Part shown: positions 1-43,854 of the stretch, piece by piece
How the letters are laid out: every line of letters begins with the position of its first letter
Numbering within the stretch: position 1 is the stretch's first letter
Source of the DNA: a virus
Length of the DNA: 43,854 bases
Virus record (IMG/VR): IMGVR_UViG_3300027908_000035
Coordinates: 1-43,854 of that record
Reading direction: 5' to 3' (one strand)
Notes under the pieces: generated by a model
Database searches by the model: none
Seen by the model: the letters and a program-made list of their open reading frames with translations, nothing else
What the model was told of the DNA's origin: nothing
Translations under genes and position numbers: made by a program

Positions 1-440
1 GTACCAACAAGGCGACGCTCGAGGACTCACTCTCCCAGGTCCACATCGGCGGACGCCTCTCTGAGGACGTCGAGTTTTCGGAGAAGACTTACCGCCTCGA
101 CACACAAGCCCAGGTCTCGGCCCTCGGGGACGTGATCGACAATGCGCTTGCTCCCAAGAACATCGATGCGCTCTGCACGACGGTGCGCGCGGCGAACGAG
201 GCAAAGGTCGAGTGGCGCCAGTTCTCTTCGAACCTCGGCAAGAAGCTTCTGAAGGAAGAGCTGAAGAGCGCGCGTGACGCGTTCGAGTCCGACGACGTGA
301 TCAACCTGCCCGCCGGCAAGAGCGTGTGGCGCATGAGCAACGCGATTTCCTGGATCGCGGGCAAGGTTGAAGACGCCGATCGCAAGCTGGAACTCCAGCG
401 CATGGCGGGGGATATCATCCTGGACGCGAAAGCGGCCTAA
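1..440 (+). CDS. DUF932-like phage protein, C-terminal part (5' truncated)
   Basis: The reading frame is open from the left edge to a TAA at 438-440, so only the last 145 or so residues are present and the start lies outside the window. The tail has the order W-x3-NAI-(about 20)-LQRMAG, which resembles the C-terminus of the DUF932/TIGR03299 phage and plasmid protein family (W-x3-NA, then a distal R-x-x-G). The biochemical role of that family is unknown. A hairpin terminator follows directly. The frame is certain; the family assignment is tentative. Confidence 0.5.
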   Translation, partial: TNKATLEDSLSQVHIGGRLSEDVEFSEKTYRLDTQAQVSALGDVIDNALAPKNIDALCTTVRAANEAKVEWRQFSSNLGKKLLKEELKSARDAFESDDVINLPAGKSVWRMSNAISWIAGKVEDADRKLELQRMAGDIILDAKAA

Positions 441-445
441 CCGGC

Positions 446-529
446 TTCCCCGGCTCCGGATGGCGATGCGCGCGTTCCTGTTCCTTCCGCGCGCATCCGC
501 CTCGGTCTCCGGAGCCGGGGAACTTTTTT
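446..529 (+). terminator. Long-stem rho-independent terminator
   Basis: TTCCCCGGCTCCGG (446-459) pairs perfectly with CCGGAGCCGGGGAA (509-522), followed by CTTTTTT. An inner stem, GCGATGCGCGC against GCGCGCATCCGC, extends the hairpin. It lies directly after the stop at 440, and a second T-run follows at 538-547. This separates the upstream transcript from the gene at 569. Confidence 0.85.
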
Positions 530-568
530 CAACTCAGTTTTTTTTTTCACGAAAGAGAGGCTGCGGCC

Positions 569-1126
569 ATGAACAAAGTGAATGTATTGATCAAGCGCGT
601 CAGATCTCGCGCTGAGAACATCGCTGGTGGGACGTACGAACTAGGTTGTGATCTGCGTGCACTTAGGCGCGCCTGTTTTGAGTCCAAGCCTCGACAAGTC
701 TTTCAGATCGTCGTTAGGCAACAATGTGGAATGTCTTACAATTGGGCTCGTTGTTTGATCGAGACATCTACGCACTTCACGAAGGATGAAGTGCGTCGTT
801 TTGGATGGTCAAAGCTGCACTTTCTTTTCATGGCACAGCGTAGGAGGGGAGACATTGGAAAGCGAGTTCGGGCTGCGTTGGAAGGCGGGCTCTCTTCACT
901 TCATATCTCTCGCATGATGCGTGAGGATCTGGAGGAAAACCGAGCACGCGAATTGGTAGCAACAATGGGACGTCCGCGACGTCCGCCTTCTTACGAGAGT
1001 GTTTATCGACAAGCTTGCTTGATGATTCGTGAGGACAGAACGCGCTTATTCAAGGCTCTGAAGCGGTTGGACGAACACAACGTCGACCTTCAGAAAGTCT
1101 CAGTTGCAATTCGAAGGGCCGCGTGA
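569..1126 (+). CDS. Putative HTH/ParB-like DNA-binding protein, paralog of the 1802 gene
   Basis: 185 residues. The middle (about residues 25-125) aligns by eye with residues 150-280 of the protein at 1802-2956: both have a GMS/TMS-x-NAR turn, an FTKDEVRRFGWSKL or YTADQVRLWGTTKL segment, and then an ALEGG or KIEGGA helix followed by S-x-V/I. The G-x-SKL pattern recalls HTH regions of ParB/KorB-like proteins. Base composition is visibly more AT-rich than its neighbours, with TTA, TTG and AGG codons, suggesting separate acquisition. The leader before the ATG (GGCTGCGGCCATG) is shared with the gene at 21547. Function unknown. Confidence 0.6.
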   Translation: MNKVNVLIKRVRSRAENIAGGTYELGCDLRALRRACFESKPRQVFQIVVRQQCGMSYNWARCLIETSTHFTKDEVRRFGWSKLHFLFMAQRRRGDIGKRVRAALEGGLSSLHISRMMREDLEENRARELVATMGRPRRPPSYESVYRQACLMIREDRTRLFKALKRLDEHNVDLQKVSVAIRRAA

Positions 1127-1133
1127 GGATCTC

Positions 1134-1772
1134 GTGATCTTCAACGAAGCGATTGCGCTACTGCACGACGGACGCCTCGACTTCACGGCGTTCTATCGCG
1201 AGACCCTTCCGTCTTGGGAACGGCTCGCGCGTTACCTCCTACGGCGTTGGAAAGCGCCCGCCTGGGTCGAGCTGGACGAAGTCGTTCAGGATCTCGTTCT
1301 CGGCGCCTGGGAGTCGGTCTGGTGTTACAGTGAGCCTCTTGCGAACGGTCGACCTCTTCACGACTTCGTCCAATGGAACGCCGTGGACAAGGCGAAGAAG
1401 AAGCTTCACAAGATGCGCGGCGCGAAACTCAGTGGCAACGCGGATTCCAATCCGAGTCACTACGAAACTCCCCTGTCCTCGTTCGAGGCGACGAGCGAAT
1501 GGCTCGACGGCCTTCTTCAGCACGGGGCGGAGCAACACGACATCGCGGAACGAAAACAGCGCATCGAGCGCGCATGCCGGACGGAAGCCGAGCGACGTGC
1601 AATTCGCGCGCTCTCCGAGACTGGCGACATCATCCAAGGAGCAATCCTGCTCTTTGGGGACGACGAGGCGAGACAGCTCTGCGGATTGCAGACACCTCGA
1701 GACGCCGGACGATTCGTCGCAAGCACTGCGTTTGCCGTGGCGCAGCGATTGAACAGACAAGAAGCGGCGTGA
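1134..1772 (+). CDS. Putative ECF-like RNA polymerase sigma factor
   Basis: 212 residues from GTG 1134, chosen because GAGG lies 5 nt upstream; a TTG start at 1104 is the alternative. Residues about 10-80 follow sigma-70 region 2: FYRETLP, LARYLLRRW, then DEVVQDLVLGAWESVW (compare D-x-EDLVQE-x-F-x3-W) and FVQWNAVDKAKKKLHK. The C-terminal part has short helices that could be a diverged region 4, but this is weak. A phage sigma factor would redirect host RNA polymerase to phage promoters, and this window carries a repeated non-host-like -10 box. The fold assignment is by motif only. Confidence 0.6.
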   Translation: MIFNEAIALLHDGRLDFTAFYRETLPSWERLARYLLRRWKAPAWVELDEVVQDLVLGAWESVWCYSEPLANGRPLHDFVQWNAVDKAKKKLHKMRGAKLSGNADSNPSHYETPLSSFEATSEWLDGLLQHGAEQHDIAERKQRIERACRTEAERRAIRALSETGDIIQGAILLFGDDEARQLCGLQTPRDAGRFVASTAFAVAQRLNRQEAA

Positions 1773-1801
1773 CACGGCATCCCATACACGAGAGGCGCAC
1801 A

Positions 1802-2956
1802 ATGACTACGACGGAGACGAGGAAGACAGGACGAGTCAACGCAATCACGGGAATCATGGTCGAGTTCGTCGATCGTGGCATCGTGACGGCTTCACTCGAA
1901 GAGCGAGAGGAAGAGGTCGACAAGGATTCGACCACGGAGCAACTCGCCGTCCAGCTGTGGACGTGTTTCGAGTCCATTCCCTTGCACGACAAGGCGGGAC
2001 AGCCTCTCAAGATCCGCTGCATGCGATGCAAGGGCATCGGACTACAAGAGCAAGAGACGTGTCCTTACTGCGGGCACGACGAGGGAGAAGACATCACCGA
2101 GGCCGCTCCCGCGGCTCCGGCGGCAACGACAATGGAGGCGCACATGAAGACGGCAGAGGCGACGGAGACCAAGAGCAAGAAGAGCAAGAAGGCCAACGGC
2201 GCGACCAATGGCGCGATCGTGACGGACGACACCAAGCCGGCGAGCGAGCTTCAGACCGAAGCTCAGCTCAACGAGGCGGTGAAGCACGTTCAGGATCTCA
2301 AGGGTGACGCAGCGCAGAGCGCGCACGCGCTCGGAGCGGCCATTCAGGACATCTACCAGCGCGGCCTTTGGAAGCTGCGCCTGGAGACGACGGACAAGGG
2401 CAAGGTCAAGCCGCGGTGGGCGTCGTTCGAAGCCTTCTGCAACTCAGAGCTGACCATGTCTCCGACCAACGCGCGCACACTGATGGACGTGTCGCAGAAC
2501 TACACGGCCGACCAAGTTCGCCTCTGGGGAACGACAAAGCTCGGGCTCGTCCTCTCGGCTCCCCCCGAGGATCGTCCGCGTCTGCAGGCGAAGATCGAGG
2601 GTGGTGCAGCGACGAGCGAGGTCCGGGAAGAGGTCAAGCGCGTGAAGCGCAAGAAGGGGTACTCAGCTCCCTCGCGCGCGGGCAACAAGCGCGGCGGCAA
2701 GGCGGGACAGAAGGGCAAGAGCGTCAAACAGATCACAGTGGCGAGCATTCTCGGCACGCAGACGGTCAAGCTCTATGCGAAGCCCGAGTCGCTCAAGAAC
2801 CTCGATTGGTCGACGCTGAAGCGCGCCAACAAGATCAATCAGCTCCCGATGGGCAAGCTCGAGTTGGCCAACGACGTGTCGATGCTCTTCTCCGTTCAGG
2901 AGAGCGCGTCCGGCGAGTGGCAGCTCAAGGTGGTCACGCAGCGCGACGAAGGTTGA
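1802..2956 (+). CDS. Zinc-ribbon and HTH-like protein, paralog of the 569 gene
   Basis: 384 residues from ATG 1802, with GAGAGG 6 nt upstream. An N-terminal zinc ribbon (CMRC ... CPYC, about residues 72-95) is followed by an Ala/Lys-rich linker, a central domain (about 150-280) homologous to the protein at 569, a Lys/Arg/Gly-rich basic stretch (about 280-310) and a C-terminal domain. The basic linker and zinc ribbon suggest nucleic-acid binding. The stop codon runs straight into the palindrome upstream of the DNA polymerase, so it may act in replication or in control of that operon. No named family was recognised. Confidence 0.7.
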   Translation: MTTTETRKTGRVNAITGIMVEFVDRGIVTASLEEREEEVDKDSTTEQLAVQLWTCFESIPLHDKAGQPLKIRCMRCKGIGLQEQETCPYCGHDEGEDITEAAPAAPAATTMEAHMKTAEATETKSKKSKKANGATNGAIVTDDTKPASELQTEAQLNEAVKHVQDLKGDAAQSAHALGAAIQDIYQRGLWKLRLETTDKGKVKPRWASFEAFCNSELTMSPTNARTLMDVSQNYTADQVRLWGTTKLGLVLSAPPEDRPRLQAKIEGGAATSEVREEVKRVKRKKGYSAPSRAGNKRGGKAGQKGKSVKQITVASILGTQTVKLYAKPESLKNLDWSTLKRANKINQLPMGKLELANDVSMLFSVQESASGEWQLKVVTQRDEG

Positions 2957-2976
2957 TCGAAAGTCGACTTTCGATC
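2955..2976. repeat. Palindrome copy 1 (22-bp perfect palindrome before DNA polymerase)
   Basis: Core CGAAAGTCGACTTTCG flanked by GAT and ATC. It overlaps the stop codon of the preceding gene and ends 2 nt before the polymerase ATG at 2979. In RNA it would form a 5' hairpin at the polymerase start; in DNA it looks like a dimer-binding operator. Confidence 0.9.
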
Positions 2977-2978
2977 GC

Positions 2979-5396
2979 ATGCCTGTCGAGAGTGTTGTCT
3001 CCGCGTACCTGACCGGGGACTCGACGATTACTCTACTGTCGCGAGACAGCGGGGGACGGCGAGTCGTCCGGCAGGTTCCAGCGGAGTGGGTGGCCTACTT
3101 CAAGTCGAGTGATCTCGACGAGAAGATCACGCGCGACCTTCGTACGAGCGTCTACGTCCGAAGCTTGCGCGTCGAGGGAGACTGGACTCGCGTCGGCTTC
3201 GTCAATCGTATTGCGCGTGACGACTTCTGTTCAGACCGACGGAGCTTCGTCTCCCAGCTCGGGATCGCTACGTACGAAGCGGACGTCTCTCCGATTGTCC
3301 GCTACATGGTCGATACCAACGCGCCGATAGCCAAGCCGCGACGGGTCTACCTCGACATCGAGACCGACTCGAGTAGGACGTTCGTCCAGTCCAAGAACGG
3401 AGAGGCGCGCATCCTCTCTTGGGTTCTTGTTGATGAGGACGAGCGCGTCCAGATCGGCGTGTTGTCCGAGGACACTGATAGAGACGAGAAGCGCCTTCTT
3501 GATCTCCTCTGGCACGCGCTTCGACCGTACGATCAGATCGTTGCGTGGAACGGAGACAACTTCGACTTCCCGGTCATCTTCGCGCGCTCAGAGCAACGCG
3601 GGTGTGAGGTCAATGCCAACGACTGGCTATGGCTGGACTTCATGGTGCTCTTCGAGCGCATGAACAAGAACGCATCCGAGTCTGGTGACGAGAAGACGAG
3701 CATGAAGCTCCAGGACATCGGGCAAGCGATTGTCGGCGAAGGGAAAGAGCCGACGCCCCCCGAGGTCATTGAGCGCTTTGGCGACAAGCCCATGGGCGCG
3801 CTCACGCGTCCGCTCTGGGAAGCTGGTGGAAAGTGGCGGGACATGCTCGTCCGCTACATGCTCCAAGACGGCGACTTACTCCGGCGCATCGAGAAAGAGA
3901 CCGGCTACATCGCGCTTCTCGGTACGCTCTGCGAGGTCTGTCACATCTTCCCGAACACACGCGGGATCAATCCGACACATCAGATGGATGGGTTCATGTT
4001 GCGCCTTGGTCTCGAGCGCAATTACCACTTTGCGACCAAGCAATATCGAGACATCGGCGAGCAGTACAAAGGCGCGATCGTCGTGCCGATCAAGGCGCAC
4101 GGTATCGAGCGCAACGTTCATGTCTGCGACTTCAGCTCGTTCTATCCGTCGGTCATCCTGACTTGGAACATGAGCCCGGAGACGAAGGTCTACGTTCCTC
4201 CGGGACAGCCTCGACCGAACAACGTGTGTCTGTCTCCTCTGACGAAGGTCCACTTTCGAACTGACGTCCAGGGGATCCTTCCCATCGCCGTTTCGGAGTT
4301 CCTTCGCCTGCGAAAGTATTGGAGCGATCTCAAGGCAGCTCTCCCCCCAGGAACAGACGAGTCACAAGACGCCAACCGAAAGTCGACGGCCTTCAAGGTC
4401 ATCGCCAACTCGTTCTACGGAGTCCTCGGAACTCCGTACTCGCGCTTCTTCGATCCGGCCATCGCGGAGTCCGTGACGCAATGTCCGGTGTGGATGCTTG
4501 TGGCCACGATCGAGGAAGCGGAGAAGCGCGGGTGGACGTGTCTCGCCGGGGACACCGACTCAGCTTTCATCAAGGGGTGCAGTCAGGAGGAGTTCGGAGC
4601 CTTCGTTGATTGGTGCAATTCCGTTCTCTACCCGCGCATGCTTCTCGAGGTCGGATGCAAAGAGAACAAGATCAAGCTGGCCTACGAGAAGGCATTCGAT
4701 CGGCTCATCTACGTTACAAAGAAACGCTACTGCGGTTCGTGGTTGCATTACAAAGGCACTGTCGCCACCAAGGACAGCAAGCCTGAGATCAAAGGCATGG
4801 AGTACAAGCGTGGGGACGCGTCTGCACTCGGGCGCAAGCTTCAGGCTCAGGTGATCGATCTGCTCTGCGGTGGGCTCAAGCTCAATGGAACAACCGAGGT
4901 GCCGACAGACCAACTCGTGTACTTTCATGATGCCCTTCTGACGGCAAAGAAGCATGTGCTGGACGATCCGCTGACGCTCGATGAGATCCGGATCTCCAAG
5001 TCGCTATCCAAGCCTCTCCGAGAGTATGTCACGCGGATCAAGAAGGATGGGATGAAGGGAGCCGATCTCGCGCACGTGGGAGTTGCGAAGATCCTGGAGG
5101 GGCGCGGCGCTGAGGTCTCCGAGGGCACGCGTATCGAGTACATCGTTGTCGATGGCTCGTGTTCTCCGCAGAAGGTCATCCCTGCCGAGGACTACACCGG
5201 GGGAGAGGTTGATCGCTTCTACGTTTGGGAGACGCATGTCTATCCGCCAACACAGCGGCTTCTCGAGGCTGCGTTCCCTGACGAGGATTGGAAGGGCTGG
5301 CTGAAAGTTCGTCCCGCCAAGCCACGTGCTGTCCGCCAGTCGAAGAAACGCGCTCAGCTTCCGCAATCGACGGCATTACCAGAGGACCATGCGTAA
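2979..5396 (+). CDS. Family B DNA polymerase with 3'-5' exonuclease
   Basis: 805 residues. It replicates the phage genome. The exonuclease domain has Exo I YLDIET (D126, E128), Exo II WNGDNFDFP and an Exo III-like YMLQD. The polymerase domain has motif A DFSSFYPS (D384), motif B K-x6-NSFYG and motif C DTDS (D525, D527), followed by TKKRYCG. All catalytic acids are present and the length is normal for a family B polymerase. The start lies 2 nt after a 22-bp palindrome with no clear Shine-Dalgarno sequence, so the palindrome may control expression. The next gene starts inside its last codons. Confidence 0.97.
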   Translation: MPVESVVSAYLTGDSTITLLSRDSGGRRVVRQVPAEWVAYFKSSDLDEKITRDLRTSVYVRSLRVEGDWTRVGFVNRIARDDFCSDRRSFVSQLGIATYEADVSPIVRYMVDTNAPIAKPRRVYLDIETDSSRTFVQSKNGEARILSWVLVDEDERVQIGVLSEDTDRDEKRLLDLLWHALRPYDQIVAWNGDNFDFPVIFARSEQRGCEVNANDWLWLDFMVLFERMNKNASESGDEKTSMKLQDIGQAIVGEGKEPTPPEVIERFGDKPMGALTRPLWEAGGKWRDMLVRYMLQDGDLLRRIEKETGYIALLGTLCEVCHIFPNTRGINPTHQMDGFMLRLGLERNYHFATKQYRDIGEQYKGAIVVPIKAHGIERNVHVCDFSSFYPSVILTWNMSPETKVYVPPGQPRPNNVCLSPLTKVHFRTDVQGILPIAVSEFLRLRKYWSDLKAALPPGTDESQDANRKSTAFKVIANSFYGVLGTPYSRFFDPAIAESVTQCPVWMLVATIEEAEKRGWTCLAGDTDSAFIKGCSQEEFGAFVDWCNSVLYPRMLLEVGCKENKIKLAYEKAFDRLIYVTKKRYCGSWLHYKGTVATKDSKPEIKGMEYKRGDASALGRKLQAQVIDLLCGGLKLNGTTEVPTDQLVYFHDALLTAKKHVLDDPLTLDEIRISKSLSKPLREYVTRIKKDGMKGADLAHVGVAKILEGRGAEVSEGTRIEYIVVDGSCSPQKVIPAEDYTGGEVDRFYVWETHVYPPTQRLLEAAFPDEDWKGWLKVRPAKPRAVRQSKKRAQLPQSTALPEDHA

Positions 5397-6036
5397 ACGA
5401 AGTGCTGTCGTGGCTCCCGAGATCCCTCCGGAGTCCTCACAAGAGACGGTTCGAAAGACGAGCGAGGCGCTCAAGGAGGAGCTGGAAAAGAACGCTCCCA
5501 AGACGCGAATCGAAGAGGCCTTCGAGCACCGCAATCGAGGAAGCGACAAGGAGCAACCTTCGCTCATCGACAACGAGATCGCCGGCATTGTCGAAGTCAT
5601 CTTCGTCGAGCATCCGCTGGAGGAGTACAAGAAACTCGAGGCAGCTCTCCGAATCGGCGACAAGCACAACGATCACGGAACTGTCGCCAAGGCGCTCGAC
5701 AACGCAGAGAGCTACGCGCGTCTCGCGCATCGTCTTTGGATGACGGCGCGAGTCGAGCGAGATAGGTGGGAGAAGGACAATGCGCTCATCTTCGCCGGCA
5801 TGCGCGATGGCGCGACGCGGGCCCTTCAGCGTGAGAAGGAACAGGGGATCCGCAACAAGATGATCACGGACGCGGACGTCGAGGCTATGTGCGCCGTGAT
5901 GTTCGCGGACGAGTGGCGCGATCAGGAGATCAAGCGTCGCCGAGTCGAGGCGATGGTCAAGTCGATGGAGAACCTAAACGAGTGCTGGACGTCGCGATGC
6001 CGCACGCTCCAAGCCATGCTCACCAAGATGCGATAG
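5389..6036 (+). CDS. Conserved helical phage protein in the replication operon
   Basis: 215 residues from ATG 5389, overlapping the polymerase stop by 8 bp, with AGAGGA just upstream. It is rich in Glu, Lys and Arg and is predicted mostly helical, with coiled-coil-like stretches (residues 20-50 and 95-140). Lying between the polymerase and the SSB-like gene, it may be a recombination mediator or a replisome accessory protein, but no UvsY or other family motif was seen. Confidence 0.75.
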   Translation: MRKRSAVVAPEIPPESSQETVRKTSEALKEELEKNAPKTRIEEAFEHRNRGSDKEQPSLIDNEIAGIVEVIFVEHPLEEYKKLEAALRIGDKHNDHGTVAKALDNAESYARLAHRLWMTARVERDRWEKDNALIFAGMRDGATRALQREKEQGIRNKMITDADVEAMCAVMFADEWRDQEIKRRRVEAMVKSMENLNECWTSRCRTLQAMLTKMR

Positions 6037-6046
6037 GGAGACGACC

Positions 6047-7312
6047 ATGGGTGGCGCGTACGAAACGAATCACATCGATCAGTTCCTCAAGCACAAGACG
6101 ACGGAGCGCGGTGGCCAGTTCCTCAAGAAGTGGACGGACCGCAACCCACCCGAGATCAACACCTTCCTTCACATGCGACGACTACCTGTCGTTCTCTGGC
6201 AACATCCGCTCCCGAGAATCGGAGTCCGAGAGGACAAGCAGACGCGAACGAGCAAGCGCTACGTCTACGGCGGCAATGTCAATTGCCGTGAGGATGAGGC
6301 CATCCTTCGTAAGCAGTACCATCGTGACGACAATGGGCTTCGCAAGGCCGCCCCGGTCAAGTGCCCAATCTGTCGGACGATTGAGTTCATTCGCGATCTG
6401 GTCGAAGAAGATCGACTCGATTGGCTCACTCCTGTTTTCAAGTTCGCGGGAGACGATGAGTCACGCATCATCCATGCGGGCGGCATCTTCGGCGCGTTCA
6501 ACGACGACGATCTTTCCGAAGAGGAGATCCGTCAGATCAAGAGCATCGGGCTCAAGATGAACGAGGTTTTCCAAGAGAAGGTCTACTCCAAGTGCAATTA
6601 CGTTTTCTGCGTAGTCGACGCGGACAACGTCGGGGACGGCGTGCAGATCGCGACCGTGACCAATCTCCTTGGCGACAAGGTCAAGGAGGTGATCAACGAC
6701 AAGATGAAGTCCGACGGCTCCGAGGCTGGGAACCCATTCCTCGTCCCCTACTGCATTCAGTGGGAGTATCTGAAGCAAGAGGCCGACATCAAGAAGCGGT
6801 ACAAGGCGCGACCGATGACGCGCTTTGCGATGACCCCACCGATCGAGGAACTCATCAAGTCTGATCCCCCGGATCTGTCGGGTGTGATCGCTCCGTTCGA
6901 GTTGGCGACGATGCGTGCCTATCTCGAGCAACACTGCTTGATCAATGATCGAATGGATTGGGACTACATCTTCAAGGTCAAGATCGATCCTGAAGAGGAG
7001 AAGAACGCCAAGCCCGTGGGCGAGCTGCCCGGTGCTGACGAGGAGCCGGAGAAGATTGCTGCCGGGACCGACGCACCCGGGGATGATCTCTGTCCGGAGT
7101 GTCACAAAACGGAGTCCGCGGGTTGTCCGCACGCGATGTGCGACTGCGGGAAGATCATCCTGGCGAGTGATCCCAAGTGCAAGCATTGCGGCAAGGTCTT
7201 CGTTGCCGAGCCTGCCGTACCTCCGCCACCTCCGCCGACGTCAGGGCGTAAGAGAGGGAGACGTGGAGTGGGGGCGGGCACCGACTCCGGTGACAAACCT
7301 CCCTTCGCCTGA
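6047..7312 (+). CDS. Putative gp32-like single-stranded DNA-binding zinc protein
   Basis: 421 residues, with GGGAG before ATG 6047. An early VNC ... KCPIC segment (about residues 78-110) could bind zinc as in T4 gp32. The body is mixed alpha/beta with an acidic DDDLSEEE stretch. The C-terminus adds a Cys/His zinc ribbon (CPEC ... CPHAMCDCG ... CKHCG, about 343-382), a run of prolines, a basic GRKRGRR segment and an end (GDKPPFA) that recalls SSB acidic tails. Position between polymerase and recombinase fits an SSB. Assignment rests on context and the zinc motif, not on a full family match. Confidence 0.5.
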   Translation: MGGAYETNHIDQFLKHKTTERGGQFLKKWTDRNPPEINTFLHMRRLPVVLWQHPLPRIGVREDKQTRTSKRYVYGGNVNCREDEAILRKQYHRDDNGLRKAAPVKCPICRTIEFIRDLVEEDRLDWLTPVFKFAGDDESRIIHAGGIFGAFNDDDLSEEEIRQIKSIGLKMNEVFQEKVYSKCNYVFCVVDADNVGDGVQIATVTNLLGDKVKEVINDKMKSDGSEAGNPFLVPYCIQWEYLKQEADIKKRYKARPMTRFAMTPPIEELIKSDPPDLSGVIAPFELATMRAYLEQHCLINDRMDWDYIFKVKIDPEEEKNAKPVGELPGADEEPEKIAAGTDAPGDDLCPECHKTESAGCPHAMCDCGKIILASDPKCKHCGKVFVAEPAVPPPPPPTSGRKRGRRGVGAGTDSGDKPPFA

Positions 7313-7516
7313 AAGAGTCTGGCGTCACCTACAAGATCGAGTGGCGCCGATCACTGGGGAAGCAAACGCGGCGACCTCTTGATGGACTAGTCCGAGTACA
7401 CCTTCCAGGCGACGGCGGGGCGGGTGCAAAGCGGCGAGCGTGACGACCCGGAGAGACGGGTAGCTCTTGATGTCGAAATGGCAGCGCAGAGCCTTGGATG
7501 CTGCGACGGAGGGTGT
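7313..7516 (+). promoter_or_regulatory. Structured non-coding leader of the recombinase gene
   Basis: A 204-nt gap without a convincing gene. It holds a TCACTGGGGAAGC variant of the TCACTGGGACAAGC operator (7351-7363), a GGACTAGTCC palindrome (7384-7393), a hairpin ACCCG-GAGAGA-CGGGT (7446-7461) and the element GGCAGCGCAGAGCC-TTGGATG-CTGCG at 7480-7505, which recurs before the gene at 21547. GGAGGG at 7508-7513 precedes GTG 7517. Confidence 0.5.
7480..7508 (+). repeat. Shared leader element, copy A
   Basis: 29 nt that match 21489-21518 except for one extra T there. CGCAG and CTGCG (or GCAGC and GCTGC) can pair as a small hairpin. In both places it lies in the untranslated leader, here 8 nt before the recombinase start, so it may be a translational control element. 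Confidence 0.75.
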
Positions 7517-8701
7517 GTGAGAAAGCGAAGCACTACGAGAAGCGAACGCCGGACACGCCTTTCAGGCATCGAGGCAGCTGCAAAGGCGTTCGATGCGTTT
7601 CGTCCAGCACGTGACGTCCTTTCTGTCGTGCGCGCTGTGCCCACGCGTTTCGTTCAGTTCGATCACGCGACGAAGGTTGGAGGCCTTCCGATCGAGCGCT
7701 TCACGCTGATGCACGGGCCGTCCGGCGAGGGTAAGACAGCCATGTCCCTTGGTCTCTTGGCGAGCTTCCTCGCGCGTGATCACCTGGCGATGCTTGTGGA
7801 TGCAGAGCGCACCACACCCATCACGTGGGCGCGCGCGATGATGGGTCGCTACGCCGATCACCCGGGATTCTTCGCAGTGCGCCCACGGACGTACGAGGAG
7901 ACGGTGGAAACCGTCCGCAAGTTCGTCATGACGATCAAGAAGCAACGTGACGAAGGCACACTGTCCGAGGACACGAGTGGGATCATCATCGTCGACTCGA
8001 TCCGGAAGCTCGTCCCCGAGGGTTTGCTGAAACGCATCTTCGCTGAAGTAAAGGACCACGCGAACAAGCCAAAGGGGATTGATGGCATGGGCGGGCGCGG
8101 TGCTCAGATCAAGGCCGCGATGAACGCGCAGTGGATGGATGAGCTTGTGCCGCTTCTTGAGGAGACGGGTACGGCGTTCGTGTGTCTGACGCGTGAGACG
8201 GACGATCCTGATGCCAGTACGCAAGACAAGATGGCGGGGCGTGATTTCAAGGTCGGTGGTGGGAAAGCGCTCTACTACGATGGCTCGATGGTCCTGCGTG
8301 TCGAGCGTGCATCCTTCGTCGCAGACAGCGGAGACGACGAGGGGAAGAACAAGACGATGTTCGGAGAGCGTCACCTCGTCACGATTCGAAAGAGCAAGGT
8401 CGCCGGTCGCGAGGAGTTCACGACAAGGGCGTACTTCCATACGAGCAACGGCAATCTGATCCCTCCGGGATTCGATCGCGCACGTGATGTCGTCACTCTT
8501 GCCGAACAATTCGAGATCGTCGAGAAGCGAGGCGCGTGGTTTTCGTACGGCGACCAACGTCTAGGTCAGGGCATCAATGGTGTTGTGAAGAACCTGACGG
8601 AGAACGAAGCGCTTCTCGATGAGATCGAGCAAGCTGTACGCGACTCGTTCAAGAAGCACGAGCCGATGGAAGTGAACGAGGAGACAGGCGAGGTCGCGTG
8701 A
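7517..8701 (+). CDS. RecA/UvsX-family recombinase
   Basis: 394 residues from GTG 7517; the in-frame extension back to 7424 reads like untranslated leader. It would form filaments on ssDNA for strand exchange. Walker A GPSGEGKT lies at residues 67-74 and Walker B in SGIIIVDSIRKL, and a C-terminal part (GAWFSYGDQRLGQG, then an EIEQAVRD helix) is highly characteristic of RecA. It is co-operonic with the SbcD and SbcC genes downstream; the TGA overlaps the next ATG. Confidence 0.93.
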   Translation: MRKRSTTRSERRTRLSGIEAAAKAFDAFRPARDVLSVVRAVPTRFVQFDHATKVGGLPIERFTLMHGPSGEGKTAMSLGLLASFLARDHLAMLVDAERTTPITWARAMMGRYADHPGFFAVRPRTYEETVETVRKFVMTIKKQRDEGTLSEDTSGIIIVDSIRKLVPEGLLKRIFAEVKDHANKPKGIDGMGGRGAQIKAAMNAQWMDELVPLLEETGTAFVCLTRETDDPDASTQDKMAGRDFKVGGGKALYYDGSMVLRVERASFVADSGDDEGKNKTMFGERHLVTIRKSKVAGREEFTTRAYFHTSNGNLIPPGFDRARDVVTLAEQFEIVEKRGAWFSYGDQRLGQGINGVVKNLTENEALLDEIEQAVRDSFKKHEPMEVNEETGEVA

Positions 8702-9441
8702 TGGATCTCGTTGTCGCGAGCGATCTTCATCTCGATCACGTGACTCGCGGAGTCTCGCGCTTCGACGATCTGACCAAGTCACTGAAGGAAGTTGAGTGCA
8801 AGGTGGTGAAGGAGCGCGCTGCGTTCGCGTTCCTCGGCGATCTCTGCGATCCAGACAAGAACCTCTCTGTCGCGCGTGCGCAGCATGCTGCGATCTCGAT
8901 GGCTCTTTTGTTGGCGCAATCGGGCCTCGATAGCCATTGGCTCGCAGGGAATCACGACGTGATCGAAGATGGCTCAGGTGCGACGACGCTGACTCCCATT
9001 CGCGCGGTCGCCGAAGACGAGCAGATGGGCGTTCACGTGCACGTCTACGAGCGCCCGGAGATCGGGTGGTTCAATGACGATTGGAAGTTCTTGGCGCTTC
9101 CCTTCACCGCGCTCTCACACGACTACGATCCAACGGAGTGGGTCGCGAAGATGCTCAACGATCCGACTCCGTTCATCGTCATGAGTCACCTCTCTGTCGA
9201 CGGGATCGTTGCTGGCGAAGAGACCAAGGAGATGCCGCGCGGGCGCAACGTTCTTCTGCCACTCGGGATGCTCAAGGCGCGCGCGGGACGCACGATCATC
9301 CTCCAGGGGCATTTTCATGAGAGGCACATCACACCAGAGAGCCTTCGAGGAAAGGACGTGATCATCCCGGGGTCACTCGGGCGCTTGAACTTCGGCGAGG
9401 AGAAGAACGATCCGGGCTTTCTCCACTTGGAGATCTCGTGA
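8701..9441 (+). CDS. SbcD/Mre11-like (T4 gp47-type) nuclease subunit
   Basis: 246 residues. A calcineurin-like metallophosphoesterase with the full motif series: SDLHLDH, GDLCD, AGNHD, SHLSVD and GHFHER, then PGSLGRLNFGE. It partners the SbcC-like ATPase at 10039 to process DNA ends for recombination-dependent replication. It overlaps the recombinase stop by 1 bp. Two small genes separate it from its partner. Confidence 0.93.
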   Translation: MDLVVASDLHLDHVTRGVSRFDDLTKSLKEVECKVVKERAAFAFLGDLCDPDKNLSVARAQHAAISMALLLAQSGLDSHWLAGNHDVIEDGSGATTLTPIRAVAEDEQMGVHVHVYERPEIGWFNDDWKFLALPFTALSHDYDPTEWVAKMLNDPTPFIVMSHLSVDGIVAGEETKEMPRGRNVLLPLGMLKARAGRTIILQGHFHERHITPESLRGKDVIIPGSLGRLNFGEEKNDPGFLHLEIS

Positions 9442-9839
9442 AGAAGCGCACGTCTTCCGCGACCGAAAGTCGACTTTCGGTCCACGTGATCTTGGTCGAT
9501 GGCCCGACGTTCTTCACCATCGGCCCCGAGTCTGAGTTCTGGAAAGGTTCCGATCCATACATGGTGATGGACGGACTTCAGTTCGTTCGTCTCCGTCCTC
9601 CGCCCGATGTTCCGCCCGAAGACGTCGCGAAGACCGTTCGGCACCTCGAGAAGAAGGGATGTGAAGTCCAGGTCGAGAATCCGACGCTACCCCAGGTGGT
9701 GCTCGATCAGGCGTCTGCGAAGTACGAGGACAAGGACGCGCGCGAGACCATCGAGCACATGGTCACTGAGGTCAACACGCGTGATCGCGATGCACTCTGG
9801 AAGTTCACGCAAGAGATCATGTCGGAGGTAGGACTGTGA
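9438..9839 (+). CDS. Unknown small protein between SbcD and SbcC
   Basis: 133 residues from GTG 9438, which overlaps the preceding stop as GTGA, the usual coupling in this genome. The palindrome at 9461-9482 lies inside this frame and encodes TESRLSV; a GTG at 9486, just after it, is a possible alternative start. The body has a Pro-rich RLRPPPDVPPEDV segment and a helical acidic C-terminus. Function unknown; context suggests a recombination accessory factor. Confidence 0.65.
   Translation: MKKRTSSATESRLSVHVILVDGPTFFTIGPESEFWKGSDPYMVMDGLQFVRLRPPPDVPPEDVAKTVRHLEKKGCEVQVENPTLPQVVLDQASAKYEDKDARETIEHMVTEVNTRDRDALWKFTQEIMSEVGL
9461..9482. repeat. Palindrome copy 2 (22 bp, perfect)
   Basis: Core CGAAAGTCGACTTTCG flanked by GAC and GTC. 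It lies 20 bp after the SbcD stop, within or just before the coding start of the next gene. Confidence 0.9.
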
Positions 9840-10042
9840 GCGACGGCGTGCACTACGATCGGTCGGACGTTCGCGCGCTTTACACGCGGTTGGCTGGACG
9901 TCGCGACATGAATCTTCGCACCTTCATGCGGAGCACGGACTACGAAGAGGGAGAGCGCGCGAAGGCGCGCGCGGATTCCTACGCGGTTGCGATCGGAGAC
10001 TTGCTCCAGCTCTTCGGCGTTGCGGAAGAAGACTTCAAGTGA
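9836..10042 (+). CDS. Small unknown protein in the recombination operon
   Basis: 68 residues from GTG 9836, with GTGA overlaps at both ends. Charged and helical, with many Arg and Asp residues and no recognised motif. Tight coupling to the SbcC gene suggests co-translation. Confidence 0.65.
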   Translation: MSDGVHYDRSDVRALYTRLAGRRDMNLRTFMRSTDYEEGERAKARADSYAVAIGDLLQLFGVAEEDFK

Positions 10043-11973
10043 ACACGATCCGAAAGCTGAAGCTCCGCAATTGGATGTGCTTTCGGGGGGAGCACGAGAT
10101 CGTTCTAGATCGAAAGTCCTACGCGGTCACCGCGCGAGACGTCCGCGATGCCGAGCGCTCGAACTGGAACGGCAAGAGTGCGACCTTCGAGGCGATCGAC
10201 TTCGTTGTCCGAGGGGTTCTCAATCCCGATCGGCAGATGGGTGCGGATGGGTGGATCACCGACGGCGAGAAAGACGGTTACGTCGGGATCGAGATGGATA
10301 ACGACGACGTCATCACGCGCTCACGCAAGCTTGGTAGCTCGACTCAACTTGCGTTCAACAAGGCCAAGGGCGACGAAGCGCAGGCGCTCATCTACTCGAT
10401 GATGGGGATGTCCCAAGAGGACTTTCCGACGATCTGTTACTTCCCTCAGCGCAAGATGGCGCGTTTTATTCTCTGTCGTCCGGAAGAGCGGATGGACTTC
10501 GCGCGCGCGTGGTTCAAGCTCGCGCCGCTCGAAGAGGGCGAAGATCGGATCCGGGAACGGGACTCGGTTCTCGTGAACAAGATCGAAGCGCTCGTGCGTG
10601 AGCGACAGAGACTCGAGGACATCGAGGCCAATTGCATCAGCGCCACCTACGACACACTCGAGAAGTTGCAAGAGGGCCTCGAGAAGAGTTCGAAGACGCT
10701 CGAGAGAAGTGAGGACAAACGCAATCGCCTGCAAGACTTGCTCGGCCGGAATGCGAACCTCGTTCTCGCTCAGCGGACGATCACCGAGTATGAAGCGATC
10801 TTCGATCGTCACGCAAACCTCGTAGACGAACGTCCGTCGATTGATCGCCTGCGTCGCGATTCAGAACAAGCGTCGGCGGTGGCTGCCAAGATTCGCGAGT
10901 CGATGCAGACAGCGCGTCAGGATGCAGAGTCGAAGGAGCAAGTTGCTCGAGGGCTCTTCGATGGTCGTTGCCCAGTGGCCGAGATCGCGTGTCCGGTTCA
11001 GGCGGAGATCAACAAGAACAACGCGCGGAACAAAGAGAACCTCTCCGCTGCACAACTCGTCTTTAGTACCAAGCGCGCCGCGTACGAGGAAGCCGCGCGC
11101 GAGGTCGAGACGAAGCTTGCGGCCTACCAATCCGCCCAACGCGTCCAGGACCAGATCGAGGATCTCGCGGCACGCCTGACGCGTACGCGTGACGAGTACA
11201 ACATCGCCAAGACGCGTCCCGAGCCGGCCGACGTCGAAGATCTGAGGAACCGTCTTTTCAACGTTCAGAACGACGTTGCCGAGCAAACGTCGCTCGTTCA
11301 GATGCTTCGGGAGCGGATCGAGCGGGTGCACGCTTCCCGGACGGCTAGGGAAGCCCTTGCCGTCGAGCTACACGGGCTTCAGGTGCGTCTTGATACCTGC
11401 CGCGAGGCTTCGGTCATCTTCGGCAAGAACGGCGCTCAGAGGCGCGTTGCAGAGGGCGCGCTAGCTGTGATCCAGGTCGGCGCGAACGACATGCTCCAGA
11501 AGAGTGGAATCGATCTGTCCCTTGAGCTGAGTTGGGCACGGGAGGGAGCGGGCCCGGCCAAGACGTGCGATTCGTGTGGTAGTCCTTTTCCGAAGAGCGC
11601 GAAGATCAAGACGTGTCGATGCGGAGCGGAGCGCGGTCCCCTCATCAAGAACGAGCTTCATGTTCTCCTCAGCGAGCAGAGTGGCGGTTCGGAGGATCTC
11701 TGCGGGCTAGCCGTGCAACTCAGTGCGAGCGCGTGGCTGCGTCAGAAGCGTGGGAGTCAGTGGTCAGCGGCCATGCTCGATGAGCCGTTTGGGCAGCTCG
11801 ACACTGCGCATCGCCGACTCCTGTCCAATCACCTTGCGACTCTCCTCGCGTCTCGGTACGGCTTCGCGCAAGCCTTCGTCATCGCGCATCACTCCGCAGT
11901 CCTCGATGCTCTTCCCGGTCGCATCGAGATCATCCGTGACGGGCGCTACTCGTCGATAAGGGTTGCCGCATGA
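10039..11973 (+). CDS. SbcC/Rad50-like (T4 gp46-type) ATPase
   Basis: 644 residues, an SMC-type ATPase partner of the SbcD-like nuclease. N-terminal LRNWMCFRGEHEI is the classic SbcC start. The P-loop is unusual: NWNGKSA at residues 42-48 replaces G-x-NGxGKS. Long coiled-coil arms flank a centre with two cysteines (CPVAEIAC), a possible variant zinc hook. Near the C-terminus come a zinc ribbon (CDSCG ... CRCG), the ABC signature SGGSEDL, Walker B AAMLDEPFGQLD and the switch region VIAHH. It is complete. Confidence 0.93.
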   Translation: MNTIRKLKLRNWMCFRGEHEIVLDRKSYAVTARDVRDAERSNWNGKSATFEAIDFVVRGVLNPDRQMGADGWITDGEKDGYVGIEMDNDDVITRSRKLGSSTQLAFNKAKGDEAQALIYSMMGMSQEDFPTICYFPQRKMARFILCRPEERMDFARAWFKLAPLEEGEDRIRERDSVLVNKIEALVRERQRLEDIEANCISATYDTLEKLQEGLEKSSKTLERSEDKRNRLQDLLGRNANLVLAQRTITEYEAIFDRHANLVDERPSIDRLRRDSEQASAVAAKIRESMQTARQDAESKEQVARGLFDGRCPVAEIACPVQAEINKNNARNKENLSAAQLVFSTKRAAYEEAAREVETKLAAYQSAQRVQDQIEDLAARLTRTRDEYNIAKTRPEPADVEDLRNRLFNVQNDVAEQTSLVQMLRERIERVHASRTAREALAVELHGLQVRLDTCREASVIFGKNGAQRRVAEGALAVIQVGANDMLQKSGIDLSLELSWAREGAGPAKTCDSCGSPFPKSAKIKTCRCGAERGPLIKNELHVLLSEQSGGSEDLCGLAVQLSASAWLRQKRGSQWSAAMLDEPFGQLDTAHRRLLSNHLATLLASRYGFAQAFVIAHHSAVLDALPGRIEIIRDGRYSSIRVAA

Positions 11974-12266
11974 ATACTTTCTACGTGACCGCGGACAAAG
12001 GCGATCGAATGATCGATCTCCTGATCACGACGCACAAGACTTCGCGGTGCGGGATCTCAGCGTTCGATGCTCGTGCCCTCGCTCTTATTCTTCTCCAGGT
12101 CGATCCGTGGAAACTCGAGGTCGAACTTGTCGATGCAATGGTCGGACTCCCGCGCGACATCTACGAGACGCGTTGGATCGGAAGGTCAGAGACCGGCTAC
12201 GGTGTCGATGCGCTGCGCTTCGAGTATCGGAAGGTTGGCGCTCGCACGTGGGAGAGACGACAGTGA
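11970..12266 (+). CDS. Unknown small protein
   Basis: 98 residues from ATG 11970, overlapping the SbcC stop as ATGA. It has N-terminal MNTFYVTADKGDRMIDLLI and no named domain that I recognise. Its place between SbcC and a nuclease suggests a DNA-metabolism role only by context. Confidence 0.65.
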   Translation: MNTFYVTADKGDRMIDLLITTHKTSRCGISAFDARALALILLQVDPWKLEVELVDAMVGLPRDIYETRWIGRSETGYGVDALRFEYRKVGARTWERRQ

Positions 12267-12760
12267 GCCGACAGAAGGGCAACGCGGCGGAACGGGAAGT
12301 CGCCAAGAAGATCCAGATCTGGTGGCGTCATCTCGAGCCCACTGCGGAGTTCGTCCGCACACCTCTTTCGGGCGGATGGGGAGGTCCATCACTTCGTGGA
12401 GAGTTTGGAGCCGCGGGCGATCTCATGACGACGGCGAAGCGCTTTCCGTACGGTGTCGAGGTGAAGCGCCGGGAGAAGTGGGCGCTGCATTGCTTCATGG
12501 CTGGCAAACCGTGCCCCGTGTGGAAGTGGTGGTGGCAGACGCAGGAAGCCGCTGCAGAGATGAAGAAGATCCCGATGATGTGGATCCGACACAATCGCGA
12601 AGATTGGCTCGTCGTCCTTCCTATCGGCTCGTTGCACATCGACTATGATCACGTTTGGACGTCGACAGAATTGCAGGGCGTCAATTACGGCACTCACGAG
12701 CCGGCGATCTACAAAGCTGAGCGACTCCTGGCCTCCATTCCCATACCGAGCGATCCATGA
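12263..12760 (+). CDS. Putative PD-(D/E)XK nuclease (Holliday-junction-resolvase-like)
   Basis: 165 residues from GTG 12263, overlapping the previous stop. N-terminal RQKGNAAEREVAKKI resembles the first helix of resolvase-type nucleases. RTPLSGGW, then GDL (D-containing) and VEVKRRE (E-x-K) form a plausible catalytic core, followed by aromatic Trp-rich segments. It lies in the recombination operon, next to methyltransferase genes. Resolvase versus restriction-like role cannot be told from sequence alone. Confidence 0.65.
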   Translation: MSRQKGNAAEREVAKKIQIWWRHLEPTAEFVRTPLSGGWGGPSLRGEFGAAGDLMTTAKRFPYGVEVKRREKWALHCFMAGKPCPVWKWWWQTQEAAAEMKKIPMMWIRHNREDWLVVLPIGSLHIDYDHVWTSTELQGVNYGTHEPAIYKAERLLASIPIPSDP

Positions 12761-13995
12761 AGAAGGCGAAGAAGACAGACGGACTGAGCGCGATTCTCCG
12801 GGCGTCGCTCGATGAGTCCAATCCCGCGGCGCAGTGGGAAGACGTTTCCAAGTTGCGTGCGTGGATCAAGAACCCGAAGGACCACAAGAAGAACCTTCCG
12901 GACATCGTCCTTTCGATGCAGACGTTCGGATGGGGACGTCCCGTGGTCGCACGTTTGGCCGACTGCGAGATCATCGCCGGTCACGGTGCCATTCTCGCCG
13001 CGGAACAACTCGGAATCACGCGCGCACCGATCCGCTTCGTAGATCTCGAGGAGCGCCTTGCTCATGGTCTCGCGCTCGCAGACAACCGGATCCAGGAGAA
13101 GAGTGGCTACAACAAGCCCAACCTACTCGAGGCGCTCGCAGAGCAACGCGGACACGTGCCGACCTTTCAGGCCACGGGCTACAAGTACGAGGACTACTTC
13201 GGCGAGAAGAAGCCCCCGGCTGGTGAGGACGACATCCCCGAGGCGCCGAAGACTTCGCATACCAAAGTGGGCGACGTGTGGAAGTGCGGAGAGCACCTCG
13301 TTGTCTGCGGTGATTCGTTCGATGCGAAGATCCGATCGCTTGCGCTTAGCACCAAGCTTGTCGACGTGATCGTCACCGATCCGCCGTACGCGATCTACGG
13401 ATCGTCAACGGGCATCGGAGCTGACATCGCCGACGACAAGATGATCCGTCCGTTCATGGATCGCGTGGCGATGATTATCGCGACTCACTTGAAAGAGTTC
13501 GGACACGCGTACGTGTGTTGCGACTGGCGATCTTGGTCGTCCCTTTGGGACTCAGTGCGGCATCACCAGCTTGCCGGCAAGAACATGATCGTTTGGGACA
13601 AGGGTAATCAAGGAATGGGAGCTATGTATCAGCAGTGCCATGAGCTGACGATGTTCCTCGCCCGCGTGCCGCCTCCGAAGGCGATGACGTCGACCACCAA
13701 GCGTGGTCAGCGCGTCATTCACGGCAAGTCCAATGTCATGCGCATCGATCGCCCACGGGGAGAAGATAGAAAACACAATGCAGCCAAACCCGTCGAGCTG
13801 TTTCGCAACTTCATCGAGAACTCGACAGATGAAGGGGAGACCGTCGTAGACTTCTTTTGCGGCTCGGGGACAACTCTCATTGCAGCCGAGCAGACCAAGC
13901 GCAAGGCGATCCTCTTCGACTTGGAGCCGGTTGAAGTCGACAAGACGGTCCTTCGCTGGGAAGGCCTCACAAACCGCAAAGCCAAGAAGTTGTGA
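12757..13995 (+). CDS. ParB-like domain fused to N6/N4 DNA methyltransferase
   Basis: 412 residues, ATGA overlap with the previous gene. The N-terminus (about 20-150) resembles a ParB/Srx-like domain: LPDIVLSMQTFGWGRPVVARL, then IIAGHGAILAAEQLG and an ALADNR segment. The C-terminal methylase has catalytic DPPY at 208-211 first and the SAM-binding FCGSGTT at 367-373 afterwards, the beta-class order. This architecture is common in phages and probably protects phage DNA. Target sequence unknown. Confidence 0.9.
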   Translation: MKKAKKTDGLSAILRASLDESNPAAQWEDVSKLRAWIKNPKDHKKNLPDIVLSMQTFGWGRPVVARLADCEIIAGHGAILAAEQLGITRAPIRFVDLEERLAHGLALADNRIQEKSGYNKPNLLEALAEQRGHVPTFQATGYKYEDYFGEKKPPAGEDDIPEAPKTSHTKVGDVWKCGEHLVVCGDSFDAKIRSLALSTKLVDVIVTDPPYAIYGSSTGIGADIADDKMIRPFMDRVAMIIATHLKEFGHAYVCCDWRSWSSLWDSVRHHQLAGKNMIVWDKGNQGMGAMYQQCHELTMFLARVPPPKAMTSTTKRGQRVIHGKSNVMRIDRPRGEDRKHNAAKPVELFRNFIENSTDEGETVVDFFCGSGTTLIAAEQTKRKAILFDLEPVEVDKTVLRWEGLTNRKAKKL

Positions 13996-14022
13996 TGCGT
14001 AGGATCCGGACGGGGGCTCGTC

Positions 14023-14856
14023 GTGAGCCCTAAGTCATTTCTCAAGTGGGTGGGATCGAAGAGACAGCTCTTGCCTCAGCTTCGGAAGCACGTGCCCGAA
14101 TCATTCGGCGCGTACTACGAGCCATTCATCGGTGGCGGTGCTCTCTTCTTCGACACCTGCTCTTCGATCAGTGTCGAAGCGCGCGTCAATCGCATCTTTC
14201 TCGGCGACATGAACTCGCACCTGATCAACACGTACGAGGTTGTTCGGGATGATCTTGGCGCGTTGGTGCCCTTGCTCCAGCAGTACAAGGAACAGCACTG
14301 CGAGGACTTCTATTACGAGATCCGAGATCACATCTTCGATGGTGACGACGTCACGCGCGCAGCGAACTTCATCTACCTCAACAAGACGGGGTTCAATGGG
14401 CTCTATCGCGTGAATAAGAGCGGCGGGTACAATGTGCCATTCGGTCGCCACAAGAATCCGGGGATCTTCGATCTCGATGTTCTCCAGGCATGCCACGCGG
14501 CGCTTCAAGGCGTTCATCTTGCGGTCACTGACTACAAGGTCACGGTGGAAAGCGCGGACAGAGGCGACTTCGTTTACTTCGATCCTCCCTACGTGCCCGC
14601 GGGCGCGAACTCGGATTTCGTGAGCTACACGTCTGACGGATTCGGAGATCTGGATCAGGCTCAGCTTAGAGACACCGTGCTCGCTCTCAAGTCACGAGGC
14701 GTTCGCGTGCTTCTGTCCAACAGCGATACCGAGGAGGTTCGTAGGCTCTATCGGTACAAGGACTACGGTTTCGAGATGGAGCGCGTCGAAGCGACTCGGA
14801 GCATCAACTCCGATGCGACGAAGCGCGGTGCTGTTGGTGAGCTTTTGATCTGGTGA
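14023..14856 (+). CDS. dam: Dam-like DNA adenine N6-methyltransferase
   Basis: 277 residues from GTG 14023. N-terminal FLKWVGSKRQLLP and FIGGGALFF match the SAM-binding motif of Dam/MboIA (alpha-class), and DPPYVP lies at 187-192. YLNKTGFNGLYRVN is also typical of Dam. It probably methylates GATC, which is abundant in this DNA. A 27-bp gap separates it from the preceding methylase, so the two may be co-expressed. Confidence 0.93.
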   Translation: MSPKSFLKWVGSKRQLLPQLRKHVPESFGAYYEPFIGGGALFFDTCSSISVEARVNRIFLGDMNSHLINTYEVVRDDLGALVPLLQQYKEQHCEDFYYEIRDHIFDGDDVTRAANFIYLNKTGFNGLYRVNKSGGYNVPFGRHKNPGIFDLDVLQACHAALQGVHLAVTDYKVTVESADRGDFVYFDPPYVPAGANSDFVSYTSDGFGDLDQAQLRDTVLALKSRGVRVLLSNSDTEEVRRLYRYKDYGFEMERVEATRSINSDATKRGAVGELLIW

Positions 14857-14859
14857 GTC

Positions 14860-15270
14860 ATGCCCACGCCGATCGTCAGGTGGTTCCGGAATCTCCGCGA
14901 AAAACTACTCGGGAAATTTTACGATGGACCTGAGGCGCCTGATCGGCTCCGACAGATGGTCGTCGTCTTCGCGAACACCAATCCAACAGCCACACGTCTC
15001 GAGTGGATCCGCTTCGCTGTCGAACACGCCAAGGAGAGCTATCGCGCTGGGTGGGTGCGCGGGTACGAGTACACCGAGCGCGATCCTGATGAGCGTGCAG
15101 TGATGCGCCATGTCGATCCGGAGATGATCGCGCTGGCGATGGATCCGGATTGGGAGTGGTCGCCTGAGGTCAAGCTCGCCGAAGATCCTGCGACCGTGGT
15201 ACCCGAAGAGCAACCGACAGAGCGCGAAGAGATCGAACGACTCTTCCGCCAAGCGAAAGGAGAACCGTGA
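14860..15270 (+). CDS. Unknown protein with acidic C-terminus
   Basis: 136 residues, starting 3 nt after the Dam stop. A basic N-terminus (VRWFRNLREKLLGKF) is followed by a helical, strongly acidic second half. No family recognised. Confidence 0.65.
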   Translation: MPTPIVRWFRNLREKLLGKFYDGPEAPDRLRQMVVVFANTNPTATRLEWIRFAVEHAKESYRAGWVRGYEYTERDPDERAVMRHVDPEMIALAMDPDWEWSPEVKLAEDPATVVPEEQPTEREEIERLFRQAKGEP

Positions 15271-15689
15271 TGGACGGAAAGAACGATTGGGCTGCGCTCG
15301 CCGCGAGAAAGGCGATCGTGCTCCACATCCCTACGCAGGTCATTGGATGTGTCGTGCAATTCTATGACGGCGACGCGACGATCTACAAAACGCCCGCGAC
15401 CAACGCAGACGTCAAAGGCAAGGTCATCGTCTTTGAAAGTGGCCACTCGTTTGTCGCCAAGGCCGAGAACTTCATTGTTCTTGAGCAACACGAGGCAGAG
15501 TTCTACGCGGGGTGTCAGAAGGTTCTGACTGAAGGTCTCAAGGCGCTCATTCGACTCGGTGCTGAGAAGGGCGTGATGCCGGCAACGCTCAACGTTCTGA
15601 TCATTGCCTCTCTCCGCACACAAGCGATGGTGCTCGAGACAGGGCATCGGCGTGCGTTTGGTGGGCGTGGTGACGAGGCGGTGGGTTGA
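15270..15689 (+). CDS. Unknown protein
   Basis: 139 residues from ATG 15270, or 140 from GTG 15267. The N-terminal half looks beta-rich, the C-terminal half helical, ending in a Gly-rich tail. No motif recognised. Confidence 0.6.
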   Translation: MDGKNDWAALAARKAIVLHIPTQVIGCVVQFYDGDATIYKTPATNADVKGKVIVFESGHSFVAKAENFIVLEQHEAEFYAGCQKVLTEGLKALIRLGAEKGVMPATLNVLIIASLRTQAMVLETGHRRAFGGRGDEAVG

Positions 15690-15691
15690 TC

Positions 15692-15901
15692 ATGAATCCT
15701 CCGCCCCCCGCATTCAATGCGAGCATCGCATCCAACGCACTCACGGCCGTCGTGCAGATGTACGCCTCAATGCTCATCGATGCAGAGCGACGGGAGAAGC
15801 TCCTACTTCTCCAGATCGTACAGCTGCAGGGTATACTCGACGCACGCAACGCCGATGCGCAACAGACCAAGACGGTTTACGAGGGAGAGAAAAAGGAATA
15901 G
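15692..15901 (+). CDS. Small helical protein
   Basis: 69 residues from ATG 15692. An Ala-rich helix is followed by a Leu-rich coiled-coil-like segment (KLLLLQIVQLQGIL). No family recognised; the gene is coupled to its neighbours. Confidence 0.6.
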   Translation: MNPPPPAFNASIASNALTAVVQMYASMLIDAERREKLLLLQIVQLQGILDARNADAQQTKTVYEGEKKE

Positions 15902-15912
15902 GGGGACGAGTC

Positions 15913-16260
15913 ATGCGAAGTTTCATACGGCTCCAAGATGTCTTGGAGCAACACAAGGCCGAGATCGATCCGCGCATGGACTTCTGGGTCGAGAACTTCG
16001 GCGCGCAAGCGGCAGGGTGGCTTGTCTTCAAGCATCGTCGTCAGCTGCATCGTTACGGCTCGTGTGACTTCACGATGCCTCGTCTCATCGATACACCTCC
16101 GTGGATGCGCGTCGCGCTCGAGGCACTCAAGCGCCGGGGAGCGTGGAGCGTTCAGCGGTTCGAGCTTGCAGACAAAGGCCTGAAGGTGTTTCGTGTGAAC
16201 TGGCACGCGTGGGGACACTTCAAGCAGGGCGTTGAGCGGATCACCCGCGTCGAGAATTGA
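15913..16260 (+). CDS. Unknown basic protein
   Basis: 115 residues from ATG 15913 with GGGGGACGAG upstream. Basic and rich in Trp and Phe in the C-terminal half. No recognised domain. Confidence 0.6.
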   Translation: MRSFIRLQDVLEQHKAEIDPRMDFWVENFGAQAAGWLVFKHRRQLHRYGSCDFTMPRLIDTPPWMRVALEALKRRGAWSVQRFELADKGLKVFRVNWHAWGHFKQGVERITRVEN

Positions 16261-16267
16261 GGACATC

Positions 16268-16447
16268 ATGGGCGAGAACTCGCAGACGGATCTCGAGACG
16301 ACAGAAACGCCGTCCACGGAGAATCTCGAGGTGTCCGTAGTTCCGACGTCGACTCTGCTGACGTCGGTCGTACCTGTGACGAGCGGACAAGAGTCTAGCG
16401 TCGTTCCGAGTGCCGTCGTAACCTCGTCCAAGGTGCCCAGAACATGA
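16268..16447 (+). CDS. Ser/Thr/Val-rich low-complexity peptide
   Basis: 59 residues from ATG 16268, chosen because GAGGA lies 4 nt upstream. After residue 20 it is a degenerate VVPT/SSVVPS repeat with no charged residues, like a linker or a disordered surface tail. It overlaps the next start as ATGA. Confidence 0.55.
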   Translation: MGENSQTDLETTETPSTENLEVSVVPTSTLLTSVVPVTSGQESSVVPSAVVTSSKVPRT

Positions 16448-16878
16448 ACGCGCTCGTTCCCAAGCGGCGGTACACCAATCGCGGCGACACGATCGTCATC
16501 GATACGCAAGTTCTCGAGCCCCCGGTCGCGGGCCTTCCTGTTCAGAATCCTCCCACACTCGTGCCCGCGAACATCACGGGGTGGTTTTTCTGGATCACGA
16601 TCAAGTACTACTACTCGGATCCGGATAGCCTCGCAGTCGCGCAGTGTAACAGCACGCCGGCATCCACTCCGACAGGCGGAGGAGTGACGATCACCAACGC
16701 GCTCAACGGACAGCTCGAAGGGATCATCCCTCCGGCCGCAACGCTCAACTTCCCGGATTCAATCGTCGAGTGCGTCTACGATATCAAGGCGAAGACCACG
16801 GATTCCATTCCTCGCTTCTTCACGGTGGAGACGGGAACGATCGTCGTGCGCCCGAATGTCACGCGTGCAGACACCTGA
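16444..16878 (+). CDS. Beta-rich, possibly structural, protein
   Basis: 144 residues. Composition is Thr/Pro/Val/Ile-rich with alternating hydrophobic residues, suggesting a beta-sandwich as in phage baseplate or decoration proteins. FYPxx-type family motifs were not seen, so the role is a guess from composition. Confidence 0.55.
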   Translation: MNALVPKRRYTNRGDTIVIDTQVLEPPVAGLPVQNPPTLVPANITGWFFWITIKYYYSDPDSLAVAQCNSTPASTPTGGGVTITNALNGQLEGIIPPAATLNFPDSIVECVYDIKAKTTDSIPRFFTVETGTIVVRPNVTRADT

Positions 16879-16883
16879 CACGG

Positions 16884-16896
16884 CATAACGTTCGTC
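16884..16896 (+). promoter_or_regulatory. Leaderless-type promoter box for thyX
   Basis: CGGCATAAC with CATAAC at 16884-16889, 7 nt before ATG 16897. If CATAAC is a -10 box, transcription starts at or next to the start codon. Confidence 0.6.
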
Positions 16897-17598
16897 ATGG
16901 GTAAGAGCATTCTGGACTTTGGCTATCTCGCAGTCGTAGAGAGCTGGGGAAGCGACGAGCGCATCGTCGAAGCCGCACGCATGTCAACGGGGAAGGGCTT
17001 CAATGGTTGGGGCCCGACGAAGGAAGGCAATCCAGGCGACGAGAAGCTCTTGCGGTTTCTCTACGAGAACGCACACGCAACGCCTTTCGAGATGGCCGGA
17101 TGTATCATCGAGGTCCAGGCTCCGATCTTCGTCTTTCGCGAGTGGCATCGTCATCGCACGCAGAGCTACAACGAGATGAGCGCGCGATACGAGCCGCTTC
17201 CTGACGTGAATTACCTCCCGTCCGTCGAGCGTCTGATGATCAACGCGGGGACGTCGAATAAACAGGCCGGTACCGCGAAGGACGCTGCGGTGCTGACCGA
17301 GGTACGTGCAACGCGATTCCGTGACCGTCTGCGCGCAGCGTATGCAGACGACGAGGCGCTCTATCAGGAAGCGCTGGCGGACGGCGTGCCTAAGGAGTTG
17401 GCGAGGGTGGGGCTCCCGGTCGGACGGTATTCGCGGATGCGCGCCAGCGCCAACTTGCGAAACTGGCTGGCGTTCATGACGCTTCGGATGGCGCCGAATG
17501 CTCAATGGGAGATCCGCCAATTCGCGAACGCGCTGCACGATGAGCTTGTGGAGATCTTCCCGAGAACCCTCGCGCTATTCGACGAAAAGAAGCCATGA
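16897..17598 (+). CDS. thyX: Flavin-dependent thymidylate synthase ThyX
   Basis: 233 residues. It makes dTMP from dUMP using FAD, methylene-tetrahydrofolate and NADPH. The ThyX signature RHRTQSYNEMSARY starts at R85 (R85-H86-R87, S90). The C-terminal FMTLRMAPNAQWEIRQFANAL matches the substrate-binding region. It increases the thymidine supply for phage DNA. There is no Shine-Dalgarno sequence; a CATAAC box sits 7 nt upstream. It overlaps the next gene as ATGA. Confidence 0.95.
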   Translation: MGKSILDFGYLAVVESWGSDERIVEAARMSTGKGFNGWGPTKEGNPGDEKLLRFLYENAHATPFEMAGCIIEVQAPIFVFREWHRHRTQSYNEMSARYEPLPDVNYLPSVERLMINAGTSNKQAGTAKDAAVLTEVRATRFRDRLRAAYADDEALYQEALADGVPKELARVGLPVGRYSRMRASANLRNWLAFMTLRMAPNAQWEIRQFANALHDELVEIFPRTLALFDEKKP

Positions 17599-17843
17599 AC
17601 GAGACCTGGGTCGAGTGGCGTCCGCGTTGGGCTCCGCACGTCCGTGGGGAGCACACGGAGCGCACCGTCGATCCGGAGACCCATCAAGCGGACGAACAGA
17701 AGTACAAGATCACGTGTGAAAGGTGCGGAGAGACATGGGGACCAAGCGTGTGCACGTCGGGGCTCGTTCGAACAAGGATCGCAAACTTCGCGGTGCTTCA
17801 CGCCCATCGAAACCCGCTGATGGATCCCATCCCCAAGCCGTGA
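17595..17843 (+). CDS. Small zinc-finger-like protein
   Basis: 82 residues, ATGA overlap with thyX. CERC and a later Cys and His residues could bind zinc. Function unknown. Confidence 0.6.
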   Translation: MNETWVEWRPRWAPHVRGEHTERTVDPETHQADEQKYKITCERCGETWGPSVCTSGLVRTRIANFAVLHAHRNPLMDPIPKP

Positions 17844-18304
17844 CGCCTCCGTACGGAGCCGATCCGGTCGCCTATCAAAAGTTGCGGAAGTTCTACGGCA
17901 AGGGAGACGCGGACGAGATCCTGAAGATCTTGCACGACGAACGAAAGTCGACTTTCGGTCAGGACTTCCTCCGCGTGGGCAACGAGATCGGCTCTCTCGT
18001 GCGCGAGAAGAACGAGGCCTACGGAGACAGCTTCGCGAAAGCGTGCATCATCCTCGAAGCGCTCTACCCCAAGGGCGTGCAGCCGTCGCAATATCGTGAC
18101 ATGCTCGGAGTCACGCGGATCATCGACAAGCTCTTTCGCATCGCGACGCGCAAGGATGCATTCGGCGAGTCTCCCTGGCGGGACATCGCGGGTTACGGAG
18201 TGGTCGCCACGGTCGCAGACGAACGCCAGAAACGCGTGATAGAGTCTTCGAAGAACGATGGCAGAGTTCGACGAAGAGGATCACCCGCGCGACGCACTCG
18301 GTAG
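17840..18304 (+). CDS. DUF1599/Nmad1-like nucleotide-modification-associated protein
   Basis: 154 residues from GTG 17840, GTGA overlap. Residues about 50-125 (NEIGSLVREKNEAYGDSF, then QYRDMLGVTRIIDKLFRIA, FGESPWRDIAGY) match the phage DUF1599/Nmad1 family, a MazG-like fold found with DNA base-modification genes. Palindrome copy 3 lies in frame inside the gene and reads ERKSTFG; a GTG at 17975, after the palindrome, is an alternative start that would keep the whole domain. It overlaps the following gene by 47 bp. Confidence 0.75.
   Translation: MTPPYGADPVAYQKLRKFYGKGDADEILKILHDERKSTFGQDFLRVGNEIGSLVREKNEAYGDSFAKACIILEALYPKGVQPSQYRDMLGVTRIIDKLFRIATRKDAFGESPWRDIAGYGVVATVADERQKRVIESSKNDGRVRRRGSPARRTR
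17942..17957. repeat. Palindrome copy 3 (16-bp core)
   Basis: CGAAAGTCGACTTTCG, lying in frame inside (or just before) the DUF1599-like coding region. Confidence 0.85.
18240..18257 (+). promoter_or_regulatory. Candidate promoter for the RelA/SpoT-like gene
   Basis: TGATAGAGT, with TAGAGT at 18240-18245, lies 12 nt before ATG 18258, inside the end of the preceding gene. The TCTTCG that follows also occurs after the TACGGT box at 37373. Confidence 0.4.
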
Positions 18305-19127
18305 GTGGTCAGATGTTGGCGGAGGGGCGTCCGCCGCTCAGCTGATCGGGCGCGCGAAGATCGCACACGAGAACTCCGGCGGGCTCTTTGATCCGAAAGA
18401 GCTGCAAGATCTGCCTGAACAGGTCAAGCAGTCCGAGAAGGACGGAGACAAGCTTTTCGAGCAAGCGCGTGAAGCGCACGAGATGCAGCTTGATCTTCTC
18501 GATCGTGACAAGGGTCTGTCCAAGGACATCGGGGCGAAGACCATCCGTGGCGACAAGATGCCGCTCGGAGAGTTCGTCAAGAACATCGAGAAGTCCACTG
18601 ACGAGCCCGGGCCCATGGTCGTCATCGGGCCGATGAAGAGCAAGGAGCGGAGCGAGGAGAAGGTCAAGGCAGACGGCGCGGGTGACTGGTCCACGCTGAC
18701 CGACGTCGTGCGATCAACCGTCGCCGTCGACACCATGTCCCAGGTCGGAGACGTTGTGCGGCATCTCCAGGCGCACGGTATACAGCTCGCGCGAAAGCCC
18801 ACGGACAGGTTCACAAACCCGACCGTCGCCGGCTACCGCGATCTCATGCTCAAGGTGAAGTACCCGAACGGACACGTGGGAGAGATCCAGGTCCAGATCA
18901 AGGGCATGCTGAAGGCCAAGGAGAAAGCCCATGGCCACTACGAGAAGGTCCGGAGCATCGAGGCGAAACTGAAGACGGAAAACCGCGCGATGACCGACTC
19001 CGAGCGTAAGACCTACGACGAGGCGAACTCGAAGATGAAAGAGATCTACAGCTCTGCGTGGCACAAGGCCAACGCGCGTCCGGACAAGCGCTCGGACTTC
19101 GAGACGCTCCGAGAGAACCTGTTCTAG
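18258..19127 (+). CDS. HPRDALGRW-headed protein with RelA/SpoT-synthetase-like domain
   Basis: 289 residues. HPRDALGRW (9-17) is typical of proteins linked to phage heads (MuF-type) and of toxins delivered with them. Residues about 125-225 follow the RelA/SpoT nucleotidyltransferase order: a GPMKSKERSEEK segment in place of the RVK-x3-S-x3-K ATP site, DVVRST (D149, R152), GYRD (192-195) and EIQVQ (209-213), then helices containing H and Y. The canonical first Arg is not obvious, so activity may be altered. It could pyrophosphorylate GDP/GTP or another acceptor. Its stop overlaps an opposing gene by 4 bp; an alarmone hydrolase lies just beyond. Confidence 0.65.
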   Translation: MAEFDEEDHPRDALGRWSDVGGGASAAQLIGRAKIAHENSGGLFDPKELQDLPEQVKQSEKDGDKLFEQAREAHEMQLDLLDRDKGLSKDIGAKTIRGDKMPLGEFVKNIEKSTDEPGPMVVIGPMKSKERSEEKVKADGAGDWSTLTDVVRSTVAVDTMSQVGDVVRHLQAHGIQLARKPTDRFTNPTVAGYRDLMLKVKYPNGHVGEIQVQIKGMLKAKEKAHGHYEKVRSIEAKLKTENRAMTDSERKTYDEANSKMKEIYSSAWHKANARPDKRSDFETLRENLF

Positions 19128-19318
19128 CCCTTCCGCAGAAGCGCCTTCTTGATCTCGAGGTACCGCGCCTTGGGGATCTCGGAGGCCTCGTGCGCGAACT
19201 TCACGAGTTCGGTCACCCGTCGCGGCTCTCCCGCGTGGGTGTAGACCATGATGTCATTCCCCCGCCGGTACGCCGGCATCCCGTCGAGATCGTAGTAGGT
19301 GACTGCTGTCTTGCTCAC
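19124..19318 (-). CDS. Small unknown protein, second gene of the alarmone-hydrolase operon
   Basis: 64 residues from GTG 19318. It starts 9 nt after the stop of the hydrolase gene on the same strand and ends tail-to-tail with the RelA/SpoT-like gene. N-terminal half beta-like (YYDLDGMPAYRRGNDIMVY), C-terminal half helical. It could be an immunity or regulatory partner; no family recognised. Confidence 0.65.
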   Translation of the reverse strand: MSKTAVTYYDLDGMPAYRRGNDIMVYTHAGEPRRVTELVKFAHEASEIPKARYLEIKKALLRKG

Positions 19319-19327
19319 GGTTTCATC

Positions 19328-19831
19328 CTAGCCCATCTCCGCGTCCAGCATGGCGAGCAGTCGCACATCCCCGAGGCTCAGTGCGGGACGAAGCGTGGCG
19401 TACTCCGCTCGGTACATTGCGAGTCGCTTGGGATCATTCTCTTTCGACGCTCGCACGTTGGCGAGTCGGTCCGCCATCTTCAGGGTTGCAGCGTCTCCGC
19501 AGTCTCCGAGAATGGCTGCGTTTCTGATCTTGCGCGAGATAGCTGCCATCCGCTCAACACGATCGTTGCCTACCCCCGTCACGGCGGAGACCATCGAAGC
19601 GACTTCAGATCCGAAGAGGTAGAGTAGTTCGATCTTGTCGGTCTCCGTGTCTTCAAGCACATCGTGAAGGTACGCAGCTTGTTCGAGCCGAGTGCCTCGC
19701 TTGCCGAGGATCTCGAGGGAGTGGACGATCTCCGCCACTTCGTCCAGGTGCACGATGTAGGGCTTGTCGCCGTACTTCTGGGCATCGTGTCGGTCTAGGG
19801 CGAACACCCGTGCTTTGGCTACCGTGGTCAT
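19328..19831 (-). CDS. Small alarmone hydrolase (MESH1/SAH-like HD protein)
   Basis: 167 residues. It has the full RelA/SpoT-type HD hydrolase series: FALDRH (H15), PYIVH (H28), YLHDVLEDT (H56, D57, E60, D61), FGSEVASMVSAVTG and KMADRLANVR (D121). These are the metal ligands and active-site residues of (p)ppGpp 3'-pyrophosphohydrolases. Length is normal for a stand-alone hydrolase. Transcription is leftward from a promoter at 19852-19879. Beside a RelA/SpoT-synthetase-like gene it would fit an antitoxin or a detoxifying partner, as in toxSAS systems with hydrolase antitoxins. Confidence 0.88.
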   Translation of the reverse strand: MTTVAKARVFALDRHDAQKYGDKPYIVHLDEVAEIVHSLEILGKRGTRLEQAAYLHDVLEDTETDKIELLYLFGSEVASMVSAVTGVGNDRVERMAAISRKIRNAAILGDCGDAATLKMADRLANVRASKENDPKRLAMYRAEYATLRPALSLGDVRLLAMLDAEMG

Positions 19832-19851
19832 CTCATTCTTCTCGCACTTCC

Positions 19852-19879
19852 AACCTAGTCACTGGGACAAGCAACACAA
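19852..19879 (-). promoter_or_regulatory. Operator-bearing promoter of the alarmone-hydrolase operon
   Basis: On the minus strand, TTGTGT, 16 bp, TAGGTT. The spacer holds TTGTCCCAGTGA (19859-19870). It lies 20 nt before the ATG. Confidence 0.7.
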
Positions 19880-19902
19880 GGCCATCAGTCGACGATGCGT
19901 GG

Positions 19903-20205
19903 TCATCCTTGGTACCCCTTTGCGTTGATGATGGCGTCCTGAGCCGCGAGCCCTTCGGGAAACCATTCCGCCTTCCGTGCCTTCCGCGCCTCCGCTTTCT
20001 CGAGCGCAGCCCATCCCTCTAGAGTCAACGTGCGGTGCCGCAAGAGGTGTGATTCCCAGGGCATGAAGGGACGCGTGAGCCCTGCCGCGGTGAAGTCGAG
20101 CACATCCTGGATCGTGACGCGGCTCATGTCCGGGTCGCCTCCGTAGAAGGCCTCGCGGTACTGAGCCAAGATCGCAACACGTCGGGGGGTCATTCGGAGC
20201 TTCAT
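19903..20205 (-). CDS. Unknown small protein, divergent gene
   Basis: 100 residues, transcribed leftward from the promoter at 20225-20252. N-terminal MKLRMTPRRVAILAQYREA looks helix-turn-helix-like; the C-terminal half is Ala/Glu/Lys-rich. This could be a regulator, but no family was identified. Confidence 0.6.
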   Translation of the reverse strand: MKLRMTPRRVAILAQYREAFYGGDPDMSRVTIQDVLDFTAAGLTRPFMPWESHLLRHRTLTLEGWAALEKAEARKARKAEWFPEGLAAQDAIINAKGYQG

Positions 20206-20224
20206 CGTCGTTCCCTCAGCTCAG

Positions 20225-20252
20225 AACCTAATCACTGGGACAAGCTTCGCAA
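20225..20252 (-). promoter_or_regulatory. Operator-bearing promoter, leftward
   Basis: Minus strand TTGCGA, 16 bp containing TTGTCCCAGTGA, TAGGTT. It is back-to-back with the rightward promoter at 20258. Confidence 0.7.
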
Positions 20253-20257
20253 CCCCC

Positions 20258-20285
20258 TTGCAGACCTTGTCCCAGTGATTATCTT
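20258..20285 (+). promoter_or_regulatory. Operator-bearing promoter, rightward
   Basis: TTGCAG, 16 bp containing TTGTCCCAGTGA, TATCTT. Together with 20225-20252 it makes an inverted repeat of the operator around a 20-bp centre. Confidence 0.7.
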
Positions 20286-20309
20286 GAGTGCTGGAAGGAC
20301 GGCGGCACG

Positions 20310-20549
20310 ATGACCAAGAAGATCAGCGAGAAGGAAGCCTACGAGACTCTTCACCTCGCCCTGTTGCATGAGGAGAAGGGTCCGATGTCGGACAGTGCGA
20401 AGCTCTGCGCCAAAGACGCGCTAGATCTCTTCAACGCAGGCGACTTCGATTCCGCCTACACGCGCGCCCGTGAGAGCATCCGCTACTCCGTGGGTGTCTT
20501 CAGCATGGCGTTTCAGTTCGGTGTCTACCGGCAGGGAGAAGGGGTCTGA
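20310..20549 (+). CDS. Small helical unknown protein
   Basis: 79 residues, GGAAGGA upstream. First gene of a rightward operon under the 20258 promoter. Helical (EKEAYETLHLALLHEEKG). Function unknown. Confidence 0.65.
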   Translation: MTKKISEKEAYETLHLALLHEEKGPMSDSAKLCAKDALDLFNAGDFDSAYTRARESIRYSVGVFSMAFQFGVYRQGEGV

Positions 20550-20551
20550 TC

Positions 20552-20890
20552 ATGCTGACCTGGACAGAGAGTTCCTACAGGTTTAGCGAGGATGGCATCT
20601 GCCACGTGTGGAGGTCGGAGAAGGTCTCCTACGGTGTCAAGGATGCCAAGGGGCGAGATGTCGGTGGCTACGTGACCATCGAAAACGGTAGCGCCTGGCG
20701 CGAGCCGGGCTTCTACGTGCGGACCAATGCCACGCGCGACGGTAAAGGCTTCGGGGCTATTGCAAAAAGTGCACGGTGCGCGACCCTTGAAGAAGCAAAG
20801 GCCCTTGGCGAGAAGAAGATCGCGGACGCGGCCAAGCGCTATGCCAAGCTTGCTGCCAAGGGCGTGGGTCGTCAGTGGAGGGCGGCATGA
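20552..20890 (+). CDS. Small unknown protein
   Basis: 112 residues, second gene of the operon. Beta-rich first half and an Ala/Lys-rich helical C-terminus. No recognised motif. Confidence 0.65.
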   Translation: MLTWTESSYRFSEDGICHVWRSEKVSYGVKDAKGRDVGGYVTIENGSAWREPGFYVRTNATRDGKGFGAIAKSARCATLEEAKALGEKKIADAAKRYAKLAAKGVGRQWRAA

Positions 20891-21048
20891 TCTACACCGA
20901 TGACAAGGGTCGCCCTTTCGAGCGGCCCTGCCGGGAAGACTTCGCCACGGACCTAGCCTTCGTCCAGGCTTTCCACGCTTGGAGAGATGCACGCACACGG
21001 GCAGCAAACGAGGCGTTCGACAAGGCCTTGCGTAGCTTGTCCCAGTGA
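20887..21048 (+). CDS. Small unknown protein (53 aa)
   Basis: ATG 20887 overlaps the previous stop as ATGA. Acidic/basic and helical, with FVQAFHAWRDARTRAA. Its last codons (SLSQ-stop) are the next promoter's operator, TTGTCCCAGTGA. The coupling and coding-like composition support a real gene. Confidence 0.6.
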   Translation: MIYTDDKGRPFERPCREDFATDLAFVQAFHAWRDARTRAANEAFDKALRSLSQ

Positions 21049-21055
21049 TTAGGTT
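21028..21055 (+). promoter_or_regulatory. Operator-bearing promoter
   Basis: TTGCGT, 16 bp containing TTGTCCCAGTGA, TAGGTT. It overlaps the end of the 53-aa gene and drives the gene at 21081. Confidence 0.7.
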
Positions 21056-21080
21056 CTGAGGTGCAAGGGAGAACACCTCG

Positions 21081-21278
21081 ATGTTGACGGTCCACGCGGT
21101 ACTCGCAGGTTGCTACAAGGGTGGTCGGAAGAGCCTCAAGGCGATGCTGACGCACTACGCGGTACCTGGGACGAACGATGCGCTCTGCGGCAAGGTGCGC
21201 CCGGGTGGCCTTTGTGACCTTGAAGAGAGTGGATCACCGACGTGCCCAGCGTGCGTCCGGAAGGGTGGTGTCTCGTGA
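21081..21278 (+). CDS. Small Cys-rich protein
   Basis: 65 residues. CGK ... LC ... CPAC near the C-terminus suggests a zinc site. GGGAGAACACC lies upstream. Function unknown. Confidence 0.6.
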   Translation: MLTVHAVLAGCYKGGRKSLKAMLTHYAVPGTNDALCGKVRPGGLCDLEESGSPTCPACVRKGGVS

Positions 21279-21457
21279 CCAGACAAGTGACCTACAAGGT
21301 GGGGCTCGCGAACAAGATCGTTCGCGGGCGCGCAGTCGGCAACCTCTGGGGGGTGAGCCGCTACATTGACGGCAACCGGAACTGTTGGGTTCTTGAGCCG
21401 CAAGAGAGCGAGCAGAAAGCTCGTCAGGTGTGTGCTGAGCTTTCAGCGGCCGGTTGA
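21275..21457 (+). CDS. Small unknown protein
   Basis: 60 residues from GTG 21275, GTGA overlap. Beta-like with WGVSRYIDG and a helical end. No family recognised. Confidence 0.6.
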   Translation: MTRQVTYKVGLANKIVRGRAVGNLWGVSRYIDGNRNCWVLEPQESEQKARQVCAELSAAG

Positions 21458-21482
21458 CGAACGTTGTCCCAGTGACTAGGTT
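21454..21482 (+). promoter_or_regulatory. Operator-bearing promoter
   Basis: TTGACG, 17 bp containing TTGTCCCAGTGA, TAGGTT; the best -35 of the group. Drives the gene at 21547. Confidence 0.75.
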
Positions 21483-21488
21483 GGAAAG

Positions 21489-21518
21489 GGCAGCGCAGAG
21501 CCTTTGGATGCTGCGACG
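21489..21518 (+). repeat. Shared leader element, copy B
   Basis: 30 nt matching 7480-7508 apart from one T. It lies in the untranslated leader just downstream of the operator promoter, 28 nt before ATG 21547. Confidence 0.75.
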
Positions 21519-21546
21519 TGGTGTGAACGAAAGGACGGCTGCGGCC

Positions 21547-21981
21547 ATGAGCGAGATCAAGAGCTACGAGAACGTCACTCTTTTCATCTGCACGATGTTC
21601 GGCTTCCGTCGAACGCTCTGCAGGACGCTGACGGTGGAGACGGGTCGCCCGTACGCTCAGCACACCAACGCCACGCGCGTCGAGTTCGTCGAAAAGGGCA
21701 AGCGCTCGAAGCGCGCTTTCGTCTCGTACGGTTTCGGTGGTGGTCGCACGAACTCGTTCATCGTGCTTGCCGGCTACCACGATGACTTCACGGGTGGCTG
21801 GCTTCAGGGCACGGGCGACGGAGGTTCGCGGAGCAAGTGGGCGAGTTGTGCCATCGAATGGGACTACGACTTCAACAAGGCGCTCGACAAGTACAGTGCC
21901 GAGGTCTCGGGTGACGTCGAGATCCTTCACGATGATCGGTTCACCAAAGCCACGGAGGCTCCGGTAGCGGAGGCGGTGTGA
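21547..21981 (+). CDS. Unknown protein with conserved leader
   Basis: 144 residues from ATG 21547. The leader ends GGCTGCGGCCATG, as at 569, and includes the element shared with the recombinase leader. The middle is Gly/Arg-rich (YGFGGGRTNSF), the C-terminus acidic. Function unknown. Confidence 0.65.
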   Translation: MSEIKSYENVTLFICTMFGFRRTLCRTLTVETGRPYAQHTNATRVEFVEKGKRSKRAFVSYGFGGGRTNSFIVLAGYHDDFTGGWLQGTGDGGSRSKWASCAIEWDYDFNKALDKYSAEVSGDVEILHDDRFTKATEAPVAEAV

Positions 21982-22166
21982 TGAAGTTCGTTCTCGAGAT
22001 CGAGATGGGCAACGATGCTGTACAAACTCCGCGCGATGTCGCGTTCGTTCTCAAGCGCGCAGCCGTCTCCGTTTCCCGTGTGGAGGATTGGCACGAGTCG
22101 TATAAGGAAGCTCGGATCCTCGATGCCAACGGCAACACGATTGGTCAGTGGGAGATCAGGAAGTGA
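21981..22166 (+). CDS. Small unknown protein
   Basis: 61 residues from ATG 21981 (or GTG 21978), overlapping the previous stop. No motif recognised. Confidence 0.55.
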   Translation: MKFVLEIEMGNDAVQTPRDVAFVLKRAAVSVSRVEDWHESYKEARILDANGNTIGQWEIRK

Positions 22167-22169
22167 TCC

Positions 22170-22430
22170 ATGAGGCAGGGCGGATACAGAGTGATCGATC
22201 TGGGCATTCGCGTTTCGAATGATCCCAAGGGTGCGACAAAGGACATTCTCGCGGCGTATACCGAGGCCAAGTGCAGCGCGGTCGGCGCTGCGAACTTGCT
22301 CAACGTCACCTACCGCACGTTCTGGCGGTACGTGACCAAGCTCGATCTTCACTCTGATCTCGAGCGTCTCACCTTGCGTTCGAAACGCGAGGGCTGGTTT
22401 CACAACACGAGATGGTCAGGGACGGCATAA
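22170..22430 (+). CDS. Small Fis-like HTH protein
   Basis: 86 residues. Residues about 27-62 (ILAAYTEAK, VGAANLLNVTYRTFWRYVTKLDL) follow a Fis/HTH_8 helix-turn-helix. It is a likely DNA-binding regulator. A CATAAC box of the next gene lies at its end. Confidence 0.6.
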   Translation: MRQGGYRVIDLGIRVSNDPKGATKDILAAYTEAKCSAVGAANLLNVTYRTFWRYVTKLDLHSDLERLTLRSKREGWFHNTRWSGTA

Positions 22431-22439
22431 CTCGGGGGC
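22426..22439 (+). promoter_or_regulatory. Leaderless-type promoter box
   Basis: GACGGCATAAC, CATAAC at 22426-22431, 8 nt before ATG 22440. Confidence 0.6.
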
Positions 22440-22934
22440 ATGAGTGTCCGACGCCGCTACGACTTCGTCACCCTCGTACAGACGATTGTTCTGCATCAGC
22501 ATCCCCCTCTCGAGATCGCGATCAAGATCCTCGAAACGGCGATGAGCCTTCCTGAGGAGGCCATCCCGAGCACCCATCTTCGCGATGCCGCCTTCGAGCT
22601 ATGGCAATGGAAGATGGGTCGTGAGGCGCCTCCCAAGTACATCCAGGACTACGAAGCGGTCCAGCGTGAAGCAGAGGCGGAGAAGACGCGCGCGGTGATC
22701 ATTCGGATCAATCGCGACGTGGAGTGTGATCCGTGGTGGCTCATGGCGGAGAACTTTTCCGCCAGTCTCCCGAAGTCGTGCATCGACATCGTGTGCGGCC
22801 GGGGGATCGAACACATCACGGTCTCGCGTAAGGATGCGGAGCAATTCCGCGACTGGGGTGAGCAGATCCACGGGTGGCACGATGGTCCCCCTTTCATCTT
22901 CGAGAATGCAGATGGGAGCGCAGCTTTCCAATGA
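22440..22934 (+). CDS. Unknown protein
   Basis: 164 residues. Helical N-terminal half, with a mixed C-terminal half containing HGWHDGPPF. No recognised family. First of a set coupled to the DnaA-like gene. Confidence 0.65.
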   Translation: MSVRRRYDFVTLVQTIVLHQHPPLEIAIKILETAMSLPEEAIPSTHLRDAAFELWQWKMGREAPPKYIQDYEAVQREAEAEKTRAVIIRINRDVECDPWWLMAENFSASLPKSCIDIVCGRGIEHITVSRKDAEQFRDWGEQIHGWHDGPPFIFENADGSAAFQ

Positions 22935-23221
22935 CCTTCACTGAGTTCGTCGATCAGCTTCGCGAACGCGGTCTCTACGAGCGCATGCAGCAGATCTGTC
23001 GGTTCCAAGGTGTGCTCCTTGAAGAGGTCTTCGATCTCCGCGGGACAGGAAGCACGCGCTTCGCACGCGGGCGGATCTGGTGTTGGCTTGTGGACGATTG
23101 CCACAAGACGCATTCTGAAGTCGCGCGCATGTTCGGGCGCAAAGAGATGGCCACGGTACGGGATGCGGTGAAGACATGGCGACTGAGACACAAGAAGCCG
23201 GGGATGAACCTCGTCCCCTGA
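22931..23221 (+). CDS. DnaA domain IV-like DNA-binding protein
   Basis: 96 residues, ATGA overlap. Residues about 45-85 (ARGRIWCWLVDDCHKTHSEV, then ARMFGRKEMATVRDAV) match the order of the DnaA C-terminal domain: aR-x-ia-x-yL, then I-x3-FG-x-RDHsTV. The RDHST signature is degenerate (KEMATV). The ATPase domain is absent. It may bind an origin, or DnaA boxes on host or phage DNA. Confidence 0.6.
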   Translation: MTFTEFVDQLRERGLYERMQQICRFQGVLLEEVFDLRGTGSTRFARGRIWCWLVDDCHKTHSEVARMFGRKEMATVRDAVKTWRLRHKKPGMNLVP

Positions 23222-23421
23222 GTCGTGACGAGCAAGCCTTGGAGCTGGCGAGGTCCATTCTCCAAGGCAAGCCAACGAAGGGATGCCCAATCCCCTTTTC
23301 GTACGTGGCCGCATCCGCTTGGCTTGCGCGCTACGTCATTGATCTAGAACGCGCTACGGAGGCCATTCCGAAGCCGGATGCGACTCTCCCAAGTGCACGC
23401 TTCCCGGAGGCGGGAGAGTGA
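23176..23421 (+). CDS. Small unknown protein
   Basis: 81 residues, overlapping the previous gene by 46 bp. Proline-rich ends with a helical centre. No family recognised. Confidence 0.5.
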   Translation: MATETQEAGDEPRPLSRDEQALELARSILQGKPTKGCPIPFSYVAASAWLARYVIDLERATEAIPKPDATLPSARFPEAGE

Positions 23422-23425
23422 GATA

Positions 23426-23456
23426 GGCTCTTCGCAACCCACTCAAGGAGCCCCGC
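23426..23456 (+). promoter_or_regulatory. Candidate promoter and RBS of the virion-like gene
   Basis: GAGATAGGCTCTTCG with TAGGCT at 23426-23431, then AAGGAG about 8 nt before ATG 23457. This gene has a normal leader with a Shine-Dalgarno sequence, unlike most right-arm genes. Confidence 0.45.
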
Positions 23457-24128
23457 ATGTCCGGTTACCTCGTCGCCCATTGCACCATCAACTATCCGGG
23501 TCAGGGCTCCGTCGAGCTGAAAGCCGGCACACTCGTGACCGATCCGGTAGCCGTCGCGGGCGTTGCAGCGGCGGGCGGTGTGCTTGCGCCAGGAAGCACG
23601 GCCATCCTCGCAGCGGTTGCCATCTGCAACAAGTTGCGTGGGTCCGCTTCGCAGGCGGGGCGTGGTCAGAACGAAGACGCTTGCGACAACGTGATGATGG
23701 CGGCGTTTACCGCCGACGTCGTGTCAGAACAGGGGATCCAGCGGCAGACAGTCACGTTCGCGCTCGCGGCACTGCAGGCGCTCACGTCGGGGACACCCTT
23801 CAATCTCGGTCCCGCTCTGCCGGCGAACGCGCGTCTTCTTCAGGCGGAACTTCTGGTCAACACGGCGCTTGCGGGCAACACGTCCGATACGGTCACCGTG
23901 CAAGCGAGTACGGGGGATTCAGCAGGCGCGATCATCGGTGCGACGCCGATCAACGTCTTCACGGGCGGCGTGACCAACGCGACGAGCAACGGCAGGGGTG
24001 CGGGAAGTGATCCGTACATGTCGCGCGGTGGTCAGCAGATCCAGGCGACCATCACGGGAGGATCGGCGCTCTCTGGTCTATCGGCCGGAAGTCTGACCTT
24101 CAACCTGTACTATCAGGTCATCCCCTAA
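23457..24128 (+). CDS. Virion-like protein, paralog of the 37386 product
   Basis: 223 residues, Ala/Gly/Thr/Val-rich, beta-structured, no Lys-rich regions. The segment AAVAICNKLRG ... DACDNVMMAAF aligns with AAATTARKLRL ... TACDVLMLAAF in the protein at 37386. This suggests a small family of decoration or head-fibre proteins. Palindrome copy 4 overlaps its stop. Confidence 0.55.
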   Translation: MSGYLVAHCTINYPGQGSVELKAGTLVTDPVAVAGVAAAGGVLAPGSTAILAAVAICNKLRGSASQAGRGQNEDACDNVMMAAFTADVVSEQGIQRQTVTFALAALQALTSGTPFNLGPALPANARLLQAELLVNTALAGNTSDTVTVQASTGDSAGAIIGATPINVFTGGVTNATSNGRGAGSDPYMSRGGQQIQATITGGSALSGLSAGSLTFNLYYQVIP

Positions 24129-24147
24129 CCGAAAGTCGACTTTCGGT
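24128..24147. repeat. Palindrome copy 4 (ACCGAAAGTCGACTTTCGGT)
   Basis: A 20-bp perfect palindrome overlapping the TAA of the preceding gene. Its GACTTT (24138-24143) lies exactly 17 bp upstream of the CATAAC box at 24161. Confidence 0.9.
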
Positions 24148-24174
24148 CGCGCGAGCGCGGCATAACGGGGGCTC
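24138..24174 (+). promoter_or_regulatory. Palindrome-linked leaderless-type promoter
   Basis: GACTTT, 17 bp, CATAAC (24161-24166), then 8 nt to ATG 24175. Confidence 0.65.
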
Positions 24175-24444
24175 ATGGATCCGTTCTCTGAGCCCCCGAG
24201 TCACGCGCCGCACTTCGAGCACGACTGTCCCTTGTGCACGTACCTCGGAGAAGCCGAGTACGGCGATCGTGTCTTCGACCTCTACTTTTGCTCGCAAGGG
24301 CACTCGGTACCGACGGTCATCGCGCGCGGCTCAGACAACCCCCATGACTACACGAGTGGCTTAGCCCTCGCAGAGGTCGATCCGCTTCTTCGCGAAGCAC
24401 TAGAGCGCGCGAAGCGTCGCGGGTTGAATGTGGAGATGCCATGA
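24175..24444 (+). CDS. Small zinc-ribbon-like protein
   Basis: 89 residues. CPLC and a later C-x3-H pair could coordinate zinc. The C-terminal half is helical and charged. Function unknown. Confidence 0.6.
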   Translation: MDPFSEPPSHAPHFEHDCPLCTYLGEAEYGDRVFDLYFCSQGHSVPTVIARGSDNPHDYTSGLALAEVDPLLREALERAKRRGLNVEMP

Positions 24445-24638
24445 GCGATCACAAGCCGATCGGCGGGGAGAATTCCCAGTGGGTACCGCCTCCGCCGGAC
24501 AAAGAGAAGCCGGTCGATCCGAACACCAGACTTTGTATCTACTGCTGGCGCTACCATGGCGGGGTCAACGCGAAGATCCAATGCCTCGAGAACGGCGTCC
24601 GCACTTTGCGCGCGCAGATCGAAGCGAAGCGGCGATGA
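24441..24638 (+). CDS. Small Cys-containing protein
   Basis: 65 residues, ATGA overlap. A Pro-rich N-terminus, CIYC, and a helical, basic C-terminus. Function unknown. Confidence 0.55.
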   Translation: MSDHKPIGGENSQWVPPPPDKEKPVDPNTRLCIYCWRYHGGVNAKIQCLENGVRTLRAQIEAKRR

Positions 24639-25210
24639 AGCCGACGGTGCTTCTCGATTGTGATGGTGTATTAGCTGACTTCGTGTCGGCCGCACTTCGC
24701 ATCGTCAAGTCGCTCACGGGACGCTACTACTCGCCGGAGACGATCACGACGTGGGAAGTTTTCGACAGTCTTCCGGAAGATGAGCGAGTCAGGTCCGAAG
24801 TCTATCGCGCGATGAAGGCCCCTGGCGGATGCTCGAACATCCCTGTCTATGCCGATGCGCTGAGCGGGGTGAAGCGTCTTCGTGAGATCGCGGACGTTGT
24901 TGCCGTGACGTCCCCATTCAAGGGATCACTCACGTGGGCACACGAACGTGAAGTCTGGCTCGAGAAGTACTTCGGGATCTCCAACGTCATCCATGCACGT
25001 GACAAGCGTCGCGTTCATGGCGACTTCTTCGTGGACGACAAGCCGGAGCACATTCGTGAGTGGCTCGCGTATTGGGCAACGCGCGATCCGAACTGCGTAG
25101 GGATCCTCTGGCAGACACCTCGAGTCGACCAGCTTCCTCATGGTGTCTCGACCTGGGATCAAGTGATCGAGATCGTTTCACTCGCACGCGGCATAACTCC
25201 GGCGAGGTGA
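24635..25210 (+). CDS. 5'(3')-deoxyribonucleotidase-like HAD phosphatase
   Basis: 191 residues from ATG 24635, ATGA overlap. HAD motif I LLDCDGVLADF (D8 and D10 area), motif II VTSPF and motif IV FVDDKPEH match the NT5C-type deoxyribonucleotidases. It probably dephosphorylates dNMPs, adjusting nucleotide pools along with ThyX. The CATAAC box of the next gene lies at its end. Confidence 0.85.
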   Translation: MKPTVLLDCDGVLADFVSAALRIVKSLTGRYYSPETITTWEVFDSLPEDERVRSEVYRAMKAPGGCSNIPVYADALSGVKRLREIADVVAVTSPFKGSLTWAHEREVWLEKYFGISNVIHARDKRRVHGDFFVDDKPEHIREWLAYWATRDPNCVGILWQTPRVDQLPHGVSTWDQVIEIVSLARGITPAR

Positions 25211-25214
25211 TTCG
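25192..25214 (+). promoter_or_regulatory. CATAAC box with longer leader
   Basis: CGGCATAAC, CATAAC at 25192-25197, but 17 nt from ATG 25215, and GAGG lies in between. This copy allows a normal ribosome-binding site. Confidence 0.4.
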
Positions 25215-25640
25215 ATGGATGAGACTCTTCGCAGGCAGATGCTTCTCGAGTTCGGTAAGGTCGCGATCAACTTTCGTGATCCGGCACACCCGGATGTTGT
25301 CGTCAAAGAGGTCTACAAGGTGATCGACGCTTTCGAGAAAGCCGAGAAGCATCGTGACGGCAACATCGCAATCTCGCTGATCGAAGGCATCCTCAAGCAG
25401 ATCGACGGGATCGAAGAGAGTCGCGACATCAAGCAGCTCTATTCCCTGATCTCGATGACCGCTCAGATCATGCGAAACAGCACGACGGTTCCTCAATTGC
25501 TCGGACTCTCCGTCACGCTTCAGCAGTACATGAAGGATCAGTCCCCAGCATCGATGTCGCCAAACATCCTTGAGGGCGTGCGCAAGTCGTGTCAGGAAGC
25601 CATCTGCGATCTGCGCAAGTTTCTCGAAGAGCCGTCGTGA
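25215..25640 (+). CDS. Helical unknown protein
   Basis: 141 residues, mainly amphipathic helices with Ile/Leu/Lys/Glu. No motif. GAGG lies 8 nt upstream of the start. Confidence 0.6.
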   Translation: MDETLRRQMLLEFGKVAINFRDPAHPDVVVKEVYKVIDAFEKAEKHRDGNIAISLIEGILKQIDGIEESRDIKQLYSLISMTAQIMRNSTTVPQLLGLSVTLQQYMKDQSPASMSPNILEGVRKSCQEAICDLRKFLEEPS

Positions 25641-26071
25641 TCGATCAGCCGCAACTTGAGTTCTGGCTGGAGAAGCTCAAGGCGGGAGATCGCATTCACC
25701 GCAAGGAGTCGCTCGAGATCCTCGAAGAGCTGATCGAGTTGCGGGCGGCACGTGAGCGCGACGAGAAGGCGATCGAAGTCATCAAGCATCAGCACGCAGT
25801 CGAGCTGAACGCGCTTCGTATCCAGCTTCAGCAGGTCAATTCCACGATCTCCCTTCTCGCCGGGCGCGGCAATCGTACAGAGGGCACCCTTGAGCAAGGG
25901 CGACCTACCGAGCACGGCGTAACGCACACGTGGCCTGAGCCATGGGGCGATCCCAAGGGCCGTACGTGCGACTGGGGAGACTGCGACGAGCCGGCGACCG
26001 CGGCTCGCTTCGACGCGCATGGTCACGGCTGGCTTCCCGTGTGCGAAGACTGCGCGACGAAGCCTCTCTGA
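25637..26071 (+). CDS. Coiled-coil protein with C-terminal zinc ribbon
   Basis: 144 residues from GTG 25637, GTGA overlap. Residues 20-80 form a coiled coil. The C-terminus has CDWGDCDEPA and PVCEDC, a zinc-ribbon pattern. Function unknown. Confidence 0.65.
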   Translation: MIDQPQLEFWLEKLKAGDRIHRKESLEILEELIELRAARERDEKAIEVIKHQHAVELNALRIQLQQVNSTISLLAGRGNRTEGTLEQGRPTEHGVTHTWPEPWGDPKGRTCDWGDCDEPATAARFDAHGHGWLPVCEDCATKPL

Positions 26072-26074
26072 CGG

Positions 26075-26086
26075 CATCACGTAGTC
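26075..26086 (+). promoter_or_regulatory. Leaderless-type promoter box
   Basis: ACGGCATCAC, CATCAC at 26075-26080, 6 nt before ATG 26087. Confidence 0.55.
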
Positions 26087-26620
26087 ATGGGAGACATGCA
26101 CCGAATTCTCGTCGCCGACACCGAGGGCTTTCACTGGGACTCCCTCGGAGCGCTCGAGTACGAGCACGCACGCAGGCGTTACTACGACTGGGATTGCGTT
26201 ACGGGATCCGACGCACATCGCTGCTACGCCGTCGGGCTCGTGAAGGTTCCTGAGAAGACGACGGCACATGGCGATGGGATCTGGCCCAAAGACATGTGTG
26301 AGGCTTTCGAGTGGGCGGAGAAAGAGCGGAAGGCTGTCTCACTTCGACCCGTACCCGAGAAGGAAGGCGGGTGCCTCTGGCAAGGTGGCCACGTCCTCAA
26401 TCATCAGATGCAATTCCAGGCGCGCGAGTTCTCGGACGTGGTCGACGCGCTCAAGATGCTCGTCCTTGAACATCAGAACATGGACGACGTGCGCGCTCCC
26501 GTCGCACAACACATGTGGGATCAGTCGGCCGGGTACTACTTCTGGATCGGCAAGTCGAAAACCGGCACGTGGTCGGGTGATGCGCACTGGTACGCCGGGG
26601 AGCGCTGTGAGCCCCAATGA
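26087..26620 (+). CDS. Unknown protein
   Basis: 177 residues. Aromatic, Trp-rich sequence, with DSLGALEYEHARRRYYDWD early on. No family recognised. Confidence 0.6.
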   Translation: MGDMHRILVADTEGFHWDSLGALEYEHARRRYYDWDCVTGSDAHRCYAVGLVKVPEKTTAHGDGIWPKDMCEAFEWAEKERKAVSLRPVPEKEGGCLWQGGHVLNHQMQFQAREFSDVVDALKMLVLEHQNMDDVRAPVAQHMWDQSAGYYFWIGKSKTGTWSGDAHWYAGERCEPQ

Positions 26621-26856
26621 GCGTCCCGGGCACCAAAACACCCCGTAGGCCGTCCCGGAAGGGAAACCCCCCTAGGAAGGGCGCTCAGGAGGACGGCAAG
26701 TCCGTTCCGCCCGTCACCGTCCGGCCCGATTCGGACTTTCCCTTGGATTGGATCGTCTTCATCGGGGGGACGCCTGTATCCTACGGGGACAAGTCCTCTG
26801 CGGGACACATGGCCTACCGGATCCGCCGGGCCCTACGCGTATGGAGCCGATCATGA
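26617..26856 (+). CDS. Small basic protein
   Basis: 79 residues, ATGA overlap. The N-terminal third is Pro/Arg/Lys-rich and disordered, the rest compact. Function unknown. Confidence 0.55.
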   Translation: MSVPGTKTPRRPSRKGNPPRKGAQEDGKSVPPVTVRPDSDFPLDWIVFIGGTPVSYGDKSSAGHMAYRIRRALRVWSRS

Positions 26857-27197
26857 GCTGCGAGAAGTGCGAAGCCTTCCCCGATGCCCCTTTCCCGGAT
26901 CACGATTTCATCTTGTGCCCGTGCAGGCGCAAGCTCGATCCCGAAGCGATGATCAAGCACCATCGCGCGACGATGAAGTTCGGCTATGAGAGGATCTGTT
27001 CTACTCCTCAGAAAGTTCCGATCTGGACCAAAGCCATCGCCGAGGTGCTCAAGATCGACGAAGAGCGCATCACGGTCAAACAGACGCACCCGTTCGGGTG
27101 GACAGTCTTTCTTGACGGAGACAAGCATCCTCAGCTCACGCTGGACGAGAACGACGTTCTCTACGAGATGGTGAAAGATCGTGGGGCACTCCACTAA
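26853..27197 (+). CDS. Small N-terminal zinc-like protein
   Basis: 114 residues from ATG 26853, ATGA overlap. CEKC ... CPCRRK near the N-terminus could bind zinc; the rest is mixed alpha/beta. Function unknown. Confidence 0.6.
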   Translation: MSCEKCEAFPDAPFPDHDFILCPCRRKLDPEAMIKHHRATMKFGYERICSTPQKVPIWTKAIAEVLKIDEERITVKQTHPFGWTVFLDGDKHPQLTLDENDVLYEMVKDRGALH

Positions 27198-27211
27198 GAC
27201 AGGGGCGTGAG

Positions 27212-27478
27212 ATGAGTGAAAACGAATGGCGTGCGTATCTCGTCGCGGTGCTGGACACGAGCTTCGATCCACCGCGCGTGGCCTACGTCTCTATCTACTC
27301 TGCTCCGGGCAACGCGCTCACGAGTCACGATCTCCGGAAACACTGTCAGGTCGATGTCGCGAGCGCGTACGGAGCCAGCTACTCCGAGGCGCGCGCCAAC
27401 CTCGAGAAACACATGGCGGACTATCCGTCGCTCCACTGGGCCAAGCGCTGGATCGACGAGAAGCGTCCACACCGCTGA
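27212..27478 (+). CDS. Unknown small protein
   Basis: 88 residues with the start preceded by GGGGCGTGAG. Beta-rich N-terminal half. Its stop runs into palindrome copy 5. Confidence 0.6.
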   Translation: MSENEWRAYLVAVLDTSFDPPRVAYVSIYSAPGNALTSHDLRKHCQVDVASAYGASYSEARANLEKHMADYPSLHWAKRWIDEKRPHR

Positions 27479-27479
27479 C

Positions 27480-27495
27480 CGAAAGTCGACTTTCG
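27480..27495. repeat. Palindrome copy 5 (16-bp core)
   Basis: CGAAAGTCGACTTTCG, starting 2 nt after the TGA of the preceding gene. Confidence 0.9.
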
Positions 27496-27522
27496 TTCCT
27501 TCTTCGACGGCATTACGAGGGC
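27488..27522 (+). promoter_or_regulatory. Palindrome-linked leaderless-type promoter
   Basis: GACTTT (27488-27493), 17 bp, CATTAC (27511-27516), 6 nt, ATG 27523. The spacer end TTCGACGGCATTAC is shared with 29844. Confidence 0.65.
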
Positions 27523-27723
27523 ATGAAGAAGTGGCACCGAGCGGCTTTGCTGTGGGCGCTTGTTCTCGCGGGTGCCATCGTCGCCGATCATAGTCTTCAG
27601 CGTCCGTGGTGGCAGCACACGTGGACTCAATCGGTGGGCGTCGTCATGTGTTGCTTCGGGATGGGCGTGATCATCATGGCGCTCTTCTGGCTCGCCGTTC
27701 TCTTCGTGTCGAAAGGCAAGTGA
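27523..27723 (+). CDS. Small membrane protein with two TM segments
   Basis: 66 residues. Two hydrophobic segments (about 8-21 and 38-60) separated by a Trp/His-rich loop. It could be a holin-like or superinfection-exclusion protein; nothing in sequence decides. Confidence 0.6.
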   Translation: MKKWHRAALLWALVLAGAIVADHSLQRPWWQHTWTQSVGVVMCCFGMGVIIMALFWLAVLFVSKGK

Positions 27724-27724
27724 C

Positions 27725-28066
27725 ATGGGGCTCGCGATGTACACGTTCGACGACGAGGAGTGGGTGATCGCGAACTCCGAGTTCGATGCGCGCGACATCT
27801 ACTCGGAGCACTTTGGTGTGACACCGGACTACGGGATCGAGCCGAGTGACGATCGCTTCTACGGCACGCATGCCGATCACTGGGAGAGACTTCCGGACGA
27901 TCGCGTCCTCGAGTTTCGCCAGGAGTGCCCGGAGATTCACTCCGCGGGGAAGATCGCAAAGTGCCCGCGCGGATGCGACAAGGACTTCATCCTTCACTTC
28001 GCCAAGACGTGTGCGGAGTGGGTACAAGAGCGTGGACGCGGTTACTTTGGCGCAGTGGAGTTCTGA
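27725..28066 (+). CDS. Unknown acidic protein
   Basis: 113 residues, acidic, with CPEIH ... KCPRGC in the C-terminal half that might bind metal. Function unknown. Confidence 0.6.
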   Translation: MGLAMYTFDDEEWVIANSEFDARDIYSEHFGVTPDYGIEPSDDRFYGTHADHWERLPDDRVLEFRQECPEIHSAGKIAKCPRGCDKDFILHFAKTCAEWVQERGRGYFGAVEF

Positions 28067-28069
28067 ATC

Positions 28070-28228
28070 ATGGCCAAACGCAAGGTCCCCGTGAAGGCGT
28101 GGGAGGCAGCGAGGCTCTACGCGCAGTCTTTCGATGTCCGCGTCGTGGCGATCAAGATGGGCGTATCCACTACGCTCGTGCGACGTTGGCTCCGTCAGGT
28201 GCAGAATAGAAAGGCTGAAGGGCTATGA
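28070..28228 (+). CDS. Small HTH protein (52 aa)
   Basis: ATG 28070 to TGA 28228. Residues 10-42 (AARLYAQSFDVRVVAIKMGV, then STTLVRRWLRQV) look like a helix-turn-helix of the transposase/resolvase or sigma-like type. It overlaps the next start as ATGA. A likely small DNA-binding regulator. Confidence 0.6.
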   Translation: MAKRKVPVKAWEAARLYAQSFDVRVVAIKMGVSTTLVRRWLRQVQNRKAEGL

Positions 28229-28626
28229 AGATCACTCTGGCCGATGCCGATTCAATGAGCCCGATGAACCTCGGGGAATTGATCGACGCGCTCGATGGGT
28301 GTGGAGCGCAGTGGGTGCAACTTGCTATCCCCACGCCTTCCTACCCGGCGAGGGTCTCTAGTTACCGGGGTTACTACGAAGATCTTGCGATCGAGTACGA
28401 CGAAGATTCCGATCACCGCAAGATGAGCGTGGGGGAATTCCTTCGCATGCTCCGCGCTGCCATCGGCTACACGTTCGCGGGCTACAAGGGCGGTAACTAC
28501 ACGATGTCGCGTGAGTCGAATGTGTGGGTCGCGAATTGGGGCAATGCGCCCGGCACGCGCGTCGTGGGCGTGGTCGTCGATGACGACATCGCGTATCTCG
28601 TGATGATCGTGAAGTGGCGACAGTGA
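28225..28626 (+). CDS. Unknown protein
   Basis: 133 residues, ATGA overlap. Mixed alpha/beta with no recognised motif. The last gene before the terminase promoter region. Confidence 0.6.
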   Translation: MKITLADADSMSPMNLGELIDALDGCGAQWVQLAIPTPSYPARVSSYRGYYEDLAIEYDEDSDHRKMSVGEFLRMLRAAIGYTFAGYKGGNYTMSRESNVWVANWGNAPGTRVVGVVVDDDIAYLVMIVKWRQ

Positions 28627-28630
28627 ACAA

Positions 28631-28676
28631 TCACTGGGACGTCAGCTTGGCAGCCCTCTCGCAATCCTGATACGGT
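28631..28676 (+). promoter_or_regulatory. Operator and promoter of the small terminase gene
   Basis: TCACTGGGAC (28631-28640) is the operator in the reverse orientation to its use at 20-21 kb. Downstream are TTGGCA (28647-28652), 18 bp, TACGGT (28671-28676), then 10 nt to GTG 28687. Confidence 0.55.
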
Positions 28677-28686
28677 TCGAAAAGTC

Positions 28687-29271
28687 GTGAAGAAGCACCC
28701 CATCAATCACCAACTCACGCCGGAGGAGCGCAACAAAAGGAATCTCGCACGGCGCTACACCCTCAGCGAGACACGTGACCAAGAGGACTTCGTTCTAGAT
28801 GGAATCGTGAGCGGCCAGGATAAGCGCTACATCGCGCGGTCCTTCTGCGAGAAGTTCAACACCAAGCTCACGCGCTACCACGTCATCCGCGTGCGGATGC
28901 TCGCGCACTTCAAAGAGACTCACAACGAGAGGATCAAGACGGCGAAGGCCGAGGCCATCGAGCGGCAGATGCGCCACCTCTCCGATCTCCAGCTCGAACG
29001 CATGCGGATGGATCCGAGCGACTTCAAGGCGCGCGCCAATCACTCGAACGCCATCGTGAAGGTTGAACAGCTCCTCGCCGATCTCACGGGCGCACGTGAG
29101 CCGCTCAAGGTCGAGATCAACGTTCAGATGAAGGAATCGATCCAGCAAGTGATCGTGAACATGTCGCCCGAGCAGATCAACGAGCACCTTCATCGTGCAC
29201 GGGAAGACAGACGCCTTGCTCAGCTCGCGCGTGAGCGCCTTGTGGTTGAAGAGTCCGAGGCAGCGGAATGA
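28687..29271 (+). CDS. Probable terminase small subunit
   Basis: 194 residues from GTG 28687. An HTH-like N-terminal half (DGIVSGQDKRYIARSF), long central helices and a segment DLTGAREPLKVEINVQM that is typical of small terminase tails. It would recognise phage DNA for packaging and recruit the large subunit at 34636. It has the same promoter design as that gene, but lies 6 kb away. Tentative. Confidence 0.5.
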   Translation: MKKHPINHQLTPEERNKRNLARRYTLSETRDQEDFVLDGIVSGQDKRYIARSFCEKFNTKLTRYHVIRVRMLAHFKETHNERIKTAKAEAIERQMRHLSDLQLERMRMDPSDFKARANHSNAIVKVEQLLADLTGAREPLKVEINVQMKESIQQVIVNMSPEQINEHLHRAREDRRLAQLARERLVVEESEAAE

Positions 29272-29537
29272 TGGCCGATCCGATTCTCGGACTCGCGGCG
29301 CGGTTTATTCACGATCACACGGCGAAGGTCATCTCGCACTTGACCAATGCGCGTGAAGCCATGAACGAAGCGAGCACGCTCGAGAGAGCAAAGCCGGGGC
29401 TCGCAGAGAAGCGCCTGTTTGACGGCGAGATGATGTCCTCAGGACGCGCGAATCTGATCGAGTCCGCGCGTCTGAGGAACAAAGCGAGTTTTGAGATCTC
29501 GTGTGCGATCGACAACCTCAACGCCATCACGAAGTGA
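29268..29537 (+). CDS. Small helical unknown protein
   Basis: 89 residues, ATGA overlap with the small terminase gene. All-helical pattern; no family recognised. Confidence 0.6.
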   Translation: MMADPILGLAARFIHDHTAKVISHLTNAREAMNEASTLERAKPGLAEKRLFDGEMMSSGRANLIESARLRNKASFEISCAIDNLNAITK

Positions 29538-29563
29538 AGTCAAAGCCCAGGATGTCGCGACGG

Positions 29564-29788
29564 TCACCAGTGGCGGTGGTAGCCCCATCCCCATGTGCCC
29601 CATGCTCCGAACTCCCCGAGTAGGAACAGGATGGCCATGAGCGCTAAGAGGATCAGTCCGATGGCACGTGCGGCGTTTTGCACGGGCGGTGGCAAAGCGC
29701 CACACACGAGGACAACGATCCAGTAGAGCAAGCCAAACACCGCCGCGAACAAGAGCAGGTGGATGAACAGGACGACTAGGGTTTCCAT
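29564..29788 (-). CDS. Small membrane protein on the minus strand (holin-like)
   Basis: 74 residues from ATG 29788. Two strong hydrophobic segments (about 4-29 and 38-58) joined by a PPPVQ loop, and an aromatic WGTWGWGYHRHW tail. Two TM segments and small size fit holins or phage membrane proteins of unknown use. It is a lone minus-strand gene within a + strand operon. Confidence 0.6.
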   Translation of the reverse strand: METLVVLFIHLLLFAAVFGLLYWIVVLVCGALPPPVQNAARAIGLILLALMAILFLLGEFGAWGTWGWGYHRHW

Positions 29789-29830
29789 GGCCTGAGCTTC
29801 TTTGCATGCGCCATACCAGCTCTTCGACGG

Positions 29831-29843
29831 CATTACTCTGGGC
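29831..29843 (+). promoter_or_regulatory. Leaderless-type promoter box
   Basis: TTCGACGGCATTAC, CATTAC at 29831-29836, 7 nt before ATG 29844. Confidence 0.6.
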
Positions 29844-30329
29844 ATGAGCGACTTCAAGGACATGGCCCAAGAAGGCCTCAAGGCGACGACGGCGCGCATC
29901 AAGCCAGGCGTCTACAGGCACTACAAGGGAGGCGAATACATCGTCTTCGCAACGAGCCTCAAAGAGGACACGCTCGAAGGTCTCGTGCACTACTACTCGA
30001 TCGAGAAGAAGACGCGGTGGACGCGCACGGTCGCAGACTTCAGTGAGGCGTCGATCCCGGATAGTCCCTATCCTCGATTCGTTTTCGTGCGCGACGTCGG
30101 TTATCTCGATCTTCTCGATGCACTCGGACGTACGCGCGACGTAACACAAGCGCGTCGAGAAGATCCGCTTGCAGTCCTTTCGCAGCGTCTTGCCGATTGG
30201 CTCGTTGGATGCGGTTGGATGCGCGTGGGAGATTTTCTCTCCAGTCCCTACGAAAAGGCGCTGTACACCGTCGAACGCGCGATCGTGATAGAGCTGGGTC
30301 GCCTCGTCTCGGAGAAGATCCCCAAGTGA
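29844..30329 (+). CDS. DUF1653-domain protein
   Basis: 161 residues from ATG 29844 (the in-frame extension to 29802 covers the promoter). Residues about 20-80 (PGVYRHYKGGEYIV, then VHYYS and a late RFVFV) match DUF1653, a small domain with unknown function common in bacteria and phages. The C-terminal half is helical. Confidence 0.75.
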   Translation: MSDFKDMAQEGLKATTARIKPGVYRHYKGGEYIVFATSLKEDTLEGLVHYYSIEKKTRWTRTVADFSEASIPDSPYPRFVFVRDVGYLDLLDALGRTRDVTQARREDPLAVLSQRLADWLVGCGWMRVGDFLSSPYEKALYTVERAIVIELGRLVSEKIPK

Positions 30330-30979
30330 CCTACCGAGCCAAAGCCCAGAGTCGAAGCGCGCGCAGACGAGCGTGGAAAGAAGCGAGGATCGAAAGCTCC
30401 ATCAAGCATCGCACGCGCGAGTGGCTTCTCAAGCATCCGCCGCGCGTAGAGATGCCCATCGAGATCGGAGGCAAGTGGCACGGCGCTCCCCACGACTTCG
30501 ATCGCTTCTACGAGGTTCGTTTCTCGCAGACGCCGCGCCCCGAGAGTCCAATCGTGCGCGTTCCTATCTTCGAGACGGGTCCGAGCGTCCTTGTTCAAAA
30601 CAACGTGTCTTCGCACACGGGTGACTTGAGAACGATCGACATGCGTCCCATTGCGATGGGACTCTCGTACGGAGCCACGCGCCTTCGCTGGTATAACTGG
30701 GAGCCGGTGCAAGGCATGTTCGACTTGCAAGCGGAAGCGGACATCTACTCCAACGCTGGCAAGATCCAGGCGTTCATGAGTCGGTTGTCTCCGGTCATCG
30801 ACATGATCGCGCGATCGGCTCCGCAGTACTTGTACAGCTACGGCTTTGATGGGCCTGAATTGGTCGAGTGGTGGCGCGAGACAATCGATGCGTTCGACAC
30901 GTGGCGCGGACGTGTGCACTCTCGCTACGTCATCCCGAGCAAAGACGATCCGAGCAAAGTCGAAGAGGTACGCACATGA
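30326..30979 (+). CDS. Unknown protein with basic N-terminus
   Basis: 217 residues from GTG 30326, GTGA overlap. The first 50 residues are Arg/Lys-rich and may bind nucleic acid; the rest is mixed. Function unknown. Confidence 0.6.
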   Translation: MTYRAKAQSRSARRRAWKEARIESSIKHRTREWLLKHPPRVEMPIEIGGKWHGAPHDFDRFYEVRFSQTPRPESPIVRVPIFETGPSVLVQNNVSSHTGDLRTIDMRPIAMGLSYGATRLRWYNWEPVQGMFDLQAEADIYSNAGKIQAFMSRLSPVIDMIARSAPQYLYSYGFDGPELVEWWRETIDAFDTWRGRVHSRYVIPSKDDPSKVEEVRT

Positions 30980-31347
30980 GCGGATGCACGAAGATCCACC
31001 CCGAGACGGACCAACGCTGTATCCTCGAAGCCACTCCGAACTTTCGAGATGGGCAGCCGGGGCACTTCGGCGATTGCGCGTATCTCAGAGCCGATGGGAC
31101 GCTGGAAGAGCTTGAAGAGAGACACGTTGCTCAGTGGGCATGGGATACGATGTTTGGGCGAAGCAAGTGCCAATGCGGACGACTCAAGCCGGCGGTTCAA
31201 TTCAGCGATCGCGGCTACACTTGCAAGTGCGGACGTCATCATCCTGCAACGACGCTGAGCACGGAAGCACTCTTACAGCGCATTGACGAGCTAGAGATGC
31301 GCGTCAAGGCCATCGAGCAGACCAAGATCGGAGGGACAGATCCATGA
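30976..31347 (+). CDS. Cys-rich zinc protein
   Basis: 123 residues from ATG 30976, ATGA overlap. Cysteine pairs C-x-CG at about 65 and CKCG at about 85, followed by a helical C-terminus. A zinc-ribbon protein of unknown function. Confidence 0.6.
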   Translation: MSGCTKIHPETDQRCILEATPNFRDGQPGHFGDCAYLRADGTLEELEERHVAQWAWDTMFGRSKCQCGRLKPAVQFSDRGYTCKCGRHHPATTLSTEALLQRIDELEMRVKAIEQTKIGGTDP

Positions 31348-31463
31348 AGCGATACTGGATGTGGTTTGCGGACGGGCACGCTCATCTTGTCGAGTTGGTG
31401 CCGCTCAGAGAAGGTCCCGAGAGGTACGCGCTCTCTTTTCCCCCTGTGCGCATGGGGGTCTGA
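31344..31463 (+). CDS. Very small protein (39 aa)
   Basis: ATG 31344 overlaps the previous stop. MKRYWMWFADGHAHLVELV looks coding, and the coupling supports it. Function unknown. Confidence 0.45.
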   Translation: MKRYWMWFADGHAHLVELVPLREGPERYALSFPPVRMGV

Positions 31464-31570
31464 AAGAGAGTCTCATTCCTGGAACCGCTCTCCTGGGCCA
31501 CACATCTTGCCCGTACGATCGTCTTCCCGATGACGCGTGTCACACGTGCAAAGAGATGTGGTGTCCCTGA
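31361..31570 (+). CDS. Possible small zinc protein (start uncertain)
   Basis: The C-terminal part of this frame (SCPYDRLPDDACHTCKEMWC) has a convincing zinc-ribbon pattern and ends at a TGA that directly abuts palindrome copy 6. The ATG at 31361 requires 100 bp of overlap with the 39-aa gene, so the true start could be later at a non-ATG codon. Confidence 0.4.
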   Translation: MVCGRARSSCRVGAAQRRSREVRALFSPCAHGGLKESLIPGTALLGHTSCPYDRLPDDACHTCKEMWCP

Positions 31571-31571
31571 C

Positions 31572-31587
31572 CGAAAGTCGACTTTCG
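31572..31587. repeat. Palindrome copy 6 (16-bp core)
   Basis: CGAAAGTCGACTTTCG, starting 2 nt after a TGA. Confidence 0.9.
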
Positions 31588-31617
31588 TTCCCTCTCACCC
31601 GTGGTAGATTCATCTCC
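31580..31617 (+). promoter_or_regulatory. Palindrome-linked leaderless-type promoter
   Basis: GACTTT (31580-31585), 19 bp, TAGATT (31605-31610), 7 nt, GTG 31618. Confidence 0.6.
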
Positions 31618-32079
31618 GTGAACCGCTCCGACAACATCGCAGCCCAGATCGCCGCGGATATCCGCGCGGTGTGTGAGCCGCTTGTCGGTCAGAGAGTGAC
31701 CGATGCGCTCCGTCTGCGTGCACGCAAGTCGGTCGAGAAGGTGCTTCGCAAGTACCGTGAGGCCGGTGTCCCCGTGGAGGATATCCGCGTGCTCCGCGAT
31801 CTCTCGACGGGAGCCATTCATGTGCGTGTGCTCCAGCGCATGCCCTCTGCAGATGAGAATGGCGTCCCTATCCCGCGCGAGTACTGCCTGGCACCTTGCC
31901 CTGTCGTCAGCTTGGACGCCTTCCGGCGCAAGAAGCGCCCGTGCAAGTGTTGCGAGGGCAGTGGGGAGATCCTCACTGGCGAGTTCGATTGGGAAGGCGA
32001 TCTCAAGCCTCCCGAGGTCTGCGGGCGATGCTCAGGAAGCGGGACAGAACCGCGCTTCCCCGGCATAACGAAGGCATGA
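31618..32079 (+). CDS. Protein with DnaJ-like zinc repeats
   Basis: 153 residues from GTG 31618. The C-terminal third has CKCCEGSGE and CGRCSGSG, the CxxCxGxG repeat of DnaJ-type zinc centres, here two copies. The N-terminal part is helical. Reading upstream through the palindrome gives a spurious LTESRLSF extension. Confidence 0.7.
   Translation: MNRSDNIAAQIAADIRAVCEPLVGQRVTDALRLRARKSVEKVLRKYREAGVPVEDIRVLRDLSTGAIHVRVLQRMPSADENGVPIPREYCLAPCPVVSLDAFRRKKRPCKCCEGSGEILTGEFDWEGDLKPPEVCGRCSGSGTEPRFPGITKA
32064..32075 (+). promoter_or_regulatory. Leaderless-type promoter box
   Basis: CGGCATAAC, CATAAC at 32064-32069, 6 nt before ATG 32076, inside the end of the previous gene. Confidence 0.6.
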
Positions 32080-32588
32080 GCAACGACTCGCACGACGCAA
32101 AGGTTTCCGCCTTCATCAACACGGCGAAGCTCGACAAGTGTTTGGTGAAGAAGTCGCTGTCCGCGCGTACGCTCCATCGCAGACTCGATCAAGCGTCGGA
32201 GGAGATCTCGCGACTCGAGGCCATGCACAAGGCAGCACAAGGTGAAGCCGAAAGATTTCGCATCTGCGTGCGCGAGATCCTCAATCTCTACCCTTCATGT
32301 CCTCTCTCGGCTGAAGAGTACGAGGTCACGTGGACCGGCACGCTGAAGAAGCTCCTTGAAAAGAAGATCCTCGGTCCCATCAACTTCCCTTTTCCCAAGC
32401 CCGTGCAGACAGAGCCGATCCCGATGCGCATTGTCTGCCCCGAGTGCTCGACTCTCCACATCGACGTGGGTGAGTTCGAGACCAAGCTCCATCACACCCA
32501 CGCGTGCCAGCATTGCGGCAACGTCTGGCGTCCTGCTGTTGAGTACACGGTGGGTGTGACCTTCCTCCCGGGATTCAAGAATCCATGA
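32076..32588 (+). CDS. Zinc-ribbon phage protein
   Basis: 170 residues from ATG 32076. Coiled coil at 35-70; C-terminal zinc ribbon IVCPECSTLHIDVGEF, then HHTHACQHCGNVW. The CxxC-x3-H ... H-x2-H-x-CxxCG pattern is widespread in small phage proteins with unknown roles. Confidence 0.7.
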   Translation: MSNDSHDAKVSAFINTAKLDKCLVKKSLSARTLHRRLDQASEEISRLEAMHKAAQGEAERFRICVREILNLYPSCPLSAEEYEVTWTGTLKKLLEKKILGPINFPFPKPVQTEPIPMRIVCPECSTLHIDVGEFETKLHHTHACQHCGNVWRPAVEYTVGVTFLPGFKNP

Positions 32589-33049
32589 GCGAAGATCCGT
32601 ACAAGAAGGCGCAGGATCAGATCCGCGAGGAGTTGATCGAAGGCCTCAAGCAGTTCAAAGACGAAGACCATGGTGAAGATGCACACCGCAAGGTGCGTGA
32701 CTTCATCTACGGCGTTCTCGAGAGGCAGCTGCCCATCACGGAGTTCGTTGGGGCGGGAGACGTCAAGGTCACGATCGACAAGGATGATCCATCGCTCGTT
32801 CGCATCACCATGCCTGTCCCCGTGTCGACGCTCGAAGACATGACCCGCTCGCTGTACGACGAGGGTAAGACGCACGAGGAAGTCACCGCATGGCTCGAGA
32901 AGGCGGCCCCCAACTTCAGGGACGTTCTCAGCGAGTGCATATGCGTGGAGCGCGATGCTACGGGGGCACAACTCGGATCTGAGCACGTTCGTTGGATGCA
33001 GCTCCCACCGCACATCTTTTTGGAGATCGAAACGAAACCGACGGCATAA
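32585..33049 (+). CDS. Unknown protein
   Basis: 154 residues, ATGA overlap. Acidic helical N-terminus, beta-like middle. No family recognised. Confidence 0.6.
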   Translation: MSEDPYKKAQDQIREELIEGLKQFKDEDHGEDAHRKVRDFIYGVLERQLPITEFVGAGDVKVTIDKDDPSLVRITMPVPVSTLEDMTRSLYDEGKTHEEVTAWLEKAAPNFRDVLSECICVERDATGAQLGSEHVRWMQLPPHIFLEIETKPTA

Positions 33050-33057
33050 CGAGAGGT
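33045..33057 (+). promoter_or_regulatory. Leaderless-type promoter box
   Basis: GACGGCATAAC, CATAAC at 33045-33050, 7 nt before ATG 33058; it overlaps the preceding stop. Confidence 0.6.
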
Positions 33058-33327
33058 ATGGGAACGGAGTCAGAGACCGATCTTCGAGCAGAGATCATGC
33101 GTCTCGAGTGTGCGCTTGACGAAGCCAACGCTCAGAAGGATGCCGCGGGCCAGAAGGCGTATCAGCTCCAAGACAGGCTCAAGACGACAACCGAAACGGT
33201 CATCCAACTCGAGCGCACGATCGTGATGCTGACCGAAGAACTCAAGGATCTGCGCGAGTGGAAAGAGGCGACCACTGCGCTCTTTCAGAAGATCGCCGAA
33301 GAGGCTGCGATCTGGGGTGCCAAGTGA
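33058..33327 (+). CDS. Coiled-coil protein
   Basis: 89 residues from ATG 33058; heptad-like pattern over most of its length. No function assigned. Confidence 0.65.
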   Translation: MGTESETDLRAEIMRLECALDEANAQKDAAGQKAYQLQDRLKTTTETVIQLERTIVMLTEELKDLREWKEATTALFQKIAEEAAIWGAK

Positions 33328-33668
33328 AGTGCCCCGAGTGTGGCGCCAAGTTGATGGGCGTCTCTGGATACGAGTCTCCGTGCTATTGGTGCTTTCAGTG
33401 CGGAACCGTCGTGGACGACGACGTGTCACCGACTAACCGAAGAATCCCTTGGCGAGCGCAAAGTCCAGTCGCGCTCAACGGGATCAAGGAACTCGTTCAC
33501 TGCAAGCACATCGATCTCGCGCGCCTCGTGCACAACACGATTCAAGGTCTGGACATTTCCCGAGAGAGTTTCACGGAGTACTGCTCGATCTGCGGTGCGA
33601 CCAAGTACGGCGATACGTGGACACTCCCAGTGCTCGTACAACGCTTCAAGAAGATGCTCAAGGAGTAA
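33324..33668 (+). CDS. Double zinc-ribbon protein
   Basis: 114 residues from GTG 33324, GTGA overlap. MKCPECG and CYWCFQCG form one zinc ribbon; CSICG a second site. Function unknown. Confidence 0.65.
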   Translation: MKCPECGAKLMGVSGYESPCYWCFQCGTVVDDDVSPTNRRIPWRAQSPVALNGIKELVHCKHIDLARLVHNTIQGLDISRESFTEYCSICGATKYGDTWTLPVLVQRFKKMLKE

Positions 33669-33674
33669 GCTCGA

Positions 33675-33767
33675 ATGGTCACCTTTCGCGCATCCCTTGC
33701 ACGAGGGAACATCACGCACGCCTGTCTTCCGCAACACGACGGGCTCCCCGTCTGCGACGAGCCCTGA
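33675..33767 (+). CDS. Possible 30-aa peptide
   Basis: ATG 33675 to TGA 33767 fills the gap between two genes, ending 3 nt before the next ATG. Contains two cysteines. Support is only its position. Confidence 0.3.
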   Translation: MVTFRASLARGNITHACLPQHDGLPVCDEP

Positions 33768-33770
33768 GCC

Positions 33771-34031
33771 ATGAAGGACCCATTCTCCTCCGTTGTCTAC
33801 AAGCACGACTACACGCGTCACGAGTTTCACAAGGTGCATCTCAAGTCGTCCATTCCCGGCATCACGCTTGTCGTGTGGGAGCCTCCGTGGTGGGACGTCT
33901 TCGCGTGGGCTTACTACTTCCTCTATCGCGTCTTCGCATCGAAGGAGCGAAGTACGGGATGGATCGTCATGACTCATGCGAGCGGCTTACAGCTGACGGT
34001 ACGCGTGCTCGCAAAGAAGATCAGATCATGA
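33771..34031 (+). CDS. Small protein with aromatic segment
   Basis: 86 residues. EPPWWDVFAWAYYFLYRVF may be a membrane-associated segment. Function unknown. Confidence 0.55.
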   Translation: MKDPFSSVVYKHDYTRHEFHKVHLKSSIPGITLVVWEPPWWDVFAWAYYFLYRVFASKERSTGWIVMTHASGLQLTVRVLAKKIRS

Positions 34032-34408
34032 AGGAAGACGTATTCGATCGCATGCGCACGAAGCTAGGCTCGGTCAAGAAAGAAGAACGCCTCACCTCGC
34101 GCATCCTCGTCGCCTTCGCGCACGGCCATGGTCTCGCTCTTCTCTGCGAGCCCGGTATCCCGCGCGAGTTTATTCAGGAGAGCGGAACCTCTATCGACCA
34201 CCCGTTCACGCTCGAAGACGTCTACTTCAACCCTCCCTCTGTCGATGGCGTCTTCTTCGGCCACCTCGTTCTCTACGAAGTCGGCCCGGGCGATACCCCA
34301 GGCACACGTGAGTGCGGTGCCGAGATCAAGAACTGGCGCCCTGTCTCAAATGAAGAATGGCGCTCCTGCCAGTGTGGTGAATGGCCCGAAGGATGGCGTA
34401 CTAAGTGA
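34028..34408 (+). CDS. Unknown protein
   Basis: 126 residues from ATG 34028, ATGA overlap. C-terminal CQCGEW. No family recognised. Confidence 0.6.
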   Translation: MKEDVFDRMRTKLGSVKKEERLTSRILVAFAHGHGLALLCEPGIPREFIQESGTSIDHPFTLEDVYFNPPSVDGVFFGHLVLYEVGPGDTPGTRECGAEIKNWRPVSNEEWRSCQCGEWPEGWRTK

Positions 34409-34587
34409 GCGAGGTTCTCGAGATCCTCGATCCGGGATCCAAGTTCATCTCCGCCAAGCTGCGTGTCCAATGCGCTCACTGCAAACGCGTGTACGTGATG
34501 AACGGCTCCCCTTACTACGTGCTCCGCTCCAAGCGATGCAGACGTTGTATCCAACGTGACTCGAAGGGACGGTTCGTCACTCCCTGA
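34405..34587 (+). CDS. Small zinc-ribbon protein
   Basis: 60 residues from GTG 34405, GTGA overlap. CAHCKR ... CRRCIQ form a zinc ribbon; basic overall. Possibly nucleic-acid binding. Confidence 0.6.
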   Translation: MSEVLEILDPGSKFISAKLRVQCAHCKRVYVMNGSPYYVLRSKRCRRCIQRDSKGRFVTP

Positions 34588-34635
34588 TCACTGGGACATC
34601 TCTCTTGCTTGTCCTTCTGTGATACAATGCCATTC
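34588..34635 (+). promoter_or_regulatory. Operator and leaderless-type promoter of the terminase gene
   Basis: TCACTGGGACA (34588-34598) in the same orientation as at 28631, then TGATACAAT with TACAAT at 34623-34628, 7 nt, GTG 34636. No good -35 at 17 bp. Confidence 0.6.
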
Positions 34636-36342
34636 GTGAACCGCATTCATTCGCATGATGATCTCGATCCGGAGATGATCGATCTGCTCACGGGATCTCT
34701 TCTCGAGACAGCTGCACGTGCACGTGAAGACATCGTTACTTTCTTCGAGTTCGTCATGCGCGACATCACGGGCACCATCCGTGGTCCGCTTCATCTCGCG
34801 CCTCACCAACGTGTTGGGCTCGACTTCATCATGGCGCACGATCGTTGCGCGTGTATGTGGCCTGTCTCGTTCTCGAAGACCTTCTGTGCAGCGGGTCTCT
34901 CGCTCTTCATGCTCGGTAATGATCCTGAGCTTCGAGGCGCTGTCATCTCTGCTACCGAACAACAGGCGCAGAAGATCATCACGATCGTTCGCGACTACAT
35001 CAAGACGTCTCCTGAACTCAAACTCGTCTTCCCGCATCTCGCTCCCTCGCGGCGTCCTGGCGATCCTTGGTCGCAGACAGCCATCACGGTCGATCGCAGA
35101 GCCGGCATCAAGGACGCATCCCTCACGGCTTACTCTGTCGAGTCACCTGCCATCCTCGGCTCGCGTCTCTCCTGGGTGATCATCGATGACGTGCTCTCTG
35201 AAGAGAACACTTCGACCCAAGAGCAACGCGAGAAAGTCATCCGCCTCATCGACTCGAACGTGCTCTCTCGAATCGATGCACCACCCAAGGGCCGCGCGGT
35301 CCTCATCAACACGCCCTGGCATCCGCAAGACATCGTTCACCACGCTCGCGATAACTACGGCTGGGCAACGATGCGGATGGACATCTACGGCGACATCGAG
35401 GTTTGGGACGATGCCTCTGTTGATCGCCCTTTCATCGGCGATGCGATCCCCAATCCGAAATACGGCAAGAACTGGGACAGCGATCTCCTTCGTCCCGGTG
35501 ATCAGAAGAATCAGACGTCTGCGGGTGGATCGATCTGTCGTCTCGTCGATCACGATCCGGACAAGGACAACGCGAAGCTTCTCTGGCCCGAGCTTCGTGG
35601 ATGGGAGTTCGTCGAGAAGAACAAACGCGAGAAGCTCCCGATCACCTTCAATCAGATGTACCGCTGCATCGTGCGTGATGACGCATCGTCGCTCTGCAAG
35701 AGCGAGTACATCGAGACGTGCAAGAAGGTCGGACGTGATCTCGCCATTCACTCGATGGTCTCTGAGTACAAGGGACCCAACCTCACGTTCACCGGAATCG
35801 ATCTCGCATTCGCGCCGGGTGAGGAGCGCGATGAGACTGCGTTCTTCACCTTCGAAGCGCGCCCGGGTGGGCTCAACGTCATCCTCGATGTTGAGGTAGG
35901 CCAGTGGCCCGTTCCCGTCATCCTCGACAAGGCGTTTCAGAAGCACGAGAAGTACGGTTCGTTCCTCATGGTCGAAAATGTTGGCGGGCAGGAGATGTTC
36001 GCTCAGTTCGCCCTGAGGCAGAATCGCTCTCTTCCGATCAAGACGTACAACACGCAGCACTACACGAAGGTCAATCCCACACTTGGCATTCCCGCGCTCT
36101 TCGTCGAGCTGATGAACGGTGCATGGGCGATCCCCAATACCGTGCGCGGTGAGATCCATCCCATGATCAAGAAGTGGATCGACGCGTGTCTCTACTACGT
36201 GCCCGACAAGCACACGTTCGACGTTCTCATGGCGAGCTTCCTCGCGCGCGAGCTGAAGAGACAGTTCGTCGGACTCGGTGGCGATCCTGGACAGGCAGGG
36301 CAGAGCGGCGGTGCAATCGGTCAGTCGATCATGAGTCGATGA
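34636..36342 (+). CDS. Terminase large subunit
   Basis: 568 residues from GTG 34636; an ATG at 34627 overlaps the -10 box and is less likely. The DNA-packaging motor. ATPase: a deviant Walker A MWPVSFSKT, Walker B SWVIIDDVLSEEN and a motif III-like VLINTPWHPQD. The nuclease domain starts at FTGIDLAFAPGEERDE (catalytic Asp) and has ENVGGQEMF afterwards. Length and order are typical. Confidence 0.9.
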   Translation: MNRIHSHDDLDPEMIDLLTGSLLETAARAREDIVTFFEFVMRDITGTIRGPLHLAPHQRVGLDFIMAHDRCACMWPVSFSKTFCAAGLSLFMLGNDPELRGAVISATEQQAQKIITIVRDYIKTSPELKLVFPHLAPSRRPGDPWSQTAITVDRRAGIKDASLTAYSVESPAILGSRLSWVIIDDVLSEENTSTQEQREKVIRLIDSNVLSRIDAPPKGRAVLINTPWHPQDIVHHARDNYGWATMRMDIYGDIEVWDDASVDRPFIGDAIPNPKYGKNWDSDLLRPGDQKNQTSAGGSICRLVDHDPDKDNAKLLWPELRGWEFVEKNKREKLPITFNQMYRCIVRDDASSLCKSEYIETCKKVGRDLAIHSMVSEYKGPNLTFTGIDLAFAPGEERDETAFFTFEARPGGLNVILDVEVGQWPVPVILDKAFQKHEKYGSFLMVENVGGQEMFAQFALRQNRSLPIKTYNTQHYTKVNPTLGIPALFVELMNGAWAIPNTVRGEIHPMIKKWIDACLYYVPDKHTFDVLMASFLARELKRQFVGLGGDPGQAGQSGGAIGQSIMSR

Positions 36343-36707
36343 TGGCTGCGAGTCGTGAAGGTGTGTTGAGTGCCTTGGGGTGGACGCGATTGCCAGGCGA
36401 CACGCCGAAGGTGATCGAGAACAAATATCTTCCCTCGCCTCTGCCCGACCTCGTCCCTGCGATGAGCCTCGCTCGCGGAGGAAGAGCTGATCACATCGTC
36501 GAGCAGTTCAAGGAACTCCAAGGACGAACGTCTGCGTACGGACAAGTCGAGAACGAGCAAGCGTACAAGAGACAGGTTTACATGCAGGCGCAGCGAGACA
36601 TGGATATCAACGGTCGGCGGAAGGCGATGGATCCGCCTTTCGTCCCGAGGCCTGAGAAGATGTACGAGCAAGTTCTGAATTGGGTGGGGAAGATCTTCCG
36701 TCGATGA
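36339..36707 (+). CDS. Unknown protein downstream of terminase
   Basis: 122 residues from ATG 36339 (or 36342), overlapping the terminase stop. Helical, basic C-terminal half. Could be part of packaging or the portal region, but no motif. Confidence 0.6.
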   Translation: MMAASREGVLSALGWTRLPGDTPKVIENKYLPSPLPDLVPAMSLARGGRADHIVEQFKELQGRTSAYGQVENEQAYKRQVYMQAQRDMDINGRRKAMDPPFVPRPEKMYEQVLNWVGKIFRR

Positions 36708-36710
36708 CGG

Positions 36711-36722
36711 CATCCCATGAAC
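36711..36722 (+). promoter_or_regulatory. Weak leaderless-type promoter box
   Basis: GACGGCATCCC, CATCCC at 36711-36716. ATG 36717 follows at once and ATG 36723 lies 6 nt away, the usual gap, which favours the second start. Confidence 0.4.
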
Positions 36723-36938
36723 ATGATCGAGCACATTTTGTCTGTGGTAGTCGCGGCCATGATCGCCTTCTCGTTCGTCCAAGGACTCTCCCACTTCTTT
36801 GGACGACGGACTGAAGAGAAGTTGCACATCGAGCGCCTCGAGAAGAGATTCCATGAGCTTGAACGTTGGGTGAACGATCTGCAGCACAAGAACGACGATC
36901 TGACCAAGCGCCTGAACGAGGCGCGGCCCTACCGCTGA
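36717..36938 (+). CDS. Spanin-like: one TM helix plus coiled coil
   Basis: 73 residues (71 from ATG 36723). Hydrophobic segment at about 6-27, then a coiled coil (EKLHIERLEKRFHELERW...). The layout resembles inner-membrane spanins (Rz-like), and a small lipoprotein lies at 42379. Speculative. Confidence 0.5.
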   Translation: MNMIEHILSVVVAAMIAFSFVQGLSHFFGRRTEEKLHIERLEKRFHELERWVNDLQHKNDDLTKRLNEARPYR

Positions 36939-36939
36939 C

Positions 36940-36955
36940 CGAAAGTCGACTTTCG
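36940..36955. repeat. Palindrome copy 7 (16-bp core)
   Basis: CGAAAGTCGACTTTCG, 2 nt after a TGA. Confidence 0.9.
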
Positions 36956-36982
36956 TTCCCGTCTTCACGGCATCACGGGGGC
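36948..36982 (+). promoter_or_regulatory. Palindrome-linked leaderless-type promoter
   Basis: GACTTT (36948-36953), 17 bp, CATCAC (36971-36976), 6 nt, ATG 36983. Confidence 0.65.
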
Positions 36983-37339
36983 ATGATCGACGTCGACAAG
37001 CTGATCAAGGCCATCGAGAGATGCGTGTGCGTTCGCAAGCTTTGGCGCTGCAATGCAGGATGGGGAATGGTCTTCGTTCTTGATGAAGATCTCCAGCCTC
37101 CGCCCAACCTCATCGAGTCCTACGTTGAGTCCAAGACGACTGTCTTTCAGTACTACGACACGATCACCCAAGCCGTGGTGGCGGAGTACATCGTGTGGGT
37201 GCTCAATGGCGAGCGTCCGAATCGCGGTCAGGTGAAGAAACTCCGCACGCGCGAGAAGATGATCGCATTCGCCAGGAAGTATCGTGTTCTTGTGGCCGAG
37301 GGTCGCCACTCTCCGAGGCAGCCGGGGTGCATAGGGTGA
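36983..37339 (+). CDS. Unknown protein
   Basis: 118 residues from ATG 36983. Compact mixed sequence with a basic C-terminal third. No family recognised. Confidence 0.6.
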   Translation: MIDVDKLIKAIERCVCVRKLWRCNAGWGMVFVLDEDLQPPPNLIESYVESKTTVFQYYDTITQAVVAEYIVWVLNGERPNRGQVKKLRTREKMIAFARKYRVLVAEGRHSPRQPGCIG

Positions 37340-37372
37340 GCGAACTGAGTCGCTAACGCATCTGTCTGGTGA

Positions 37373-37385
37373 TACGGTCTTCGTC
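37373..37385 (+). promoter_or_regulatory. Leaderless-type promoter box (TACGGT)
   Basis: GGTGATACGGT, TACGGT at 37373-37378, 7 nt before ATG 37386. Confidence 0.6.
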
Positions 37386-37973
37386 ATGTCGACGACGTTG
37401 ACCCTGATCAATACGGTTGGCCAACTGGGATCCCTGTCTCCCGCGCGATCCGGCGAGTCGTTCTCCGATCCCACCGTGCAGGCGCAGATCATCGCTGCAG
37501 GGGGACAGTTCGCACTCGCGTCCAACAGCATCATCGCAGCGGCGGCTACGACTGCACGCAAGCTGCGCCTGAAGAAGGGTGCGAACGACACGGCGTGCGA
37601 TGTGCTGATGCTTGCGGCCTTCGTCGCATCCGGCGGTGCATCGGCCTCGAGTCTGCCTGCGACTCAGGCAGCTCCCATCACGACGAGCTATCAGATGCTC
37701 GCTCAGGATCTCTTCATCCCTGTCGCAGCGGGCGCGATCATCACTCTGCCCAAGGCTCCGATCCTCGGGGTCGAGTACAAGATCAAGATCGTCAGCGGCA
37801 CGGCGGAGACAGACCCGGTGCAGGTGCTCTCAGGTGGCACGTACAACGTCGAAGATCCCGGAGCCAATGCGGCGTACACGTACCGAAGCGGAGCGACGCC
37901 CGCGACGATGAAGACGAGTGCGGCTTGCAATTCGTGGGTCTTCGACGGCGCCACGATGAACCTGACGCGGTAG
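37386..37973 (+). CDS. Virion-like protein, paralog of the 23457 product
   Basis: 195 residues, Ala/Thr/Gly-rich and beta-like. N-terminal region shares the KLR ... ACDVLMLAAF segment with the protein at 23457. The C-terminal half (PILGVEYKIKIVSG, LSGGTYNVEDPG) looks like a beta-sandwich or fibre domain. A decoration or fibre role is plausible. Confidence 0.55.
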   Translation: MSTTLTLINTVGQLGSLSPARSGESFSDPTVQAQIIAAGGQFALASNSIIAAAATTARKLRLKKGANDTACDVLMLAAFVASGGASASSLPATQAAPITTSYQMLAQDLFIPVAAGAIITLPKAPILGVEYKIKIVSGTAETDPVQVLSGGTYNVEDPGANAAYTYRSGATPATMKTSAACNSWVFDGATMNLTR

Positions 37974-37984
37974 AGGGAAGACCG

Positions 37985-39574
37985 ATGAAGTCCTATCTCG
38001 TTGGGGCGTGGGTGTGTCTCTGCGCATTCGCGTGTTTGCTTGCCGTGATGGGAGCTTGCGACACCGCGGACAAGCCGGCAGATGTCAGGACAGTCGAAGC
38101 GGGCACACACGTACCTCTCTCGATCCTGCAACGATCGCGCGGTCGCGTAGGCGCACCGAATCATCCGATCATCGAGGACACGCGAACACCCGAGCAGATC
38201 TCCCAAGCCGCGTGCACTCGAGCAGATGGCACGTGGGCATGTGCATCGCAGCGACCCAAGACGTTCGGAGCTAGCTCACTTCGATCTTGTCCTGCGTGCA
38301 CCGTGCCTCAGTGGTACCTGGACGGCGGTGCTTCGCTGGCATGTGCGAGTGATGGCAACACGGGCACATCGTCGACATGCGGCGCGAACGGAGTCGGCCC
38401 GCTTCTCACATTCAACGAGATCGTTGCTCGCTGGGGAACGCTGACTCCTACGCTTCCGCAGAGCACGACGGTCACGGAGCTGTCCTCGGAGACGGTTGGA
38501 CAGGAGTACGTTGCGATCCAACCCATCCTAGGACCGGGTGTCGTCTTCAGCGTGCTTGGGACACCGAAGCTCGTTGCCACCTTCGCGTTAGGTACGGTCA
38601 CGGCCAAGAACCGAGCGACACCTGCCCTCTTGTCCTCGACAGGCTTCAGTGCAGCAGGCCTCGCCGTAGGACAGATGGTGGTCAACACCACACGTGCGAA
38701 CTCTGAGGCGAAGATCTACGCGCTCTCAGGGAGCACGGCCACACTCACGCAGCCACTCTCGCCGATCACCAATACCTCCGCGAGCACTGAGCCTGGATCG
38801 ATGCCCTCTGAAGTCGACACGTGGGCATCGACGGACAGCGTCTCGGTCTACAGCCTGCCGATCCTGAACGTCGAAGTAGTCGCGCCGCAAGGTGGGCAGC
38901 TCAATGGGTCCTTCGCTGGCGGAGTGTTGTGGATGCAGTGGCTCACCATCCCCGATACATCGGGCACGGGTGGATCGAGCCTCCTATCGCTCCAAGTCGG
39001 CTACGGGGTCACACCCTGGATCGTGGACGTGAACTTTCAGACGGGGATGCTCTCCACGTCACTCAACTCGAGCGGCTCGTTCTCTCAGTTCTTCATCAAC
39101 AGCCTGTACAACCTGTTCGGAATGCAGTGCGGGACAGTCATCGGGGGAGGGAACCTTTCGTTCGTGACGGCCATCGGTCAGAACGCAGGGATCGATGGAG
39201 ACATGATCTCGCAAGGCGTTTTCGTCTTCGGGACGCCTACGTTCGCAGGGCTTGTCTACGTGGGTACGAACGGACTGACGATCGACTCGGGACAGTTTCG
39301 CATCGACGCGAATTGGTTTTCGAGCGCAGTCGTGTGGGGACCGGGCGCTGTGCATGTGAATAATGGTGGAGCGATTGAGAACGACACGGGTGGCGTCTGG
39401 CACAATGCCTGTTGGCTCATCACGGGAGCCTGTGCGCTCGAAGGCGCGACGACGGGTACAAGCTACTCGGCAGGCACCTGGACCGATGGGCGCACGCTCA
39501 CCGCGGCCAACTTCGATACGTACGGCACGATTCAAAGTTCGAAGATGACGGGCGCAAAGTTCTTCACTCAGTGA
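37985..39574 (+). CDS. Large lipoprotein-like beta protein (paralog A)
   Basis: 529 residues from ATG 37985, GAGGGAAG upstream. N-terminal MKSYLVGAW and a hydrophobic stretch end in a lipobox-like MGAC. A Cys-rich segment (ACTRADGTWAC, RSCPAC) is followed by a long Gly/Ser/Thr/Asn-rich part with repeated short beta-like units, perhaps a beta-helix. Domain order equals that of the 39588 product, pointing to duplication. Surface receptor decoy, adhesin or tail component are all possible. Confidence 0.65.
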   Translation: MKSYLVGAWVCLCAFACLLAVMGACDTADKPADVRTVEAGTHVPLSILQRSRGRVGAPNHPIIEDTRTPEQISQAACTRADGTWACASQRPKTFGASSLRSCPACTVPQWYLDGGASLACASDGNTGTSSTCGANGVGPLLTFNEIVARWGTLTPTLPQSTTVTELSSETVGQEYVAIQPILGPGVVFSVLGTPKLVATFALGTVTAKNRATPALLSSTGFSAAGLAVGQMVVNTTRANSEAKIYALSGSTATLTQPLSPITNTSASTEPGSMPSEVDTWASTDSVSVYSLPILNVEVVAPQGGQLNGSFAGGVLWMQWLTIPDTSGTGGSSLLSLQVGYGVTPWIVDVNFQTGMLSTSLNSSGSFSQFFINSLYNLFGMQCGTVIGGGNLSFVTAIGQNAGIDGDMISQGVFVFGTPTFAGLVYVGTNGLTIDSGQFRIDANWFSSAVVWGPGAVHVNNGGAIENDTGGVWHNACWLITGACALEGATTGTSYSAGTWTDGRTLTAANFDTYGTIQSSKMTGAKFFTQ

Positions 39575-39587
39575 CTCGAGGAAGCCG

Positions 39588-41204
39588 ATGAAGCGATACG
39601 TTGATTGGGCGTGGTTCTCTGCGTTCGCGCTGGTCTTCATTGCAGCGTGCATCACGTGGCTGATGCCAGGATGTTCCTCGACTCCGGAGATCCCCGCTCC
39701 CACGGCGAAGCAAAGCGCCAAGGATCGCCAGCTTGCTCGAGGACTGCGCCCGCATCCAGTGACTCCCACCGCGCCATCCCACAAGCTCGATGCGCGTTCA
39801 CCGCAACAGATCGCACAAGCTGCATGCACGCGCGCAGATGGATCATGGGCATGCTCCGGTGTGAAGCCCGCGCTCTTCGGTGCAGGATCGACACGCGGCT
39901 GTCCTGCGTGCACGGTGGCGCAGTGGTACACGGATCCCGCGAACACGACGACGTGCGCGAGCGACTCGAATACGTGCACCTCGGCAACGTGCTCGACGGG
40001 TGGGGTTGGACCCTGCGTGACGGCTAACGAGATCATTGCGCGATGGGGAACGAACGCCCCGCTCCTCCTTCAGAACACGACCATCACGCTCCTCAGCGCG
40101 GAGACCGCGGCGCAAGAGAACGTCTTCCTGAACCCGATGACTGCGCAGGGTGTGTACTTCGCCGTCGTGGGCACTCCCTTGCTCGTCGCCAACGTGACGC
40201 TGGGCACGGTCACCGCGAAGTCGCGAACGGGCGCAGGTGGGCACCTGCTCACCTCCACGGGCTTCACCGCGACGGGTCTTGCGGTGAATCAGCTCGTCGT
40301 CAACACGACGTCTGGCAAGGCGAGCAAGGCGTGGATCTACGCGCTCTCCGCGGGTACGGCGACGCTTACGCAGCCCATGTCCCCGCTCACCGCCGCGGCA
40401 GACGCGTCGAACTTCCCATCCGCGCTCTCCACGGAGGTCGACACGTGGGCGCACAACGACACCGTCAGCGTGTACACGGTTCCTCTCTTCAACCTCAAAG
40501 GGCTCCAGCCAGTGGGTGGGGATACACCTGCCTCGACGCAGGGTGGGACGGCGTGGCTTCAGAACGTCCACGTCCCAGACACCGCGGGCAGCCCAGGTAA
40601 TAGCTACTTCACTATCGGGACACCGAATGGTGTTCCCATCTGGACCGTGGATGATCTCTTCGACACGAATGTCATCATCGCCGGGACTCTCGGAGGCGGT
40701 ATCGCCGGTGGCTTCGCCAACAACACGTTCTTCAACGGCGGGGCAGAGGTCTCGGATGCAACGGTCGCAGGTGGCGGGGTGCCGACGACGGGCTTCGGCA
40801 ACTTCATCACGCTGCACGAGTTCGCGGCGCTCGACGGGGACTTCGTGGCGTTCGACGCCACTGCGAACGAGATGGCGTTCATCGGAAACGTGTACGTCAG
40901 TGACATCCTCAGCATCTTCAATGCGGGACTGCTCAAGATCGATAGTTCGTGGGGGTATGGAGGGCCAGCGCTCTATGGGCCTGCAGCCTGTAGCGTGCAG
41001 GACGCAGGGAGGCTCATGAAGATTGATGGTACATGGGCATCAGCCCTGCTCTTCTCAGGTGCTCTGACGTTGAGCGGAGTTGCGACGGGAACGAAGTTCG
41101 TCTCTGGGACGTACACCGCAGGGGTGAGCATCACGCCGGCCAACCTGGATTCCTTCCTTGGACTGCAGAACCCACTTACGGGCGCGCGCTACTCCAACGA
41201 CTAG
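39588..41204 (+). CDS. Large lipoprotein-like beta protein (paralog B)
   Basis: 538 residues, GAGGAAG upstream. Signal segment with lipobox-like MPGC, then the same blocks as paralog A: IAQAACTRADGSWAC, GCPACTVAQWY, NEIIARWGT, LGTVTAK, SEVDTWA-like, and the final beta-rich half. Tandem duplication with strong divergence. Function unknown; export to the outer membrane is likely if the lipobox is used. Confidence 0.65.
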   Translation: MKRYVDWAWFSAFALVFIAACITWLMPGCSSTPEIPAPTAKQSAKDRQLARGLRPHPVTPTAPSHKLDARSPQQIAQAACTRADGSWACSGVKPALFGAGSTRGCPACTVAQWYTDPANTTTCASDSNTCTSATCSTGGVGPCVTANEIIARWGTNAPLLLQNTTITLLSAETAAQENVFLNPMTAQGVYFAVVGTPLLVANVTLGTVTAKSRTGAGGHLLTSTGFTATGLAVNQLVVNTTSGKASKAWIYALSAGTATLTQPMSPLTAAADASNFPSALSTEVDTWAHNDTVSVYTVPLFNLKGLQPVGGDTPASTQGGTAWLQNVHVPDTAGSPGNSYFTIGTPNGVPIWTVDDLFDTNVIIAGTLGGGIAGGFANNTFFNGGAEVSDATVAGGGVPTTGFGNFITLHEFAALDGDFVAFDATANEMAFIGNVYVSDILSIFNAGLLKIDSSWGYGGPALYGPAACSVQDAGRLMKIDGTWASALLFSGALTLSGVATGTKFVSGTYTAGVSITPANLDSFLGLQNPLTGARYSND

Positions 41205-41214
41205 GATCGTCCCA
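41202..41214 (+). promoter_or_regulatory. Weak leaderless-type promoter box (TAGGAT)
   Basis: TAGGAT at 41202-41207 includes the preceding stop TAG and lies 7 nt before ATG 41215. Confidence 0.35.
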
Positions 41215-41460
41215 ATGACCAAGCTCGCGATCGCCTTCGTTCTCTTCACTGCGTGCGCGTGGGACTCGCCCAACAAGCTCGAGACGTCTCAGCCCGGCAT
41301 GCCGTGTGGCGCTGCGTGGTCGCCTTGCACTGCGCTCGATGGCGGATCGACGGGGATGTGTTGTCCCAATGGATCGATGTGCCGCACCGACGGCACGTGT
41401 GAAGACGTGTCCACGTCCGGAGCTTCTCGAGATCGCGTGCGACAACGTCCAGCAAAGTAG
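41215..41460 (+). CDS. Small Cys-rich lipoprotein
   Basis: 81 residues. Signal with lipobox-like FTAC, then a Cys-rich body (CGAAWSPC, MCCPNGSMCRTDGTC) that would be disulphide-bonded in the periplasm or at the surface. Similar Cys-rich lipoproteins are common in myxobacteria. Confidence 0.6.
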   Translation: MTKLAIAFVLFTACAWDSPNKLETSQPGMPCGAAWSPCTALDGGSTGMCCPNGSMCRTDGTCEDVSTSGASRDRVRQRPAK

Positions 41461-41473
41461 CTTCGTTTGCGGC

Positions 41474-41827
41474 ATGACTCGGATCAGAGTGGTAGCCATC
41501 GCGCAGCGTGTGATCGAAGAGCTGGATAGGCGTCATCCGAACGCGATGGGTGTGATCATCGCGGAGAGGCACGTCGTCGCGAAAGCCGTGTTGATCGAAG
41601 TGACGACCATGCTCGTCCACACGAATCGCGTGATGGTGCACAAATTCAATGACCGCGAGATGTGGCTCGAGGGACAAGAGCACTTCGATCCCACGCTTAC
41701 GGCAATGAGTATCGATGCCGATCCACGCGGACGACGGTGGGACTTCATCATCGCAGTCGGCGCGTGCTTGATCTCCGATCGCTTTCGTTGCCGACTGTCT
41801 CCGGATGGCGTGGTGATTCCGGTGTGA
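41474..41827 (+). CDS. Unknown protein
   Basis: 117 residues from ATG 41474. Mixed alpha/beta; no recognised motif. Confidence 0.55.
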   Translation: MTRIRVVAIAQRVIEELDRRHPNAMGVIIAERHVVAKAVLIEVTTMLVHTNRVMVHKFNDREMWLEGQEHFDPTLTAMSIDADPRGRRWDFIIAVGACLISDRFRCRLSPDGVVIPV

Positions 41828-41845
41828 AGTGATGCCTGGACGCGG

Positions 41846-41858
41846 CATAACGTCAGGC
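41846..41858 (+). promoter_or_regulatory. Leaderless-type promoter box
   Basis: CGCGGCATAAC, CATAAC at 41846-41851, 7 nt before ATG 41859. Confidence 0.6.
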
Positions 41859-42083
41859 ATGGATGAACAACTCGTCGAAGCCATCGCGAAGAAGTCGCAC
41901 GAGACATGGCTAAGGTCACACGGCGTACGATGGCCTTCGGTCAAGGATGCCAAGGGCAACGAGTGGTCCGTGCCGTGGGATCAGCTCAGTGAAGACACCA
42001 AACGAAACAAGCGCATCTCTGTCCGCTTCTGGATCCAGGCGATTCATGATGCGGGCTACACCATCGTCGCGAAGGGCTCGTGA
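41859..42083 (+). CDS. RyR-domain protein
   Basis: 74 residues. The whole sequence matches the RyR domain order: EAIAKKSHETW, W-x-Q-LSEDTKRNKR and a C-terminal IHDAGYTI. Stand-alone RyR proteins are found in phages and may bind ADP-ribose-like or nucleotide ligands; the exact role is unknown. Confidence 0.65.
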   Translation: MDEQLVEAIAKKSHETWLRSHGVRWPSVKDAKGNEWSVPWDQLSEDTKRNKRISVRFWIQAIHDAGYTIVAKGS

Positions 42084-42099
42084 TTGATCTCGCATCTCA

Positions 42100-42345
42100 A
42101 TGGGACGAAAGGCGGTTGACCAAGTGAGCGACGATCAAGTGAGCGACGACGTGCTCCAGATGTACAGCGATGACGTCACGGTGGAGCCCATCCACTCGTG
42201 CACGTGCGAGTGCGGCAAGCCGGTGACGCATGCCGTGTGGCTCGACATGCGCCCGATCGGGATCAAGAGCGTGGTGCTCGAGGCGTGCGAGGAGTGCGCT
42301 CGCTCGTGTGCGGATGCGCTGGCCAAGAGCCTGAAGCCCGCGTGA
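42100..42345 (+). CDS. Small zinc-like protein with tandem-repeat start
   Basis: 81 residues from ATG 42100, with in-frame GTG starts inside a duplicated QVSDD unit (about 42118-42147). CTCECG and CEEC suggest zinc. Function unknown. Its stop abuts palindrome copy 8. Confidence 0.6.
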   Translation: MGRKAVDQVSDDQVSDDVLQMYSDDVTVEPIHSCTCECGKPVTHAVWLDMRPIGIKSVVLEACEECARSCADALAKSLKPA

Positions 42346-42378
42346 CCGAAAGTCGACTTTCGGTTAGAGTCCCTTCCC
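42342..42378 (+). promoter_or_regulatory. Promoter with palindrome in its spacer
   Basis: GTGACC, 17 bp, TAGAGT (42365-42370), 8 nt, GTG 42379. A repressor on the palindrome would block it. Confidence 0.55.
42345..42364. repeat. Palindrome copy 8 (20 bp, perfect)
   Basis: ACCGAAAGTCGACTTTCGGT, overlapping the TGA of the preceding gene. Here it fills the spacer region between GTGACC (42342-42347) and TAGAGT (42365-42370). Confidence 0.9.
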
Positions 42379-42639
42379 GTGATGAAGCTCTGTCTCGCCA
42401 CCACCCTTGTGCTCGCAGGATGCGGCGCGTCCTACTCTGCGGACGACAACACGGCGAACACGATCGCCGATCGCGAAGAGAGTCGCGTGCTCGCTCTCTG
42501 CGCGACTGATGACGCAGGCAGCTGCACACCTTCCCGCGTCCGTGCGTTTCTCACGATCGCCTACTGCGCCAATGCACGTGAGCTGTCTGCGCACGGTGCT
42601 CCAGTCCCCGAAGCGGGTGTGTCGTGCCTATCCAAGTGA
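42379..42639 (+). CDS. Small lipoprotein (o-spanin-like?)
   Basis: 86 residues from GTG 42379. Signal with lipobox LAGC, then a Cys-containing body. It could be an outer-membrane spanin, an exclusion lipoprotein or a stray; no proof. Confidence 0.55.
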   Translation: MMKLCLATTLVLAGCGASYSADDNTANTIADREESRVLALCATDDAGSCTPSRVRAFLTIAYCANARELSAHGAPVPEAGVSCLSK

Positions 42640-42797
42640 GCCCGAGGATCGAGTGCATCCTCTGTCGCTACTTCACGTGGATGCCGGGCATGAAACAGGC
42701 GCTCGACTCCAAGGGCCGAGCGCACCATCCATCGTGCGAAGAGGTCAACCCGACCAAGCCCGAGCTTCCCGAACTCAAGGAGCCTGACGATGAGTAA
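42636..42797 (+). CDS. Small zinc-like protein (53 aa)
   Basis: GTG 42636 overlaps the previous stop (GTG 42624 is an in-frame alternative), stop TAA 42797. CILC and HHPSC could bind zinc; Pro/Glu/Lys-rich tail. It overlaps the next start. Confidence 0.55.
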   Translation: MSPRIECILCRYFTWMPGMKQALDSKGRAHHPSCEEVNPTKPELPELKEPDDE

Positions 42798-43134
42798 GCT
42801 GACCTACCTAGAGGCGTGCGCTGCGATGCAGGCAGCGGTGGGAGTCGTGCAGAACCTCAACATCAATAACGAGTGGACTCCGAAGCATCTGCGCGTGGGC
42901 GTGAACTCAGCGATGTCTGATCAGGGCGCGATCGCACAACTCCTCATCGCCAAGGGCGTCTTCACGGAAGACGAGTACGCGGAGGCCATTGCCGAGGGCA
43001 TGCGCCGCGAGGTGGCGAGCTACGAGAAAGTGCTCTCCAAGCACTTCGGCAAGAAGGTCACGCTGGGATGTGATCAAACAACAGGGCGCGGCGTCGTGAG
43101 CATCGAAGGGGAGGGCGTGCGCAGTGAGTCCTGA
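42790..43134 (+). CDS. Unknown helical protein
   Basis: 114 residues, overlapping the previous gene by 8 bp. Helical; no family recognised. Confidence 0.6.
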   Translation: MSKLTYLEACAAMQAAVGVVQNLNINNEWTPKHLRVGVNSAMSDQGAIAQLLIAKGVFTEDEYAEAIAEGMRREVASYEKVLSKHFGKKVTLGCDQTTGRGVVSIEGEGVRSES

Positions 43135-43387
43135 TGAAGCCTTCGCGGAGCTGGAGGAGACGAGCGGGATCACGGAGTCCGAGTGGCGCGACATCTTGTC
43201 CGAAGATCCCGATGACCAGCTGATGATCATCCAAGACTGGCAATCACTCGGGAAGCTCTCTTGGACCGCAGAGGTCTCCACCTTCGAGCGCGTCATGTCC
43301 CTTCTCGGGATCATCGGCACCATCGCGGGTGTAGTCGGTGGCGTAGCCGGGGCTACGACGGCCGTTGCAGCGTTCAGGGGTCTCTAG
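43124..43387 (+). CDS. Small protein with Gly-rich C-terminal TM helix
   Basis: 87 residues from GTG 43124. Acidic cytoplasmic-like N-terminus and a TM helix at 60-82 (LLGIIGTIAGVVGGVAGATT). Tail-anchored or holin-like. Confidence 0.55.
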   Translation: MSPDEAFAELEETSGITESEWRDILSEDPDDQLMIIQDWQSLGKLSWTAEVSTFERVMSLLGIIGTIAGVVGGVAGATTAVAAFRGL

Positions 43388-43440
43388 ACCCGTCCCCAGG
43401 CAAAGACGCTCTATAAGTCAACGTCGGCGGACGGTGACGG

Positions 43441-43452
43441 CATTACGGGGGC
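43441..43452 (+). promoter_or_regulatory. Leaderless-type promoter box
   Basis: GACGGCATTAC, CATTAC at 43441-43446, 6 nt (GGGGGC) before ATG 43453. Confidence 0.6.
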
Positions 43453-43686
43453 ATGACCATTGGACGGAAACCGACTCACTGGGTAACGGTCAAGGACAAG
43501 CCTCCTGGCAAGGGTGTCACCCGGATCGGCTCTGCGTGGGCAGAAGAGGACGGATCGATCGGGATCACGCTCGGTCCGTGTGTCGTGCTCACGAGTGAGA
43601 GCAACGTCACGATCAAGCTTTGGCCGGCGAATTCCACGCCGAAGAACAAGGATGCACCGAAAGAAGACGATCCGCCTTTCAGATGA
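43453..43686 (+). CDS. Small unknown protein
   Basis: 77 residues, beta-like (VTRIGSAWAEEDGSIGITL). No family recognised. Confidence 0.6.
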   Translation: MTIGRKPTHWVTVKDKPPGKGVTRIGSAWAEEDGSIGITLGPCVVLTSESNVTIKLWPANSTPKNKDAPKEDDPPFR

Positions 43687-43689
43687 CGG

Positions 43690-43701
43690 CATTACGGGGG
43701 C
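43690..43701 (+). promoter_or_regulatory. Leaderless-type promoter box
   Basis: GACGGCATTAC, CATTAC at 43690-43695, GGGGGC, ATG 43702. Nearly identical to 43441-43452. Confidence 0.6.
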
Positions 43702-43854
43702 ATGGTCGGATCTAGGAAGAACCCCCTTCGCGCGACATTGCTCACAGTGCGCTACCACGTCGAGCATGCCGTGGACGAGATCTCGAAGGCCATCCGTCAG
43801 GATGTCGATGGCGAAGAGTTGGCCATCGCGGTGAAGGCGCTCCGCACCATCGCG
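43702..43854 (+). CDS. Partial gene running off the window
   Basis: ATG 43702, open for 51 codons to the right edge. N-terminus basic (MVGSRKNPLRATLL), then helical. Not identifiable from this piece. Confidence 0.55.
   Translation, partial: MVGSRKNPLRATLLTVRYHVEHAVDEISKAIRQDVDGEELAIAVKALRTIA

Follow-up and report, generated by a model that had tools for sequence, protein, structure and literature searches.

A repeated promoter-like element with a conserved spacer block ahead of accessory genes in an uncultured phage

Genome and gene content of the locus

The window analysed here is the whole of the viral record IMGVR_UViG_3300027908_000035 (43,854 nucleotides). Together with the contig IMGVR_UViG_3300027908_000028 (59,940 bp), it makes up the two parts of one phage genome of ~103,607 bp (~103.6 kb). 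The last 99 bases of the window (43756-43854) are the first 99 bases of the other contig, window positions 1-88 match the last 88 bases of that contig at 98.9%, and open reading frames continue through both joins. These overlaps and frames show that contig and window belong to one genome, and the contig was therefore dropped as independent support for the element described below. The genome is thus closed or circularly permuted, and the catalogue splits it into two records. The phage is best explained as an uncultured, lytic-type myophage. Coding sequence amounts to ~90.7 kb on the plus strand and ~5.1 kb on the minus strand, where three clear operons are found (window 19124-20205; other contig 45328-47932 and 57489-58195), the remaining minus-strand reading frames called being few, single, low-scoring and doubtful.

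The features of the locus, and those related to them elsewhere in the genome, are collected in Table 1. The HD-domain protein encoded at 19328-19831 is matched by Pfam HD_4 (4.7e-12) and by NCBIfam spoT_relA (4.3e-14), and its matches in the PDB are SpoT/Rel, MESH1 and SAH chains. A gene convergent with it (18258-19127, plus strand) encodes a RelA/SpoT-type synthetase domain, for which Tas1 is the best match among solved structures (E 6e-4); this gene is not behind any of the promoter-like sites. Apk2 and Aph1 are a toxin/immunity pair of MuF prophage toxins (PMC12226406), and by analogy the (p)ppApp/(p)ppGpp synthetase-like protein and the hydrolase may possibly constitute a pair of the same kind. 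The protein starting at 18258 has an N-terminal HPRDxxG(R/K)(F/W)-like tag in common with those at 8324 and 56245 of the other contig, the three being otherwise different.

Three of the small proteins nearby are candidate DNA-binding proteins. The product of 19903-20205, without match of note in the PDB, is winged-helix-like by eye and is a candidate autoregulator; that of 22170-22430 may contain a Fis-like helix-turn-helix, also by eye, its single-sequence structure model being of low confidence and too poor for use. On its weak resemblance to DnaA domain IV, the product of 22931-23221 is a further candidate regulator.

Table 1. Promoter-like sites, genes and repeats in the window and in the other contig (IMGVR_UViG_3300027908_000028)
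Feature	Position	Strand	Remarks
Divergent phage sigma-factor-like protein (region 2)	1134..1772	+	
64-aa protein	19124..19318	-	No family match; member of the hydrolase unit
Small alarmone hydrolase-like HD-domain protein, 167 aa	19328..19831	-	HDxxED motif
Site 1	19852..19879	-	TTGTGT-16-TAGGTT, block 19859-19870; heads HD hydrolase unit (start codon 19831)
100-aa protein	19903..20205	-	First gene after site 2; weak wHTH match, E 0.19
Site 2	20225..20252	-	TTGCGA-16-TAGGTT, block 20232-20243; heads gene 19903-20205; back to back with site 3
Site 3	20258..20285	+	TTGCAG-16-TATCTT, block 20267-20278; heads gene 20310-20549
Three small orphan genes (79, 112, 53 aa)	20310..21048	+	Behind site 3; no families
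Site 4	21028..21055	+	TTGCGT-16-TAGGTT, block 21037-21048; heads 21081-21278; overlaps 3' end of 20887-21048
Two small orphan genes (65, 60 aa)	21081..21457	+	Behind site 4; no match over cut-off
Site 5	21454..21482	+	TTGACG-17-TAGGTT, block 21464-21475; heads gene 21547-21981
144-aa orphan, 61-aa orphan, 86-aa HTH candidate	21547..22430	+	Behind site 5
96-aa protein	22931..23221	+	Pfam Bac_DnaA_C E 0.023, below cut-off; DnaA chain E 0.77
Complete site, other contig	47974	-	
Complete site, other contig	58256	-	Block with one change, TATGAT
Complete site, other contig	58320	+	
Orphan block TTGTCCTAGTGA, other contig	58301	-	Without -35 and -10
GAAAGTCGACTTTC copies, window	2959, 9465, 17943, 24131, 27481, 31573, 36941, 42348		
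GAAAGTCGACTTTC copies, other contig	5161, 10191, 19451, 22263, 30180, 37643, 43609, 48731, 51423, 57473, 59016		
ACGGCATNAC in window, among others	16882, 24159, 26073, 27509, 32062, 33043, 36969, 41844, 43439, 43688		

The promoter-like sites

Each site of the window consists of a TTG, a spacer of 16 or 17 bases ending in TTGTCCCAGTGA and one pyrimidine, and then TAGGTT or TATCTT. The five exact blocks lie where a preliminary description of this DNA had placed them, with TTG and TAnnTT at fixed spacing on either side, and the hexamers and spacers (16 bp at four sites, 17 bp at site 5) are also as it had reported; a search of the whole window revealed no further exact copy. Two of its statements had to be modified. 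The conserved block does not cover the entire spacer but 12-13 of its 16-17 bases, the 3-4 next to the -35 box being variable, and the family is not confined to one island at 19852-21482, since three more complete sites and an orphan block are found in the other contig, so that three islands are involved.

The whole genome contains seven exact copies of TTGTCCCAGTGA, against none in each of 60 dinucleotide-preserving shuffles of the 103.6 kb (mean 0.0). Copies with two mismatches are also in excess (15 against 6.1 expected, sd 2.7; among them 26142, 27888, 28642 and 34599 of the window, these four on the minus strand), and most of the copies are antisense inside genes and without promoter boxes.

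All eight complete sites have a gene start on the same strand 20-80 nt downstream; this upstream zone comprises 4.9% of the stranded positions, and the naive product for eight sites is 4e-11. The three minus-strand operons named above all begin with a promoter-like site, and two pairs of sites are divergent (20243-/20267+ and 58256-/58320+). Agreement with TTGACA/TATAAT is limited to the TTG and TA..T positions, and a strict scan for E. coli sigma-70 promoters between 18.9 and 22.5 kb returned none, by rules that may not suit a G+C-rich host; -10 boxes like TAGGTT are ordinary among G+C-rich bacteria. Because the hexamers are weak alone, the promoter assignment draws on the recurrence of the element, its constant spacing and its location, from which it is very probable that the eight sites are promoters; they would form a genome-wide, phage-specific family with an asymmetric conserved spacer. 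About 22 genes, mostly small, are served by the sites according to our own assignment of genes to units.

Conservation and copying of the element

When the eight complete sites are aligned on the block, pairwise identity is 0.98 in the block, 0.83 in the TTG and 0.80 in the -10 hexamer, and it falls to 0.49 in the six bases before the block and to 0.25-0.31 in the flanks, which is the random level. The identity of the TTG becomes complete after shifting site 5 by its extra base, which lies between TTG and block; the block thus keeps its register with the -10 box, whereas its distance from the -35 box varies. By inspection the block contains only a partial dyad (GTC-CCAGT-GAC) that is within chance expectation, and no clear palindrome.

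The difference between block and flanks indicates that conservation is mostly due to selection and not to recent copying. Nevertheless, the sites at 20267+ and 58320+ have 38 identical bases running from the block into the leader, which shows that copying produced some of the family, and owing to this partial duplication of leaders the eight sites cannot be counted as wholly independent. That the block has no function as such, the sites having recently spread as copies of a single mobile promoter cassette, is hardly credible: these 38 bases and the 84% likeness of the two divergent regions across 83 bp would suit it, but the flanks are random beside a nearly invariant block, and there is variation in the six bases that separate the TTG from it.

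The orphan block 58301(-) is the positional counterpart of 20243(-), and lies back to back beside the plus-strand site 58320(+). It keeps 11 of the 12 bases despite the loss of both hexamers and despite gaps and changes in the stretch that separates the two blocks. This single case is the best evidence for a role of the block of its own and suits the site of a regulator, although it could instead be a decaying promoter.

Occurrence of the element in other genomes

Among viral contigs, the extended element was found besides the window only in IMGVR_UViG_3300027908_000028. Viral contigs contain TTGTCCCAGTGAYTA in 103 stretches, which outside that contig are all single matches; they were rejected as members of the family, the contexts of the best 25 of 102 being unlike it. 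A search of 84,980 bacterial and archaeal genomes for TTG-N6-TTGTCCCAGTGAYTA gave four matches, one each in unrelated genomes. The preliminary description had named frequent occurrence of the block in promoters of unrelated host genes as the observation that would speak against its reading; this is not what is seen in this set, although the host may be outside it. No cluster of copies was found in other viral or bacterial genomes.

Searches with the HD hydrolase, the terminase and the sigma-like protein yielded no close viral relative; relatives were found through the portal and UvsX proteins. One of them, IMGVR_UViG_3300050016_000116 (99,644 bp), is syntenic with the phage, its major head protein being 81% identical and many others 40-60%, and it has almost no minus-strand genes. 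It contains no copy of the element within two mismatches; the best match has three, and there is no repeated family. Homologues in this relative exist for 1 of the 22 served genes and for 67 of the 146 others (Fisher p 1e-4), and when only proteins under 150 aa are considered the values are 1/20 and 22/76 (p 0.036). The served genes being mostly without homologue, the element marks accessory, lineage-specific islands. This means that a control element absent from the core genome and from the relative can be common to accessory islands at distant places of a phage genome.

Two other genes of the phage were noted. At 49400-52036 of the other contig a helicase is split by an intein-like Hint domain, and the relative aligns with 309 of 878 residues in the best segment. 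At 12757-13995 of the window a ParB-like N-terminal domain is fused to a DNA methyltransferase, without match in the relative.

Interpretation of the conserved block

The eight sites may be interpreted as promoters of the host RNA polymerase whose spacer carries the asymmetric operator of one regulator, a reading to which we give about even chances. Each site would be recognised by the host enzyme through the TTG at -35 and TAnnTT at -10, and would start a transcription unit of small, lineage-specific and probably early-expressed genes; both promoter activity and early timing are what we infer from the sites, whose spacing, orientation, positions and conservation are read directly from the sequence. 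The 12-bp spacer block would most likely serve as asymmetric operator, bound by a single sequence-specific protein that the phage itself probably encodes and by which three separate accessory islands would switch together. We also infer the existence of this regulator and the sign of its action, repression by occupancy of the spacer being slightly more likely than activation. Several observations favour this explanation: the position of 8/8 sites, the heads of the minus-strand operons, the conservation of the block, its phasing with the -10 box, the orphan block and the lineage-specific genes, to which must be added that no single-subunit RNA polymerase was found among the scanned proteins. 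On the other hand, the hexamers fit E. coli rules badly, the regulator candidates are weak, and the block is not clearly palindromic, bacterial repressors mostly binding dyads.

A T7-like promoter was considered and set aside; the PF00940 profile is without match here, but it found none in the control genomes either. Host DnaA is an unlikely reader, as the block shares only TTGTCC with TTGTCCACA, the G+C-rich form of the DnaA box. It is about as likely as not that the block has a separate regulator as its reader. The more specific proposal that a dedicated regulator, with the DnaA domain-IV-like protein 22931-23221 and the winged-helix-like protein 19903-20205 as candidates, governs one accessory regulon of three islands including the alarmone hydrolase is doubtful. 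The preliminary description had put the hydrolase and its neighbours under a single regulator; the common orientation-locked sites, the conserved block and the orphan block are in line with it, and its restriction to that neighbourhood does not hold given the three islands.

It is possible, if unlikely, that TTG-N6-TTGTCCCAGTGAYTAnnTT as a whole is a promoter read by the phage sigma-like protein 1134-1772, in the manner of phiEco32-like phages and without any separate regulator. The protein is a divergent one: Sigma70_r2 matches with E 2.0e-4 for the genome, below the curated cut-off, tblastn against named phages gave no match, and the structure model is of low confidence (mean pLDDT 54), with Foldseek matches that are nearly all sigma factors and a TM of 0.62-0.66 to region 2 of E. 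coli sigma-E. The presence of this protein and hexamers that are poor for sigma-70 would agree with such a promoter, and there are precedents, as the gp36 sigma of phiEco32 reads tAATGTAtA and the gp47 sigma of phage 7-11 reads GTAAtg-(16)-aCTA (PMC8948821). Those phages are alike in having a private promoter family and a divergent sigma-like protein, with the same 16-bp spacing in the 7-11 type (PMC8948821); however, a conserved spacer has not been reported for them and their sites serve middle or late genes, whereas in the present element conservation is highest in the spacer and the genes are accessory. Moreover, the relative keeps the sigma-like protein (45% identity over 202 aa) without having the element, so that the sigma is probably not the reader of the block, and it could pair instead with another start-associated element (ACGGCA-) present in both phages. 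The invariant stretch from -13 to -24 also exceeds what a sigma factor is generally known to read.

Small orphan genes in divergent units are typical of early genes, and genes of this kind are what the sites serve. The sites could accordingly be strong, plain early promoters of the host polymerase, the spacer being an extended polymerase optimum and no regulator being involved, which we consider improbable. T4 early promoters are similar in their many copies, in a consensus that extends beyond the -35 and -10 boxes and in their place ahead of small early genes (PMC2988021), but they have excellent sigma-70 boxes and the hexamers here are weak. The block is also conserved more than the -10 box, and an orphan block without hexamers would not be expected.

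Still less credit, and very little, is given to the idea of the preliminary description that a lysogeny-type repressor on the block restrains accessory or immunity genes. A conserved site inside promoter spacers is a place where a repressor may act, and the Apk/Aph-like pair of synthetase and hydrolase adjoins the sites; nevertheless, neither an integrase (PF00589) nor an HTH_3 repressor (PF01381) was matched in either contig by searches that were positive in 14/14 control genomes, and the analogy with immunity found no positive support. The stoperators of mycobacteriophage L5 are also short asymmetric sites of one phage regulator distributed over the genome, but they are many, often inside genes and linked to the immunity repressor, whereas the block occurs almost exclusively in promoters and the search for an HTH_3 repressor was negative.

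Should a separate protein bind the spacer block, as proposed for the host-polymerase promoters with an operator, the promoter design would be unusual. In any case, the sites provide a sequence handle on genes that would be switched together, including the alarmone hydrolase beside the Tas1-like synthetase.

Other repeated elements

The element ACGGCATNAC precedes 21 gene starts (at most one mismatch) at about 16 nt from the start codon, and ACGGCACTC is found at the corresponding place in the relative, in 13 copies. It could function in ribosome binding, or be a -10 element from which the phage sigma starts leaderless transcripts. The start-associated sequences (SAS) of Cluster K mycobacteriophages are an asymmetric, oriented 13-bp repeat upstream of gene starts (PMC3203893). 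These are tied to translation starts, whereas the block is located 27-75 nt upstream and between promoter-like boxes, its end having been measured at 27-72 nt from the start codon, and it is ACGGCATNAC that resembles SAS far more than the block does.

The perfect palindrome GAAAGTCGACTTTC occurs in 19 copies, two of them with one change, which are mostly intergenic and distributed over the ~103.6-kb genome. Their mean spacing is 5.45 kb with a CV of 0.37, and 0 of 20,000 random placements were as regular. The palindrome of the relative is a different one, AAAGCGCTTT within GATTCGAAAAGCGCTTTTCGAATC, with 20 copies that are likewise over-regular (p 0.004). The palindromes look like a conserved genome-wide system whose sequence is phage-specific.
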